Below are positions 1 to 64,000 of a stretch of 64,000 nucleotides of DNA, piece by piece. Origin of the DNA: Clostridiales bacterium. GTDB lineage: Bacteria > Bacillota > Clostridia > Christensenellales > UBA1242. The notes under the pieces are model-generated. The model was not told the DNA's origin. It did not search any database and saw nothing but the letters and a program-made list of their open reading frames with translations. Both the position numbers and the translations under genes were made by a program. The stretch's first letter is position 1, and every line of letters starts with the position of its first letter. The stretch lies in NCBI GenBank assembly GCA_015069325.1, contig SVIV01000002.1:62001-126000 (forward strand), in the 5' to 3' direction.

Positions 1-1
1 T

Positions 2-1498
2 GGCAAAGTTGAATACTTCGGCGATTCTATTGATATTGCATTTAAAGCACTAGCAAAGAAAGCTCATTGCTCAAAAAAAGGTATTGCAATGCTTGGTCAA
101 ATTCCATATGAATCAGAAAACCAATATTCCGCAATTTTCTTTGAACAAGACGGCAAGAAACAATGTTCCATCAAAGGTAGCATTGAAAAGGTTTTAGAAT
201 TTTCAAATTTTATGCAAATAAATGGAGAAAAAACAGCAATAAACAAAGAAAAAATATTAAAACAAAACGAATTACTTGCTAAGCGTGGCTACCGCGTAAT
301 CGCACTGGCAAGCGGAGAAATCAAGAAATCTTCTTTTAACGAAGACAATATTTCAAACCTAACTTTACTTGGTCTTGTGGGCTTTATCGACCCAATACGC
401 CCTGAATCTAAAGATGCAATACAAAATTGCAAAAGCGCAGGCATAAAAGTCATAATGATTACCGGCGATCACCCACTAACTGCATTATCTATTGCAAAAG
501 ATATTGACATCGCACAGAACGACACCCAAATCGCAACAGGACAAGATGTTGAATATTATTTTAATAAATCAGAATCTGAGTTCGATACTTTCATTAAAGG
601 GAAAACCGTATTCTCAAGAGTTACTCCTACTGACAAATTGCACATCGTTGAATCACTGAAAAGACAAGGCGAGTTTGTAGCAGTAACCGGCGACGGAGTA
701 AACGACTCACCTGCCATTAAATCCGCCCATATTGGCATTGCGATGGGCTCTGGCACCGATGTAAGCAAAGAAACCGCCGATATGATTATTCTCGACGACA
801 ATTTCAACTCAATAGTCAGCGGAATAAAAGAAGGAAGAACAGCCTATTCAAATATAAGAAAAACAACTTACTTTTTGCTTTCAGGCTCAATCGCAGAAGT
901 CCTATTTTTCATTCTAGCCTTAGTATTTGGGACAGCAACCCCCCTGCTCGCTATTCAACTTTTATGGTTAAACATAGTCACAAATGGATTGCAAGATATT
1001 GCCCTGTCTTTTGAAAAAGCAGAGCCAAGCATAATGCAAGACAAACCGCGCTCCACAAAAGAATCTTTATTCAGTAAATCTATGGCCTTTGAATCTAGCG
1101 TAATGGGCGGAATCATAGGAATTGTTGTATTTATATGTTGGCTGTTTTTAATCAATACCCAACCAATTGACATATCCCGCTCTCTCGTTATGACGCTTAT
1201 GGTATTCTTACAAAATTGGCACGCATTTAATTGCAGAAGCGAAAAACAATCAATTTTTAAAATTAACATATTCTCAAATTGGTTTTTCGCATTCTCTACA
1301 CTAGGTTCAATTGGACTTCAAATTTTATTTATGGAAGTTGACAGTTTAAGCCACCTGTTAGAACTTACAACTATCCCATATGATACATTACTAATTTTAT
1401 TAGGAGTTTCGCTTTCAATATTTATTCTTGGAGAACTCTTTAAAATATGTTTAAGACGTTTTGATAAAAGACAAACAAAAAAACCACTAGTTTCCTAG
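2..1498 (+). CDS. P-type cation-transporting ATPase (Ca2+/P2-type), C-terminal part; 5' end truncated by window edge
   Basis: Frame is open from base 2; motifs TGDHPLTA, TGDGVNDSPAIKSAHIGIAMGSGTDVSKETADMIILDDNF and C-terminal TM region LLWLNIVTNGLQDIALSFEKAEPSIM. Confidence 0.95.
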   Translation, partial: GKVEYFGDSIDIAFKALAKKAHCSKKGIAMLGQIPYESENQYSAIFFEQDGKKQCSIKGSIEKVLEFSNFMQINGEKTAINKEKILKQNELLAKRGYRVIALASGEIKKSSFNEDNISNLTLLGLVGFIDPIRPESKDAIQNCKSAGIKVIMITGDHPLTALSIAKDIDIAQNDTQIATGQDVEYYFNKSESEFDTFIKGKTVFSRVTPTDKLHIVESLKRQGEFVAVTGDGVNDSPAIKSAHIGIAMGSGTDVSKETADMIILDDNFNSIVSGIKEGRTAYSNIRKTTYFLLSGSIAEVLFFILALVFGTATPLLAIQLLWLNIVTNGLQDIALSFEKAEPSIMQDKPRSTKESLFSKSMAFESSVMGGIIGIVVFICWLFLINTQPIDISRSLVMTLMVFLQNWHAFNCRSEKQSIFKINIFSNWFFAFSTLGSIGLQILFMEVDSLSHLLELTTIPYDTLLILLGVSLSIFILGELFKICLRRFDKRQTKKPLVS

Positions 1499-1514
1499 TG
1501 GTTTCTTTTTTATT
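1482..1514. terminator. Bidirectional rho-independent terminator between convergent genes
   Basis: aaaccactagtttcctagtggtttctttttta inverted repeat with flanking A/T tracts. Confidence 0.75.
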
Positions 1515-1737
1515 ACATATTAAGCAAACGCAAAATTTTGCCATCTTTAATCATAAGCACAAGATCAATTACCCATAGGATAACGCCTAATCCGATGATA
1601 CGAATAATGCCAGCTACAAGTTTGCCTTCTTTGAATCTTGTGAGAGCACCTAAAATCCAAGCAGTCACAGGAATGATTGCAAGAATGATACTAATAAGTT
1701 TTCCAAGTCCAAAGTAATCTTTTCTTGATTTTGCCAT
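1513..1737 (-). CDS. Small two-helix membrane protein
   Basis: 74 aa, two hydrophobic segments; SD ggaggaaaga upstream. Confidence 0.7.
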   Translation of the reverse strand: MAKSRKDYFGLGKLISIILAIIPVTAWILGALTRFKEGKLVAGIIRIIGLGVILWVIDLVLMIKDGKILRLLNM

Positions 1738-1932
1738 ATTTCTTTCCTCCTACAATAAATTATAATATAATTTTTAAAATAACACAAGAAATTTGACATA
1801 TTTTTTTACATTATGTCTCTTTTTTAATATGCTTACCCCTTTTTTAATTTTCTTTTTCGAACTTTATCTATGATGAAATTTACAAGATAAAAGAGACTAG
1901 TATATACCGAAAGAATTCCCGAAAAAACAATA

Positions 1933-2006
1933 TGGAGCAGGCAACGGGAATCGGACCCGCAACCAACGCTTGGGAAGCGTTTATTTTACCACTAAACTAT
2001 GCCTGC
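1933..2006 (-). tRNA. tRNA-Gly(CCC), CCA encoded
   Basis: Reverse complement GCAGGCATAGTTTAGTGGTAAAATAAACGCTTCCCAAGCGTTGGTTGCGGGTCCGATTCCCGTTGCCTGCTCCA folds as cloverleaf; anticodon loop TTCCCAA. Confidence 0.93.
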
Positions 2007-2160
2007 AGAATAATTTTATTTACACAATAATAATATCATACTTTATTCTATTTTGCAAATATTTTTAAACTTATTACTCTAAATTTTACTATAAAACTTT
2101 TTTACTGTCTTGTAACACAGAAATTACACCGCACATATAAAGTAAAATGGAGAAAATAAA

Positions 2161-2772
2161 ATGGCTAAATTTTTAAACAAAAAAACTTGTTATATTGGAA
2201 AAAATGTAACTTTGGGCAAAGATGTTGTCATTTATGAAAACAACCATATCGAAGGAAATGTTAATATTGGTGATAATACTATAATTTTGCCCGGCAACAC
2301 AATTGTAAACAGCACTATAGGAACAAACTGTAAAATACATAATAGTGTTATTGAAGAAAGCACAATTGAAAACAATGTTAATATTGGTCCATTTGCAAGA
2401 CTAAGACCCAACAGCATTATAAAATCAAATTGCAAAATTGGAAATTTTGTTGAAATAAAAAACAGCTTGCTTAAAGAAGGAACCAAAATCAGCCATCTAG
2501 CTTATGTTGGCGACTGCGAAATTGGCAAAAATTGCAATATAGGCTGTGGTGTAATTTTCGCAAATTATGATGGCAAAACTAAACACAAAACAACTGTCGG
2601 CGATCACGTTTTTATAGGAAGCAACTGCAATATCATCGCACCAGTCACCATCGAAAACGATTGCTATATTTGCGCAGGCACAACAATTACAAAAGATTGC
2701 AAACAAGCCGACTTTGTTATTGGCAGAGCAAAACAAGAAAGCAAGCCAAATGCGGCTAAAAAATATTGGTGA
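2161..2772 (+). CDS. Stand-alone left-handed beta-helix acetyltransferase, GlmU C-terminal-domain-like
   Basis: Hexapeptide repeats; [62 protein letters not shown] signature of GlmU acetyltransferase domain; no nucleotidyltransferase domain. Confidence 0.85.
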
Positions 2773-2777
2773 AACAT

Positions 2778-4076
2778 ATGGGAATTTATTTTGGAACAGA
2801 CGGAATTCGCGGACAATACGGAAAAGACATAAACCCTAAAATTGCATATAATTTAGGAAATTCTATTGCAAAACTGTGCAAAAACCGCAAAAAAATATTA
2901 ATTGGACGAGATACAAGAGCCAGCGGCGATGTTTTATTGCACGGTTTTGTAAGTGGAGTTTTATCTTACGGCATAGATATAATCGACGTTGGAATCACCC
3001 CTACTCCAGTCATCTCATACCTGACAAAAAAGCTTAACTTTGATTATGGCGTTGTGATTAGCGCCAGCCACAACCCAAGCAACCATAACGGGATTAAGAT
3101 ATTCAATCGCGAAGGATGCAAATTAGACGAAATCGAAGAATCTTCAATCGAAAAAAATTTAATTTACCCCACAGAAAAAATATCAAGGTTAGGAAAATAT
3201 TTTTACAAACCAAAACTTATCAAATTATATAAAAATGAAGTCTATTCGCACTTCAATAATTTGTCTGGTTTAAAAGTAGCTGTAGATTGCGCAAACGGAG
3301 CAACAAGTAAACTCGCAAAAGAACTTTTTACTAAATGCAGAGCCACAGTTTTGGCAATCAACACGTCAACAAATGGTAAAAAAATTAACAAAAACTGCGG
3401 GGCACTCTTCCCTGAAAAAATCTCAAATCTCACAACAAAACTCAACTGTGATATAGGCTTCTCTTTTGATGGAGATGGGGATAGAATTATCGCTTGTGAT
3501 GAAAAAGGAAAAATTCTTGATGGAGACGACATTTTATTTCTTTTAAGCGATCAATTTAAAGCCCCAAAAGTCGTCGGAACAATCACATCAAACAAGGGAC
3601 TCGAACTCGCTTTAAAAGAAAAAAATATAGAATTTTTTAGGGCTGACGTTGGCGACAAAAATGTCCGTTTGATGATGCAAAAACAAAGCGCCTTTTTAGG
3701 CGGAGAAACGTGTGGACATATCATCAATTCACAATTCTCTAATTCAGGCGATGGCATATTAACTGCACTCTCAATTGCACAACACCTAAAAACAAATCAA
3801 ACAAAATTATCGCAAATGACAACATTTAAAAAATTTCCGCAAGTTTGCAAAAATGTATCCGTTTCAGATAAACAAAAAATATTATCTTCACCCCCACTGC
3901 AAAAATACCTTTCTGAGAAAGAAAACGTCATTCAAACGAGCGGTCGCATCGTTGTGCGAGCCAGCGGAACAGAGAACAAAATTAGAATTATGTGCGAACA
4001 TCAAAATCCAACCGAAGCACAAAAAATCACCGACGAAATATCGGCGATTTTAGGTAATTTAGATAAAAATGATTAA
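2778..4076 (+). CDS. glmM: Phosphoglucosamine mutase
   Basis: MGIYFGTDGIRG start, active-site ISASHNPSNHNGIKIF, FDGDGDR; ATG at 2778 preferred over listed 2766 start. Confidence 0.93.
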   Translation: MGIYFGTDGIRGQYGKDINPKIAYNLGNSIAKLCKNRKKILIGRDTRASGDVLLHGFVSGVLSYGIDIIDVGITPTPVISYLTKKLNFDYGVVISASHNPSNHNGIKIFNREGCKLDEIEESSIEKNLIYPTEKISRLGKYFYKPKLIKLYKNEVYSHFNNLSGLKVAVDCANGATSKLAKELFTKCRATVLAINTSTNGKKINKNCGALFPEKISNLTTKLNCDIGFSFDGDGDRIIACDEKGKILDGDDILFLLSDQFKAPKVVGTITSNKGLELALKEKNIEFFRADVGDKNVRLMMQKQSAFLGGETCGHIINSQFSNSGDGILTALSIAQHLKTNQTKLSQMTTFKKFPQVCKNVSVSDKQKILSSPPLQKYLSEKENVIQTSGRIVVRASGTENKIRIMCEHQNPTEAQKITDEISAILGNLDKND

Positions 4077-4098
4077 AAAATCAATTTTTTCTTAATTT

Positions 4099-5874
4099 TT
4101 ATGTGTTTTTCCACCGTTTTAGTATATTTTTTAAATAGTCGAAGCATTTTTCAAAAGTCGATTCTAGAGTCACATCGCAACCAGATTCTTTCAAAATAGC
4201 CATCGGTGTATCTTTGCCACCAGCAGACAAAAACTTAAAATAATCCTCCACTGCACCTTTCTCATTTGACAAGATTCTGTTTACAAAACTTATCGCACAT
4301 ATCATCCCAGTGGCATATTTGTAAACATAAAACGCGGTGAAAAAATGTGGTATTCTTGCCCATTCATATTTTATTTCATCTATCAGTTTAACATCTTTGC
4401 CAAAATATTTTTCAACTAATTTATAATATTCATTGCAAAGTTTATCCTTTGTAAGCGGCACACCTTTTTCGTGAAGAGAGTGTGCTTTTTCTTCGAATTC
4501 AGCAAACATCGTTTGGCGAAAAATAGTGCTTTTTACATCATCAAAAATTTTGTTGTATATGGCTTTTTTCTCCAACATAGTTTTAGAATTATTAAGTAAA
4601 TAATTTGCAAGCAACATCTCATTCGTTATACTAGCAATCTCCGCCAAGAATATTGTATAACTTGCTTTAGATTTTGGTTGACTTAAACTTGAATAATGAT
4701 AATGCATTGCATGCCCTAGTTCGTGCGCCAATGTAAACACGTCATCAAGTTCCCCTTCAAAATTTGTAAGAACATATGGGTGAGACCGATAAATTGAACT
4801 TGCAAATGCACCAGATCTTTTATCTTTATTTGGATAGATATCAATCCATCTTTCATCTTTCGCTTGTTGCACCAAACAAACATACTCTTCGCCCAATGGA
4901 GCAACTGCTTTTTTGATTATTTCAATAGCTTCATCAAAAGTATATTCTTTGTTTTCAGCATCTTCAATAAACTGAGCTTGCGTATCATAAATATAAAAAT
5001 CATCAAGCTTCATTTCTTTTTGTTTAAATTTAAAATAATCAAACAATAGCGGCAAATTTTTCTCGACCATATCAATCAACGTATGGTAAACTTTTGGCTC
5101 TACTTCTTCATTTTCCAAAGCAGACTCAAGCGCACTACTATATTTTCTGATTTTAGAAAAATAACAATTCGCTTTCACTTCACTTATATAATTTGAAGCA
5201 AGCATATTTATATGCTTACCAAACTGCCCGTTCAAAGCAATCATTGCATTTTTTCGCAACGCTCGATCCTGACTTCGAACATACTTCCCATAAAGAGAAT
5301 GACTCAAGGGATATTTCTCTCCCAAAGAATTTTCTATTTCCCCAAAGCTCAGATCAACGTCAGAAAGTTTTTCCATATTCTCGGAAAAACCACCCAAGAA
5401 ATCCATTCCTGCAAGAAGCTGTTCTTCTTTCTCAGACAAAATGTGTTTCTTTTCCTCTTTAATGTCTTTAAACATTTTATCATAATTTTTAAATTTTTCA
5501 TCAGCAATTATATCGTCTAAAAATTCATCTGAAAGAGAATGAAGTTCGCTAGTAATAAAAGCAGTATCATAAGAAAACTGACTAAACACATTTGAAATAG
5601 TTTCACACATTTCATTTGCCGAATTATCACTTAAAACTTCACAAGACTTTAAACTGCAATACTGATAAATACTTTCAATTTCATTTGAAACCTTTTCGTC
5701 AAAACAAAGATAATCCCAAAGAACATCTTTATCATTAAGCTTACCTTTATACTCTTGAAATTTAGGCAACTGCCCTTTTATTTTTTCAAGCCTTTGATAA
5801 AACATTTCGTCATTTTCACAAAGGGGAGACAAATCCCATTTATATTGCCCTTCAATTTCTGATCTTAATTTCAT
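4099..5874 (-). CDS. pepF: Oligoendopeptidase F (M3 peptidase)
   Basis: TLAHELGHAMHYHYSS zinc site; full-length M3B architecture. Confidence 0.95.
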   Translation of the reverse strand: MKLRSEIEGQYKWDLSPLCENDEMFYQRLEKIKGQLPKFQEYKGKLNDKDVLWDYLCFDEKVSNEIESIYQYCSLKSCEVLSDNSANEMCETISNVFSQFSYDTAFITSELHSLSDEFLDDIIADEKFKNYDKMFKDIKEEKKHILSEKEEQLLAGMDFLGGFSENMEKLSDVDLSFGEIENSLGEKYPLSHSLYGKYVRSQDRALRKNAMIALNGQFGKHINMLASNYISEVKANCYFSKIRKYSSALESALENEEVEPKVYHTLIDMVEKNLPLLFDYFKFKQKEMKLDDFYIYDTQAQFIEDAENKEYTFDEAIEIIKKAVAPLGEEYVCLVQQAKDERWIDIYPNKDKRSGAFASSIYRSHPYVLTNFEGELDDVFTLAHELGHAMHYHYSSLSQPKSKASYTIFLAEIASITNEMLLANYLLNNSKTMLEKKAIYNKIFDDVKSTIFRQTMFAEFEEKAHSLHEKGVPLTKDKLCNEYYKLVEKYFGKDVKLIDEIKYEWARIPHFFTAFYVYKYATGMICAISFVNRILSNEKGAVEDYFKFLSAGGKDTPMAILKESGCDVTLESTFEKCFDYLKNILKRWKNT

Positions 5875-5882
5875 TAATTCTC

Positions 5883-6581
5883 CTATCTAAGAAAATACTT
5901 GTCAATATAAAAATTTGACCAAGGCTTTTTATCGCTGTCCGGTGGACACGCAAAAGTCATTTTTTGTTTTGTTGTTGGATGCGTAAATTCTAGACGGCCA
6001 GCCCATAACCCAAGAGTCTTTGATGCTCTTGTTTTTTCTTTTCCGTATTTATTATCCCCATACAACGGACAATTAATTCCTGCAAGTTGAACCCTGATTT
6101 GATGCCCCCTACCAGTAAGTGGCTTTACTTCTAAGAGAGCATCTTCTCCTTCGATTTGAAGCACTTTATAGTCAAGCTCTGCTTTTTTTGAGTTTTTTTC
6201 TGAAATTGGCACTATTTTTACAATATTTTCTTTTTCATCCTTCTTTAAATTATGCACAAGATGGTCTTGCTTCGCCTGTGGAACTTTTGAAGTAACAGCA
6301 TAATAAACTTTATTCATTGTCTTCTCCTTAAATTGCTCACAAAGTCTTCCTGCTGCTTTTGACGTGCGAGCAAAAACCATTACTCCACCTGTTGGACGAT
6401 CAAGCCTATGGACAAGCCCAATGAACGCTTCTCCTTCTTTATTATATTTTTCCTTAACATATTCCTTAACCATTGTAAGCATATCTTTATCGCCAGATTC
6501 ATCTTCTTGAGTTGGCACATTATGCGGTTTTACCACAACTATAATGTGATTATCTTCATATAAAACATTTAATTTTTCCAT
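5883..6581 (-). CDS. RluA-family pseudouridine synthase
   Basis: LVHRLDRPTGGVMVFARTSKAA, LTGRGHQIRVQLA; start MEKLNVLYEDNHIIVVVKP. Confidence 0.92.
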   Translation of the reverse strand: MEKLNVLYEDNHIIVVVKPHNVPTQEDESGDKDMLTMVKEYVKEKYNKEGEAFIGLVHRLDRPTGGVMVFARTSKAAGRLCEQFKEKTMNKVYYAVTSKVPQAKQDHLVHNLKKDEKENIVKIVPISEKNSKKAELDYKVLQIEGEDALLEVKPLTGRGHQIRVQLAGINCPLYGDNKYGKEKTRASKTLGLWAGRLEFTHPTTKQKMTFACPPDSDKKPWSNFYIDKYFLR

Positions 6582-7420
6582 AATTTCAATCCCCTTGCCC
6601 CACAAGGAAGCACAATTTTTTCATCAGTAGGAAGCCCTATTTCGTCAGCATCAATACCACCTTCGCCAAACACAAGAGTCAGTATATTTGAAAGAACACT
6701 TGCTTGAAGCCCGGTCGTATAAGATGATATCAACACAAATAACGGATCATCTGAAAGAACTTCTTTTGTAAGCTTCACAAAATCAAACAGGTTGTCTTCA
6801 AGCTTCCACATTTCACCATTTGTCCCCCTACCATAACTAGGTGGATCCATAATGATTGCGTCATAACGATTACCCCTTCTGATTTCTCTTTCTATAAATT
6901 TTTTACAGTCATCGATGATATAACGAATGTTATCTATTCCGTTTGCAAGAGCATTTTCTTTTGCCCTTTCAACCATACCTTTGCTTGCGTCAACGTGAGT
7001 AACTTTTGCCCCTGCTTTTGCACAAACAACGCTCGCACCACCAGTATAAGCAAAAAGGTTTAAAACCTTAATTTCTCTTCCACTATCTTTGATGGCTTTT
7101 GTCATATCATTCCAGTTTACTGCCTGTTCCGGAAAAAGCCCAGTATGCTTAAAGCCCATTGGTTTAATAATAAAATTTATTCCATTCCACGAAATCTTCC
7201 ACTCTTCCGGAACACGTGAAAGAAATTTCCATTGACCACCACCTGAATTTGAACGAATATAATGTCCATCAAGCCCTTTGTAAGCAGACATTTTGATTCC
7301 ACTATGCCAAATAACTTGTGGGTCAGGTCTTAATAAAGTGTATTTACCCCATTTTTCCAACTTTTCCCCATCACCAGTAGCAATTACTCTGTAATCTTCC
7401 CAATCCTTTGCAATTTTCAT
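6569..7420 (-). CDS. Class I SAM-dependent methyltransferase (RlmI/RlmK-like rRNA MTase)
   Basis: VLNLFAYTGGASVVCAKAGAKVTHVDASKGMVERAKENA, IIMDPPSYGRG. Confidence 0.88.
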   Translation of the reverse strand: MKIAKDWEDYRVIATGDGEKLEKWGKYTLLRPDPQVIWHSGIKMSAYKGLDGHYIRSNSGGGQWKFLSRVPEEWKISWNGINFIIKPMGFKHTGLFPEQAVNWNDMTKAIKDSGREIKVLNLFAYTGGASVVCAKAGAKVTHVDASKGMVERAKENALANGIDNIRYIIDDCKKFIEREIRRGNRYDAIIMDPPSYGRGTNGEMWKLEDNLFDFVKLTKEVLSDDPLFVLISSYTTGLQASVLSNILTLVFGEGGIDADEIGLPTDEKIVLPCGARGLKLWKN

Positions 7421-7509
7421 TCCATTCTCCTATGTAAAATAATATATCATATTTTGAAACAAAATTCAATTATAAATAATAAAAAAATAGATATTTTTAA
7501 AAAACCACT

Positions 7510-7550
7510 ATTGACAAAATTTACCCATTATTATATAATTGATTATATAA
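7510..7550 (+). promoter_or_regulatory. Consensus sigma-A promoter (TTGACA-N17-TATAAT) overlapped by two ATTATATAAT palindromes
   Basis: TTGACA 7510-7515, TATAAT 7533-7538; palindromes at 7529-7538 and 7541-7550 (12-bp period). Confidence 0.8.
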
Positions 7551-7578
7551 TAAATTATTTAAAAAAGGAGAAAAATTT

Positions 7579-8016
7579 ATGGCACTTAATTACAGAAACA
7601 ACGGGAATGGGAATACAATCATTCCAAAGCTTGTTAAAAAGGACAACAAATATTACTATATGGACATTGATGGTTCTATCAGCGACGGATTCGTAAACGC
7701 AACAGTTTATGCTGGCGGATTTAGCTTGGTCAAAACAACTTCAAACAAAACATCTTTTCAATTTAGAGATATGCTTGGCAATCTCTCTTTAAAGAAAACA
7801 CAAGTGGGCAAAGACTTCTATGAATTTTGGAGACAAAATCTTGCATTCGAAGCACTAAAGCCTGAATATTTTGTAAATGATAAATTCTATAACGTTGTAA
7901 AAATGATTATGGTTGAAAGAGCAAAACCTTTAGCTCACTATCAAATTCAACGTTGCGACGAAAAAAGAGAATTAGGAATAAAACTCTTGATAGCTGCAAC
8001 TGAAAATAATAAATAA
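7579..8016 (+). CDS. Tandem paralog 1 (uncharacterized; shortest, no tail motif)
   Basis: SD aaaggag; VYAGGFSLVKTTSNKTSFQFRDMLGNLSLKKTQVGKDFYEFW aligns to the next four ORFs. Confidence 0.85.
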   Translation: MALNYRNNGNGNTIIPKLVKKDNKYYYMDIDGSISDGFVNATVYAGGFSLVKTTSNKTSFQFRDMLGNLSLKKTQVGKDFYEFWRQNLAFEALKPEYFVNDKFYNVVKMIMVERAKPLAHYQIQRCDEKRELGIKLLIAATENNK

Positions 8017-8035
8017 CATTTACAAAGGAATAACT

Positions 8036-8593
8036 ATGAAAAAATTAATTAGATATGGAATAGCAAGTCAATTTTTCTTCTTAGACGAAAACGGAAATAA
8101 AAGCGAACTTTTTCAATCTGCAACGGACTATAAATTGGGCTTTGCAATTGTTCACAAATCAAAAAACGATAAATCTCAATATAGGGATTTACTTGGAAGG
8201 CTTAGCGATAAACCTACTTCCAGCGGAATCTGCTTTTACAATTTCTGTTTAGATCAAGTTGTTCTTGAAGATATACCTTTAATTCATTTTTCAGACACTA
8301 TTTTTTGTGAAGGAATCAAAAAACAAATTGTTGAAAAACTAAAGAAAAAAGCCCTCAATGAATATAAATCTGGTTGCACTCTTGATAAAGAAAATTACGC
8401 CAAAATTTTAAACAAACAATTTGCATTTATTGAAAGAATGCACACTGAAGCATTAAAGTGCGAAAAACGTCAATTACTTAAAGCAGAAAAAGAAAAACAA
8501 AAAAATCTCTTACAAGAGCAAGAACAATCTACAAAGGAAAACTTAAGGAAGCAATCCTTAACAGAAACGCTTGACTACTTGGAGAATGTATAA
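8036..8593 (+). CDS. Tandem paralog 2 (uncharacterized)
   Basis: SD aaagga; KLGFAIVHKSKNDKSQYRDLLGRLSDKPTSSGICFYNF, HFSDTIFCEGIKKQIVEK, tail TETLDYLENV. Confidence 0.88.
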   Translation: MKKLIRYGIASQFFFLDENGNKSELFQSATDYKLGFAIVHKSKNDKSQYRDLLGRLSDKPTSSGICFYNFCLDQVVLEDIPLIHFSDTIFCEGIKKQIVEKLKKKALNEYKSGCTLDKENYAKILNKQFAFIERMHTEALKCEKRQLLKAEKEKQKNLLQEQEQSTKENLRKQSLTETLDYLENV

Positions 8594-9168
8594 TGATTAA
8601 TGCAAATATTTACCACTTCATAAAACCAAAACTTGACGGCATCTCCGCTCGCAACAGTTTTTGGTATGAAGATTATAGACAAAATAAAAGCGAATGTTTT
8701 GTAAAGGCACATCAATATGTTGACGGATTTGCTATCGTAAAAAAATCAGCTGAAGATGACGATCAATACAGGGATTTGCTTGGAAGAATCACAAATGAAA
8801 AATCGGAAAGCGGAAACATCTTCTTCAAATACATATGCAGTCAACTGGAAATCGAAGATATTGCCCCTTTACATTTTGCAGATGACATCTTTTATACAGG
8901 AATCAAGGACGCACTTATATTGAAAGCAAAAATTCAAGCAAGAGTTGAATTTAACGAGGGAAAAGTGTTAAGCAAAAATCAATATCAGCAAGATATTGAA
9001 AACAACTTTGAAGCAATTGAAACAAAAAGAATCGTTGGGCTTGCTATGATTAAAGCAAAGGAAAGGGCCGAAAAAGAGCTTGCAAAAAAACTCAAACAAG
9101 ATGAAAATAAAAAAATAATTAAACAACAGGCTTTTGACGAAACATTAGATTATCTTGAAAGTTTATAA
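8593..9168 (+). CDS. Tandem paralog 3 (uncharacterized)
   Basis: Start overlaps previous stop (TAATG); VDGFAIVKKSAEDDDQYRDLLGRITNEKSESGNIFFKY, HFADDIFYTGIK, tail DETLDYLESL. Confidence 0.88.
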   Translation: MINANIYHFIKPKLDGISARNSFWYEDYRQNKSECFVKAHQYVDGFAIVKKSAEDDDQYRDLLGRITNEKSESGNIFFKYICSQLEIEDIAPLHFADDIFYTGIKDALILKAKIQARVEFNEGKVLSKNQYQQDIENNFEAIETKRIVGLAMIKAKERAEKELAKKLKQDENKKIIKQQAFDETLDYLESL

Positions 9169-9179
9169 GGAGAAATAAT

Positions 9180-9716
9180 ATGAATTATTATGAGATTGGT
9201 TTTGTTTGCAATAAGGAAAAACACGAATATTACTTTGTAATGAATGGTCAGGAAAGCGAACGTTTTTATGAAGCCAGCTTTTATCAAGATGGTTTTGCCA
9301 AGGTAAGAAAAACTAAAGATTCAGAATTGCAATACATAGATTTGCTTGGAAGAATAACAAATGAAAAGACTAAAAGTGGAGAACAATTTTTTCAATACAT
9401 ACTTGGAGAAATTCCATACGAATCATTGTTTTTAGATCATTTTTCCGATAACTTGTTTTGTATAGGGGTAAAACAACAAATCTTGCAAAAAGCAAAGACT
9501 CTTGCTAAGGAACGATATAATTCAGGAATTCCTGTTAATAAAAAGGATTTTGAAAAAGCCATAGAAAAAACATTTAAAGAAATTGACCTTAAACACTCAC
9601 TTGCTTTAGAAATAGCTCAATCTAATGCTGAAATAGATGAAATATACAAAAACAAGAATTCTGGTGAAGATGAATATGAAGATACCATGACTTTCCTAGA
9701 TGGATTTGCTTTATAA
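9180..9716 (+). CDS. Tandem paralog 4 (uncharacterized)
   Basis: SD aaggag; QDGFAKVRKTKDSELQYIDLLGRITNEKTKSGEQFFQY, HFSDNLFCIGVKQQILQK, tail EDTMTFLDGF. Confidence 0.88.
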   Translation: MNYYEIGFVCNKEKHEYYFVMNGQESERFYEASFYQDGFAKVRKTKDSELQYIDLLGRITNEKTKSGEQFFQYILGEIPYESLFLDHFSDNLFCIGVKQQILQKAKTLAKERYNSGIPVNKKDFEKAIEKTFKEIDLKHSLALEIAQSNAEIDEIYKNKNSGEDEYEDTMTFLDGFAL

Positions 9717-9725
9717 GGAGAACTG

Positions 9726-10280
9726 ATGAAAAACAGCGAAATGCCGATACTATACAACAACCAAAAAAGCTCTTTCTATATAGACATTGACGGAACAGAA
9801 AGCCAACATTTTTGGTATGCTTGCGGATATTATAAAGGCTTTGCTGATGTATGCCCTACTTTTAAAACAACAAAATGTCGTGATTTGCTTGGCAGGCTGA
9901 CCGATAACGAAACAAGAAGCGGAAAAATATTTTATAAATTTTTCATTGAAGAAATTTCGCTTAAAGATATTGATTTAATATGCTTTGCAGATGAAATATT
10001 TTGTGAAGGTGTAAAAAAAGAACTTATTCGTAGGCAACAAGCAAGAGCAAAGGAATTGTTTCAGAAAGGCCAAAAGGTCAGCAAATCAAAAGTAAAACGG
10101 GAAATAGAGCACGATTTTAGTTATATTGAACACAAACACAAAAAAGCAAGCACCCTATTGACAAGAAAAATTAAAACAAGAAAAACTATCAATAATGAAA
10201 AAAAAGAAACAAAGAAACAACCAGACTACTCACAACAATACAACGAAACAAAAGATTATTTAGACAGTTTAATTAAATAA
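9726..10280 (+). CDS. Tandem paralog 5 (uncharacterized)
   Basis: SD aaggag; YKGFADVCPTFKTTKCRDLLGRLTDNETRSGKIFYKF, CFADEIFCEGVKKELIRR, tail NETKDYLDSL. Confidence 0.88.
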   Translation: MKNSEMPILYNNQKSSFYIDIDGTESQHFWYACGYYKGFADVCPTFKTTKCRDLLGRLTDNETRSGKIFYKFFIEEISLKDIDLICFADEIFCEGVKKELIRRQQARAKELFQKGQKVSKSKVKREIEHDFSYIEHKHKKASTLLTRKIKTRKTINNEKKETKKQPDYSQQYNETKDYLDSLIK

Positions 10281-10313
10281 TAAAAAAAGATGCTGATTTA
10301 AGCATCTTTTTTA
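10280..10313. terminator. Bidirectional terminator between paralog operon and ileS
   Basis: aaaaaaagatgctgatttaagcatctttttta. Confidence 0.8.
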
Positions 10314-13300
10314 TTATACTTTTTGCATATAAACATTAACAGTCATATTGTTAAATGTCAACGAAGTGTTAAATTCCCCTGCACTTCCTTGTTTAAAGCT
10401 ATCTGCAAGAAGAGTTTTAACAAATTCTCCTTGTCTTTCCATTAAAATTTGCACTGCTTTTTCATCGCCACCGATTTCAAGCGAAATATGATTTACGACT
10501 TCAAGTCCGCTATCTTTTCTTAAGTTTTGCACTTTGCTTACAAATTCATTTACAAGGCCTTTTTCTAAAAGTTCTTCAGTCAAATTTGTATCAAGCACAA
10601 CAGTTAAAGTCCCGTTTGTTTCAGAAGAATATCCTTCCTTATTTTTAAGTGCAATAAGCAAATCTTCTTCCCCTATTTCAACGTTAACTCCCGCCACTTC
10701 AAAAGCAAGTTTTTCGCCTTTTCTAACAGTATTTACAGCTTCAACAGGATTAACTTTTACCAAATACTCTCTGATTCCGCCAAGTTGTTTACCATACTTT
10801 GGCCCAAGAGTTTTAAGTTGTGGTTTTAATTCATATGAAACATACTCATCTGCATCTTTTAATATTTCAACTTGTTCAACATTAAGTTCATCTTCAATTA
10901 ATGCTTTAAGTTCATCGTCAAGTTTCAGTTCATTTGCACAGCAAATCATAACCTTTGAAAGAGGTTGACGATTTTTTACATTGCTTGCACTTCTGCAAGA
11001 ACGCCCTAAGTTTACAATTTCAAGCACTTCATTCATACCTTCATTAAGGGCCTTATCAATCATACTTTCATCAGCCTTTGGATATGATGCAAAGTGAACA
11101 CTTTCAGGCGCATTTGCATCAAGATTGCGAACAAGATTTTGATAGATTTCTTCTGAAATAAATGGAAGGAATGGTGCCAACAATCTTGAAAGACTTGTAA
11201 GAACTTCATACAAAGTTTTATAAGCTGCAATTTTGTCATCACTTTCTTCGCTGCCCCAGAATCTTTCTCTTGAACGACGAATATACCAGTTTGAAAGTTT
11301 ATCCACAAAGTTTGTGATTTCTCTTGATGCTGAAAGCATATCAAGTTTATCCAAACTCTCCGTAACAAATTTTACAAGAGCATTGTATTCTGAAAGAAGC
11401 CATCTATCAAGGAAAGAAAGTTTGCATTTTTTCAAATCATATTTTGTTGGATCGATTTTGTCAATTTCTGCATAAAGCACATAGAATGCATATACGTTCC
11501 AAAGTGTGCCCATAAATTTACGTTGAAGCTCAACCAAATTATCTTCGTTGAATGCAATTCCTTGCCCTGCAACGCAGTTATTATAGAAATACCATCTCAA
11601 TCCGTCAGCACCTTCTTTGTCTAAAACTGACCAAGGATCAATTCCATTTCCAAGAGATTTAGACATTTTAAGACCGTTTTTATCTAATACCAATCCTAAA
11701 AGATTGCAAGATTTATATGGGCTCTTTCCAAATATTGCAGTATTAACCGCCTGAAGAGTATAGAACCAACCTCTTGTTTGATCAATCGCTTCACTAATAT
11801 AATCTGCAGGGAAGGATTTTTCAAATTTTTCCTTATTTTCAAAAGGATAATGATATTGTGCAAAAGGCATAGCACCGCTATCAAACCAGCAGTCCATAAC
11901 TTCAGGAGTTCTTCTCATTGTCTTTCCGCATTTTGGACAAGGGAAAGTAAGCGGATCGAGATGTGGCTTATGCAAATCTTTTGGTCTTGTGCCAGTAAGT
12001 TTTTCAATTTCGTCCCAACTTCCCATAACGTGAATATGTCCACATTCACAAGTCCAGAAAGGAAGTGGTGTTCCCCAATATCTATTTCTTGAAATTCCCC
12101 AATCAATATTATTTGCAAGGAAATTTCCCATTCTACCTGCTTTAATATGATCTGGACACCAATAAACACCATTATTGTTTTCAACCATTTGCTCTTTTAT
12201 TGCAGTTGTTTTAATAAACCAAGCTTCTTTTGCATAGTAAAGCAGTGGGCTCTTACAACGCCAACAATGTGGATAAGAGTGCTCGAAAGGTAAAACTTTA
12301 AACATTTTGCCTTCATTTTCAAGCTTTTCAATTACATATTTATCTGCTTTTTTAACAAACATACCAGCAAAGTCTGTTTTATCACTCATATTGCCAGCTT
12401 CATCAACAAGTTGAACAAAATCTATATCATATTTTCTGCAAACCTTGTTATCATCTTCACCAAACGCAGGCGCGATATGAACAATGCCTGTTCCGTCTTC
12501 TGTTGTTACATAATCATCAACAACAACGAAGTATCCCTTTTTAACTTCATCTTTAACATAATCAAAAAGTGGTGCGTATTTATGATATTCATATTCTTTG
12601 CCTTGTTTTCTTGAAATAATTTCATAAGAGCCTTCTTCAAAAAGCGTTGTAACAAGCTTTTCAAGCATAATATAGTTTACACCATTTGAAACAAGTTTAA
12701 CATATGTTTCTTGTGGATTCATACAAAGTGCCACATTTGATGGAAGTGTCCAAGGTGTAGTTGTCCAAACAATAAAATATGTATTTTCTTCTTCCAAACT
12801 TTTAAACTTAACAAACACAGAATTTTCTTTTAAAATTTTGTAGTTGTCTCCATTTTCAACTTCCATTTTTGAAAGAGTAGTTCCGCATCTTGGGCAGTAA
12901 GGGCTAATTTTATGTCCTTTATAGATAAGTCCTTTTTTATCCATTTCTTTTAAAGACCAGAAAATTGACTCAATATAGTTGTTATCATATGTAATGTATG
13001 GATTATCCATATCAACCCAATAACCAATACGTTTAGTAAACTTTTCCCACATTCCTTTGTATTCCCAAACAGAATTGCGACAAAGTTCAATAAACTTATC
13101 TACACCATATTTTTCGATATCTTGCTTACCATTAAGGCCAAGTTTCTTTTCAATTTCAACTTCTACAGGAAGGCCGTGAGTATCCCAACCCGCTTTACGA
13201 TAAATATAATGCCCTTGCATAGACTTGTATCTTGGAATTATATCTTTCATAACACGAGTTAAAAGGTGGCCAATGTGTGGCTTTCCGTTTGCCGTTGGCG

Positions 13301-13442
13301 GACCATCATACAAAGTATATGTTTTATCGCTTCCTTCGTTTAATTTTAATCCTTTGTTTACGATATCATTCTTTTCCCAGAATTCAAGGATTTTATCTTC
13401 ATTTTTCAAGAAGTCTAATTTCGTATCAACTTTATTATACAT
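10314..13442 (-). CDS. ileS: Isoleucyl-tRNA synthetase
   Basis: DGPPTANGKPHIGH (HIGH), KMSKSLGN (KMSKS), full length 1042 aa. Confidence 0.97.
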   Translation of the reverse strand: MYNKVDTKLDFLKNEDKILEFWEKNDIVNKGLKLNEGSDKTYTLYDGPPTANGKPHIGHLLTRVMKDIIPRYKSMQGHYIYRKAGWDTHGLPVEVEIEKKLGLNGKQDIEKYGVDKFIELCRNSVWEYKGMWEKFTKRIGYWVDMDNPYITYDNNYIESIFWSLKEMDKKGLIYKGHKISPYCPRCGTTLSKMEVENGDNYKILKENSVFVKFKSLEEENTYFIVWTTTPWTLPSNVALCMNPQETYVKLVSNGVNYIMLEKLVTTLFEEGSYEIISRKQGKEYEYHKYAPLFDYVKDEVKKGYFVVVDDYVTTEDGTGIVHIAPAFGEDDNKVCRKYDIDFVQLVDEAGNMSDKTDFAGMFVKKADKYVIEKLENEGKMFKVLPFEHSYPHCWRCKSPLLYYAKEAWFIKTTAIKEQMVENNNGVYWCPDHIKAGRMGNFLANNIDWGISRNRYWGTPLPFWTCECGHIHVMGSWDEIEKLTGTRPKDLHKPHLDPLTFPCPKCGKTMRRTPEVMDCWFDSGAMPFAQYHYPFENKEKFEKSFPADYISEAIDQTRGWFYTLQAVNTAIFGKSPYKSCNLLGLVLDKNGLKMSKSLGNGIDPWSVLDKEGADGLRWYFYNNCVAGQGIAFNEDNLVELQRKFMGTLWNVYAFYVLYAEIDKIDPTKYDLKKCKLSFLDRWLLSEYNALVKFVTESLDKLDMLSASREITNFVDKLSNWYIRRSRERFWGSEESDDKIAAYKTLYEVLTSLSRLLAPFLPFISEEIYQNLVRNLDANAPESVHFASYPKADESMIDKALNEGMNEVLEIVNLGRSCRSASNVKNRQPLSKVMICCANELKLDDELKALIEDELNVEQVEILKDADEYVSYELKPQLKTLGPKYGKQLGGIREYLVKVNPVEAVNTVRKGEKLAFEVAGVNVEIGEEDLLIALKNKEGYSSETNGTLTVVLDTNLTEELLEKGLVNEFVSKVQNLRKDSGLEVVNHISLEIGGDEKAVQILMERQGEFVKTLLADSFKQGSAGEFNTSLTFNNMTVNVYMQKV

Positions 13443-13472
13443 TTCCTCTCTCCTTTTTTATGCAAAGAAAAC

Positions 13473-13705
13473 AAAAAAGCCATATTAAGATACAAGAACC
13501 TAATACGGCTTTATAAACCACTTGTAGTCTTTCTTCAGCAGTCAAACAACCGCCCCTTCTGTTACGGGAAGTCCCGGCAAAGATTACTATTTTTCATCTT
13601 TGCAACTCCGAAAGTGATAATCTTTTAACTTCGCTGTTATCTCACACCACCCGATAACTCTCTGAAAGTCCCATCAAAAGACCTTGTCTTTCATCTTCGC
13701 ATTTT
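13473..13705 (-). promoter_or_regulatory. T-box riboswitch leader of ileS with terminator
   Basis: Minus strand: AGAGAGTTATCGGGTGGTGTGAGATAACAG Stem I-like element, candidate ATC specifier in GATTATCACTTTCGGAG, TGGTTTAT antiterminator-like bulge, terminator AGCCGTATTAGG...TTAATATGGCTTTTTT. Confidence 0.78.
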
Positions 13706-13762
13706 TAAAACTAATTATATTTTAAAGTATTTTTTTTATTTTGTCAAGTATTTTCTAAATTA

Positions 13763-14500
13763 TTAAAATTGCTCTATGATTTTCTGAGCATCAACAACAT
13801 CTGCACCTGTCATAATCCCTAGTGGTTTTTCATTAACTTTACCATTTTTTGTGAAAAGGATTGCCAAAAGTTTACGATTATTATTAAATTCAGTAAGAGC
13901 ATCTTCGACTGTGCAAGCTGCTTCCCTAACAGTATAATATTGACTGTTTTTAATAGAAGTAAGCATATCTTCTATTTGAACATTATCCAAAAATGATGCT
14001 TCTTTCCCACCTGCAACTAAAAAGTCCCCAAAACAATCAAGTATTTTTTGCCCATTCGCTATCCCTATAAGGGTATCTCCTTTATAAACAGGAATGTTGC
14101 TGTAATTTGAACTTGCCATAATTTTAATCACTTCTCGCATACTTTTTTCAGCAGTTGTCAACAAAACATCTCTTCTCCCAACACATTCAATGGCTTTTGG
14201 TGGTGTTGTGAGAAGCCTTTCAATATGTTCGATATGCTCAACAACTTCTAAATGTGGCTCTGCAATAACATAATCTTCATTACTGCTATGCACAATTGCA
14301 TTTCTAAGCCTGCCATAATCAACCAAATCATCTTCATACTTTCTCACAATATAGTTGATAGCCGCACTTTTTCTTATCAAATCAGAAAACCCCATCGCCC
14401 TATTTAAGTTGTATCGTGCTTTTAATGCATAATCAATATTATTAAACGCTTCTATAAATCTTGCTGCATTACTTTTTTCTTCAATCGTTTTCTTTGCCAA
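13763..14500 (-). CDS. CBS-domain protein
   Basis: C-terminal CBS-like pair (SNYSNIPVYKGDTLIGIANGQKIL; NRKLLAILFTKNGKVNEKPLGIMTGADVV); likely TTG start. Confidence 0.75.
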   Translation of the reverse strand: MAKKTIEEKSNAARFIEAFNNIDYALKARYNLNRAMGFSDLIRKSAAINYIVRKYEDDLVDYGRLRNAIVHSSNEDYVIAEPHLEVVEHIEHIERLLTTPPKAIECVGRRDVLLTTAEKSMREVIKIMASSNYSNIPVYKGDTLIGIANGQKILDCFGDFLVAGGKEASFLDNVQIEDMLTSIKNSQYYTVREAACTVEDALTEFNNNRKLLAILFTKNGKVNEKPLGIMTGADVVDAQKIIEQF

Positions 14501-14623
14501 AACAGCCCCCTTACCACATTAATTTAAGTTAGTATAACATAAAAATACAAATAGTTACAAACTATTGCAAATATTTTATTAAAAATTATTGCAAAAAGTG
14601 CAAAACTGTGTTAAAATAATGAT

Positions 14624-14894
14624 GTCGAGCTAGACGGAGAGTTAGCGGTGCTCTGTTACCCACAATCCGCTACAGTGGGGTTGAATGCTTGATGCGGTTT
14701 GATATTGTCAAATATGTGCAAATATTTTAGGTGTTGAAATCAAGGTCTTATGCAATCAAAATCCTTGAACTATGTCAGGTCCTGACGGAAGCATCATTAA
14801 GGGGACACTTTGATGTGCCATAAGGTGGCTTTGGTGGAGCTTAATTTATTTGAGGCAGTTGGTAATTTCTTATCAAGTCAAGATGCTCGGCTTT
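14624..14894 (+). ncRNA. ffs: Signal recognition particle RNA, large (Bacillus-type)
   Basis: GTCGAGCTAGACGGAGAGTTAGCGGTGCTCTGTTACCCACAATCCGCTACAG...GGGTTGAATGC and domain IV TGTCAGGTCCTGACGGAAGCATCATTAAG; closing stem GTCGAGC/GCTCGGC; ~270 nt. Confidence 0.93.
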
Positions 14895-14901
14895 TGAAAA
14901 T

Positions 14902-14930
14902 TTTAGGATAGCGTTTGCTATCCTTTTTTA
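14902..14930 (+). terminator. Terminator downstream of SRP RNA
   Basis: aggatagcgtttgctatccttttttа-type hairpin followed by T run. Confidence 0.8.
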
Positions 14931-14955
14931 ATAAAAAAACGCAGAAATCTGCGTT

Positions 14956-15168
14956 TTATGAATTTTTTACTTTTTCCTGTTTTTCTTGCATTTTAACTTC
15001 TGCTTTTTTTATAGCATTACTTGCCTGCTTTTCAATCTCTTCAACTTTGCCAATAACCGCTTCTTCGCCCTTATCAACAAGTTTCTTTGCACCTTGGCAA
15101 TATTTATATAGCATTGCACCTGTAATAAGCCCCATACCAAAACCAAGCATCATCATTGTTTCTTTCAT
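14956..15168 (-). CDS. Small single-TM protein with coiled tail (YtxH-like)
   Basis: N-terminal GFGMGLITGAMLYKY hydrophobic segment followed by charged helix; SD ggggg. Confidence 0.6.
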   Translation of the reverse strand: MKETMMMLGFGMGLITGAMLYKYCQGAKKLVDKGEEAVIGKVEEIEKQASNAIKKAEVKMQEKQEKVKNS

Positions 15169-15246
15169 ATTCCCCCCCTATCAATAGTTTGGCTTTAATA
15201 TGTTGTTTTATACATTAATAAACAAAAAAATGCAACAATTGTTGCA

Positions 15247-15630
15247 TTATTTTTTCTTGTTTTCTTTTGCTTTTTTCTCGTAATAATCTTCAACTGCAAG
15301 TTTCACAGCATCTTGAGCAATTTGTAAAGATAAATGTTTTCTTTCAGGAATTTCTTCCATTTCTGCTAAAATATCGTTGGAAGATAAAGCCAATGCATCT
15401 GCAAGAGTTTTTCCTTCAATGAGTTCGCAAGCAATATCACAAGCAACAATTGTGCAAACACTACCGCACGCTTTAAATCTAGCAGTTGTAATTTCCCCGC
15501 TTTCATCAACACTTATATAAATCTTTACAACTTCACCACCCAACTCTATCCTTCCCGTCGCATCTCCACCACGTATTCCACCAGCATAGTTTGGGTTTGA
15601 AAATCTTTCCATAATTCTTTTGCTATACAT
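15247..15630 (-). CDS. IscU/NifU-N-like scaffold, divergent
   Basis: MYSKRIMERFSNPNYAGG, ARFKACGSVCTIVACDIACELIEGKTLADA, AQDAVKLAVEDYYEKK; directly downstream of cysteine desulfurase. Confidence 0.85.
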   Translation of the reverse strand: MYSKRIMERFSNPNYAGGIRGGDATGRIELGGEVVKIYISVDESGEITTARFKACGSVCTIVACDIACELIEGKTLADALALSSNDILAEMEEIPERKHLSLQIAQDAVKLAVEDYYEKKAKENKKK

Positions 15631-15632
15631 AA

Positions 15633-16808
15633 CTATCTCCTCCCCGCTTTAGTAAGTGCTGAAAACGACCTTAGTTTTTCAACAGATTTTACTATTGCTT
15701 CAACAACATAGTCTATATCTGATTTAGAAATATTTTTACCAAATGAGAATCTGATTGCACTATTTAAAAATTCACTTTCAACATTCATCGCTTTTAAAAC
15801 ATAAGATTCTTCAACAACATTTGAAGTGCAAGCTGAACCTGTGCTAACAGCAACACCTTCCATATCTAGAAGCATAAGAAGCGATTCTTTATCTACCATT
15901 TCAAAAGAAATGTTAGCAATCCCATTGATTTTTTGGAATGGGTGGCCATTTATTTGAATATATGGCACTTTTTCTTTTAAATTTTTAAGGAAATATTCCC
16001 TTTCTGCCCTAATCTTTTGTTGATTGATTGACATATCTCGAACTGCAATTTCAGCAGCTTTTCCAAAACCAGCAATTGCAGGAACATTTAAAGTGCCTCC
16101 ACGCTTACCCCTTTCTTGACTTCCGCCAACAACAAGATTTTGAATTTTTATGCCGTTTTTAACATACAAACAACCAACGCCTTTAGGACCATAAATCTTA
16201 TGTCCTGAAATTGTCATAGCATCAATTTCCATATCTTTCACATCAAGCTTGATTGCTCCCATTGCTTGAACTGCATCGGTATGGAAAATGATACCATAGT
16301 CGTGGGCAAGTTTAGCAATAGTTTTGATGTTTTGAATTGTGCCCACTTCGTTGTTTACAGCCATTATTGAAATAACTGTGGTGTCCTTTCTGATTGCGTG
16401 AATAATTTCTGCAATATTTACAAGTCCTGTTTTATCAACAGGCACATATGTCACTTCATATCCTTCATTTTCAAGTTCCTTACAAGCATCCAACACTGCG
16501 TGATGTTCAATTACACTGGTAATTATATGTTTACCCTTATCTTTATTTGCGTATGCAAGGCCTTTAATTGCCCAGTTGTCAGCTTCGGTTCCGCCAGATG
16601 TAAAGTAGATTTCGTTTGCCTTTTCGGCATTTATTGCGTGAGCTATTCTATCTCTTGCCCTATCAACAATCGCAAGTGCATCTCTACCATAACTATGCAC
16701 AGAATTGCTGTTTCCATAAATTGCATTAAAGCAAGGAAGCATTTCTGCCATAACTTCACTTGAAACATAAGTTGTTGCAGCCGAATCAAGATATACTTTT
16801 CTTCCCAT
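15633..16808 (-). CDS. iscS: Cysteine desulfurase (NifS/IscS family)
   Basis: YLDSAATTYV, SGHKIYGPKGVGCLYV, GGSQERGKRGGTLNVPAI, STGSACTS. Confidence 0.93.
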   Translation of the reverse strand: MGRKVYLDSAATTYVSSEVMAEMLPCFNAIYGNSNSVHSYGRDALAIVDRARDRIAHAINAEKANEIYFTSGGTEADNWAIKGLAYANKDKGKHIITSVIEHHAVLDACKELENEGYEVTYVPVDKTGLVNIAEIIHAIRKDTTVISIMAVNNEVGTIQNIKTIAKLAHDYGIIFHTDAVQAMGAIKLDVKDMEIDAMTISGHKIYGPKGVGCLYVKNGIKIQNLVVGGSQERGKRGGTLNVPAIAGFGKAAEIAVRDMSINQQKIRAEREYFLKNLKEKVPYIQINGHPFQKINGIANISFEMVDKESLLMLLDMEGVAVSTGSACTSNVVEESYVLKAMNVESEFLNSAIRFSFGKNISKSDIDYVVEAIVKSVEKLRSFSALTKAGRR

Positions 16809-16953
16809 AATATCTCCTTTTTAGTGTAAATATTTTATCAAAAAAATCAAATAATGTCAATATACAGACAAAATAAAAAAGCCAAATTAAACAAAATTCA
16901 TTATATATACAATAAATTTTGCAAAATTTGACTTATTTTTAATAAATTATAGT

Positions 16954-18318
16954 TTAAATGCGAACAACTGTCACTTCAGCGCCAACATAATCAGCATCTG
17001 ACATATCAAGTGTCCAATTCTCTCCTACGAGAATTTTGAAATTATATTCACCGCTAAAGTAACTATTATCAAACATACCCTGATAATTCGTTACATTTCT
17101 TGTGTCGAAAGTAGATAAATCAAATACAATAAAATCTCCTTCTTCCCAACTATAAGTATAACAACCATTAAACATCCACGACATATTTGTAACATTTGAA
17201 GTGTCTAAAATTGTAAAGTCAGTGAGAGTGTAATTATCACAAAAGATACATGACATATCTGTCCAAGAAGAAGTATCCCAGCAGTATAGGTTGCGCAAGG
17301 CAGACAAGCCATCAAACATAGAGCCTGGATTAGTCACAAAAGATACATCAGCATTAAATAGTGTAGCCTCTATATAATAAACCATAGGCGTGTAACAATT
17401 AAACAAATTATCGCAATTTGCAGGAAGTGCAATTGTTTTATTTGAAAGAATATAAACCATTTCTCCATCATTATACGCCCAAATACTTCCGTCGCCTGCT
17501 TCTGAAAGATCTACGCCTGTTGTAAAGGTAGGATATTTTTGTGCATAATCAAACGTTGCAGAAACATAACCCCACTCATATTCCACCAAGCCTTCATCAA
17601 CAAAATATGAATGGAATTTAGTCCTATCTAAAGTTGAAATGCTTTGAGCTTCATCTTGGTAATAAAGGTCAAAACCAATATCCCCTGCAATTGTTGCACT
17701 TGCATTTTTATTTAATACTTCAACTTCAATTTTAACAATTTTATAGCCTTGTGCTGAAGCATTTTCATATTGTTTGTTTGTAAACAAATCATCACTTAAT
17801 GTTGATGCTGAAGTTGCTTCACTAAATGAAGTTGTATTATAATACTTCATTCTAAACTTCATATTTTGCTTTTGAGTTATTGTTGGAAGTGGCGCTACCA
17901 TTACATAACCTTCGTCCAAAATGTTATGAATTGTGAAATAGAAAACTGCTTTTGGTGTTTGTGGAGATAATTTAAAATTACCGATATACACTTCTGAGCC
18001 ATCTTCATTGCCATCTCCTGCATTGAAAGTCACATAGCCTTTTTCATCTGTTACTGTTTCACCTTCTTCATTTGTTGTAACAGCCACAGCTCCATCTTCC
18101 TTGCCGTCGCTATCACTGTCTTGATTTGGAACATAATACTCTGTCCTGACCTTTGCTGCTACGTTGTCTCCTACTGAGTAACTTACATTAAATCCTGCTT
18201 TATAGTTTTGTGTGCTTGCTGCCCATACACCAATCACAGCACCAACAACCATTAAAAAGCCAAGACATAATGAAAGCACAGTAGTTTTAAATTTTTTGTT
18301 TGAAATTTGCTTTTCCAT
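16954..18318 (-). CDS. Secreted/surface protein with BspA-type (DUF285-like) repeats
   Basis: N-terminal signal anchor; LRNLYCWDTSSWTDMSCIFCDNYTLTDFTILDTSNVTNMSWMFNGC, FDTRNVTNYQGMFDNS. Confidence 0.8.
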   Translation of the reverse strand: MEKQISNKKFKTTVLSLCLGFLMVVGAVIGVWAASTQNYKAGFNVSYSVGDNVAAKVRTEYYVPNQDSDSDGKEDGAVAVTTNEEGETVTDEKGYVTFNAGDGNEDGSEVYIGNFKLSPQTPKAVFYFTIHNILDEGYVMVAPLPTITQKQNMKFRMKYYNTTSFSEATSASTLSDDLFTNKQYENASAQGYKIVKIEVEVLNKNASATIAGDIGFDLYYQDEAQSISTLDRTKFHSYFVDEGLVEYEWGYVSATFDYAQKYPTFTTGVDLSEAGDGSIWAYNDGEMVYILSNKTIALPANCDNLFNCYTPMVYYIEATLFNADVSFVTNPGSMFDGLSALRNLYCWDTSSWTDMSCIFCDNYTLTDFTILDTSNVTNMSWMFNGCYTYSWEEGDFIVFDLSTFDTRNVTNYQGMFDNSYFSGEYNFKILVGENWTLDMSDADYVGAEVTVVRI

Positions 18319-18529
18319 TTCTTCTCCTATTTTAACTATTTTTTATTAAAAAATTATATTATTGAAAAATGCTTGATTCAACACTTTTTTCTCTAATTAT
18401 TTTTCAAAATCAGTTTAGCACCCACCCCATTTTTTTGTCAAGCGATTTAAACCATTATCTTCAAAAAATGGGGAAATGTGTAATTTAAGCAGGATTTAAA
18501 TAAAAAATATACCGCAACTGCGGTATATT

Positions 18530-18838
18530 TTATAAATAAGATTTAATTGTATTTATGCAATCTTCACTATCCCAAATGCCAACGTGTTTTTCTTGCATAT
18601 CTCCATCTTTAAACACAAGAAGCGTCGGAATTGACATAATAGCAAATTTCTTTGCAAGAGACGGACATTCGTCAACATCAACTTTAATAATGTTAATATC
18701 TTGTCCGATTGCTTCATCAATATCTTCTAAAATATTTGCCATAATCCTGCAAGGCCCACACCAAGTTGCATAAAAGTCAACTAAAGCAACTCCTTCTTTG
18801 ATAATTTCATTAAACTCTTTTTCATTTACAATTTTCAT
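18530..18838 (-). CDS. trxA: Thioredoxin
   Basis: DFYATWCGPCRIMANILE. Confidence 0.93.
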   Translation of the reverse strand: MKIVNEKEFNEIIKEGVALVDFYATWCGPCRIMANILEDIDEAIGQDINIIKVDVDECPSLAKKFAIMSIPTLLVFKDGDMQEKHVGIWDSEDCINTIKSYL

Positions 18839-19512
18839 ATTTTACTCTCCAATATTTGATTAACAATCCACGCAGAAATTGTGCAACCACACATTGCTGG
18901 ATAATAGCTGATGCTTCCTACAGGATTTGAAATTGATTGTGGTTTTGAAAAAGAAGTAACAACTGTCAAATCTTTTACTCCCGCTGCTTTCAATGCTTTT
19001 CGCATTACTTTTGCAAGTCCGTCATTATATGTTTTATAAATATCAACAACTTCAAAAACAGGAATATCACATCTATTACCTGCCCCCATAGCAGAAACTA
19101 TATTTATATTGTGCGTTTTGCAATAAATTATTAGTGCTTTTTTATCTTCAACAATATCAATTGCATCAACAACCAAATCAGTATCTTTGACAAGCGAAGA
19201 TATGTTTTCTTTAGATAATTTGTCAAAAACGGCTTCAATTTTGATGTTTTTATTGATTTTTTGCATCATTTCTTGCAAAACCTCAACCTTTCTCTTTCCA
19301 ATCGTGTCTTCAAACGCAATAATCTGTCTATTCACATTTGATGAAGATACAACATCAAAATCAATTATTGTAAAGTTTTCAACCCCTGCACGAGCAAGCA
19401 TTATTGCAGTATAACCGCCTACTCCGCCACAACCAACAATAGTAATATGTTTGGACGCAATTTTTTCTAGACCTTCGCTTCCTATCAAAAGCTCAGTTCT
19501 GCTTTTATCCAT
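18835..19512 (-). CDS. ThiF/TcdA-family E1-like enzyme (tRNA threonylcarbamoyladenosine dehydratase-like)
   Basis: VGCGGVGGYTAIMLARAGVENFTIIDFDVVSSSNVNRQ, DLVVDAIDIVEDKKALI. Confidence 0.9.
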   Translation of the reverse strand: MDKSRTELLIGSEGLEKIASKHITIVGCGGVGGYTAIMLARAGVENFTIIDFDVVSSSNVNRQIIAFEDTIGKRKVEVLQEMMQKINKNIKIEAVFDKLSKENISSLVKDTDLVVDAIDIVEDKKALIIYCKTHNINIVSAMGAGNRCDIPVFEVVDIYKTYNDGLAKVMRKALKAAGVKDLTVVTSFSKPQSISNPVGSISYYPAMCGCTISAWIVNQILESKI

Positions 19513-19519
19513 ACTTCAC

Positions 19520-20815
19520 CTACAATACAAATTTTTTAAGGTCAAACTTTTTGTTTGTCTCTTTGAATGTATTTTGAACATAATTGCGATCAATTACAAC
19601 TTCCATCAATGGATGTTCTCCTGAAGCATTAAATGAAATATCTTCAAGAAGAAGCTCTATAATTGTATGAAGTCTTCTCGCTCCAATATTTTCACTTGTT
19701 TCATTTTCTTTTTCTGCCATATCGGAAATTTCATCAAGCGCATCGTCAGTAAATTTCAAATCAATATTATCAACTTTCAAAATACTTGTATATTGGAAAA
19801 TAATTGAATTTTTGGTTTCAGCCAAAATCTTCTTGAAATCATTTTTTGTAAGATTGTCAAGTTCTACCCTAATTGGGAAACGACCTTGAAGTTCTGGAAT
19901 CATATCTTCAATATTTGCAAGATGGAACGCACCAGACGCAATAAACAAAATAAAGTCAGTTTTTACATTACCATACTTCGTTGCAACTGTGCTTCCTTCA
20001 ACAATAGGAAGAACATCTCTTTGCACCCCCTCTCTTGAAACATCTTGATTGTTTGAGCCACCTGCCTTGCCTATAATTTTATCAATTTCATCAATAAAAA
20101 TTATTCCTTCTTCTTCAGTTCTTCTAATCGCTTCTGCATAAACATTGTCTTTATCAATAACTCTTTCGCTTTCTTCTGCAATCAAAACTTCTCTAGCACG
20201 AGCAACTGAAAGCTTTCTTTTCTTGCGCTTTTGTGGCATCATACCATCAAACATAGATCCTAAGTTAATTTCAGGACCTCCAATCGCAAGCATAGGTTTT
20301 TGTTGTTCTAAAACATTAATTTCAATGACTTCATCTTCAATCTTGCCACTTCTAAGTTCTTCTGTTACAAGAGTCCTATCTACAGCAATATCTTTCGCTC
20401 TACGGCTATCACAAATAGCATCAATAAGTCGAATTTCAACTTGTGGCGCAACTTTAGCTTCAACTTCGTGAGCCTTTTCATCTTTTACCATTCTCACAGC
20501 TGTTTCAACTAAATCCCTAATCATACTTTCAACATCTCTGCCAACATAACCAACTTCCGTGTATTTTGTAGCTTCAATTTTTATAAATGGGGCCTTTACA
20601 AGACGAGCAAGTCTTCTTGCAATTTCTGTTTTACCAACACCTGTTGGCCCTTTCATTATAATATTTTTAGGTGTAATTTCATCTCTTATTTCTTTTGGAA
20701 GACGACTTCTTCTATATCTATTTCTAAGTGCAACAGCAACTGCCCTTTTCGCTTTTGGCTGCCCAATAATATATTTATCTAATTCTTCTACTATTTGTCT
20801 TGGTGATAAATTCAT
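19520..20815 (-). CDS. hslU: HslU ATPase subunit
   Basis: LSPRQIVEELDKYIIGQPKAKRAVAVALRNRYRR, GPTGVGKTEIARRLARL, IFIDEIDKI. Confidence 0.96.
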   Translation of the reverse strand: MNLSPRQIVEELDKYIIGQPKAKRAVAVALRNRYRRSRLPKEIRDEITPKNIIMKGPTGVGKTEIARRLARLVKAPFIKIEATKYTEVGYVGRDVESMIRDLVETAVRMVKDEKAHEVEAKVAPQVEIRLIDAICDSRRAKDIAVDRTLVTEELRSGKIEDEVIEINVLEQQKPMLAIGGPEINLGSMFDGMMPQKRKKRKLSVARAREVLIAEESERVIDKDNVYAEAIRRTEEEGIIFIDEIDKIIGKAGGSNNQDVSREGVQRDVLPIVEGSTVATKYGNVKTDFILFIASGAFHLANIEDMIPELQGRFPIRVELDNLTKNDFKKILAETKNSIIFQYTSILKVDNIDLKFTDDALDEISDMAEKENETSENIGARRLHTIIELLLEDISFNASGEHPLMEVVIDRNYVQNTFKETNKKFDLKKFVL

Positions 20816-20816
20816 T

Positions 20817-21353
20817 TCACACCTCCTCTACTGTAATATTTTCATTTGTAAATACGCAAATTTGCCCTGCAATTTCAAGGGCTTTTTGAGCAATTTCTTT
20901 TGCAGATAATTCTGTATTTTGTTTTAAAGCTCTCGCTGCGGCAAGCGCATAATTCCCACCAGAGCCAATTGCAACAATACCTTCATCAGGCTCAATTACA
21001 TCTCCATTCCCACTTATGACAAGAAGAAGATTTTTATCTGCAACAATCATCATTGCATCTAATTGTCTTGCTTTATCATTTCTCCAAATTCCCGCAAGTT
21101 CAACCGCACTTCTCATAAGATTTCCTGAAAATTTGTTTAACATATTTTCAAACTTTTCACAAAGCGAAAATGCATCTGCTGTCGCTCCAGCAAATCCAAT
21201 CACAACATTTCCGTTGTAAATTCTTCTCACCTTATGAGCAGTTGACTTAAATATGATTGATTGCCCCATAGTAACTTGTCCATCGCCTGCAAGAGCAATT
21301 TTACCATCTTTTTTTACCCCGCAAATCGTAGTTGACCTAAACATACTTTCCAT
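20817..21353 (-). CDS. hslV: HslV peptidase subunit
   Basis: [24 protein letters not shown]; start ATG at 21353 follows SD aaggagg. Confidence 0.95.
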
Positions 21354-22569
21354 TTTTGTATTCCTCCTTAAATTGTTCCAACGCATACAGTGATTTATCA
21401 AAACTCACCTTGACAAATTCTTCCAAATTCTCATCTGCATCTATTTTGATAATTTCATCATAACCAATAATTGGTCTGGTTTTTGTTGACGATTCTCCTG
21501 TAAGATTCTGTATAAATTTACCAAAAGCACAACCTATTGGCACTTTTATCATTTTTTTATTTTCTATTCTTTTTAAAATATTCATTGCTGTCCACATTCC
21601 ACTGGCAATTCCGTTTATACTTCCATCAAGCCCTAAAATTCCGCCCGCAAAGAAAACATTCTCCTCTTGCCTGCTTTGACAAAATGGAGTTGTCGTGTAA
21701 ACAGGATTAATAAATTTACCTTTACAAACGCCCGCCACCTTAACAAATTTGAAGTGTTGCAGTGCTTTTAACGTGCTGAAAATTTTATATTGCCTAATTT
21801 GCGGAAGATCTGAAGATAAATGTTGCACTTCAAAACCATATTCAACCCTTTTTAGCACAAGTGTTGCATAAGGTTTCAAGCCGTCCATTATCTGCGGTTT
21901 CATCGCATATGAACGAAGATTGTCTTTATTATGAAGTGCTAAATCTTCAATAGTGTTTTGTTGAATCTTAAAATTTTCGCTAGACTTCCTCTCGTCAACA
22001 GCCTGTTTTACCACTTCTTTAACAAAAACACCATATTCTTCTTCTGAAATTGCCAACAAATAGGTATTATCTTCTTTATGATACAAATACGCTTCATCTA
22101 TGTCTTCAATAATAGGATAGATAGGCAATGCCTGAACACACTTTAATGTGCCATACTTTTCAATCAAATGATTGTAAAGGGCATCTTCTGTATATGGCCC
22201 AGATGCAATCAGAGTAAGTTCCATTGGATTGACAGTTTTTACACTTGCCTCAAAGACTTCAATATTTTCATTATCATTAATCATCTTAAGTCCATAACTT
22301 ACAAGAAGTTGATCTAAGCATTTTGCTCCACTTTTTTCAAATTCATCTATCTTTTTCGCAAGTGGGCTTCCAAGCAAACTCAACTCTTTCGTCAGAAGCT
22401 TTGTATACATTTCTTCTGAAATTGTCAATCTTTTCTTTATCTTGTCTTCCCTATACATCTTACCATTATCAAATATATGCACCTTGATATCGTGCCCCGC
22501 CAAAAACAACGCTGCTTCAATGCCAGCAACCCCCGCACCTATTATATTAACAACATTTCGATTAAGCAT
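21337..22569 (-). CDS. trmFO: Methylenetetrahydrofolate-tRNA uracil-5-methyltransferase TrmFO-like
   Basis: [54 protein letters not shown]; between topA and hslV. Confidence 0.85.
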
Positions 22570-24628
22570 TATTCTCCTTATAATCACAGTCTGCATTACC
22601 GCATTTTGTAAGTTTGCCTTTAACTACAATTGGACTTTGACATTTTGGACATTTTGCCCCTGTAGTAATATCCCAGCTCATAAACTTGCACTCTGGATAA
22701 CGATCACAAGAGTAGAATGTTTTTCCTTTCTTACTCTTACGTTCCACCATATCTGCACCACATTCAGGGCATTTTCCTGAAACTTTTTTTGTTTCATTTA
22801 AAGGCCTTGTATTTTTGCATTTGGGGAAATTTGAACAAGCCAAAAACTCTCCAAATCTACCATTTCTTATAAGCATCTTGCTTCCACATTTTTCACATAT
22901 GATATCTGTTTCTTTTGGTGGCTCTTTTAGAGACACACTACTTCCGTCTGCACGAATAAGCAGCTTTTCAAATCCTGTCCAGAAAGATGCAACGACTTCC
23001 TTCCAATCTTCATCTTTACTTGCAATATCATCTAGCCTTGTTTCCATATGAGCAGTAAACTTAACATTTATCACTCCTGCAAAAAATTGATCTAAATAGG
23101 TAGTTATCTTTCTTCCCAGTTCAGTTGGGATAAGATATTTCCCTTCTTTTTCTGTATATTTACGAGTTGACAAAATGGTAATTGTTGCCGAATATGTGGC
23201 TGGTCTGCCTATGCCCTTTTCTTCCATAGCCTTGACAAGTGTTGCTTCAGTATATCTAGTAGGCGGCTTAGTAAATTTTTGCTCTGGCACAATCTTATTG
23301 CAAGCAAGAGTTTCGCCTTCTTCAATAACAGGAAGCCTGCCCGCAAGCCCTTCTTTGCCTTCGTCTTCAACAAATTCCTTATATACTTTTGTATATCCAG
23401 GAAATTCCATTGTCTTTCCACTTACTTTAAAACCATAATCTTCACAATCGAAGTTAACAGTAACGCTTGCATACTCAGCATCACTCATTTGGCTCGCAAG
23501 GAAGCGTTCATAAATAAGTTTATAAAGTTTGTAGTTGTCTGTTGAAAGTGTTTCTTTGACCATTTCTGGCGTTATATCCATTGTGATCGGTCTAATCGCT
23601 TCGTGCGCATCTTGAGCCGAATCTTTAGTATGATAAATGTTTGGCTTTGATGGAACAAACTCTTTGCCATACTTATTGTTAATAAACGCCAAACAAGCAT
23701 TTTGAGCATCGGTTGACACACGAACAGAGTCAGTTCTGATATATGTAATAAGAGCAATTTTTCCTTCCCCTTTGACTTCAACACCTTCATACAATTGCTG
23801 TGCCGATGCTGATGTTTTTGCAAGGCTCATACCAAGCTTATTTAACGCATCTTGTTGCATTGTGCTTGTTGTAAATGGGGCTGGGGCGTGAGATTTCGTC
23901 TTCGCCTTTTTGACTTCTTTAACCGAAAAATCTTTGCCATTTATTACACTTAGCATTTGGTCAACTTCTTCTTTATTTTTAGGAACAAACTTTTTCTTTT
24001 TGAAAGTTGCAAGATTTGCTTTGATTTCGCTTGCACCCTTCTTCAAAAATGCTTGAACAGTCCAATATTCTTCTGGCTTAAAGTTTTCAATTTCGACTTC
24101 TCTGTCAACAACAAGTTTAAGCGCAACCGATTGAACCCTTCCCGCACTTAACTTTGGTGCTATTTTCTTGCAAATGATAGGTGAAAGTTTATAACCTACA
24201 AGCCTATCAAGCACCCGTCTGGCCTGCTGAGCATCTACCAGTTTAAGATCTATTTTTCTTGGCTCGGTCAAGGCTTTTGAAACCGCCTTTTTTGAAATTT
24301 CGTTAAACTGTATTCTGCAAGCCTTATCTCCATCATAGCCTAAAATATGTGCCACGTGCCAAGAAATCGCTTCCCCTTCTCTATCTGGGTCGGTTGCGAT
24401 ATAAACGTAGTCTGCTTTTTCTGCTTTTCTTTTTAATTCACTAATAAGATCTTTTTTATCAGACAAGATTTCATATTTTGGTTCAAAATTATTTTTTATG
24501 TCAATAGCGAGGCTTTTTTGTGGAAGGTCTCTAATATGACCTTTTGTCGCAAATACTTCATAGCCTTCGCCTAAATATTTTTTTAATGCTTCTCGTTTTG
24601 CTGGCGACTCAATAATAACAAGTTTCAA
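22562..24628 (-). CDS. topA: DNA topoisomerase I
   Basis: MKLVIIESPAKREALKKYLG, YIRTDSVRVS, C-terminal zinc fingers CEKCGSKMLIRNGRFGEFLACSNFPKC. Confidence 0.97.
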   Translation of the reverse strand: MKLVIIESPAKREALKKYLGEGYEVFATKGHIRDLPQKSLAIDIKNNFEPKYEILSDKKDLISELKRKAEKADYVYIATDPDREGEAISWHVAHILGYDGDKACRIQFNEISKKAVSKALTEPRKIDLKLVDAQQARRVLDRLVGYKLSPIICKKIAPKLSAGRVQSVALKLVVDREVEIENFKPEEYWTVQAFLKKGASEIKANLATFKKKKFVPKNKEEVDQMLSVINGKDFSVKEVKKAKTKSHAPAPFTTSTMQQDALNKLGMSLAKTSASAQQLYEGVEVKGEGKIALITYIRTDSVRVSTDAQNACLAFINNKYGKEFVPSKPNIYHTKDSAQDAHEAIRPITMDITPEMVKETLSTDNYKLYKLIYERFLASQMSDAEYASVTVNFDCEDYGFKVSGKTMEFPGYTKVYKEFVEDEGKEGLAGRLPVIEEGETLACNKIVPEQKFTKPPTRYTEATLVKAMEEKGIGRPATYSATITILSTRKYTEKEGKYLIPTELGRKITTYLDQFFAGVINVKFTAHMETRLDDIASKDEDWKEVVASFWTGFEKLLIRADGSSVSLKEPPKETDIICEKCGSKMLIRNGRFGEFLACSNFPKCKNTRPLNETKKVSGKCPECGADMVERKSKKGKTFYSCDRYPECKFMSWDITTGAKCPKCQSPIVVKGKLTKCGNADCDYKENNA

Positions 24629-24639
24629 TCAATCCTCCA

Positions 24640-25707
24640 TTATTTTAAGGCAATAGTTCCGCCTGGTAGTCTAGATATTATCCCACGAATTTCAAGCATT
24701 GTCAAACAAGTATTGAAATTATTTATATCTAAACCCGAATTTTTTGTAAGAAAATCAATTTTCTTCATTCCATCTTTTAAAAGATTCACAATTTTTTCTT
24801 CATCTGGTTGCAACTCAATTTGCACAACCTGTTTATCTAAATTAATTTCATAATCATCAAGAATATCTTTCCCGCAAGTTACGCATTTGCCTTGCCCTGT
24901 TTTTATAACTTCATTTGTCAGTTCACTGCTAGATGAGTCTATATTTCCAGGCACAGCATAAACATCATTGCCATATTCTAGGGCAAAATCCTTTGTATGA
25001 ATTGTTCCGCTTTTTATACTTGCTTCAGTAATAAGTGTTGCCTGACTTATACCGGCAATAATACGGTTTCTTAATGGAAACAAATATTTACTTGAAAGTT
25101 TTTTAGGACGTTGCTCGGATATAAGCAACCCCTTTCTTGCAATTTCATCTGCAAGCGATTGATGCTCGGTCGGATAAATATGGTCAAACCCGCCACCCAG
25201 CACTGCAATAGTTTTTCCGCCACATTCAAGTGCACAGCGATGAGCAATGCTATCAATTCCATATGCTAGACCGCTTACAATAACCACTCCTGCGCCGGCA
25301 ACATCTCTCACAAGTTTTTCCGTTGCCATTTTCCCATAACTTGAAGGCTTTCTTGTTCCTACAACAGAAAGACATTCTTTATTCAATAGCGAGACATCAC
25401 CCTTGCAATATAAAATTAATGGTGCGTCCTTTTGTTCTCTTAGGCGATTAGGATATTCATCGCTATATATAGTCAAAACAGATATATCCCTATCTGCAAG
25501 ATTTTTAAGATAGGTTTGGACTAAAGCTTCATCTGCACTGGCAATCATACTTTCATATGTTTCTTTTTTCAAAATATTTTCTGCAAATTTGGTTTTTGAA
25601 AAACATTTGATTGTCTGCTCTTTCATAGTATCCATTATTTCTGACATCTTCTTTGACGACAAATCAAATTGAGACAGAAACACGATAAGCAAGTCTCTTT
25701 TGTCCAT
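24640..25707 (-). CDS. dprA: DNA-processing protein DprA
   Basis: VVGTRKPSSYGKMATEKLVRDVAGAGVVIVSGLAYGIDSIAHRCAL, PGNIDSSSSELTNEVIKTG. Confidence 0.95.
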   Translation of the reverse strand: MDKRDLLIVFLSQFDLSSKKMSEIMDTMKEQTIKCFSKTKFAENILKKETYESMIASADEALVQTYLKNLADRDISVLTIYSDEYPNRLREQKDAPLILYCKGDVSLLNKECLSVVGTRKPSSYGKMATEKLVRDVAGAGVVIVSGLAYGIDSIAHRCALECGGKTIAVLGGGFDHIYPTEHQSLADEIARKGLLISEQRPKKLSSKYLFPLRNRIIAGISQATLITEASIKSGTIHTKDFALEYGNDVYAVPGNIDSSSSELTNEVIKTGQGKCVTCGKDILDDYEINLDKQVVQIELQPDEEKIVNLLKDGMKKIDFLTKNSGLDINNFNTCLTMLEIRGIISRLPGGTIALK

Positions 25708-25718
25708 TCCTTCTCCTT

Positions 25719-27251
25719 TTAATTCCAAAATTTTCTATCAAGCGTGCGATACGAAATCGCTTCTGCAATGTGGTTGGCTGCTATATTTTCGCAACCTTCA
25801 AGATCAGCAATCGTCCTTGCTACTTTCAATATACGATCGTGTGCACGTGCACTAAGTTTAAGCCTTTCAAACGCACTTCTAAGTAGCAATTCGCTATTTA
25901 CATCAAGTTTGCAATACTTCTTAACTTGCCCTGCATTCATCCCCGCATTTGAAAAGTTTTTATCGTTTTTATATCTTTCAAGTTGAATTCTTCTTGCCCT
26001 GTCAACACGCTTTTTAATTTCTATCGACGATTCTTCTTGCGAATCACTTTTAAGCTGATCATACGTTACATTTTCAACTTCAATATGAATATCAATTCGA
26101 TCCATAATAGGTCCAGAAAGTTTTGATAAATATTTTTGTATTTGACCTGCCGAACAACGACATTCTCTTTCCTTGGAGCCATAATGCCCACAAGGACAAG
26201 GATTCATTGACGCAATAAGAGTGAAGTTTGCAGGATATGTAATAGTTTGTTTGTTTCTTGCTACAGTAATTACGCCATCTTCTAAAGGTTGTCTCAACAC
26301 TTCAATTGATTGACGTGAATATTCTGGAAATTCGTCAAGAAACAACACCCCGTGATCTGCAAGTGAAATTTCTCCAGGTTTTGCATTGTTTCCGCCACCC
26401 GTAAGTGCAATCGTAGTTGCTGTATGGTGTGGACTTCTAAAAGGCCTTGTATAAACAATCCCTTTACTTGCATCTAGTTCACCAGAAATAGAGTGTATCT
26501 TTGTTACTTCCAACGCTTCATCAAAAGTAAGGTCTGGAAGTATGCTTGGGAAACACTTTGCAAGCATACTCTTTCCGCTTCCTGGTGGCCCAATCATAAT
26601 AAGATTATGTCCCCCCGCAGCAGCAAGTTCTAATGCTCTTTTAGCCATCTTTTGTCCTTTAACATTTGAAAAGTCCATTCCTGCCCTATTTTCATTAAGC
26701 ATAGTTTCAAAATCACGAACTTCAACCGGCTTAACAACTTCTTCTTGCTTCAAAAATCGAACGGTTTGATTTAATGATTCAACCCCATAAACAGTGATTC
26801 CATCAATAAAACTAGCTTCTTGCAAATTATCTTTAGGAATAATAAATTTTTTATATCCAAGCGCCCTTGCTGAAATAAGCAAAGGCAAAATACCTTTTAC
26901 TTTTTTTACACTTCCATCAAATGAAAGCTCGCCCACATATACATAGTCTTTTTCGTTTTTAATTTCAAGTTCTTCATCACAAGAAAGGATTGCAACCGCC
27001 ATAGCAAGATCATAAAACGCACCTTCCTTTTTCACATCTGCAGGAGCAAGATTGATTGTAATTCTTTTAATAGGATATTTTAATGCCGAGTTTCGAATAG
27101 CATTTTTCACCCTTTCTTTTGCTTCTTTGATAGCAGTATCTGCAAGCCCTACAACGTCAAACGCAGGCAAGCCATTGCTTACATCTGTTTCAACATCAAT
27201 AGGGAAACCGTCAATCCCACGAAGTCCAAAACTTACTACTTTTGATAACAT
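25719..27251 (-). CDS. comM: YifB/ComM-family Mg-chelatase-like AAA ATPase
   Basis: GLPAFDVVGLADTAIKEAKERVKNAI, MIGPPGSGKSMLAKCFPSILP, RPFRSPHHT. Confidence 0.95.
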   Translation of the reverse strand: MLSKVVSFGLRGIDGFPIDVETDVSNGLPAFDVVGLADTAIKEAKERVKNAIRNSALKYPIKRITINLAPADVKKEGAFYDLAMAVAILSCDEELEIKNEKDYVYVGELSFDGSVKKVKGILPLLISARALGYKKFIIPKDNLQEASFIDGITVYGVESLNQTVRFLKQEEVVKPVEVRDFETMLNENRAGMDFSNVKGQKMAKRALELAAAGGHNLIMIGPPGSGKSMLAKCFPSILPDLTFDEALEVTKIHSISGELDASKGIVYTRPFRSPHHTATTIALTGGGNNAKPGEISLADHGVLFLDEFPEYSRQSIEVLRQPLEDGVITVARNKQTITYPANFTLIASMNPCPCGHYGSKERECRCSAGQIQKYLSKLSGPIMDRIDIHIEVENVTYDQLKSDSQEESSIEIKKRVDRARRIQLERYKNDKNFSNAGMNAGQVKKYCKLDVNSELLLRSAFERLKLSARAHDRILKVARTIADLEGCENIAANHIAEAISYRTLDRKFWN

Positions 27252-27385
27252 ATTCTCTCCTAATAATTAATTATACAACAGCTTTAATCATTTTGCAAAC
27301 AATATTTTCTCTTTGATTACTCAAAATTTTTATTATCTCATAAAAAACAAAAAAACTTGGATACACTCCAAGCTTTTTTATTTTA

Positions 27386-27736
27386 TTAGTTGTTATCTGC
27401 AGATTTAATTTTTGCAGCTTTTCCAGTAAGAGATCTTACATAATAAAGTTTTGCTCTTCTTGGTTTTCCCTTTCTTACAACTTCAACACTTGCAACAAGT
27501 GGAGAATGCATAGGAAAAGTTCTTTCAACGCCAACACCGTTTGAAATTTTTCTTACAGTGAAAGTTTCTCTAATTCCGCCATTTTTGCGAGCAATAACTA
27601 CGCCTTCATAAGCTTGAATTCTTTCTTTATCTCCTTCTTTAATTTTAACGCCAACTTTTACAGTATCACCAATATTAAATTCAGGGAGATTTTCTTTCAT
27701 ATTTTCTTTCTCGATTTGGTCAATGATATTTGCCAT
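27386..27736 (-). CDS. rplS: 50S ribosomal protein L19
   Basis: [50 protein letters not shown]. Confidence 0.97.
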
Positions 27737-27790
27737 TTTATTTCTCCTTTTATTAATTTTATTTATGTGCAACTACGCACAAGGTGGGTT

Positions 27791-27973
27791 TTAGCCTCTT
27801 TTTCTTGCTCTCTTACGAGCAGCTTCGCTTTTCTTCTTTTTAGCAACACTTGGCTTGTCATAAGCTTCTTTTCTTCTGATATCGCCAATGATTCCGTCTT
27901 TTTGGCATTTTCTCTTAAATCTTTTAAGAGCGCTTTCAAGAGTTTCGTTTTCGCCTACTTTAACAGTTGTCAA
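27791..27973 (-). CDS. rpsU: 30S ribosomal protein S21 (TTG start)
   Basis: [37 protein letters not shown]. Confidence 0.95.
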
Positions 27974-28011
27974 TCTTTTTCACCACCTTCTATTTTTAAA
28001 GTTTCCTAATT

Positions 28012-28040
28012 ATTATATATATTTACCAACATCTTGTCAA
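28012..28040 (-). promoter_or_regulatory. Consensus promoter for rpsU
   Basis: TTGACA-N17-TATAAT on minus strand. Confidence 0.75.
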
Positions 28041-28078
28041 GTATTTTTTCTTTTTAAAAACAAGTTTTTTATATTTTT

Positions 28079-29263
28079 TTAAATTCTTCCATTGTGAGCA
28101 TAGTAATTGTTGAATAAATCGTATAAATTATACCCCTGATAATCTGCAGATAGATAAATATGTAAGTCTGTATAAGTTTCTTTGCCTTTTATTAAATTGC
28201 TTAAATGCACACCCTGTAAAAACATTTCATCGCCAACATTGTAAACCTTTCCTGCGCACGATTCAATAAGAGTGCCATTATCATCATAAAGCCCTATCGA
28301 ATACTTTTCATTTGCAACGCTTACTTTTATTTTTTCGCCACCATCTATTAAAAATGCATCAAAATCAATTTGAAAATTATTTTGTTTATGGTTATTCTCC
28401 GCAAGCGCCACTTGTTTTGATTGAAGTTCGCTTTCACCTTGCAATTCTTTTGTCAAGTGCTTGTTATGTTGGATGTAATACTGATAATATTTAATAGAAT
28501 AGTCATCTACTTTTTTAGAAAGCAATTCAATATAATCTTGCCTTTCATTTTCGCTTAACAAATTAAAATCTTCAGCATAAAAACATACTAAAAGTTTGTA
28601 ATCATTTGGAGTAATCATCTTCAAATTATAATTCGTGTAAGTATTCATATATGTATCAAAGTAATAAATATCTTTTGCGTCATAAATATCATCAAGCCCA
28701 AAGATATGCAATAATTCGTGCACAGTTGTATAATAAAATCTTCCGCCATCTGCACACAAATATTCATTATCATAAGAAACAATGCAATTTTGATTGAACA
28801 TTCCTTTTGAACCGAAACCAAACATAGAACCACTTCTTTTTACACAACCATTTGCAATTTCAAGAGAAGTGCTGTTAAACGTAATGGTAGATTTCCCTAT
28901 AAATTGCGCTTCATCAACACTTTCTACAATTTGATAGCGATAATTTGAATTGATATCACCAACCATTGAAAAAATATAATCTAACGCTTCAATAATGATA
29001 CTTGTTTGCTCTGCCGAAAAAATATTATCTTCAATATCAACATAAACCGGCTCCTGCCCATTATGTTGCAAACGAGCATAATTTTTTTGCCTATATCCCG
29101 CGTCTGCAGAAAGCATAGTTTGAAGTTGCAAAGTTTGAGCTTTTGAAGAGTTGTCTGCGTGCACTATTTCTGATCCAACAATGAAAAATACGCCAACCGC
29201 CAATAAACTTGCGATTGCCGACAAAAGCGCACAAAAACAATACTTTAAAATATCCTTTTTCAT
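28079..29263 (-). CDS. Putative secreted/anchored zincin metalloprotease
   Basis: N-terminal hydrophobic signal; HELLHIFGLDD and downstream TYMNTYTNYNLKMITPNDYKLL Met-turn-like segment. Confidence 0.7.
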   Translation of the reverse strand: MKKDILKYCFCALLSAIASLLAVGVFFIVGSEIVHADNSSKAQTLQLQTMLSADAGYRQKNYARLQHNGQEPVYVDIEDNIFSAEQTSIIIEALDYIFSMVGDINSNYRYQIVESVDEAQFIGKSTITFNSTSLEIANGCVKRSGSMFGFGSKGMFNQNCIVSYDNEYLCADGGRFYYTTVHELLHIFGLDDIYDAKDIYYFDTYMNTYTNYNLKMITPNDYKLLVCFYAEDFNLLSENERQDYIELLSKKVDDYSIKYYQYYIQHNKHLTKELQGESELQSKQVALAENNHKQNNFQIDFDAFLIDGGEKIKVSVANEKYSIGLYDDNGTLIESCAGKVYNVGDEMFLQGVHLSNLIKGKETYTDLHIYLSADYQGYNLYDLFNNYYAHNGRI

Positions 29264-29309
29264 TCCACTTTCATTTTACCACAAAAAAGGAGATTAGTCA
29301 ATCCCCTTT

Positions 29310-30590
29310 TTACTTTAATTTACCAAGTGCGCCATCTTTAAACAATTTCTTTAATCGCACTTCTACAATTTCATTTGTTAAATCTTTTTGAGTTGAATTT
29401 TCATCAATATATACTCGTATGTAGTTTTCACTATAACCTACAAAATAGCCATCAATTTTTTCTTCTATCAACACATTTGCAAATTTGCTTTTCTTGATAA
29501 ATTTTCTTTTTAATTTTTCGCCAATTTTATCCAGGCGAGCCACCCTTTTCGATTTAACATCGCCCGACATATCTTTATATAATTTCGAAGCAACTGTGCC
29601 TTCTCTTTTTGAATATGGGAAAATATGCAACTGAGAAAATTTAACCTTTTGAACAAACTTACAAGTATCTAAAAATTCTTCATCGCTTTCTTCTGGGAAG
29701 CCCACTATAACATCTGTTGTAATCCCAGCAAAAGGGAAATATTTTCTGATTAAATTTACAGAAAGTCCAAACTGATTCGTCGTGTAGTGCCTATTCATTC
29801 TTTTCAAAACACTATCACAACCGCTTTGTAATGACAGGTGAAAATGCGGGCAAAAGTTTGTAAGTTTTGCAAGGCCTTTGATAAAATCTTCACTCACAAG
29901 AGTATCTTCAACTGACCCTAACCTAATCCTTTTCCCAAGCTTATCAAGCTGCTCCATAAGAGTCAATAATGCAGGCTCCCCATCTATTTTATAATCGGTA
30001 ACATTAATCCCAGTCAAGACAATTTCTTGAACGTCATCTCCTAAACTCATTGCTTCATTTAATATTGAAAATATCCCCCTAGAGCGGCTTCTTCCACGAA
30101 GATATGGAATAATACAATAAGAGCAAAAATTGTTGCAACCGTCTTGAATTTTAATATATGCCCTAATCCTTGAAGGTTTAGCGATCATATTATCTTCATA
30201 TTCATTTGGCAAAATTGATATATTTTTGATGTTTTTTTGCGATTTTTCAATGCTTTTTGTGTAATTATCTATATATTTTGCTATTTCAATCTTTCCCGCA
30301 ACGCCACCTACATATTCAACATCCTTGTCTAAAAACTGCTGCGCATTGTTTTGCGAAGCACATCCGCAAACAAATATCTTTGCAACGGGATTTAATTTTC
30401 TACACCTTGCGACCATCTGCCTTGACTTCTTCTCCGCTTCTCCCGTAACAGCACAAGTATTAATTACAAAAACGTCCGCCTTTTCCATCAAGTCGGTCGC
30501 ATCGTATCCTTTTAAAATTAAATTTTGAATAAGTGCATCGCTTTCATATTTGTTTACTTTACACCCAAGTGTTACTACTGAAATTTTCAT
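29310..30590 (-). CDS. mtaB: tRNA t6A37 methylthiotransferase MtaB (radical SAM)
   Basis: MKISVVTLGCKVNKYESDAL, GCNNFCSYCIIPYLRGRSRSR. Confidence 0.93.
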   Translation of the reverse strand: MKISVVTLGCKVNKYESDALIQNLILKGYDATDLMEKADVFVINTCAVTGEAEKKSRQMVARCRKLNPVAKIFVCGCASQNNAQQFLDKDVEYVGGVAGKIEIAKYIDNYTKSIEKSQKNIKNISILPNEYEDNMIAKPSRIRAYIKIQDGCNNFCSYCIIPYLRGRSRSRGIFSILNEAMSLGDDVQEIVLTGINVTDYKIDGEPALLTLMEQLDKLGKRIRLGSVEDTLVSEDFIKGLAKLTNFCPHFHLSLQSGCDSVLKRMNRHYTTNQFGLSVNLIRKYFPFAGITTDVIVGFPEESDEEFLDTCKFVQKVKFSQLHIFPYSKREGTVASKLYKDMSGDVKSKRVARLDKIGEKLKRKFIKKSKFANVLIEEKIDGYFVGYSENYIRVYIDENSTQKDLTNEIVEVRLKKLFKDGALGKLK

Positions 30591-30770
30591 ATAAAAATAT
30601 TATCAAATTCGACAAAAAAAATCAAGCCATATTGCAAAAAATTTTCACATTACACACCCTACTTAAAAAACACAAAATAAAGACCTGTTTTTTTAATAAT
30701 ATATGTTATTTTTATTTTTTTTTGAAATTTTTAAGGCTAAATTCTTCAATTATTTAAGTAGCAAAAAACA

Positions 30771-30799
30771 TTGCAAAAAAATAAACATTATGCTATAAT
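30771..30799 (+). promoter_or_regulatory. Promoter, extended -10
   Basis: TTGCAA-N17-TATAAT preceded by TATGC; SD aaggaga downstream. Confidence 0.7.
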
Positions 30800-30817
30800 C
30801 CCCATAAGGAGAAAGCA

Positions 30818-31987
30818 ATGGAAAAATTCAATATTGTAATTTTAGGTGCAGGAGCAAGTGGTTGTATGTGCGCAATGAATATCGCAAAAGACAAAAAAGT
30901 TTTGCTTATCGACAAAGCAAACTTACCTGCAAAAAAATTAATGGCAACAGGAAATGGAAGGTGCAATTTAACAAACTTAAATTTAAATACTCCTTTCGCT
31001 TATAATCAAAACTTAGCTTCATATTTTGATAAATTTAATGAAGTTGAAACGGTTGCATTTTTTCAAAGAATAGGTCTAGTTTGCACTAATGACGAAGAAG
31101 GTCGAGTATATCCATTTTCTTTTGCAGCCAAAAGCGTAATTGACGTCATTCACAATACACTAAACCAAAATAAAAATCTCACACTCAAAATGAATTGCGA
31201 ATTTTTCAATCTTTCAAAAGACGGAAATCTATTTAAAATTTCTACAAACCAAGGCGACTTTATTAGCGAACAAATTGTCGTTTGTCTTGGTGGCAACAAG
31301 GGCGAAGAGATATTAAAAAAATTTAATATTGATTATAAAAAATTCACGCCCAGTCTATGTAGTTTAAAAACTGAAAAAACAAAATTACTTGAAAACACAA
31401 AAATCTCAAACGTGCAAGTAACCGCAATTGATAAACAAGGAAACAAACATACCGAGCAAGGAGAAATACTTTTTAAAGATAGCGGAATCAGTGGAATTTG
31501 CATTTTCAACCTTTCGGCACTATTTGCAAGAGAAGAATCCTTTGACGGAAAAATCATTATTGATCTTATGCCAAATTATTCAGAAAAACAGCTCAAAAAG
31601 TTGCTTTTTTATAGAAAGATTTTAAACGTAAAAGTCAATAAAGTTTTTGAAGGACTTTTCACAAATCCAATTGCATATCACATTCTTAACACTTTAAAGT
31701 TAGACGAAAACAAATTTTGCTCTCAATTAACCGACGATGAAATAAATAATATTGCAAACTCAATAAAATCACTTACCTTTACCGTAAAAGGTTATTATGA
31801 CAACAATCAAATTTTTGCTGGTGGCGCAAGCCTTTCTGCACTTGATAAAAATTTACAATCAAAGCAGATTAAAGGATTATACTTCTGCGGAGAAATCTGC
31901 GACGTTGACGGTATATGCGGTGGATACAACCTGCAATGGGCTTGGACAAGCGGGAAAATTGTCGCAGACCATATTAATTTAAATTAA
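30818..31987 (+). CDS. HI0933/YhiN-family flavoprotein
   Basis: VILGAGASGCMCAMNIAKDKKVLLIDKANLPAKKLMATGNGRCNLTN; GLYFCGEICDVDGICGGYNLQWAWTSG. Confidence 0.93.
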   Translation: MEKFNIVILGAGASGCMCAMNIAKDKKVLLIDKANLPAKKLMATGNGRCNLTNLNLNTPFAYNQNLASYFDKFNEVETVAFFQRIGLVCTNDEEGRVYPFSFAAKSVIDVIHNTLNQNKNLTLKMNCEFFNLSKDGNLFKISTNQGDFISEQIVVCLGGNKGEEILKKFNIDYKKFTPSLCSLKTEKTKLLENTKISNVQVTAIDKQGNKHTEQGEILFKDSGISGICIFNLSALFAREESFDGKIIIDLMPNYSEKQLKKLLFYRKILNVKVNKVFEGLFTNPIAYHILNTLKLDENKFCSQLTDDEINNIANSIKSLTFTVKGYYDNNQIFAGGASLSALDKNLQSKQIKGLYFCGEICDVDGICGGYNLQWAWTSGKIVADHINLN

Positions 31988-32087
31988 CAACAACAGACTC
32001 ATTGTTGTTGAAACTTTGATTATTTTCTTCCAACTGGTTGCTATATGTTTTATGAAGTCTGGCAAAAATTGACATATTTTAGACGAC

Positions 32088-32118
32088 AAAAAAAAGCATC
32101 ATTTAAGATGCTTTTTTC
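32088..32118 (-). terminator. Terminator of lipoprotein gene
   Basis: aaaaaaagcatcatttaagatgcttttttctt. Confidence 0.75.
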
Positions 32119-33348
32119 TTATTCAGCAACAATATTTGTATTTCCATTCACATCATATCCATCTGCATATGGAGCAAACACTTTTGCAGCGTAAGCCTTC
32201 ATAATATCATCTTCAGCAACTTCTTCTCCTAAAGCAAATACTTTTCCTGTATTTGTATTTCCTGCAAAATCATATTTATGAACATCAGTATCAAACACCA
32301 CATTTACTTGACCTGCAATTGCCGCATATGCAGGTTGATTTGCTTTAACGTCACCAGCAAGATTTTCACAAATAGTTAAATCTCCATTATTTACATTGTT
32401 TGTAATAACCGCCAAACTATTAACACTCTTTGTCCAACCATAAAGAGTAATACCAGAAGCCATTGAAACAAAACGTGTTTCTTTACCAGTATCAATCTTT
32501 GCGCCAATAGATGTAATATCTCCATTATTTACGCATTGATTAATCTTGACATTTAAACCATCTGTAGATGACATAAAACCTAAAATTCCGCTTACTTTAT
32601 AAAGTCCAGTTACATCAGCATTATTTTCTGAATTCTCAATAACAATTGGCTTACTTACAGAACTCTTATATGCACGACCAACTAATCCTCCAATAGCATC
32701 ATAACCACCATTGATAGTTCCATTTACAACACAGTTATCAATTGTCAATGCACCGCTTGAGAAACCTACAATTCCACCAACACCATCGCCTTTAAGATAG
32801 TCTTGATTGCAATTATAATTTACCGTAACTTCAAGATTTTTAATTGTTGCATCAACAACCATTCCAAAAAGACCATAGTGATAAGTATAAGTGAAAATTT
32901 CAACAGCATTATCACCTTCGCCAACTACTACTGCAGGCAAGTCAGATTCTTCTGACTGATGCGCTGCGTTTGGCACATAGCCTACATTTGACAAATTAAT
33001 AATTTTTTTACCATTCCCATCAAATATACCCGAGAATACTTTTGCATTAGCCAAGTCGCTTCTATGTCCAAGTCCGATAGGCGTCCAAGTCAAATTTGCC
33101 ATATCTAAATCGCAAGCAAGTCTAATTGTTGTATTTTCAAACTTATTACCTTGATTTACTGCCACAGCAAATCCTGCCAATTCCTCAGCAGAATTAATAT
33201 TAATTACCCCACCTTCTTCAACAGATAATGAAGCAACCGTTCCGTCCCACGTATCCATTTTAGGACCTTTGTCAATACACGCAGCAAGTGATAATGCGCA
33301 AGGAATTACTAATGCAACTCCAAGAGCAGTAGCGATTTTCTTTTTCAT
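32119..33348 (-). CDS. Lipoprotein with GLUG-type surface repeats
   Basis: Lipobox LSLAAC; FSGIFDGNGKKIINLSN, YGLFGMVVDATIKNLEV, GDGVGGIVGFSSGALTIDNCVVNGTI, IGGLVGRA. Confidence 0.82.
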   Translation of the reverse strand: MKKKIATALGVALVIPCALSLAACIDKGPKMDTWDGTVASLSVEEGGVININSAEELAGFAVAVNQGNKFENTTIRLACDLDMANLTWTPIGLGHRSDLANAKVFSGIFDGNGKKIINLSNVGYVPNAAHQSEESDLPAVVVGEGDNAVEIFTYTYHYGLFGMVVDATIKNLEVTVNYNCNQDYLKGDGVGGIVGFSSGALTIDNCVVNGTINGGYDAIGGLVGRAYKSSVSKPIVIENSENNADVTGLYKVSGILGFMSSTDGLNVKINQCVNNGDITSIGAKIDTGKETRFVSMASGITLYGWTKSVNSLAVITNNVNNGDLTICENLAGDVKANQPAYAAIAGQVNVVFDTDVHKYDFAGNTNTGKVFALGEEVAEDDIMKAYAAKVFAPYADGYDVNGNTNIVAE

Positions 33349-33451
33349 AATTACCCCCTTAATATTATAATATCAATTTTAGTTTACCCATTTTTAAAAA
33401 TTTTGTCAAACAAAATAACACATTATCAAAAAATTATAATTCACCATAAAA

Positions 33452-33480
33452 AAAGACGAGATAATCTCGCCTTTTTTTAC
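33452..33480 (-). terminator. Terminator of phosphoketolase gene
   Basis: aaaaaaagacgagataatctcgccttttttt. Confidence 0.75.
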
Positions 33481-33489
33481 TTGCATTTT

Positions 33490-35829
33490 TTATTCCCATT
33501 TCCAATCTGCAACTTCTGGCATATCTACACCATAACGCGCAATATATTTTTTATGTTTATCTAAAAGCTTATTAATTTCTACAACTAATTTTGCTTCCTG
33601 CTTTTCAAGCCCCAACTGCTTAATTACATCTAAAAGAAGATGATACCTATCAATCTCATTTCTTACCCTCATATCAAAAGCAGTTGTTATACAACCTTCT
33701 TCCTGATAACCGTGAACAGAAAATTTTCGATTTTTTCTTGCAGAAATAAGTTCGTTAATAAGGCTATCGTATCCATGATAGTTGAAAATAACAGGTCGAT
33801 CTTTAGTAAACAATTTATCAAATTCTTTATCCGTCAACCCGTGTGGGTGCTCACTATCACTCGGAAGACGCATAAGGTCAACAACGTTGACGAATTTATA
33901 TTTTACCTTTGGCAAATACTTTTTAACAAGCCTTGCACAAGCCATTGTTTCAAGCGTTGGCGTATCTCCCGCACAAGCAAGCACAATATCTGGCTTTTCG
34001 CTTCCACAATTTGAAGCCCAAACCCATTCCCCTGCACCTTTTGCGCAATGAGCAATCGCTTCGTCCATACTAAGCCATTGCCAACTTGGATGTTTTGAAG
34101 CAACAATTGCATTGATATAGTTTTCCGTTGCTTGAATATGATCATAACAAGAAATCAAACAGTTTGCATCTGGTGGAAGATAAATTCTTACAATGTCCGC
34201 CTTTTTGTTTACAAGATGATCCAAAAATCCAGGTTCTTGATGAGAATAACCGTTATGGTCTTGTTGCCAAACATTTGAAGTAAGAATCAAGTTTAACGAT
34301 GAAATTGGCTTGCGCCAAGGAATCGACCTGATTTCTTTAATCCATTTTGCGTGTTGAGAAACCATACTATCAACAACTCTCGCAAATGCTTCATAAGTGG
34401 CAAACATTCCGTGTCTTCCCGTAAGAAGATATCCTTCAAGCCAACCTTCGCAGGCGTGTTCTGAAAGAAAACTATCCATAATTCGCCCATCTTTTGCAAG
34501 ATCTTCATCGGTAGGAAGAATTTTTCCACAGAATGTGCGTTTTTCAACTTCAAAAGCGTGATAAAGCCTGTTAGACTTTGCTTCATCGGGTGCAAAAATG
34601 CGATAATTTTGCTTGTCTTTATTTAAAACAAAAACATCTCTGATATATCGACTAAGTTCCAACATATCCTGCTTTTTAACTTTTCCGTGCCCCTGTATAT
34701 CAACCGCATATTCTTTTAAATCAGGAAGCGACAGCGGAATAATCTCTTGATTAGTGTGCGGATTTGCACTTATTCTCTTATCACCCTTTGGTAAAATTGA
34801 TTTAATATCTTCTTTTAAGGTATAATCATCGTTAAACAGTTCTTCTGGACGATAACTCTTCATCCATTTTTCAAGAATTTCAATATGATGATCTTTAGAC
34901 ATATCAACAGGCACTTGATGAGCCCTAAAAGAACCTTCTATTTGTTTCCCATCTACTACCTGAGGCACAGTCCAGCCTTTTGGCGTTTTTAAAATAATCA
35001 TTGGCCAGTTTATGCTGTCAAAAGAAAAACCATTTCTTGCTTTTTGTTGAATTTCCTTGATTTTTTCGATGCATTGATCAACCGCTATTGCCATTGACTT
35101 GTGCATCATTTTAGGCCTATCGCCTTCGACAAAAATCGCGTCCCAACCCATTCCAGAGAAATAATTACGAAGTTGCATATTTGTCATTCTTCCCATAACG
35201 GTAGGATTGGCAATTTTATAACCATTTAAATGAAGGATTGGCAATACAGCGCCATCTCTAGCAGGATTCAAAAATTTGTTTGATTGCCAAGACGTTGCAA
35301 GTGGCCCAGTTTCTGCTTCCCCATCACCGACAATAACAGTCGCAATCAAATCTTTATTATCAAATACTGAACCAAAACCATGAAGCAAACTATACCCCAG
35401 TTCACCACCTTCGTTAATTGAACCCGGAACTTGCGGAGCAACGTGAGAAGATACACCATAAGGGAATGAGAATTGTTTGCAAAATCTTGTCATTCCAGCT
35501 TCATCAAAAGAACAGTCTGGATAATATTCACTATAAGTCCCTTCTAAATATGAATTTGCAAGAAAAAAGTTTCCGCCGTGCCCCGGTCCTGAAACCAAAA
35601 GCATATTCAAATCATATTTTTGAATCGCCCTATTCATATGTGCATAAATAAAGTTTTGTCCTGGCACAGTCCCCCAATGCCCCACAACCTTTTTCTTAAT
35701 ATCTGCTTTTTTAATAGGCTCTTTAAGAAGTGGATTTCGAAGCATATATAATTGAGCAACAGATAAATAATTTGCCGCCCTAAAATATCTGTCCATTTTT
35801 TCAAAATAACTTTTGCTATTATAATTCAT
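33490..35829 (-). CDS. xfp: Xylulose-5-phosphate/fructose-6-phosphate phosphoketolase
   Basis: GHWGTVPGQNFIYAHMNRAI, GPGHGG, IVGDGEAETGPLATSWQSNKFLNPARDGAVLPILHLNGYKIANPTV. Confidence 0.97.
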   Translation of the reverse strand: MNYNSKSYFEKMDRYFRAANYLSVAQLYMLRNPLLKEPIKKADIKKKVVGHWGTVPGQNFIYAHMNRAIQKYDLNMLLVSGPGHGGNFFLANSYLEGTYSEYYPDCSFDEAGMTRFCKQFSFPYGVSSHVAPQVPGSINEGGELGYSLLHGFGSVFDNKDLIATVIVGDGEAETGPLATSWQSNKFLNPARDGAVLPILHLNGYKIANPTVMGRMTNMQLRNYFSGMGWDAIFVEGDRPKMMHKSMAIAVDQCIEKIKEIQQKARNGFSFDSINWPMIILKTPKGWTVPQVVDGKQIEGSFRAHQVPVDMSKDHHIEILEKWMKSYRPEELFNDDYTLKEDIKSILPKGDKRISANPHTNQEIIPLSLPDLKEYAVDIQGHGKVKKQDMLELSRYIRDVFVLNKDKQNYRIFAPDEAKSNRLYHAFEVEKRTFCGKILPTDEDLAKDGRIMDSFLSEHACEGWLEGYLLTGRHGMFATYEAFARVVDSMVSQHAKWIKEIRSIPWRKPISSLNLILTSNVWQQDHNGYSHQEPGFLDHLVNKKADIVRIYLPPDANCLISCYDHIQATENYINAIVASKHPSWQWLSMDEAIAHCAKGAGEWVWASNCGSEKPDIVLACAGDTPTLETMACARLVKKYLPKVKYKFVNVVDLMRLPSDSEHPHGLTDKEFDKLFTKDRPVIFNYHGYDSLINELISARKNRKFSVHGYQEEGCITTAFDMRVRNEIDRYHLLLDVIKQLGLEKQEAKLVVEINKLLDKHKKYIARYGVDMPEVADWKWE

Positions 35830-35830
35830 A

Positions 35831-36436
35831 TTAACTCCCTTTATTTTGCTTATTTAGTTTTGTTTTATAACAGTGATAACACATTCCTTCATATCTATCA
35901 TCACCACCAATCACAATTTCTTCACCTTCACAAACAATTTTCCCATCATTTAGCCTTGCATTTATTGTTGCCTTTCGCCCGCAACGGCAAACAGATTTGA
36001 TTTCATTTATTGAATCTGCAAGTTCTATCAGTCTTTTACTTCCTTCAAAAAGTTCTGTTTTATAATTAGTAAGCAAGCCGAAACACAATACAGGCAAAAA
36101 TAATGAAAGCTCTTTCAATTCTTCTACCTGAGATTTTGTAAGAAATTGACATTCATCTACGATTATCACATTTTTTTGAATCTTGTTTACATTTACAATC
36201 ATATGTTTTTGACAGATATCAAAAAAGTTATCTTCTTTAGTAAATTCAAGACATTCACTTTTTAGCCCAATTCTGCTTGAAACATAACTTTTTCCATTTT
36301 CTTGGCAACGATTATCGCAAATTGGCTTAAATAAAAAAACATTAAACCCTTTTTGCTGATAGTTAAATTTAATCATAAGCGCTTGGGCTGTTTTTGAACT
36401 TCCCATAGCACCATATCTAAAATATAGTTTATTCAT
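35831..36436 (-). CDS. tdk: Thymidine kinase
   Basis: YFRYGAMGSSKTAQAL, VIIVDECQFLTKSQVEEL, Zn-binding CRCGRKA / CYHC. Confidence 0.93.
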   Translation of the reverse strand: MNKLYFRYGAMGSSKTAQALMIKFNYQQKGFNVFLFKPICDNRCQENGKSYVSSRIGLKSECLEFTKEDNFFDICQKHMIVNVNKIQKNVIIVDECQFLTKSQVEELKELSLFLPVLCFGLLTNYKTELFEGSKRLIELADSINEIKSVCRCGRKATINARLNDGKIVCEGEEIVIGGDDRYEGMCYHCYKTKLNKQNKGS

Positions 36437-36515
36437 TTTATCCCCTTATAGCCATTTTAAACTTTACATTTTTTTTTGTCAAATAATCCGCACAAATAAT
36501 TTAAATTTTATCCAC

Positions 36516-36548
36516 AAAAAAACTCTAATGTTTTTCATTAGAGTCTTA
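36516..36548 (-). terminator. Terminator of rnr
   Basis: aaaaaaactctaatgtttttcattagagtctt. Confidence 0.7.
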
Positions 36549-39020
36549 TTTGAAATTTGAATCTTCATAGTCATAATCTTTTTTGTGATTTTGTTTATCC
36601 TTTCGTCGTTTATCTCTCTTTTTCTTTTCTTTTTGACGAATGATATTGCCAATATAATTCTTTTTATTTGTTGTTTCTCGCATTTCAGCCTGACTTACCA
36701 TTTTCACATCAGTCTTTCCAATAACTCTCATCGCTTTTCTATCTGCTTTTTCAATGATAAAGTCAATTGGCTTGCAAAGTGCAAGGATAATATTTCCATT
36801 GCCATCATATACAGCACATCTTTGAGGAGAAAGTTCGCAATCAGACGAATTTCTACCAATAACTTGCGATAATGGAATTTCTGCACTTATCCCTTTTGAA
36901 TCTTCTTTAACAATAACAATAATGTCATCTTCAAAGCCTTCTTCTGGAGATGTTGCACGAAGTTTAGTAATTCTTCCGTGCATTTTTTCGCCAATATGTT
37001 GTTCGCAATATATTACGCTGTTGATATCTTCAAAATCTTTTTCTGCTTGATCAACCGCAAGCTGTCTAGAATTTGCAATGTCAACAATCTTTTGAATTTT
37101 ATTTAAAGAAATCTTACTTGTTCCGTGAATATCTGCAAGAATATTGTATTGAGTAATATAGTCAGGCACTCTTCTGATAGGAGAAGTAGTGTGAGAATAA
37201 TGTGGAGATTGAAGTGCGTAATGCGAAATTCGCTCTCCTTCCCATTCAACATACTCATCATCTGGATCATTACTGTAAAGATGATCGCTATAAACAGCCC
37301 TTGACTGCATTTTAATTAGGAAGTTGTTTACAACTTCTTCGTTTGCTCCATCTTTTACAATTTCAAGCAAATCTCTTGTCCCCTCTGCAGAAAGATCACC
37401 ATCAAATTCAATCCCTAAAATGTCAAAAAATTCATTGGCTCTTTCAATTTTATGTGGATTTGGTTCGTCGTGAACACGATAAATATTGTCTAAATTATTA
37501 TCCTTTGCATATTTAGCTGTAACTTCATTTGCGCTTATCATAAATGCTTCAATCACTTCGTGATAATACAGGTGTGAAAGTGGAACAATATCTACAATAT
37601 TTTGCAAATCTTCATCAAACTTAATCTCTCTTTCCTTGCTTGCAAAAAATCTAATCATTTTTCTTGATTCAAAACCTTGTTTAATAACTTTTCCTGCACA
37701 ACAATTCATCACTACTTGTTCTTCTTCAGAAAGTGTTTGCCCACTTCTAATTTTTTCTGTCAATTCATCCAGAGTAACATCTTTGTTTTCATCAACAATA
37801 TTTTGAGCATCTTGATAAGCATATTTTTTCTTGCTTTGAATCACTGCATCATAAATTCTACTGCGTTTAATACTTCCCGTGGTCTTATCTACAGTAAATT
37901 TGACAACAAAAGCCAGTCTATCTTCATTTGGATTTAATGAACAAATTCCTGTTGAAAGTTGAGTAGGTAAAATATTGTATGCCTTATTTGGAGCATAAAT
38001 TGTAAAACCACCTTCAATATACTTCTTCCCTATTTCACTGTTTAAATCAAAGTATTTAGTAACATTTGCAACCGCAATATAACAAACTATATCGCCATTT
38101 TCATTTACAGTTGAATAAATTGCATCGTCCATATCTTTGCAAGTTGCAGGATCAACTGTAGTAAAATTGATATGTCTTAAATCTACAATATTTCCCCTAT
38201 GACTTCTTTTTGCTTCGGCTTCTGAAATAAGATTAAAGTCTGCAATGTTTACTTTATTTGGAATTTTTGCAATCTCTTTTTCAAGTGATTCACCTTCCCA
38301 ACTCATAATTGCACCATAACTTTCTGCAATAGCGTCAAATTCGTGAATAGGATTTCCCGCATCGCCCTTGATTTCAACAATTTTTCCGCCAAGAAGCGGT
38401 GCATTTACATCAACAAGCTCCATCACGCAAAGTTTATCTTGAAAGGCTGCTTGTTCATCCGAACTGTTGAGAATAGGAATTTGTCTTGTAGCAAAACTTT
38501 TCTTATTTGGTATAAAAACCAATTCGTCGTGACTTAGTTTCAACACTCTTCCAAGTGCAAGATTTGGATTAGTGAGCTCCAACTTTGTTGCATTGCGTTC
38601 TTTGTATGATGAAAAAGTTTCTCCGTAATTTTTCCCCAACACAATTGCTTCATCACTTCCACTTATACTCTCAATAACAACGTGAAGCGGATCTCCATTG
38701 CTATAACTTGAAGCTACACTTTTACTAATCCTATACTTTTTATTAGTTTCCGGCATAACAACATAAAATTCATTGTTTCCCATTTCTTTTAAATACCCAA
38801 GTTTAACAATTTCTGGATTAATTGAAACCATTTCCTTATCTTTAATAATGCCGCCATTTGCAACAAGCCTGTCGAATGCCTGATAAAATCTATTTTTTGT
38901 GCTTATTTTCTTTCTGAAAATAAGTTGATTTCTCATAGTGTTTTTATGAATCTGATTATGAAAAAATGCACATCTGTAAATCGCCCCAATATTTTTAATC
39001 ATTTCAAAATCATTTGCCAT
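36546..39020 (-). CDS. rnr: Ribonuclease R family exoribonuclease
   Basis: DLRHINFTTVDPATCKDMDDAIYSTVN RNB motif; SPHYSHTTSPIRRVPDYITQYN; basic tail. Confidence 0.93.
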   Translation of the reverse strand: MANDFEMIKNIGAIYRCAFFHNQIHKNTMRNQLIFRKKISTKNRFYQAFDRLVANGGIIKDKEMVSINPEIVKLGYLKEMGNNEFYVVMPETNKKYRISKSVASSYSNGDPLHVVIESISGSDEAIVLGKNYGETFSSYKERNATKLELTNPNLALGRVLKLSHDELVFIPNKKSFATRQIPILNSSDEQAAFQDKLCVMELVDVNAPLLGGKIVEIKGDAGNPIHEFDAIAESYGAIMSWEGESLEKEIAKIPNKVNIADFNLISEAEAKRSHRGNIVDLRHINFTTVDPATCKDMDDAIYSTVNENGDIVCYIAVANVTKYFDLNSEIGKKYIEGGFTIYAPNKAYNILPTQLSTGICSLNPNEDRLAFVVKFTVDKTTGSIKRSRIYDAVIQSKKKYAYQDAQNIVDENKDVTLDELTEKIRSGQTLSEEEQVVMNCCAGKVIKQGFESRKMIRFFASKEREIKFDEDLQNIVDIVPLSHLYYHEVIEAFMISANEVTAKYAKDNNLDNIYRVHDEPNPHKIERANEFFDILGIEFDGDLSAEGTRDLLEIVKDGANEEVVNNFLIKMQSRAVYSDHLYSNDPDDEYVEWEGERISHYALQSPHYSHTTSPIRRVPDYITQYNILADIHGTSKISLNKIQKIVDIANSRQLAVDQAEKDFEDINSVIYCEQHIGEKMHGRITKLRATSPEEGFEDDIIVIVKEDSKGISAEIPLSQVIGRNSSDCELSPQRCAVYDGNGNIILALCKPIDFIIEKADRKAMRVIGKTDVKMVSQAEMRETTNKKNYIGNIIRQKEKKKRDKRRKDKQNHKKDYDYEDSNFK

Positions 39021-39142
39021 AAAAATCTCCTAATCTTTGTTAATTTCAATATATCATACTTCTCGTATAATTTCAATAGTAAAATAAAAAATAATTATAA
39101 ATTTTATACATTTAATACTTGCTCAAATTTGTAAAAATAAAA

Positions 39143-39168
39143 AAAATCCCAGCTGGGATTTTTTTAAA
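39143..39168 (-). terminator. Terminator of thyX-like gene
   Basis: aaaaaaatcccagctgggatttttttaa perfect palindrome. Confidence 0.75.
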
Positions 39169-40705
39169 CTAAACTATTTAAAGTAATGCCTTCTGCAAAT
39201 TGACAACCACCTTTACAGTCATAACCTGCAGTGCATCTTGCAGTCTTTGCCATCTTTGCAAACTTTTCTTGCATACGTTCAACTTCTCTTCGTTTTGCAA
39301 GCAAGATTTGCACTTGTTCGCCACTTGCTGTTGTCATTGCCATTTGACCGAGCTTATCGCTTTCTTGTTTAAGAGCATCTGCAAATTCCTTGCATTTCCC
39401 TTGTGTCAAATCGCGAATTTCTTTTTGAGCAAGTGCACAGACTCTTTCATAGGCTTTAAGAAGATAATTTGACGTTTTTCCTGTTTCAACAACAGGCAAT
39501 AGTCTTCCTTGTGGAAAATGACTTGCAACAGATGTAATATCTGCTAAATATTGTGGAACAAGGTCTGTCCCTTTCAAAATTGGTGGAATAAAGAAGTCTG
39601 GTTTTTGAATTTCAAATTCTTTTTCGCTGATATGGTGATGATTTGTTCGATGGCGATGACTTTGCGCAAGTCCAGCCCCTGAAATTTGATATTTAATTGC
39701 AAACACATCACTATTGATTGTTTGTTCAATTAAAGGCTCTCCAAACATTGATAATTTTCTACCCTTTCCATCTTCAAGGGTTTCTGAATATAAATCATTT
39801 TCTTTAAACCACTTCACAAACTCTTTCATATATGGAATAAGTGGTCGATAAAATTCGTTTGGATTTTTTGAATAAATCACATCTTCAAACCAATGGCAAA
39901 TATAATTAAATTGTCTAAAACTTGTTGTATAAACCATATTTGATGGAGTAAATATTGAAATCATATATCTTGCATTTTCTTGTGCAAGTTTTCCTGCTTT
40001 TACGCCCTTCTCATCAAAGAAAGGTTTGCAGTTGCCATATTTTTTGTTGATTGCATCTTCAAAAATTTCTTTCCACTTATAAAACAGCTCTTTTTCCTGC
40101 GATTCAATATTGTCCATTTCAGTATATCTTGCACTTTTTTCACTTGTGTTGTATTCTTGTTCGTTATTTAAAACCATTGCAAGAGCTTTTGGAATGCCTG
40201 TAATTTCAAGCGTCAAATGAGAATGTCCAAAAGTTGAGTGATGCCCATTGTTTTCAACGATTTTTGCAATAGTCCTAATATCACTTACTCTCTTTTCTTC
40301 AAGCTGCTTGAAAGTATCTTTCATATAGCAGGTGCTTCCCATAAGCCCCGCTACAATACGATTGAAGTGAAGATCATAATTGTAATGATATGCACCTTTT
40401 CCGCCAAGAGTTGAAATTAATAACAAGCAATCATCTAAAAGCATATTACTTTTATCAATAATATTTTGCTTTTCAAACTTTAAAGCTTCTTTTTCGTCGC
40501 CACTTGCTTGCTTAATTTTTGCAGAAATTTCTTTTTCTTCTTGTGCAAGCGAATAATATTTTGCACATTTGTCTTTTAAAACATTGATATAATTTTTGTT
40601 GTAAACTCCCTTGTTTTCCAACTCTTTCATTGACTGCATAATAAGTTGTATATCTGGATTAAGATTACAATCAAGTTCACTGTGCATTTTAATTTGAATA
40701 TTCAT
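39164..40705 (-). CDS. Tandem-domain FAD-dependent thymidylate synthase-like protein
   Basis: HHSTFGHSHLTLEITGIPKALAMVLNNEQEYNTSEKSARYTEM (first half) and QISGAGLAQSHRHRTNHHHIS (second half); Cys-rich C-terminus CTAGYDCKGGC. Confidence 0.78.
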   Translation of the reverse strand: MNIQIKMHSELDCNLNPDIQLIMQSMKELENKGVYNKNYINVLKDKCAKYYSLAQEEKEISAKIKQASGDEKEALKFEKQNIIDKSNMLLDDCLLLISTLGGKGAYHYNYDLHFNRIVAGLMGSTCYMKDTFKQLEEKRVSDIRTIAKIVENNGHHSTFGHSHLTLEITGIPKALAMVLNNEQEYNTSEKSARYTEMDNIESQEKELFYKWKEIFEDAINKKYGNCKPFFDEKGVKAGKLAQENARYMISIFTPSNMVYTTSFRQFNYICHWFEDVIYSKNPNEFYRPLIPYMKEFVKWFKENDLYSETLEDGKGRKLSMFGEPLIEQTINSDVFAIKYQISGAGLAQSHRHRTNHHHISEKEFEIQKPDFFIPPILKGTDLVPQYLADITSVASHFPQGRLLPVVETGKTSNYLLKAYERVCALAQKEIRDLTQGKCKEFADALKQESDKLGQMAMTTASGEQVQILLAKRREVERMQEKFAKMAKTARCTAGYDCKGGCQFAEGITLNSLV

Positions 40706-40791
40706 AAATCCCCCCTATTGTTGCAAATATTATACCACACATCAAAACACAATTCAATAGTAAAATAAAAAAATCCCTTAAAAAAGAGATT

Positions 40792-40932
40792 TTAATCTTC
40801 TAGACCGACTAGATAATCAATTGTAACTTTAAAAAATTTTGCAAGCATAATTAGACAATCCATACTTAGTGTCCTATCACCAGTTTCCCATTTTGCAATT
40901 CCCGCTTGACTAATACCTGTTTTCTTTGCTAA
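40792..40932 (-). pseudogene. Remnant of XRE-family HTH regulator (N-terminally truncated)
   Basis: Conceptual LAKKTGISQAGIAKWETGDRTLSMDCLIMLAKFFKVTIDYLVGLED* preceded immediately by in-frame TGA, no start codon. Confidence 0.75.
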
Positions 40933-40961
40933 TCATGTTAAACTTTATGAAATGTTCATAA

Positions 40962-40992
40962 AAAAAGACGAGAAATAGTCTCGTCTTTTTTT
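40962..40992 (-). terminator. Terminator of oxoamine synthase gene
   Basis: aaaaaaagacgagaaatagtctcgtctttttt. Confidence 0.78.
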
Positions 40993-42196
40993 AGCTTTCA
41001 AATGTCATTGTATCTAAAATATCTAAAACTTCTTTAATCTTATCAGCCGCTTCATCGCACATTTCTTTTGTATGATTTGCTGTATAACTTGTTCTAAGAA
41101 GTGCTTGACCTACAGGAGTTGCAGGAGAAATTACAGGATTTACATAAACCCCACGTTCTAAAAGCATCTTGCAAGCCAAGAAAGTCTTTTCATTTTGATA
41201 TGTGTAGATTGGAATGATTGGAGTTTCGCTTTCAATAATTTTGATTCCCCTATCTTTAAGGCATTTTCTCATATAATCACTAATATCGTGAAGATTTTGG
41301 ACTCTTTCTGGGTGGTTTTTCAAAATATTGAGTGATGCTCTTGCACAAGCAACAGAAACAGGAGTTATACTTGCAGAGAAAATGAATGGACGAGAAGCGT
41401 GTTGAACATATTCAACAACTTCTTTCTTGCCTGCCATATAACCACCAAGTGAAGCAAGTGATTTTGAGAATGTCCCCATATAAATATCAACTTCATCTTC
41501 AAGACCAAAGTAAGATGCAGTTCCCCTGCCGCCTTCTCCGATTACGCCAAGACCATGTGCATCGTCAACCATAATTCTTGCACCATATTTTTTAGCAAGT
41601 GCAACAATTTCAGGAAGTTTAGCAATGTCTCCACCCATTGAGAAGACACCATCAGTAATGATTAAAATTCCGCACCCTTCAGGAACAGATGCAAGTTTTC
41701 TTTCTAAATCTTCCATATCGCTATGATTGTAACGAAGCATTTTACCATAACTTAATTTGCATCCATCATAAATACTTGCGTGATTTTCTTTGTCACAAAT
41801 CATATAATCATTTCTTCCAACAATTGCAGAAATGATACCAAGGTTGCTTTGGAACCCTGTGCTGAAAGTGATAACCTTTTCTTTGTGTAAAAATTCGGCA
41901 AGTTCTTCTTCAAGTTGAACGTGAATATCCAAAGTTCCGTTTAAGAATCTTGACCCTGAGCAACCACTTCCATACTTTTTGATTGCTTCTTCACCAGCTT
42001 TTACAACTTCAGGGTGATTTGTAAGTGCAAGATAGTTGTTTGAACCAAGCATAATAGTCCTTCTACCTTCCATATTAACAACTGTATCTTGACCTGAATA
42101 CAATTTGTGGAAATATGGATAAATTCCCTTTTCTCTTGCCACTTGATAAATATGTGTTTGATTGTAAACCTTATCAAATAAATCTGCTCTTTGCAT
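40991..42196 (-). CDS. Alpha-oxoamine synthase (KBL/BioF/serine palmitoyltransferase family), SPT-like
   Basis: MLGSNNYLALTNHPEVVKAGEEAIKKYGSGCSGSRFLNGTLDIHVQLEEELAEFL; DDAHGLGVIGEGGRG; GTFSKSLASLGGYMAG. Confidence 0.88.
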   Translation of the reverse strand: MQRADLFDKVYNQTHIYQVAREKGIYPYFHKLYSGQDTVVNMEGRRTIMLGSNNYLALTNHPEVVKAGEEAIKKYGSGCSGSRFLNGTLDIHVQLEEELAEFLHKEKVITFSTGFQSNLGIISAIVGRNDYMICDKENHASIYDGCKLSYGKMLRYNHSDMEDLERKLASVPEGCGILIITDGVFSMGGDIAKLPEIVALAKKYGARIMVDDAHGLGVIGEGGRGTASYFGLEDEVDIYMGTFSKSLASLGGYMAGKKEVVEYVQHASRPFIFSASITPVSVACARASLNILKNHPERVQNLHDISDYMRKCLKDRGIKIIESETPIIPIYTYQNEKTFLACKMLLERGVYVNPVISPATPVGQALLRTSYTANHTKEMCDEAADKIKEVLDILDTMTFES

Positions 42197-42530
42197 TATT
42201 TTCTCCTTCTTTTTAACTAATTATTTATATTAATAGCATATTTTTTCACATTCTCCAAACGATTTTAACAAATTTTTAACTTTTTTCTTTATAATCGCTA
42301 TTCTCCTTTATTTTAAAGAGAAATAGCATATTTTTTATTGTTAAATTTAAAAATAGTTGTTTTATCAAAAAATCGCTACATTCCTTAAATTTAAACGCTT
42401 ATAGGTTTCATCACTTCAAATTCTTACATTTATAAAAAATTTAAAATAATTTTTCCTTCACCAAACTTAAAATTTGTTTGTCTTTTATATAAAATGTGTT
42501 ATACTACTTTTATACAAAGGATAAAATTAT

Positions 42531-43235
42531 ATGAAAATCAAAGTATTAGGCTGTTCAAACTCTTGGACGTCAAGATGGACTTCTTGCTATCAAGTCAATG
42601 AAAATATATTAATGGATTGCGGTTGTGATGCATACAAAGCATATTTGCAAACAGGTAAATCTCTTACCGACATTAAACTTTTCTTAATCACCCACTTCCA
42701 CGCTGATCATATTTACGGGCTTAATGTATTTTTAACATTTGTTCACAGAAATAGAACAAACAAAACTTACAAGCCAACAATCGTAGGACCAAAAGGCATT
42801 CAAAAAATGTGTGAACGCGTTTTTTACACATCAAACCTTATTAAATTTGATTTTTCTGATTATGTGAATTTTGTTGAAGTTAAAGATGGTGATAGTTTTG
42901 AGTTTGATGGCATAAAAATATCTGCTCACAAACTCAACCACGGAGACGTTGTTGATTTTGGATATATTCTTAACGAAAACGAAAAATCTATTGGCTATAC
43001 AGGCGATACAACACTAGTCCCTGCTTTATTTAAATTTATTGAAAAGTGCGATACTTGCATAATGAACATAAGCAGAACAAAAACAAATGCAAAGCATTTG
43101 GGTGTAGATGCATTTGAAATGTTAAAAACAAAATACCCAAACAAAAAACTACTTGCTACCCATTGCGATGAAGAAGTTTATATGTTGCCTGAAATTAAAC
43201 CTTCACGAGTAGAAGAAGGAATGATTATTGAATAA
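42531..43235 (+). CDS. Metallo-beta-lactamase-fold hydrolase (RNase Z-like)
   Basis: FLITHFHADHIYGLNVFL; SIGYTGDTTLVPAL; SD aaagg. Confidence 0.85.
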   Translation: MKIKVLGCSNSWTSRWTSCYQVNENILMDCGCDAYKAYLQTGKSLTDIKLFLITHFHADHIYGLNVFLTFVHRNRTNKTYKPTIVGPKGIQKMCERVFYTSNLIKFDFSDYVNFVEVKDGDSFEFDGIKISAHKLNHGDVVDFGYILNENEKSIGYTGDTTLVPALFKFIEKCDTCIMNISRTKTNAKHLGVDAFEMLKTKYPNKKLLATHCDEEVYMLPEIKPSRVEEGMIIE

Positions 43236-43241
43236 ATCAAC

Positions 43242-43276
43242 AGCTAAATAAAAAAGCCACACAAAGTGGCTATTTT
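43242..43276. terminator. Bidirectional terminator
   Basis: aaaaaagccacacaaagtggctatttttt. Confidence 0.75.
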
Positions 43277-43633
43277 TTATGGTTTTAAGTTTTCTTCACA
43301 TTCTTCACAGATTGCTTTATCTTCTGGAATTTCTTTTCCGCAGTTTGAACATTTATGCATATTTACTGTGCCTTTTGCAAAATTTTCTTCTGCAATGCTT
43401 CCTTGGGTAGCTTTCACAGCACTCCCCGTCCAAGTAAAAATAATCCCTATAATTGTAAATGCAATTCCGCTAATTAATAGCAAAATTCCACCAATAAGAA
43501 GTCCTACATTTACCGTTTCTTTACAAGCGATTACCATCATTGCAATACCACCTGCCAAAGCGATAAGCGAAAGAACTAAAAGCCCAATTCCCAGTCCTTT
43601 GAGTTGACCCTTTCTTTTTTCGATTATATTCAT
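43277..43633 (-). CDS. Two-TM protein with C-terminal zinc ribbon
   Basis: Hydrophobic segments plus CSNCGKEIPEDKAICEEC. Confidence 0.72.
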   Translation of the reverse strand: MNIIEKRKGQLKGLGIGLLVLSLIALAGGIAMMVIACKETVNVGLLIGGILLLISGIAFTIIGIIFTWTGSAVKATQGSIAEENFAKGTVNMHKCSNCGKEIPEDKAICEECEENLKP

Positions 43634-43645
43634 AATATTCTCCTT

Positions 43646-44713
43646 TTAAATAAATAATGTCAATAAAATGATTGCCATAATTGCGAGTATTGGCAATAGC
43701 ACAATCAACGAAATTTTCCAACCAGATTTTGGCAACTTCCCGCCAAATGCCCCAGTTTGACCATTTATGACATTAGAATACGACTTATCTTTATATTTAA
43801 AACTTGTCCTATATATTGGCAAGAAACAATAGTAAAAATCACGATTAATATATGCAATATTAACATTTAAGCTGCTTACACCATCATTATATCGCAATAA
43901 ATCATTGGTAAGTTCTCTTTCTATTTCACCTTTAATTATGTAATGAGCACTATCAAACGCTTCATTTACACTACTTGAATAGCTTTCAACATCATATCCA
44001 AACACATAATCGTTTGAATAATCAACGGCCTTTGTAAAATCATATGGTCGAACTAACAAAATCTCTTCCTGCGTAAATTTTGTGCTTGTTTCAATAATTA
44101 CATCTTGATGAGATGAAAAATACTGTCCTGAAGACGTAGAATAACTTCTATAAGACCTAGTTTTCCCATCTTTATCTGTAGTAGTTTTGATATCATACAC
44201 TCGCGCATTATATTCAGTCGAACATTTCGCACCAAATACAAATGACGGATAATAAAAAGCATTTATATCTTCAATTTTAAAACTTTTCTTTAAGGACTTT
44301 GGCACAAGCCAATTCTTTTTTATTTTTGCCTTAAAAATTTCTCCTGCAAGCCCCTTGCTTATAGAAAAAGGAATAATTGCATCTGGCTTTAGGCCCCACT
44401 GTTCAATTGATTTCAAAAGCATTGACGTGTTGCAATATGGGCAATGCGCTGAAATATCATAACCTTCCACGCTAATCAATGCCCCACAGTTTAAACAATT
44501 TAATTCCTTTTTCAATAAAAGCAAATTTTCATTGTTGTGATTAAGTAACACATCGTCATTCAGTTGATGTTTTTGGTAAGTTGTGGTTTTAGTTATTTCT
44601 TTTTTGCTTTTGCAAGACGGACAGGTCAAACACTGTCCGTCTGCATCAAAGTGCATATCATCGCCGCAACTAGAACATTTTGAAAACAACAACTCAAGTT
44701 TCTTTTTTGACAT
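43646..44713 (-). CDS. Zinc-ribbon membrane protein (YdjG-like)
   Basis: CSSCGDDMHFDADGQCLTCPSCKSKKE, CLNCGALISVEGYDISAHCPYCNTSM, C-terminal TM; adjacent to YdjI-like gene. Confidence 0.72.
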   Translation of the reverse strand: MSKKKLELLFSKCSSCGDDMHFDADGQCLTCPSCKSKKEITKTTTYQKHQLNDDVLLNHNNENLLLLKKELNCLNCGALISVEGYDISAHCPYCNTSMLLKSIEQWGLKPDAIIPFSISKGLAGEIFKAKIKKNWLVPKSLKKSFKIEDINAFYYPSFVFGAKCSTEYNARVYDIKTTTDKDGKTRSYRSYSTSSGQYFSSHQDVIIETSTKFTQEEILLVRPYDFTKAVDYSNDYVFGYDVESYSSSVNEAFDSAHYIIKGEIERELTNDLLRYNDGVSSLNVNIAYINRDFYYCFLPIYRTSFKYKDKSYSNVINGQTGAFGGKLPKSGWKISLIVLLPILAIMAIILLTLFI

Positions 44714-45771
44714 TATTCACCTAATTTGTTTCCGCATTCACTGCAGAACTTTGCTGTGCTCTTCACTTCTGCTCCACATTCTGGACAAAAACTTTTTGCA
44801 GGGATTTTTACTCCGCATTCTGGGCAGAATTTTGCATTTGCCGGAATGTTTGTTTTACATTTCGCACAAACTTTTTCTTCTTTTTTCTTTTTAGGCTTTT
44901 CTTCGCTTCCTTTGAGCCCTTCCGCAAAAACTTGTCCAAGCGAACTTCCGGCACCAAGTCCCACACCTAATCCAGCAAGCCCGCTTCCATTTGGATTTTT
45001 TGCAGCTTCATCCATAGCATCTGCCGCTTTAAGGCGAAGATTTGTGTCAAGGCGATCTTCCATTATTCCAAGTCTAGTCCTTTCATCAAGAGCCTTTTCA
45101 ATTTCTTCTGGAAGTGAAATATTTTCAACTACAACACCTGAAAGTTTCATACCTAATTTCAGAAACTCAACATTTGTTTGCTTTTTAATTTCGTCTGCAA
45201 GTTCTTTATAATTAGCCGCTAAATCTAATGCTGAAATTTTACCTTCGCCCAAGGCATCAGTAATCCCCTGAATGATTAATGGACGATTGTGAGATTCAAT
45301 ATCTTCAACCTTATAAAGCTGATTTGTGCCAAAAACTTCTTCCATAAATGTGCGCACGTCAACAATTTTAAATGAATATGTTCCAAATCCCCTTAATCTT
45401 ACATTCCCAAAATCTGCATCTCTCATCATAATTGGATTTTGAGTGCCCCATTTAAGTCCTGTAAACTGTTTTGTATTAATAAAATATACTTCCGCCTTAA
45501 TTGGAGAGTTAAACCCCGTAGGAAGCGACAAAAGTTTTGTAAGGAATGGAATATTCTCTGTCGCAAGCTTATAAGTGCCAGGTGCAAAAATATCACATAT
45601 TTGTCCTTTATGCACAAAAACTGCTGTTTGCGAAGGTCTTACGACAAGAGTAGAACTATTCATAATTTCTTCTCTTTTCTGCATCGGAAAGCGGTAAACG
45701 ATAGTATCTTTACTATCATCTTGCCATTCAATAACTTCTAATAATTGTTTTTTAAAAAATCCCATATTCAA
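44713..45771 (-). CDS. SPFH-domain protein with C-terminal double zinc ribbon (YdjI-like)
   Basis: VVRPSQTAVFVHKGQICDIFAPGTYKLATENIPFL; CAKCKTNIPANAKFCPECG, CPECGAEVKSTAKFCSECG. Confidence 0.85.
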   Translation of the reverse strand: MNMGFFKKQLLEVIEWQDDSKDTIVYRFPMQKREEIMNSSTLVVRPSQTAVFVHKGQICDIFAPGTYKLATENIPFLTKLLSLPTGFNSPIKAEVYFINTKQFTGLKWGTQNPIMMRDADFGNVRLRGFGTYSFKIVDVRTFMEEVFGTNQLYKVEDIESHNRPLIIQGITDALGEGKISALDLAANYKELADEIKKQTNVEFLKLGMKLSGVVVENISLPEEIEKALDERTRLGIMEDRLDTNLRLKAADAMDEAAKNPNGSGLAGLGVGLGAGSSLGQVFAEGLKGSEEKPKKKKEEKVCAKCKTNIPANAKFCPECGVKIPAKSFCPECGAEVKSTAKFCSECGNKLGE

Positions 45772-45861
45772 TCTCCTTTTTACCTACCTTTATTTTAGTA
45801 TATTTACTACAAATTTTGCAAATATTTTACAATAAAAATAAAAAAAGGCGATAAAATCACC

Positions 45862-46458
45862 TTAAAATTTCAATTCTTCTGGCAAATGCACGTCTGCATA
45901 TCCCTGTTTTGCTTCACAAAGCGGACAAGTTTCCCACGCTTCTTTGCCAAAACTTACATATCCGCACGACGGACATACCCAAGCGACCTGCTTAGCCTTT
46001 TTATAAAGTTTTTCATCTTTCATTTGTTTATAAAGTTCTTCAAATACCCTTGCGTGAACTTGCTCCACCTGCCCAATCATTTGAAATAAATTTGCAATCT
46101 CAACAAAACCTTCTTCCCTTGCAATCTTTTCAAATTCAATGTAAACATTTGCTTCATCAAGTTCGTCTTGCATTAAATATTTTAAATTGTCAAGCATATT
46201 CCACTTTTCTTTAAATGGAAGACCTAATGCTATATCAATATTTTCAATTTGCTCCTTGTCTGCTTGCTGAAGTTTTGTGTAAAGCATTCTTGCGTGATTA
46301 AATTCTTGATAAGCAATTTTATCAATAAGCGTAGCTATCGCTTCATAACCATTCATTCTGAATCCATATTCGCAAAATTCATATCGAGTCCTAGCACTAC
46401 ACTCAGCAACAAAAGCCCTTGCAAGATTTAAATAAGTTTGACTATCTTTTAATTTCAT
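45862..46458 (-). CDS. rbr: Rubrerythrin
   Basis: Ferritin-like diiron motifs (EFNHARM; EQVHARVFEELY) and rubredoxin-like CPSCGYVSFGKEAWETCPLC; SD tggaggaatgtATG sets start. Confidence 0.9.
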   Translation of the reverse strand: MKLKDSQTYLNLARAFVAECSARTRYEFCEYGFRMNGYEAIATLIDKIAYQEFNHARMLYTKLQQADKEQIENIDIALGLPFKEKWNMLDNLKYLMQDELDEANVYIEFEKIAREEGFVEIANLFQMIGQVEQVHARVFEELYKQMKDEKLYKKAKQVAWVCPSCGYVSFGKEAWETCPLCEAKQGYADVHLPEELKF

Positions 46459-46539
46459 ACATTCCTCCATACACTTTTTATATCCAAAAGACAAACATTT
46501 ATTCATTTTTTACTTTTTTAATAAAAAAATGCGTTTTTA

Positions 46540-46568
46540 TTGGACTTTTTTTGTCGTTTTGTTATAAT
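46540..46568 (+). promoter_or_regulatory. Promoter immediately abutting ATG (leaderless candidate)
   Basis: TTGGAC 46540-46545, N17, TATAAT 46563-46568; ATG at 46575; no Shine-Dalgarno. Confidence 0.7.
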
Positions 46569-46574
46569 TATCGT

Positions 46575-47132
46575 ATGTGGACAATAGAATACATTCTTTC
46601 TCAAATTTGCATTGTTATTGCTGTAGGCATATTCATATCTACTACCTTTCTTCGAAATAGGAAGTTAGTAATTTTTTTAAATTGCATTGTAAACAGCATT
46701 TACATTATTCATTATATTCTTTTAAGCAAATACATAGGCGTGGTAATAAATTCAATAGCAATCGCAAGAAGCATTTGGTTTTATTTTGACTCAAAACTAC
46801 CACACAAAAATTACCTTTCACTTATTTTTTGTTCACTGTCAATGACTCTAGCTGGAGTTTTAACGTATTCTAATCCACTTGACATATTCGCAATCATCGG
46901 TTCCGTAATTAGCACTTTTGGACTTTGGCAATCCAATATGCAAGTATATCGGATTTGCCTAATTATCAACAACTTATGCTATATGATATTTAATTTATCA
47001 ATAAAATCTTACCTATCTGTCACATTTGAATGTGTAATCATTATCACCTCAATTATCAATCTTATTAAATTTTATAAAGAAACTAAAAAGAAAAAAGATT
47101 TGATTCCACCATTACAACAAAACCAACTATAA
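46575..47132 (+). CDS. Multi-TM membrane protein, YgjV-like
   Basis: MWTIEYILSQICIVIAVGIFISTTFLRNRK...; YgjV-type organization; listed upstream start overlaps promoter. Confidence 0.75.
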   Translation: MWTIEYILSQICIVIAVGIFISTTFLRNRKLVIFLNCIVNSIYIIHYILLSKYIGVVINSIAIARSIWFYFDSKLPHKNYLSLIFCSLSMTLAGVLTYSNPLDIFAIIGSVISTFGLWQSNMQVYRICLIINNLCYMIFNLSIKSYLSVTFECVIIITSIINLIKFYKETKKKKDLIPPLQQNQL

Positions 47133-47165
47133 AAAAATAAAAGGAACGCTCCTTTTATTTTTTTA
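47129..47165. terminator. Bidirectional terminator
   Basis: aaaaaaataaaaggaacgctccttttatttttttaa. Confidence 0.75.
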
Positions 47166-48602
47166 ATTTTTCATTTGCTTTTCAAACTCTTTAATTAAGC
47201 ACTTTTTCGCCAAATCAGAACTAACATATGCAAACCATTTTAAATTTGCATTGTTTTTTATTTCATTGTTTTCATCTCGCGCAACGACAATATCAACCTG
47301 ATCTCCGTCAAAAAGCCTTGTGTATGGCGGAGATTTTGTTTTTGAACCATTGATAATTGCATACTGAAAACCTAAACCTATATCTCTATGAAGTTTAAAC
47401 GCAAAATCTAAAACCGTGTTATCTTTATGAATAAACTTAATCTCGCCAGAACGAGTTTTTACGTGAATAAAATCTTGCCCTAAACTTCCTACATCTTCTT
47501 CGTCAAGCATATAGCTATTTTGACCATCTAATGTCCCATTTCTTAAAGAAATGTTTTCGCTTTTATTCAAAACATAAACATTATATTTGTTTTTAAACCT
47601 GTCTTCTATTTGAATATAAGGTTTTTTAGTAAATGAACCAACATTTGCATCAATAAGTTTCACCTGTCCTGACAATTTGTGTTCTATCAAAGAAAACACT
47701 TCCGCCAAAACATCTTGAAACTCGCCTTTTTCATAAACAAGATGAATATTGTATGTCGCAACCTTAAGCATTTGTCCTTGGGAAATTTTTCTAATGTTTA
47801 TATTTTTAAACATTTTGTTTAAATCTTCATAAACTTTATATTCGCGAACTGGAATGATATGCAAAGATGTAATACTAGAATTCAAACAAACTTCTTGCAA
47901 CTTTCCTTCAATCTTTTTTATAATTTGAACATTTGATGAATGATAATTATTATACTGCCAAAGATATTCACTTATCTCCTGATTATGCACAAGCTTAAAG
48001 CATTCATTTTTTATCGTTCTATAAAAATATTCACTGTTGAGCGCTTTCGCTATAGGAATAATCCACTTTTCTGTTTCTTTCACCTTTTCAAGTTGTTTCG
48101 CAAATGGGAAAGACGCAATCGTGCGAAGATTGTGCAGCCTATCCGCAAATTTAATACAAAATCCTAAAGGGTTTTGCTTTCCTAAAGCAATAAGCTTTTT
48201 AAAAGACTGCTCTTCAATTGACGCCTTTTGAAAATTTTGGTCTTCATAAATATCGTCGGTGTTAAAAACATATTCTTCTTTGTCTATGGCAGAAACACAA
48301 TCAACCATACTAGCAACATTTTTGCCAAAATGTTGTTCTATTTCTTTTGTTGTATAATTGCAATCTTCAACAACATCGTGCAAAAGTGCCCCGCAAACAA
48401 CATCTTCATCAAAATCCAAATTAGATAGTATTATAGCAACTTCTAAAGGGTGCGTGATATACAACTGACCATCCAGACGCCTTTGATCGCGATGCAATAA
48501 TCTTGCAAGTTCAAATGCCCTTTCAATCTTATGAGTAGAATAACCATTTTGCACAAACCTTGACTTTATCACTTCAAATCTTTCGTCAATTTTATCCAAC
48601 AT
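47163..48602 (-). CDS. RelA/SpoT-like HD-hydrolase + TGS protein lacking recognisable synthetase motif
   Basis: HDVVEDCNYTTKEIEQHFG, KFADRLHNLRTI (HD); IHKDNTVLDFAFKLHRDIGLGFQYAIINGSK...LFDGDQVDIV (TGS). Confidence 0.82.
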   Translation of the reverse strand: MLDKIDERFEVIKSRFVQNGYSTHKIERAFELARLLHRDQRRLDGQLYITHPLEVAIILSNLDFDEDVVCGALLHDVVEDCNYTTKEIEQHFGKNVASMVDCVSAIDKEEYVFNTDDIYEDQNFQKASIEEQSFKKLIALGKQNPLGFCIKFADRLHNLRTIASFPFAKQLEKVKETEKWIIPIAKALNSEYFYRTIKNECFKLVHNQEISEYLWQYNNYHSSNVQIIKKIEGKLQEVCLNSSITSLHIIPVREYKVYEDLNKMFKNINIRKISQGQMLKVATYNIHLVYEKGEFQDVLAEVFSLIEHKLSGQVKLIDANVGSFTKKPYIQIEDRFKNKYNVYVLNKSENISLRNGTLDGQNSYMLDEEDVGSLGQDFIHVKTRSGEIKFIHKDNTVLDFAFKLHRDIGLGFQYAIINGSKTKSPPYTRLFDGDQVDIVVARDENNEIKNNANLKWFAYVSSDLAKKCLIKEFEKQMKN

Positions 48603-49554
48603 CTATACCTTCCTTAATAAGTTTATAAATGACATCATCTTCTCTGTTTGAAACTTTAGCAAACCTAAACGCATTTGCTTCTAAAATTTCATTGAAATGA
48701 TATTCCAACTTGTTTTGAACCAAAGCGATTTTTTGATTATCTGAAAGCGCACTAGAAATTTCGTTTTTATCCACAAACAAACGCTTAAACAAATCAATTA
48801 AATCTTTAATAGCATAATCAAGATTTACGCTATAATCATTAAATTTTAGGCATTGGTAAATTCCACCATCTGGCATATCAATAAGCTTACGAGAAATTAT
48901 CACAAACTCAACACAAGGATTATGTTCTCTTCCCCTTGCAACTGTATTTAACGTTCCACCTCCACCAATATACGCAACTTTACTTGGCGGATTATTAAAT
49001 ATCATAAAACATCTATCGCCAATCTCTTTGTTATATAAATCAATAAAAAGGTTTTGTTCGGCAACTGTAAGTGCACCTTTATATGGCAGTTCTTGTTGAT
49101 TATAAAATTCAACAATTTCTTCATCACTCATTTTGTTTAAGTTGCCAAGCATCTTCACAGCTTCAATTTTTTCCTTTACAAACGCACCATAAACAACAGT
49201 TCTTTCCCCGTTTGACATTTCGCTTAACACACTCATCACACCATATTTAAGCGTGCTGTTGAAATTACTATGAACTTCACCTTTATATGCATTATTGTTG
49301 TAATAATACACAATGTAGTTTCCTACAAAACGATCATACGACACTTCTTCTGACGGATTTATATCCGAAAACAAAAAATCATCAATACAAATGCCAAATG
49401 AATTTTTTAAAGCTACTAAAAACTGAATAGACGGTTCACTCATTTTAGACAAATAGTTGTTGATACTAGATTGCGAAAATCCGGTTTTATCAGCAATATA
49501 CTTTTGCGTATATTTCTCAGCCAAAATTTTTAAATTCTTTTGAAAATTACTCAT
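48592..49554 (-). CDS. XRE-family HTH protein with uncharacterized C-terminal domain
   Basis: AEKYTQKYIADKTGFSQSSINNYLSKMSEPSIQFLVALKNSFGICIDDFL N-terminal HTH. Confidence 0.8.
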   Translation of the reverse strand: MSNFQKNLKILAEKYTQKYIADKTGFSQSSINNYLSKMSEPSIQFLVALKNSFGICIDDFLFSDINPSEEVSYDRFVGNYIVYYYNNNAYKGEVHSNFNSTLKYGVMSVLSEMSNGERTVVYGAFVKEKIEAVKMLGNLNKMSDEEIVEFYNQQELPYKGALTVAEQNLFIDLYNKEIGDRCFMIFNNPPSKVAYIGGGGTLNTVARGREHNPCVEFVIISRKLIDMPDGGIYQCLKFNDYSVNLDYAIKDLIDLFKRLFVDKNEISSALSDNQKIALVQNKLEYHFNEILEANAFRFAKVSNREDDVIYKLIKEGIDVG

Positions 49555-49685
49555 AACCACTCCTTACAATATCTTATCATTTTTTGTCTAAATTTGTCAA
49601 TGCTTTTATCATTATAATAATATTATTTTTCTTTTTAATAAATATAGTTTATTATTTTTATAATCATCATTTCATTAAAGTGTAG

Positions 49686-49714
49686 TTTACAAAATGATTT
49701 TTTTATGCTATAAT
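49686..49714 (+). promoter_or_regulatory. Promoter with extended -10
   Basis: TTTACA-N17-TATAAT preceded by ATGC. Confidence 0.7.
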
Positions 49715-49734
49715 ACTATTAATTAGGAGAAACT

Positions 49735-51081
49735 ATGGCAGAATTAAAAGAATTAGACATACAACTTGCCGACGAAGGCTGGAATATTTATGGCGGAAAA
49801 AGCTTCAATATTTGGGGACTTGTAGATTTCCCACCAGAACTTTTGAAATATATCCTTGATTATAAAGGAAAAACATTTGTCAGTTTTGACCCAAACACCG
49901 GAAAAAAGATTAAGAAAACCGGACAGAGAGCACCTGTATGGACCGCTTTTGACAAATACCTATACAACGATTACAACCCAAAATCAAAAGATAACTCCTT
50001 GCCAAAAATTTCCGCAACCTTTAAATCTTGTTTTGACCATAAATATAGTGCAATTGTTGAAAATATGGGTATGCATATCGCAATTGCATTGGATATGCCA
50101 ACATCTTACAACTACATTGTCGCTTTCAATCCTGAAAAACACAAAAAAATCGTGCAAAACTATCCAACCCCCGACCTAAAAGACAAATTACAACCAATCG
50201 GTATAGTTTCAATCGATTTTTTACAGGCAAGACAAACGGATAAAGTAACAACAGATAAATCAGCATACTTTCACGGAAAAGAAGAAAACCCTGACTCAAC
50301 ATTCTTTTTCGATGGCGACCAGCTTATTACATTTGAAGATGCGTTAAAAAAACACCATATAGTCCTTGACAAACTCGCAGGAGAAGAAAACTATATTGAA
50401 CACTGGATTGACGTCGTTGATAAAATCGCGAGAGAAGAATTTAAAAATATTCCCAAAGAAAAACTCAGCAAAATAACAGAAGATATACACAGCAGAATTG
50501 CAAGATCATTTTTGCTTAAAGACTGCATTCTCGGAGACTGCGATTTCACGTCATACAACGGCGGCATTGTTGTAAATTCCCACAAAATACGCTATGCGGC
50601 AAACCACGACTATGGAGACATTTGCAACGGGCTCGTAAAAAACAAATTCACATTTGACCTTTATTGCGGAATGTCATTAGACACGTTCCAAAAACTACCA
50701 CAAGCGATTCAAGATAAAATTTTAGCAGCACAGAAAAGATTTTCAGCAAAAACAGTTGAACAACTAGCCGAAGACTGGGCAAGTTCTTCCAGTGAACACA
50801 ATTTCTACTATGTCTTAAAAAACTTCCCTAATGCCTGCAAAGAATTTTTCAACAACACAGCAAACCTTATCCAAAAGAAGCAGATAGAGAAAATTGTCGC
50901 AAAATACACAAAAATAACAGTCAATGGGAATGCACTCCTAACAAAAGAAGAGGCCGATATGTTTATCACATATTTAAACGCAAGAGCTTCACATTACTGC
51001 GAACTATACGTAAATCATTTAAACGGAATTCACAGCAAAGTGCCCGAAAATACCGAACTTGATAGTTACGCAATGGAATAA
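49735..51081 (+). CDS. Uncharacterized protein with HipA-like kinase catalytic-loop pattern
   Basis: SRIARSFLLKDCILGDCDFTSYNGGIVVNSHKIRYAANHDYGD resembles HipA/PI3K-type D-x4-N ... D arrangement; SD ttaggag. Confidence 0.6.
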   Translation: MAELKELDIQLADEGWNIYGGKSFNIWGLVDFPPELLKYILDYKGKTFVSFDPNTGKKIKKTGQRAPVWTAFDKYLYNDYNPKSKDNSLPKISATFKSCFDHKYSAIVENMGMHIAIALDMPTSYNYIVAFNPEKHKKIVQNYPTPDLKDKLQPIGIVSIDFLQARQTDKVTTDKSAYFHGKEENPDSTFFFDGDQLITFEDALKKHHIVLDKLAGEENYIEHWIDVVDKIAREEFKNIPKEKLSKITEDIHSRIARSFLLKDCILGDCDFTSYNGGIVVNSHKIRYAANHDYGDICNGLVKNKFTFDLYCGMSLDTFQKLPQAIQDKILAAQKRFSAKTVEQLAEDWASSSSEHNFYYVLKNFPNACKEFFNNTANLIQKKQIEKIVAKYTKITVNGNALLTKEEADMFITYLNARASHYCELYVNHLNGIHSKVPENTELDSYAME

Positions 51082-51120
51082 CAACAAAAACAAATCAAGT
51101 AACAAATTAAGGAGTTGATT

Positions 51121-51765
51121 ATGGAAGAAATAAATAATTTAATTTACTCATTAAAAATTAATTTTATAAACCGCTCAGGGGGAGACACTTCAATCTCTGT
51201 TGAATTCCATGATAATGGTTTAAAAATAAAAAGTATTAAGTTGGGCAATGTTTGTATTACAGAAGAAACAAAAAATGGAAGAGTCCTTAGCGGAAAAATA
51301 GATAATCAAGAAGGATGTTGTGGATATAGATTTGATTATCAAAATGGTGAAAATTTAATAAACATCAATCCTAAAATTCCTATAGAAACAGCTATTTCTT
51401 TGATAAATACAAGCAAGAGGCAATCAGATTATTTAACAGCAGAATTGGTTCTTAGTTCTATTGCAAGAAACGATTATAGAGTTGTAATACTTGATGAAGG
51501 AACTCTAGATATAATCAAAACAGTTTTTGCAAAAAATGAAATTGGAAATCAATGTTGTTTGCAAGAAACTCTTAATTTAATAAAATCAAATAACGATGAA
51601 TGTTTTGTTGAGCAAGATAAGAAAAGGGTTTATACAGTAGATGACAAATTGGTTGAAGAATCTCAAGCACGTATGTTATCAGATATTATTAGCAAAAACC
51701 CTCAAAGTTATAAGGAATTAATCGAAATTAAAAACCAAATTCAAAAAAACAAAGAGATGGAGTAG
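51121..51765 (+). CDS. Uncharacterized protein
   Basis: 215-aa ORF with SD aaggag; no family recognised. Confidence 0.7.
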   Translation: MEEINNLIYSLKINFINRSGGDTSISVEFHDNGLKIKSIKLGNVCITEETKNGRVLSGKIDNQEGCCGYRFDYQNGENLININPKIPIETAISLINTSKRQSDYLTAELVLSSIARNDYRVVILDEGTLDIIKTVFAKNEIGNQCCLQETLNLIKSNNDECFVEQDKKRVYTVDDKLVEESQARMLSDIISKNPQSYKELIEIKNQIQKNKEME

Positions 51766-51776
51766 AAAAAAGCATT

Positions 51777-52232
51777 ATGAATAAATATATGCAAATTGCA
51801 ATAAAAGAAGCTCAAAAAGGAATTTCTCTTGGACATGGTGGACCGTTTGGTGCAGTAATTGTAAAGGATGGTAAAGTAATAAGCAAAGGACATAATCAAG
51901 TTGTTGTAAATAATGACCCCACCTGCCATGGCGAAGTAGATGCTATAAGAAAAGCTTGTAAAAAACTAAAGACCTTTGACCTTAGTGGTTGTGAAATATA
52001 TACAACAGGCTACCCATGCCCTATGTGCTTTTGCGCTATACTATGGTCTAACATAAACAAAGTGTATTATGGTTGCAACACTACCGATACTGAAATAATA
52101 GGCTTTAGAGATAAAGAATTTGAAGAAGGCATACTTCAAAAGAAGACAGATATTTGTGAGGAAATAGATAGAAAAGAGTGCCTATCTTTATATCAAGACT
52201 ATAAAAAAATTCAAGACAAAACAATTTATTAA
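51777..52232 (+). CDS. Nucleoside/guanine deaminase-like (CDA fold)
   Basis: GGPFGAVIVKDGKVISKGHNQVVVNNDPTCHGEVDAIRKAC; TGYPCPMCFCAI. Confidence 0.88.
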   Translation: MNKYMQIAIKEAQKGISLGHGGPFGAVIVKDGKVISKGHNQVVVNNDPTCHGEVDAIRKACKKLKTFDLSGCEIYTTGYPCPMCFCAILWSNINKVYYGCNTTDTEIIGFRDKEFEEGILQKKTDICEEIDRKECLSLYQDYKKIQDKTIY

Positions 52233-52335
52233 AAAATGCTTTATAAATGCAAAAATAGACTAAAAAAAACAAAAAAATCTATTAGCCTATTTTTTATTAA
52301 CAAAAAAAAAGAAAGACTTATCATCTTTCTAATAA

Positions 52336-52411
52336 TGGAGCTGTTACCGGGATTCGAACCCGGGACCTCCACCTTACCAAGGTGGTGCTCTACCTACTGA
52401 GCCATAACAGC
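52336..52411 (-). tRNA. tRNA-Thr(GGT), CCA encoded
   Basis: Reverse complement GCTGTTATGGCTCAGTAGGTAGAGCACCACCTTGGTAAGGTGGAGGTCCCGGGTTCGAATCCCGGTAACAGCTCCA. Confidence 0.95.
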
Positions 52412-52636
52412 AAGTTCTATTTTTTTTGTTTTTGATGCTTTTTTAAATGCAATTCGAGTGCTCAACAAGTCTTACCAATGTAGAAGTCATATTAGCGGAA
52501 GGGGCAAATGCCCCTATTTTTTCTTATGCTCCATATATTTTGACGATTTGTCTTTTATTCAAAATATCATTAATGTATCAATGGTAAAAAAATAAGCATA
52601 GAACTTATATACATATTATCATATTTTTTAGGAATG

Positions 52637-53983
52637 TCAAATAGTTTTTTCAATATTTTTCAAACTCATTGCAAGCTCGTGAATATCTCCCGCACCAAGA
52701 ATTACAAAAAGATAATTTTCGCTAGAAGCCCTTATTTCCTTTTCGCAAGCTTCAAAAGAGTCAAAAAACATACTTTTTACTCCCCTTTTTGATAAATCTA
52801 AACTCAATTGCCTGGAATTTATTCCTTCTATTTCTTTTTCCCTTGCAGGATAAATCGGAAGAAGCCACACTTCTTTCGCATCAAAAAAACACTCTAAAAA
52901 TTCATGATAAAAATCTTTAGTGCGTGAAAATAAATGTGGCTGAAAAATGGCAATAATATTTTTATTAATCTTTTTACAAACAGCAAGCGTGTTTTGAATT
53001 TCTGTTGGATGATGCGCATAATCGTGAATAACGAACGGATAATTGCTTATTAACTCCATTCGACGTTGCACCCCCGCATAATTCAACAAGCCCCCTTTTA
53101 TATCTTTTAAATCTATATCAAGTAGCAGGGAGACCACAACAACAGCCAACGAATTTTCCACGTTATGCAAACCAAAAGCAGATAGCTTAATCTCATCTAC
53201 AAACTGATTATCAATATAAAGATCATAACTATATCGTCCTGGCATATACTCTTTGCAATCTCTCGCATCAACAAAACCGCCATTACCAAACGTAACAACG
53301 CTCAAATCAAGACCATCAACAATATCAACATTTTTACGATTTAAAATGCAAAATCCATATTTTTTAGTGTTTTTTGCGAATTTTTTAAAGGATTTTACCA
53401 AATTATTCATATTTTTAAAATAATCCATATGATCGCTTTCGACATTCAAAACCACCGATATGTCACTTTTTAATAACAAAAAACTATCTTTATATTCACA
53501 TGCTTCAGTTAAGAAATATTCACCTTGACCTATATGCAAATTTGAATTTATTTGATTTAAAATACCACCAATATGAACTGTCGGATCCAACCCCGCTTGA
53601 AGCATAACAGAAGCAAGCATTCCCGTTGTTGATGTTTTTCCGTGAGTGCCCGCGATTGAAATACATTTTTTATCCGCTATGATTTCAGACAACGCTTGCG
53701 CTCGTGAGATGATTGTTTTATTTAGCGACTTTAGCAAAACAACATCGCTATTATTCTCGCTTATTGCAGAACTAACAATACATAAATCACACGCATTAAC
53801 AAATTCAGGAGACTCCCCCCGAACAACAAAAATACCTTGCGCGATCAAATTATCTGTAATAGAAGATAACTGGCTATCGCTTCCAAAAACATTCAGCCCT
53901 TTATGTTTCAAGAGCAAGGCAATTGCAGACATGCTGATTCCGCCAACACCAATAAGATAAACCGACTTAACATTTTTAAACAT
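52637..53983 (-). CDS. murC: UDP-N-acetylmuramate-L-alanine ligase
   Basis: VYLIGVGGISMSAIALLL, AGTHGKTSTTGMLASV, HDYAHHPTEI. Confidence 0.95.
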   Translation of the reverse strand: MFKNVKSVYLIGVGGISMSAIALLLKHKGLNVFGSDSQLSSITDNLIAQGIFVVRGESPEFVNACDLCIVSSAISENNSDVVLLKSLNKTIISRAQALSEIIADKKCISIAGTHGKTSTTGMLASVMLQAGLDPTVHIGGILNQINSNLHIGQGEYFLTEACEYKDSFLLLKSDISVVLNVESDHMDYFKNMNNLVKSFKKFAKNTKKYGFCILNRKNVDIVDGLDLSVVTFGNGGFVDARDCKEYMPGRYSYDLYIDNQFVDEIKLSAFGLHNVENSLAVVVVSLLLDIDLKDIKGGLLNYAGVQRRMELISNYPFVIHDYAHHPTEIQNTLAVCKKINKNIIAIFQPHLFSRTKDFYHEFLECFFDAKEVWLLPIYPAREKEIEGINSRQLSLDLSKRGVKSMFFDSFEACEKEIRASSENYLFVILGAGDIHELAMSLKNIEKTI

Positions 53984-53988
53984 ATTTT

Positions 53989-54041
53989 TTTATATGCTAT
54001 TGCAAGTTAAAGTGTCATTTTTTTTTCGCAAATCATAAAAT
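53989..54041. promoter_or_regulatory. Divergent overlapping murC/murB promoters
   Basis: Minus: ATGACA-N18-TATAAA, 5 nt before murC ATG; plus: GTGTCA-N18-TAAAAT, 6 nt before murB ATG; -35 elements overlap. Confidence 0.5.
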
Positions 54042-54047
54042 TTTAAT

Positions 54048-54908
54048 ATGACAAATCAAAGCATAGAAATACAATCAAACGTGTCCATTAAAGAGATAAC
54101 AACCTACAAAAATCAAGGTTCTCTCAAACACATTGCGTATCCCAAAACAATAAAACAATGTAAAGCTTTAATTGAAAATTTAGAATTTTATAACATTCCT
54201 TATTTTGTTATCGGCAACGGTAGTAACCTACTGATATCACCCGAAACACGTAAATTTTGCATTAATTTGACAAAAATGAAGTATTTTTTTAAAATAAACT
54301 CAAATTTTTTGTCGTTTTCTTGCAATTATCTGCTTTCCAATATTTACACCATTTGCAAAAAAAATGGATTTTCAGGATTTGAACATCTCGCAACAATACC
54401 CGCATCTCTTGGCGGAGCAATAAAAAACAATGCATCTTTTTTAGGAAATGAAATCTTTGATAATCTCGAAAAAATAAAAATATTAAAGAATGGCAGGGTT
54501 TTAAATTTACAAAAAAATACCATAAATTATTCTTATCATAAAACAGATTTATCTGACTGCATTATTCTTTCCGCAACTTTTAAATTACAGGAAAAGTGCC
54601 CAGCAGAAATTCTTCAAACGTATAAAAACGCACTTTCTTTCCGCATTGAACATCAACCTAAGGGATTTTCTTGCGGTAGCGTTTTTCGCAACCCTGATGG
54701 TTTCTCGGCAGGTCTTTTAATAGACAAATGTAATTTAAAAGGAAAAGTAAAAGGCGGAGCAATGATATCGCCTAAGCACGCAAACTATATTGTGAATTTT
54801 AACAATGCAACTTTCGAAGATATACAATATTTAATCGACTTTGCAAAAGAAGAAGTATATCGAAAATTTAAAATCATATTGCAAGAAGAAGTGGAAATAA
54901 TACAATAA
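54048..54908 (+). CDS. murB: UDP-N-acetylenolpyruvoylglucosamine reductase
   Basis: YFVIGNGSNLLIS, GFEHLATIPASLGGAIKNNASFLGNEI, GFSCGSVFRNPDGFSAGLLIDKCNLKG. Confidence 0.93.
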   Translation: MTNQSIEIQSNVSIKEITTYKNQGSLKHIAYPKTIKQCKALIENLEFYNIPYFVIGNGSNLLISPETRKFCINLTKMKYFFKINSNFLSFSCNYLLSNIYTICKKNGFSGFEHLATIPASLGGAIKNNASFLGNEIFDNLEKIKILKNGRVLNLQKNTINYSYHKTDLSDCIILSATFKLQEKCPAEILQTYKNALSFRIEHQPKGFSCGSVFRNPDGFSAGLLIDKCNLKGKVKGGAMISPKHANYIVNFNNATFEDIQYLIDFAKEEVYRKFKIILQEEVEIIQ

Positions 54909-54940
54909 AAAAAAGATAACCCTAGTTATCTTTTTTATTT
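54909..54940. terminator. Bidirectional terminator
   Basis: aaaaaaaagataaccctagttatcttttttattttt. Confidence 0.78.
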
Positions 54941-55183
54941 TTACAATTCGTTTTCTTCACAAAGCTCAACCGCGTCCCAAAATAGATTTTTTAATTTATT
55001 GTATTTTCCTTCCGCATTAAAAGCCATACATTCGCCACAAGACTCATACATCTCTACTGACGCTTTTACTTGCCAAACTTCTTTTTTTAATGCATTAAAA
55101 TCCTTATCTTTTCTATCACTATGCATAGCAATAAAAATTTCACAATTCTCAATAAAATCCTTCAACTGTCGTATTTTCATTAC
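54941..55183 (-). CDS. Small uncharacterized protein
   Basis: MKIRQLKDFIENCEIFIAMHSDRKDKDFNALKKE; SD taggaga. Confidence 0.6.
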   Translation of the reverse strand, partial: VMKIRQLKDFIENCEIFIAMHSDRKDKDFNALKKEVWQVKASVEMYESCGECMAFNAEGKYNKLKNLFWDAVELCEENEL

Positions 55184-55203
55184 TTTTCTCCTAAGTCTCA
55201 TTA

Positions 55204-56037
55204 TTAATAACCCAAGTTTTTTACTTTTTGCGGTTTATTGCGCCAATCTTTTTCAACCTTTACAAACAATTTGAGCATAACCTTTTTACCTAAAAGTTCA
55301 TTTGCGAATTTTCTTGTTTTAATCCCAATCTGCTTTAATGTTTCGCCGCCTTTACCGATGATCATACCCTTATGGCGATCTTGCTCACAAACAATATCTG
55401 CATCGATATAAACAATATCTTCTTCTTCATAAAAACGAATAATTTCAACAGCTATTCCGTGTGGGACTTCTTGATTTAAAAGTTCCAGTGCACTTTCTCT
55501 TATTTCTTCAGCAACCAAGAATTTCACACTTTTATCCGTATAATAATCTGGCGGATAAATATACATTGGCCCTTCATATTCCGGCAAGAATTCTAAAATT
55601 TTTTCAATCAAACAATCTATATTTTCCCCTGTTTTTGAAGAAAGAGAAATATCACAATCCAAATCTCGACTTTTCAAGTCTGTCTTTGTTTTGACAACAA
55701 GTTTATCTCCTTCAATATGGTTGATATATTCCTGTTCTTCTTGATTCACATCTTTAGTTCCATCAACAAGATAAAGTGTTAAATCCACCCCAGCCAGAGC
55801 GCTTCGGACATTTTTCATCATTGATTTATCCAGCAAGTTTTTACTACGATGAACTCCTGGAGTATCAACAAATATTATTTGATAGTCATCAGTAGTCAAA
55901 ATTCCCAAAATGTTATCTCTTGTCGTTTGTGGTTTTGACGAAACAATTGCCACCTTCTCTCCTATTAATGCATTTAAAAGACTACTTTTCCCTGCGTTTG
56001 GCTTGCCTATCAACGCAACATATCCCGCCTTAAACAT
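55204..56037 (-). CDS. era: GTPase Era
   Basis: VALIGKPNAGKSSLLNALIGEKVAIVSSKPQTTRDNILG, KH domain GMIIGKGGETLKQIGIKTRKFANELLGKKVMLKLFVKV. Confidence 0.97.
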   Translation of the reverse strand: MFKAGYVALIGKPNAGKSSLLNALIGEKVAIVSSKPQTTRDNILGILTTDDYQIIFVDTPGVHRSKNLLDKSMMKNVRSALAGVDLTLYLVDGTKDVNQEEQEYINHIEGDKLVVKTKTDLKSRDLDCDISLSSKTGENIDCLIEKILEFLPEYEGPMYIYPPDYYTDKSVKFLVAEEIRESALELLNQEVPHGIAVEIIRFYEEEDIVYIDADIVCEQDRHKGMIIGKGGETLKQIGIKTRKFANELLGKKVMLKLFVKVEKDWRNKPQKVKNLGY

Positions 56038-56512
56038 TTTTCTCCCTTTTAATACCAAGAGAAGACAACACTTCATCACTCTTTTCCATCATAACCACTT
56101 CATCTTCCTTTTCAATATGGTCATATCCTAAAAGATGCAAAAGTCCATGCAAAGCCAAAAACGAAATCTCTCGCTTTAAACTATGACAATATTCTTTCGC
56201 CTGTCTTTTTGCAACCTTCTTACAAATAACAATATCGCCCAAATAAAGCGCACCGTTTGGCAATGTCTCTTCAACAAAGTCTGAAACTTTTTGACTATAA
56301 TTTATGTTAAGCATAGGAAAAGACAATACGTCCGTTTCTTTATCAACTTGCCTATACTCTTTATTGTAAGATCGAATTGTTGCGGAATCTACAAATGAGA
56401 TTGTTGCTTCTAAGCCATCAACATTATTCCCCGTAATTTCTAAAGCCTTGTTATAAACGTCTTTAATCACCTTTTTATATCTATGTCCTACACCTTCAAA
56501 ATTAATTGTCAT
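56030..56512 (-). CDS. ybeY: Endoribonuclease YbeY
   Basis: ALHGLLHLLGYDH, TDVLSFPM. Confidence 0.95.
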   Translation of the reverse strand: MTINFEGVGHRYKKVIKDVYNKALEITGNNVDGLEATISFVDSATIRSYNKEYRQVDKETDVLSFPMLNINYSQKVSDFVEETLPNGALYLGDIVICKKVAKRQAKEYCHSLKREISFLALHGLLHLLGYDHIEKEDEVVMMEKSDEVLSSLGIKREKNV

Positions 56513-57634
56513 TTATCCTCCTATGTTTCTACTTAAAGTGATTATATAATTCACTTGATGCCAACCACTTCCTTCTCGTAAGGTATAACTCTCTGCCTTT
56601 ATTATCTCATTTTCTTGCAAAAAAATCAAGGCTTTTTGACGTGCATTTTGGATAATTTTTTCTTTAACATTATCAAAATCTTCTTTTATCTCTACAAATT
56701 CCGTTTCATATACATATATCTTTTTCAAATATAATGGCAAAATCAGATTTTTAGAAAGAAACTTTTTCTCAGTTTCAATCTCAAACTCTAAAAAATTATG
56801 TTCCTTATTATTTGAATAAACAAGTAAATCGTTTAAATAAACTTCATTAAATACTTTAACCTTACCCGTTCTCTTTTCTTCCATTCGCCAGTCATAATGT
56901 GTTTCTTCTCCAATAACCCATACATCTGCATAAATTTCCGCTTTGGGATTTGTCTCTCTTTTTTCTCCTTGCGAATCGTAAATGTATGGATAAACCAAAA
57001 CATCACCTTTTTGAACAATATCGCCTTCATTAACAGCTAGCGTTCCTTGAATAAGATTAATTTTATATATTTTGCCGTCATACAAACTCACAATCGGTTG
57101 AAAATTGCTTCCCATTTCACTTGGAATCTCAACTTCATTGACGCTTACCACAATGCTTTGCCCAACAATTGATATACTTATCGAAGAAACTTCATCAAAT
57201 TGTTCTCTTACCATCTTTTCAAGTTTAAATGTATCTATTCCGCCCTTTAGTCTTGTAGGCAGACAACTTTCCACAAAAGCAGCAATCTCGCCATTTAGGT
57301 CGCTTTTTTCGCCTAAAACGTCTATTTTAAGCACAAAATTAAACTGAAAAACATACAATATCGAACAAAACAACACGGCAAACAAAATTCCATAACTTTT
57401 TACAAGCTTCAACAAAAAGCCCACAAGACCAAAATGGGAATAAGAAAGGACTTCTATTTTTTGTTTTTCTAAGATGTTTTTTGTGAGCTTTCTATCACTA
57501 TATAAGACTTCAAAATGCGAAATTTGATTTTCCTGACGCTTAAAATTAAAAATTTTAACTTTTTGAGAAAGATTATTTAAAACTTTTTCCTGGTTTAATC
57601 CTTTAATTGTTATTTTTGTGCGATTTTTAAACAT
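56513..57634 (-). CDS. yqfD: Sporulation protein YqfD-like
   Basis: Single N-terminal TM, YqfD-type length and position between yqfC- and ybeY-like genes. Confidence 0.82.
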   Translation of the reverse strand: MFKNRTKITIKGLNQEKVLNNLSQKVKIFNFKRQENQISHFEVLYSDRKLTKNILEKQKIEVLSYSHFGLVGFLLKLVKSYGILFAVLFCSILYVFQFNFVLKIDVLGEKSDLNGEIAAFVESCLPTRLKGGIDTFKLEKMVREQFDEVSSISISIVGQSIVVSVNEVEIPSEMGSNFQPIVSLYDGKIYKINLIQGTLAVNEGDIVQKGDVLVYPYIYDSQGEKRETNPKAEIYADVWVIGEETHYDWRMEEKRTGKVKVFNEVYLNDLLVYSNNKEHNFLEFEIETEKKFLSKNLILPLYLKKIYVYETEFVEIKEDFDNVKEKIIQNARQKALIFLQENEIIKAESYTLREGSGWHQVNYIITLSRNIGG

Positions 57635-57908
57635 TTTGCCTTTCTACTTTGTTGATTTTACCTTTAATATACAAAACATTTTCATTGATCTCTGCCAAAA
57701 CAAGCCCACTTCCTTCGACTAAAATATGATAATATTTTGTTTTAAAAATGATTTGTTTTTCTGAAAGAGAAATAATCCCTTTATGTCCTTCAGCATAAAA
57801 AAGTTTTCCTGAAATATTAACAAAGTTATAATCAGACAAAAACTCTTTTTTAAACCCCATTTTATTTTTTATCTCATCAAAAAAATTAAACACGCAATCT
57901 TTCTCCAA
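57627..57908 (-). CDS. yqfC: YabP/YqfC-family sporulation protein
   Basis: NISGKLFYAEGHKGIISLSEKQIIFKTKYYHILVEGSGL; overlaps yqfD. Confidence 0.8.
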   Translation of the reverse strand: MEKDCVFNFFDEIKNKMGFKKEFLSDYNFVNISGKLFYAEGHKGIISLSEKQIIFKTKYYHILVEGSGLVLAEINENVLYIKGKINKVERQNV

Positions 57909-57941
57909 TTTAAGATATGCGTGTTTATATTTTAATTTAAC

Positions 57942-58472
57942 CTAATCATCATATTTATGAAAAACATTTCCAAGTATTAATGCTTTCATTCTTGGCGAAA
58001 GCTTTTTTATTTCTTCTAAAAGTTCATCATCAATCACCTTTTTAGTGTAAGAATGCTCTCTTAAAAAATCTTCAAATTCTTCATCTCTAGACTTTTTTTT
58101 CTTTTTTGGATTTTGCTGATTTTCAAGTTCTTTTAAAAACTGTTCAATTTCATCTTTGTTTTGATTTGGCCCTACTTCAACATCCATTTTATCCGCACCA
58201 GAAGTAACGACAGGATTGCTAAACAAATCTTTAAATTCTTCTTCTACATCTTCAGTAAGAGATATATTTTCAAAGGCTTTCGCTTCCTTACGTTTATCTT
58301 CATCTGCTTTTTCTTTTTTATCTATTGATGCCTTTTCATCTGTAAACTTTTTAATGTTTTCGTCCAGCTTCAATCTTTTCTTTTTGTTTTTTTTGCGAGT
58401 TACAACAATACAAATTGCAATTATGCCTACCAACACAATGACCACACCAGCAATAATCAACCACTTAATCAT
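57942..58472 (-). CDS. Membrane-anchored charged protein in floA operon (YqfB position)
   Basis: N-terminal TM helix, acidic/basic tail; overlaps floA stop. Confidence 0.7.
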   Translation of the reverse strand: MIKWLIIAGVVIVLVGIIAICIVVTRKKNKKKRLKLDENIKKFTDEKASIDKKEKADEDKRKEAKAFENISLTEDVEEEFKDLFSNPVVTSGADKMDVEVGPNQNKDEIEQFLKELENQQNPKKKKKSRDEEFEDFLREHSYTKKVIDDELLEEIKKLSPRMKALILGNVFHKYDD

Positions 58473-59509
58473 TCAAATAAATCTCCTTCATCATCGCCAA
58501 AAGGGTTTTCTTCTTTTTTATCACTTTGAATAATCGAACGTCTTAATGCTGTATCTGCTTGAAGATTCATTAATTTATAATAATCCATAACAGAGAAACG
58601 CCCTTCCTTAATTGCCTGACTAAGCGCTTTTGGCACTTCCGCTTCAGCTTCAAGCATTGCTGATTTTTTCGCTTCTGTTTTTGTGCGCATTTGAAGTTCT
58701 TTTATTTCTTCTGCATTCTTTTTCTTTTCAGCTTCAATCTGCACATATACTTTTTCTTTTTCCGCCGATTGTATCTCTCGTTCAAGGCTAAGATTTCTGC
58801 CTACTTCAACCTTGGAAATTGAAATATCTTCAATGCTATACATTGATTTTTGCCCCACTACTTTCATATTAAAGTTGACAAGAAGTGATTTGCTTGGGTC
58901 AGTCAAAATATCTTTGTAACATTTTGTATGAGATATATTTTCTAAAATCCAAGCATTGATTACGCTTTTAAGGTCTTCTTCCCCAAGTCCATCAATATAT
59001 TTTTCAAGATTAAGTTTGATTGATGCCCTTGCTGATACAATCATCTCCCTTTCATCTTGCGTGAATGCTCGAATCCCATCAACAGTAATCACTTTTGAAT
59101 TTATCGCATTTTGCACAGATTCAACAACATTATGATTTGCAAGATCCATTGCACAAGCCAAAGAAAAGGTCATTGATAATCCAGCATCACTGGCAAGTTT
59201 TATTGCTGTCAAAACTTCTTGAATATTTCCACCGCTTTGAACAAAACTCTCAATTTCGTTTAAAGAAATATTATATTTAGATTTTTTTACTAAAACAAAA
59301 GCATTGACAACTTCAGAAACATTAATTTTTCTGTTTTTTATACTTAAAAGCTTAAATGTAGGAATATACGCCCCACCAAAAAGTGCTGTCCACCAAGATT
59401 TCATAGGGACAAATGCAAGGTATATAATCAAAGCAATCAAGATTGCCCCAAAAATTGATACTGCAGCAATTTCACCCGCCCCAAAACTTAACAACATATT
59501 AATTGACAT
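58469..59509 (-). CDS. floA: Flotillin-like protein FloA
   Basis: AFVPMKSWWTALFGGAYIPTFKLLSIKNRKINVSEVVNAFVLVKKSKYNISLNEIESFVQSGGNIQEV. Confidence 0.88.
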   Translation of the reverse strand: MSINMLLSFGAGEIAAVSIFGAILIALIIYLAFVPMKSWWTALFGGAYIPTFKLLSIKNRKINVSEVVNAFVLVKKSKYNISLNEIESFVQSGGNIQEVLTAIKLASDAGLSMTFSLACAMDLANHNVVESVQNAINSKVITVDGIRAFTQDEREMIVSARASIKLNLEKYIDGLGEEDLKSVINAWILENISHTKCYKDILTDPSKSLLVNFNMKVVGQKSMYSIEDISISKVEVGRNLSLEREIQSAEKEKVYVQIEAEKKKNAEEIKELQMRTKTEAKKSAMLEAEAEVPKALSQAIKEGRFSVMDYYKLMNLQADTALRRSIIQSDKKEENPFGDDEGDLFE

Positions 59510-59577
59510 AACTGCCTCCGATGGCTTAATTATATCATATAAAATAATAGTTGTAAATAGGCAAATTGATATTTTGT

Positions 59578-60414
59578 TTAATTTTTACCTGCCAAAAATC
59601 TTGTGTAATAAAAAATATATTGTTGCGCGTAACCAGAAAGCGCGCCAAATTTATTTACTAAATCATTGCGCATAAATTCACGATTTTCAGTCTTTGAAAA
59701 ATGTTGGTTATACATCTGTGCAATCCAAGTATCAACAGGAAAAGATTCTCCCCTATGGTATGCAAAAAGCAAAATACAATCTGCAACTTTAGGGCCAACA
59801 CCAGCAAGAGAAATAAGTTTATTTCTAAGACTTATCGTGTCAAGTTTATCCCACTCTTTTAAAATCGCAGGGCTAATCTGCTGAAGCACTTTAACAAGAT
59901 ATTTTGCCCTATACCCCGCACCGCATTTCACAAAAAATTCTTCCTTTTGATCTTTTAGTTTTTCATAACTCGGAAATGAATACACATTGTCAGAAAGTTT
60001 TTCGCCAAGCGATTTCCTTATATTATTTAAAATCACTTTTATTCTTTTAATATTGTTGTTTGCAGAAATGATAAAGGAGATAAGCGTTTCAAACAAATCT
60101 TGATTTAAAATTCTAATTCCATAACCATACTCAAGCGGTTTTTTCATTATACTAAAATCGCTTAATTTTTCTTTAATTTGCGTATAATTTACATCTAAAT
60201 CGAAATAATTCACAAAATAATCCACATTTTTTGTTTTTATCAAATAAAAATCTTTATTTTCTTCAATTTCGGCATAATGATTTTGGGGATAACTTATATA
60301 CTTTTCTCCTACATTTTCAAAACAAAAAACCTGCCCACATTCGAAGATATGAGCAATATTAAACTGGCTTTTATCATAAACTTTAATGCCTTCTATTGTT
60401 ATTTCGTATTTCAT
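59578..60414 (-). CDS. ogg: 8-oxoguanine DNA glycosylase (OGG/HhH-GPD)
   Basis: LISFIISANNNIKRIK; LISLAGVGPKVADCILLFAYHRGESFPVDTWI. Confidence 0.92.
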   Translation of the reverse strand: MKYEITIEGIKVYDKSQFNIAHIFECGQVFCFENVGEKYISYPQNHYAEIEENKDFYLIKTKNVDYFVNYFDLDVNYTQIKEKLSDFSIMKKPLEYGYGIRILNQDLFETLISFIISANNNIKRIKVILNNIRKSLGEKLSDNVYSFPSYEKLKDQKEEFFVKCGAGYRAKYLVKVLQQISPAILKEWDKLDTISLRNKLISLAGVGPKVADCILLFAYHRGESFPVDTWIAQMYNQHFSKTENREFMRNDLVNKFGALSGYAQQYIFYYTRFLAGKN

Positions 60415-60420
60415 AATTTG

Positions 60421-60449
60421 ATTGTAACATACAATAACTTAAAAAGCAA
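60421..60449 (-). promoter_or_regulatory. Promoter abutting ogg ATG (leaderless candidate)
   Basis: Minus: TTGCTT-N17-TACAAT, 6 nt to ATG, no Shine-Dalgarno. Confidence 0.6.
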
Positions 60450-60515
60450 ACCCCTTGTTATTATTAACAAAAAAAATAATACTTGATTTGAAATATCCCC
60501 CTACTTTTTCACAAA

Positions 60516-60546
60516 AAAAGATGGCTTAATTGCCATCTTTTATTAA
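60516..60546 (-). terminator. Terminator of rplU-prp-rpmA operon
   Basis: aaaaaaagatggcttaattgccatctttt. Confidence 0.78.
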
Positions 60547-60819
60547 TTATTCTTCAACTGAAACAATCTTTTTGCCGTTGTGTGTGCCAAATTTAACTTT
60601 TCCAGCACAAGTAGCGAAAAGTGTGTAATCTTTACCCATACCAACGTTTTTGCCTGCGTAAATTTCAGTGCCTCTTTGTCTTACAATAATAGAGCCAGCT
60701 GTAACGTTTTCTCCGCCATAAGCTTTAACTCCAAGACGTTTAGCTTGTGAATCACGGCCGTTTTTGGTACTTCCACCACCTTTCTTATGTGCAAAAAGTT
60801 GAGCATTAAATTTAAACAT
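60547..60819 (-). CDS. rpmA: 50S ribosomal protein L27 with N-terminal extension
   Basis: [32 protein letters not shown]. Confidence 0.97.
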
Positions 60820-61138
60820 TTTTTACCTCCAATTTTGCGTATTTTTCTTCATTTAAAATTATAGATTTAAATGAGTTTAAACAGGTTTCAAACAGGAATT
60901 TTATTTTTTCATTTCTCGCATCATTTAATGATACTTCAATTTTTAGATAACCGTCTTCGATTTTATGAGTGTTTTGCACTTTTTCCACTTGGTCAACACC
61001 AACAACTGCAAGTTGAGCAACTGTTGACAGTTGACAGCAAAGCAAATCGATTCCGTCCTTTCTATTTTTTCCTGCGTGTCCGCTAACTTCAAAACCTATA
61101 ATAACATCATTTTTTCTAAAAAAAGTAATATTTGTCAT
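60812..61138 (-). CDS. prp: Ribosomal-processing cysteine protease Prp
   Basis: [26 protein letters not shown]; between rplU and rpmA. Confidence 0.92.
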
Positions 61139-61147
61139 TTCAAAACC

Positions 61148-61456
61148 TTACTTTGTAATAGATAAAATTCTAAGTTGTGTGAAAGGTTGTCTGTGTCCTT
61201 GTTTCTTTCTTTCATTTTTCTTTGGCTTATATTTGAAAACAACGATTTTATCGCCTTTTCCGTGAGCAACTACTTCTGCTTCACATTTTGCCCCAGAAAC
61301 AAAAGGATTTCCAGCAACAACATTTCCGTTATCACTTACAAGCAAAACATTAAGTGAAACTTTATCGCCTTCAGCATTGTTTAATTTTTCAACACTGATT
61401 ACATCATTTTCACTAACTTTGTATTGCTTTCCACCACATTCTACTATAGCAAACAT
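61148..61456 (-). CDS. rplU: 50S ribosomal protein L21
   Basis: [48 protein letters not shown]. Confidence 0.97.
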
Positions 61457-61459
61457 TTC

Positions 61460-61545
61460 TTTTACCTCCTCTAACCAAACTCGCTGTTCATTTCAGGTGT
61501 TAGGTTTTTCACTAATCTTTTAAACCCTATACAAGCGGATACGTG
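61460..61545 (-). promoter_or_regulatory. L21-type ribosomal protein leader
   Basis: ~85 nt 5'UTR upstream of rplU; CCTAAC / GGTTAG pairing next to SD gaggaggt. Confidence 0.6.
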
Positions 61546-61549
61546 TGTT

Positions 61550-61578
61550 ATTATAGCATAGTCAACCCATTTTGTCAA
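61550..61578 (-). promoter_or_regulatory. Consensus promoter for rplU operon
   Basis: Minus: TTGACA-N17-TATAAT, extended -10 (ATGC). Confidence 0.82.
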
Positions 61579-61589
61579 GAGAAACAATA

Positions 61590-61621
61590 AAAAAGACTTG
61601 AAATTCAAGTCTTTTTTATAA
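61590..61621 (-). terminator. Hairpin with flanking A/T tracts upstream of the rplU promoter and 3' of the large surface-protein gene
   Basis: aaaaaagacttgaaattcaagtctttttta; lies downstream of the minus-strand gene ending at 61669. Confidence 0.65.
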
Positions 61622-61668
61622 TTCCTTTAAGTTTCTAATTTCTAAAAGGTGATGCAAACTAAGTTTGC

Positions 61669-64000
61669 TTATTTTCTTCTAGCTTCTTTTCGGTATGCTT
61701 TTTCTTTCTTGTCAAGTTTCTTCTTATTGACAACAAAGTAAACAACAACACCAGCAAGGAATGCTACTGAAAGTCCAATTGCAATTCCACCGAATACATC
61801 GCCTGCATCTACAGAGCTAGCTTCGTCAGCGCCAACTTCAAACTTTGTAGTTTTTGTAGTTGTATTGCCTGCTGCATCTGTAACAGTGAATGAAAGTGTA
61901 TAAACACCTTTTTGTTTAAGTTCGTGAGAATAATCGTAATATCCTTCTTCTGTTGCTTCATTGTCAAGAGTTTTGTAAGCTTCATCTTCATATTTAATCT
62001 TAACAACTAAGCTTGAAAGGAGTGCATCTACCTTTGTAACTTTATCAGTTACTGAAAGGATTGATTCATCTACAGTTGTATTTGAGAATGCAATATGAAG
62101 TGGATCGCCAACTTTATAGTTTGTTTTAACTATATCACTTCCAATTTCAAGTTCAGGCGCAATTGTATCTCCGGCACTTAACGATACTGAATAAGTATCA
62201 CCTTCACCAACCATTGCGCTTACATTATAAGAAATTGTATATTTACCATCTTTAACAAATTTAAGATATATTTTGTTTCCAACGATTTCGAAATAATCTT
62301 TAAGATCAATATCTTCGGTATTTTGCCATTCGCTTAATTTGATTGTCGCAAGAGTTGTTGAATTTCTTGTAATAGTAACTGTCGTATTTTCAGCATCAAT
62401 TGAAGATGTTCCAATAGCAGTTGTCGAAGGTTTAACAATTTCAATCTTATTGAGATGTGTTTCTGCCTTATCTGCTTCATAAACAGCAAATTCAGTTTTC
62501 TCATTGTAATGAAGATTCATTTCATTGTCATTGATTGAAAGTGAAGCACCTGAAACTTTGATTGTAACTACTGATTCGCTTTCAACTTCAAATCCCTTAA
62601 CATTGCTATTTACAAATGCAGGAACTGTATCTTTTCCTTCAACAGCAAGAGCATAATCATTTTCTGCATCTAAATAGATGAGATAAGATTCGCTACCGTC
62701 ATTGTAATAAAGTTTGCCTTCTTCCACAACAAGTTTTTCGCCTGTAGCTGTAAGAGCTGACGTTGCATATCTGATTAAGTATGCAGTATATTGAAGTTTA
62801 TAAGTTCCTTCAGTGCCTGCTGTGAAGTAAAGGTTGTCTAAAATTTTATAGTCGTTATCTGTTGCGCTGATAGCTTCAACATTATACCAAGTTGCTGTAT
62901 TTGTTTCATCATCAGCACCAAGGCCAATGTAATCAAATCCTTCTTCTTTATTCATAGAAATTGAAGGTGGAGTAAGATATACCATTTGACCAGGAGTTAC
63001 TGTTTCTTCTCTTGAAGAAATGTTGTCAATAGTAGGTTTTAATTCTGCACTTGCACTTGCATTAACCTTGTATGTGAAATAAGAAGTTACACTATGGTTT
63101 GCAGCATCAACTACTGTGATTGCAACTTGATATTCCCCGCCTACAGAAGCACGGAAATATCCACCATTAACAATGTAAGAACCGCGATAAGAATCTAATT
63201 TCGTATTCATTCCATAGCTTGTAACAGGTGTTCTTGAAACTTCTTTCTTATCTGCATCTCTAGCAATTTTGTAAACAGCAATTTTTGCAGTAACATAATT
63301 TGCTTTAGCATCTGTAAATGTAAGTGATGGCAATTGAATTTCATCTGGCGCAGAATATGATGCTGATGGTGCATTCTTAATAGTTTTAAGAACTGGCATA
63401 TCAATATCAGTTGCGTCTGCAATTGCCACGAGTTTGTTAAAGAATCCTACATTTCCATTATCATCGATTGCATAAGCAAAAATTTCAACGAATGCAGCTT
63501 CTGCTGGTTTTGAAGCAAGGTCAACTGTGTATTCTGAAGCACTTTCATCAACAAACCAACCTTCCGAAGTTACTCTTTGAAGAGCTTTGTTATACCATTT
63601 ACCTTCAGCCTTGCCGATTTTGCTTCCTGCATAATAATCAATTGTGCTTGTAGTAACAGATGAAACAATAGCTGTTTTAGCATCATCTTTAAGATATCTA
63701 TAAGCAGTAACTGCCTTGATTCTTGAATCTTGGTTGTCAGTTGCAGATGCTACATTGAATTTGAACGTATCTGTTGCAAGATAAGATGCTTGAAGATCGC
63801 TTGAGAAAGTAAGAGTTGGCACCTCTGGATCTGAGTAATCAGCAATAAGTTCAATGTCTTTCTTTGCTGAAGATTCAGTATTGATTCCATCATTTGCAAA
63901 ATAGTAGAAGTTGTAAGATTGATTTTTGAATGTGCCCATTCTTCCTTCTGCAGGAGCAATATAAGCGTATCCTTGAGCCATCATTTGTTCGATAGCATCT
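61669..64000 (-). CDS. Large surface protein, Ig-like repeats, C-terminal TM anchor; 5' end outside window
   Basis: Frame stays open to window edge (DAIEQMMAQGYAYIAP...); repeated VTDAAGNTTTKT / VVDAANHSVTSYFTYKV type strands; C-terminal GGIAIGLSVAFLAGVVVYFVVNKKKLDKKEKAYRKEARRK. Confidence 0.85.
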   Translation of the reverse strand, partial: DAIEQMMAQGYAYIAPAEGRMGTFKNQSYNFYYFANDGINTESSAKKDIELIADYSDPEVPTLTFSSDLQASYLATDTFKFNVASATDNQDSRIKAVTAYRYLKDDAKTAIVSSVTTSTIDYYAGSKIGKAEGKWYNKALQRVTSEGWFVDESASEYTVDLASKPAEAAFVEIFAYAIDDNGNVGFFNKLVAIADATDIDMPVLKTIKNAPSASYSAPDEIQLPSLTFTDAKANYVTAKIAVYKIARDADKKEVSRTPVTSYGMNTKLDSYRGSYIVNGGYFRASVGGEYQVAITVVDAANHSVTSYFTYKVNASASAELKPTIDNISSREETVTPGQMVYLTPPSISMNKEEGFDYIGLGADDETNTATWYNVEAISATDNDYKILDNLYFTAGTEGTYKLQYTAYLIRYATSALTATGEKLVVEEGKLYYNDGSESYLIYLDAENDYALAVEGKDTVPAFVNSNVKGFEVESESVVTIKVSGASLSINDNEMNLHYNEKTEFAVYEADKAETHLNKIEIVKPSTTAIGTSSIDAENTTVTITRNSTTLATIKLSEWQNTEDIDLKDYFEIVGNKIYLKFVKDGKYTISYNVSAMVGEGDTYSVSLSAGDTIAPELEIGSDIVKTNYKVGDPLHIAFSNTTVDESILSVTDKVTKVDALLSSLVVKIKYEDEAYKTLDNEATEEGYYDYSHELKQKGVYTLSFTVTDAAGNTTTKTTKFEVGADEASSVDAGDVFGGIAIGLSVAFLAGVVVYFVVNKKKLDKKEKAYRKEARRK

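Follow-up and report, generated by a model that had tools for sequence, protein, structure and literature searches.

The window, a stretch of 64,000 nucleotides from the 0.99 Mb genome of an uncultured Clostridia bacterium, contains five consecutive genes on the same strand, set between the genes of a methyltransferase and of isoleucyl-tRNA synthetase. A sequence-only reading had placed an operon of five tandem paralogs at 7566–10313, and we find the five ORFs, all intact and of the lengths given there, at 7579–10280. The locus is organized as follows:

6569–7420, minus strand: left flank, divergent SAM-dependent methyltransferase, RlmI/RlmL-like by sequence reading, present in 58 of 61 genus genomes
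7511–7539, plus strand: sigma-70/A-type promoter TTGACA-17-TATAAT, 12/12 match to the consensus
7579–8016, plus strand: ORF1, 145 aa, WG-like beta unit and start of a cap
8036–8593, plus strand: ORF2, 185 aa, beta unit, cap, long charged helix and ETLDYL motif
8593–9168, plus strand: ORF3, 191 aa, same layout as ORF2, AlphaFold pLDDT 93.2
9180–9716, plus strand: ORF4, 178 aa, same layout as ORF2, most acidic (net charge –9)
9726–10280, plus strand: ORF5, 184 aa, same layout as ORF2, most basic (net charge +10)
10283–10312, either strand: bidirectional rho-independent terminator with a 12-pair stem and T-runs on both sides, common to the array and the convergent ileS
10314–13442, minus strand: right flank, convergent isoleucyl-tRNA synthetase (ileS), present in 57 of 61 genus genomes

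The array is thus bounded by a perfect-consensus promoter and a strong terminator inside otherwise conserved housekeeping genes, as had been recognized from the sequence. Each ORF has either its own Shine-Dalgarno-like sequence (GGAG/AGGA, upstream of ORF1, ORF2, ORF4 and ORF5) or a coupled start, the stop of ORF2 and the start of ORF3 sharing one base (TAATG). The perfect promoter, the close spacing and the single terminator define the layout of an operon, from which we infer that the five genes are transcribed into one RNA.

The five proteins form a single alignable family, in which 17 columns (the start methionine counted) are invariant and pairwise BLASTP scores lie between 53 and 118 bits, compared to a best score of 32.3 bits for shuffled sequences (n=2000). 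The proposal of an ordered four-part pattern in all five members applies to ORF2–ORF5 but not to ORF1, which is limited to the beta part and the beginning of the cap and has neither long helix nor ETLDYL motif at its C-terminal end. This motif is likewise missing in K1, the relative of ORF1 in genome G014. Conservation amounts to 41% in both the cap and the C-terminal motif, 36% in the beta part and 25% in the long helix, whose periodicity gives no clear coiled-coil signal. No signal peptide or membrane segment is seen in the five sequences and the proteins are by appearance cytosolic.

In searches against Pfam, NCBIfam, PADLOC and PHROGs, none of the five ORFs gave a match above cut-off. The view that most of the sequence belongs to no recognizable family is therefore correct for the single sequences, and a well-characterized family matching all five did not emerge. 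This includes the WG_beta_rep family (PF14903; gathering cut-off 25.6 bits), which matched none of the proteins up to an E-value of 1, and the PADLOC models for anti-phage defence. Sub-threshold matches to RecX_HTH1, Mrr_cat and XDP2 were attributed to chance, as was a Csf-like match of locus L043. A phage origin found no match either, whether by tblastn of ORF3 against phage records or by comparison of the five with PHROGs, and a search of PDB sequences with a profile of the cap returned nothing usable (best E 0.17).

The suggested resemblance of the core to a single WG-repeat unit is borne out by relatives of the family. Since none of the single-unit proteins matches WG_beta_rep directly, this link runs through intermediates, which carry two to about nine N-terminal repeats ahead of the same cap and several of which exceed the Pfam cut-off with scores of 30.9, 34.3 and 108.8 bits. 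The highest-scoring of these (L079) contains a canonical array of 34-residue WG repeats, and the fetched loci form a graded series leading from such arrays via proteins with 2–4 repeats to the minimal form of the window. When aligned by hhalign to a canonical WG protein with cap, the window family matches in both the repeat and the cap (E 8.8e-6, probability 83%). Together with the scores of the multi-repeat relatives, this alignment identifies the five as divergent, minimal WG-repeat proteins with a helical cap found at the level of genus and family. Their core '.YxDxxGk....F..A..Y..GFA.V.k' corresponds to the WG repeat, whereas they differ from WG_beta_rep proteins by containing about one to two repeats (four strands in the model of ORF3) instead of a tandem array of units of about 34 residues, which is found only in relatives, by scoring below the cut-off on their own and by three additional parts, namely helical cap, long helix and C-terminal motif, none of which corresponds to a library family. 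The family is best filed as a variant of WG_beta_rep that is homologous to it but lacks its Pfam score and array features. WG_beta_rep itself is listed in a modelling paper among the repeat families without known structure (PMC8078820).

A profile of the five proteins, used to search 61 genomes, detected relatives only in the same genus. Both of the nearest matches stem from uncultured Clostridia, roe deer colon being the source of one of them, and several genus relatives contain a row of N-terminal repeats followed by an end module of the window type. The A2 profile, which covers the last repeat and the cap, identified positives in 23 of 112 genus genomes and in six of 297 genomes sampled from the order, of which four belong to the same genus and one to the same family, while matches of a canonical-cap profile in 392 genomes of the class were confined to the same genus. 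The cap thus appears so far limited to this genus and family. The FloA protein of genome G006 (L051), a false match to the A1 profile caused by its coiled coil, was dropped.

The WG-cap proteins that the genus encodes at tuf-sepF-lspA and tig-clpP-clpX loci share the terminal repeat and cap 'yRDllGr.t..kT..G...Y.y...i' with the five but mostly contain more repeats, lack the ETLDYL motif and reside at other loci. The order tuf, WG-cap protein, sepF, lspA and rluD-like gene is found in six genomes (L072, L073, L074, L075, L044 and L046), with the WG-cap gene directly preceding sepF in five and separated from it by two genes in L072, where SepF was confirmed by Pfam. In the genome of the window, a WG-cap protein is encoded between ftsZ and spoIIGA with a gene for a sporulation-type sigma factor downstream (L039 3391–4110), and the same interval holds one or more WG-cap proteins in the related genome G012 (L041 1058–2605), both genomes being about 1 Mb in size. 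These neighbours would fit a wider family of accessory factors in cell division or sporulation, with the array in the window as a mobile branch. The neighbourhood of SepF, SpoIIGA and FtsZ is real, yet the close ftsZ-linked form occurs in two genomes only, other copies adjoin clpX, dapF, uvrC/tmk and tatD (as read from the sequence), the cap profile is missing from most genus genomes (23 of 112 being positive) and the array itself possesses a separate promoter and is not adjacent to any division gene, so that we regard such a role as quite improbable. At four further loci (L065, L066, L067 and L068), tig-clpP-clpX is followed by two or three WG-cap proteins in tandem, and L065 and L066 hold an additional WG-cap protein beside dapF.

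Insertions in the slot between methyltransferase and ileS differ from lineage to lineage. As judged from the coordinates of its two flanks, it measures less than about 200 bases in many genus genomes, whereas copies of the window family number five in the window, three in G012 and one in G014. Elsewhere the slot is occupied by BspA-type leucine-rich repeat proteins (identified by Pfam in G067 and by sequence reading in G080) or by paralogs of about 220 aa, four in G079, two in G008 and one each in G032, G082 and G084. The latter resemble the window array in their site and their habit of forming tandem paralogs but constitute a separate family, which matches neither the window profile nor Pfam. 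These paralogs lie at L056 1086–4020 in G079 and at L059 1057–2550 in G008, and their family is found in 9 of 112 genus genomes. In G014, the single window-type copy is directly followed by a 602 aa protein without Pfam match (L042 8409–10217), which is a possible partner.

A copy number varying from five to one at a single site, fast divergence and the presence of other families in the same slot are features that would also be expected of an orphan array of diversified immunity proteins directed against secreted toxins of relatives and retained in varying number at a site of exchange; immunity-like proteins had been one suggestion of the sequence-only reading. This proposal gained no support: LXG toxins (PF04740), the class tested, are absent from all 112 genus genomes, no toxin is seen at the locus, the five proteins have no counterpart in PADLOC and relatives with the same cap are built into the tuf-sepF-lspA, clpX and ftsZ-spoIIGA clusters. 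The absence of LXG proteins from the genus and the location of relatives within housekeeping clusters both weaken this interpretation, which we consider very unlikely.

The expansion of the family was accompanied by strong divergence, as had been anticipated. ORF5 and R3 of G012 are orthologs (tree support 99/98), each being the last gene of its array and each carrying a net charge of +10, whereas ORF1 groups with K1, the single copy of G014 (86/92), and ORF2 finds its best match in G012 in R1. Between the window and G012, where synonymous sites approach saturation throughout, dN is 0.057–0.082 for the flanking genes, 0.44 for ORF5/R3 and 0.55 for ORF2/R1. The clear ortholog pair ORF5/R3 has thus changed 5–8 times faster than the flanks at amino-acid-changing sites. 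Across pairs of nearest relatives, dN ranges from 0.44 to 0.68 and pN (0.33–0.45) stays below pS (0.61–0.70), which indicates that the genes are selected as proteins. They therefore encode selected, fast-changing proteins, in comparisons whose synonymous sites are close to saturation. The array as a whole is best explained as a divergent family of WG-repeat proteins that expanded in tandem within this lineage. Patchy presence, fast change and absence from most relatives could also be encountered in a near-neutral family, whose tandem duplicates are kept by drift and serve no specific role. Such a scenario is hard to reconcile with five intact ORFs in a genome of this small size, a pN below pS, a conserved C-terminal motif and a perfect promoter, and we assign it a very low probability.

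The structure of ORF3, predicted by AlphaFold from nine sequences (pTM 0.80), contains two beta hairpins (strands 13–17, 22–26, 46–50 and 58–61) and helices at residues 72–81, 92–95, 98–121 and 128–190, the last of which spans 63 residues and is preceded by the helical cap. A fold search with this model found nothing similar in the PDB and nothing significant among viral folds, and a confident model without PDB match makes the fold worth solving. The model of a two-repeat relative is of lower quality (pLDDT 79.8), with an N-terminal half of low confidence, and its weak Foldseek matches to propeller-type proteins (E 0.01–0.02, best 0.011; TM 0.2–0.3) provide a hint only. This hint, the location of single-unit proteins in one operon, the complete arrays of their relatives and the charge differences between paralogs, ranging from –9 in ORF4 to the conserved +10 of ORF5 and R3, would be compatible with a hetero-oligomeric beta assembly, in which every protein supplies a single blade-like unit and a propeller-like or layered structure, with the helices holding it together, is completed by the paralogs jointly. 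The sequence-only reading had named a hetero-oligomer or a diversifying complex among its possibilities. We consider the beta assembly unlikely, as close relatives contain five, three or one copy, as the propeller matches are weak and come from a model whose N-terminal half is of low confidence, and as the ORF3 monomer is confidently folded on its own.

Our preferred interpretation, to which we assign a probability of about 40%, is a tandem expansion of WG proteins acting as cytosolic, non-enzymatic adaptors or scaffolds, which are possibly hetero-oligomeric and whose binding and co-assembly we infer from their architecture. Each protein combines about one to two beta hairpins of the WG type with a short helical cap, followed by a long charged helix and a conserved C-terminal helix motif (ETxxYLxsL), the last two of which ORF1 lacks. 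The conserved cap and C-terminal motif would engage one shared partner or each other, whereas the faster-changing remainder would provide each paralog with a partner of its own. The term adaptor is chosen by analogy to repeat proteins in general, since the literature searched contains almost nothing on the WG repeat and no functional paper. As a more specific and quite speculative version, the single-unit proteins of the operon might co-assemble into a mixed scaffold, whose fast-evolving subunits bind different partners, and which would, if true, amount to a modular counterpart of the genus's long WG-repeat arrays, built from swappable genes. Although catalogued, WG repeats have hardly been studied, and this genus, with its genomes of about 1 Mb and a series in which long arrays grade into single units while the helical cap is shared, offers a tractable system to ask for the role of repeat and cap.

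Finally, the tRNA synthetases located beside the methyltransferase in the genus are of two kinds. In about 31 genomes, the protein is 53–93% identical to the IleS of the window, while in 25 genomes, including the close relative G014 (L042), a second kind with 32–35% identity is found, mostly at the same site, which looks like a replacement by a distant IleS.
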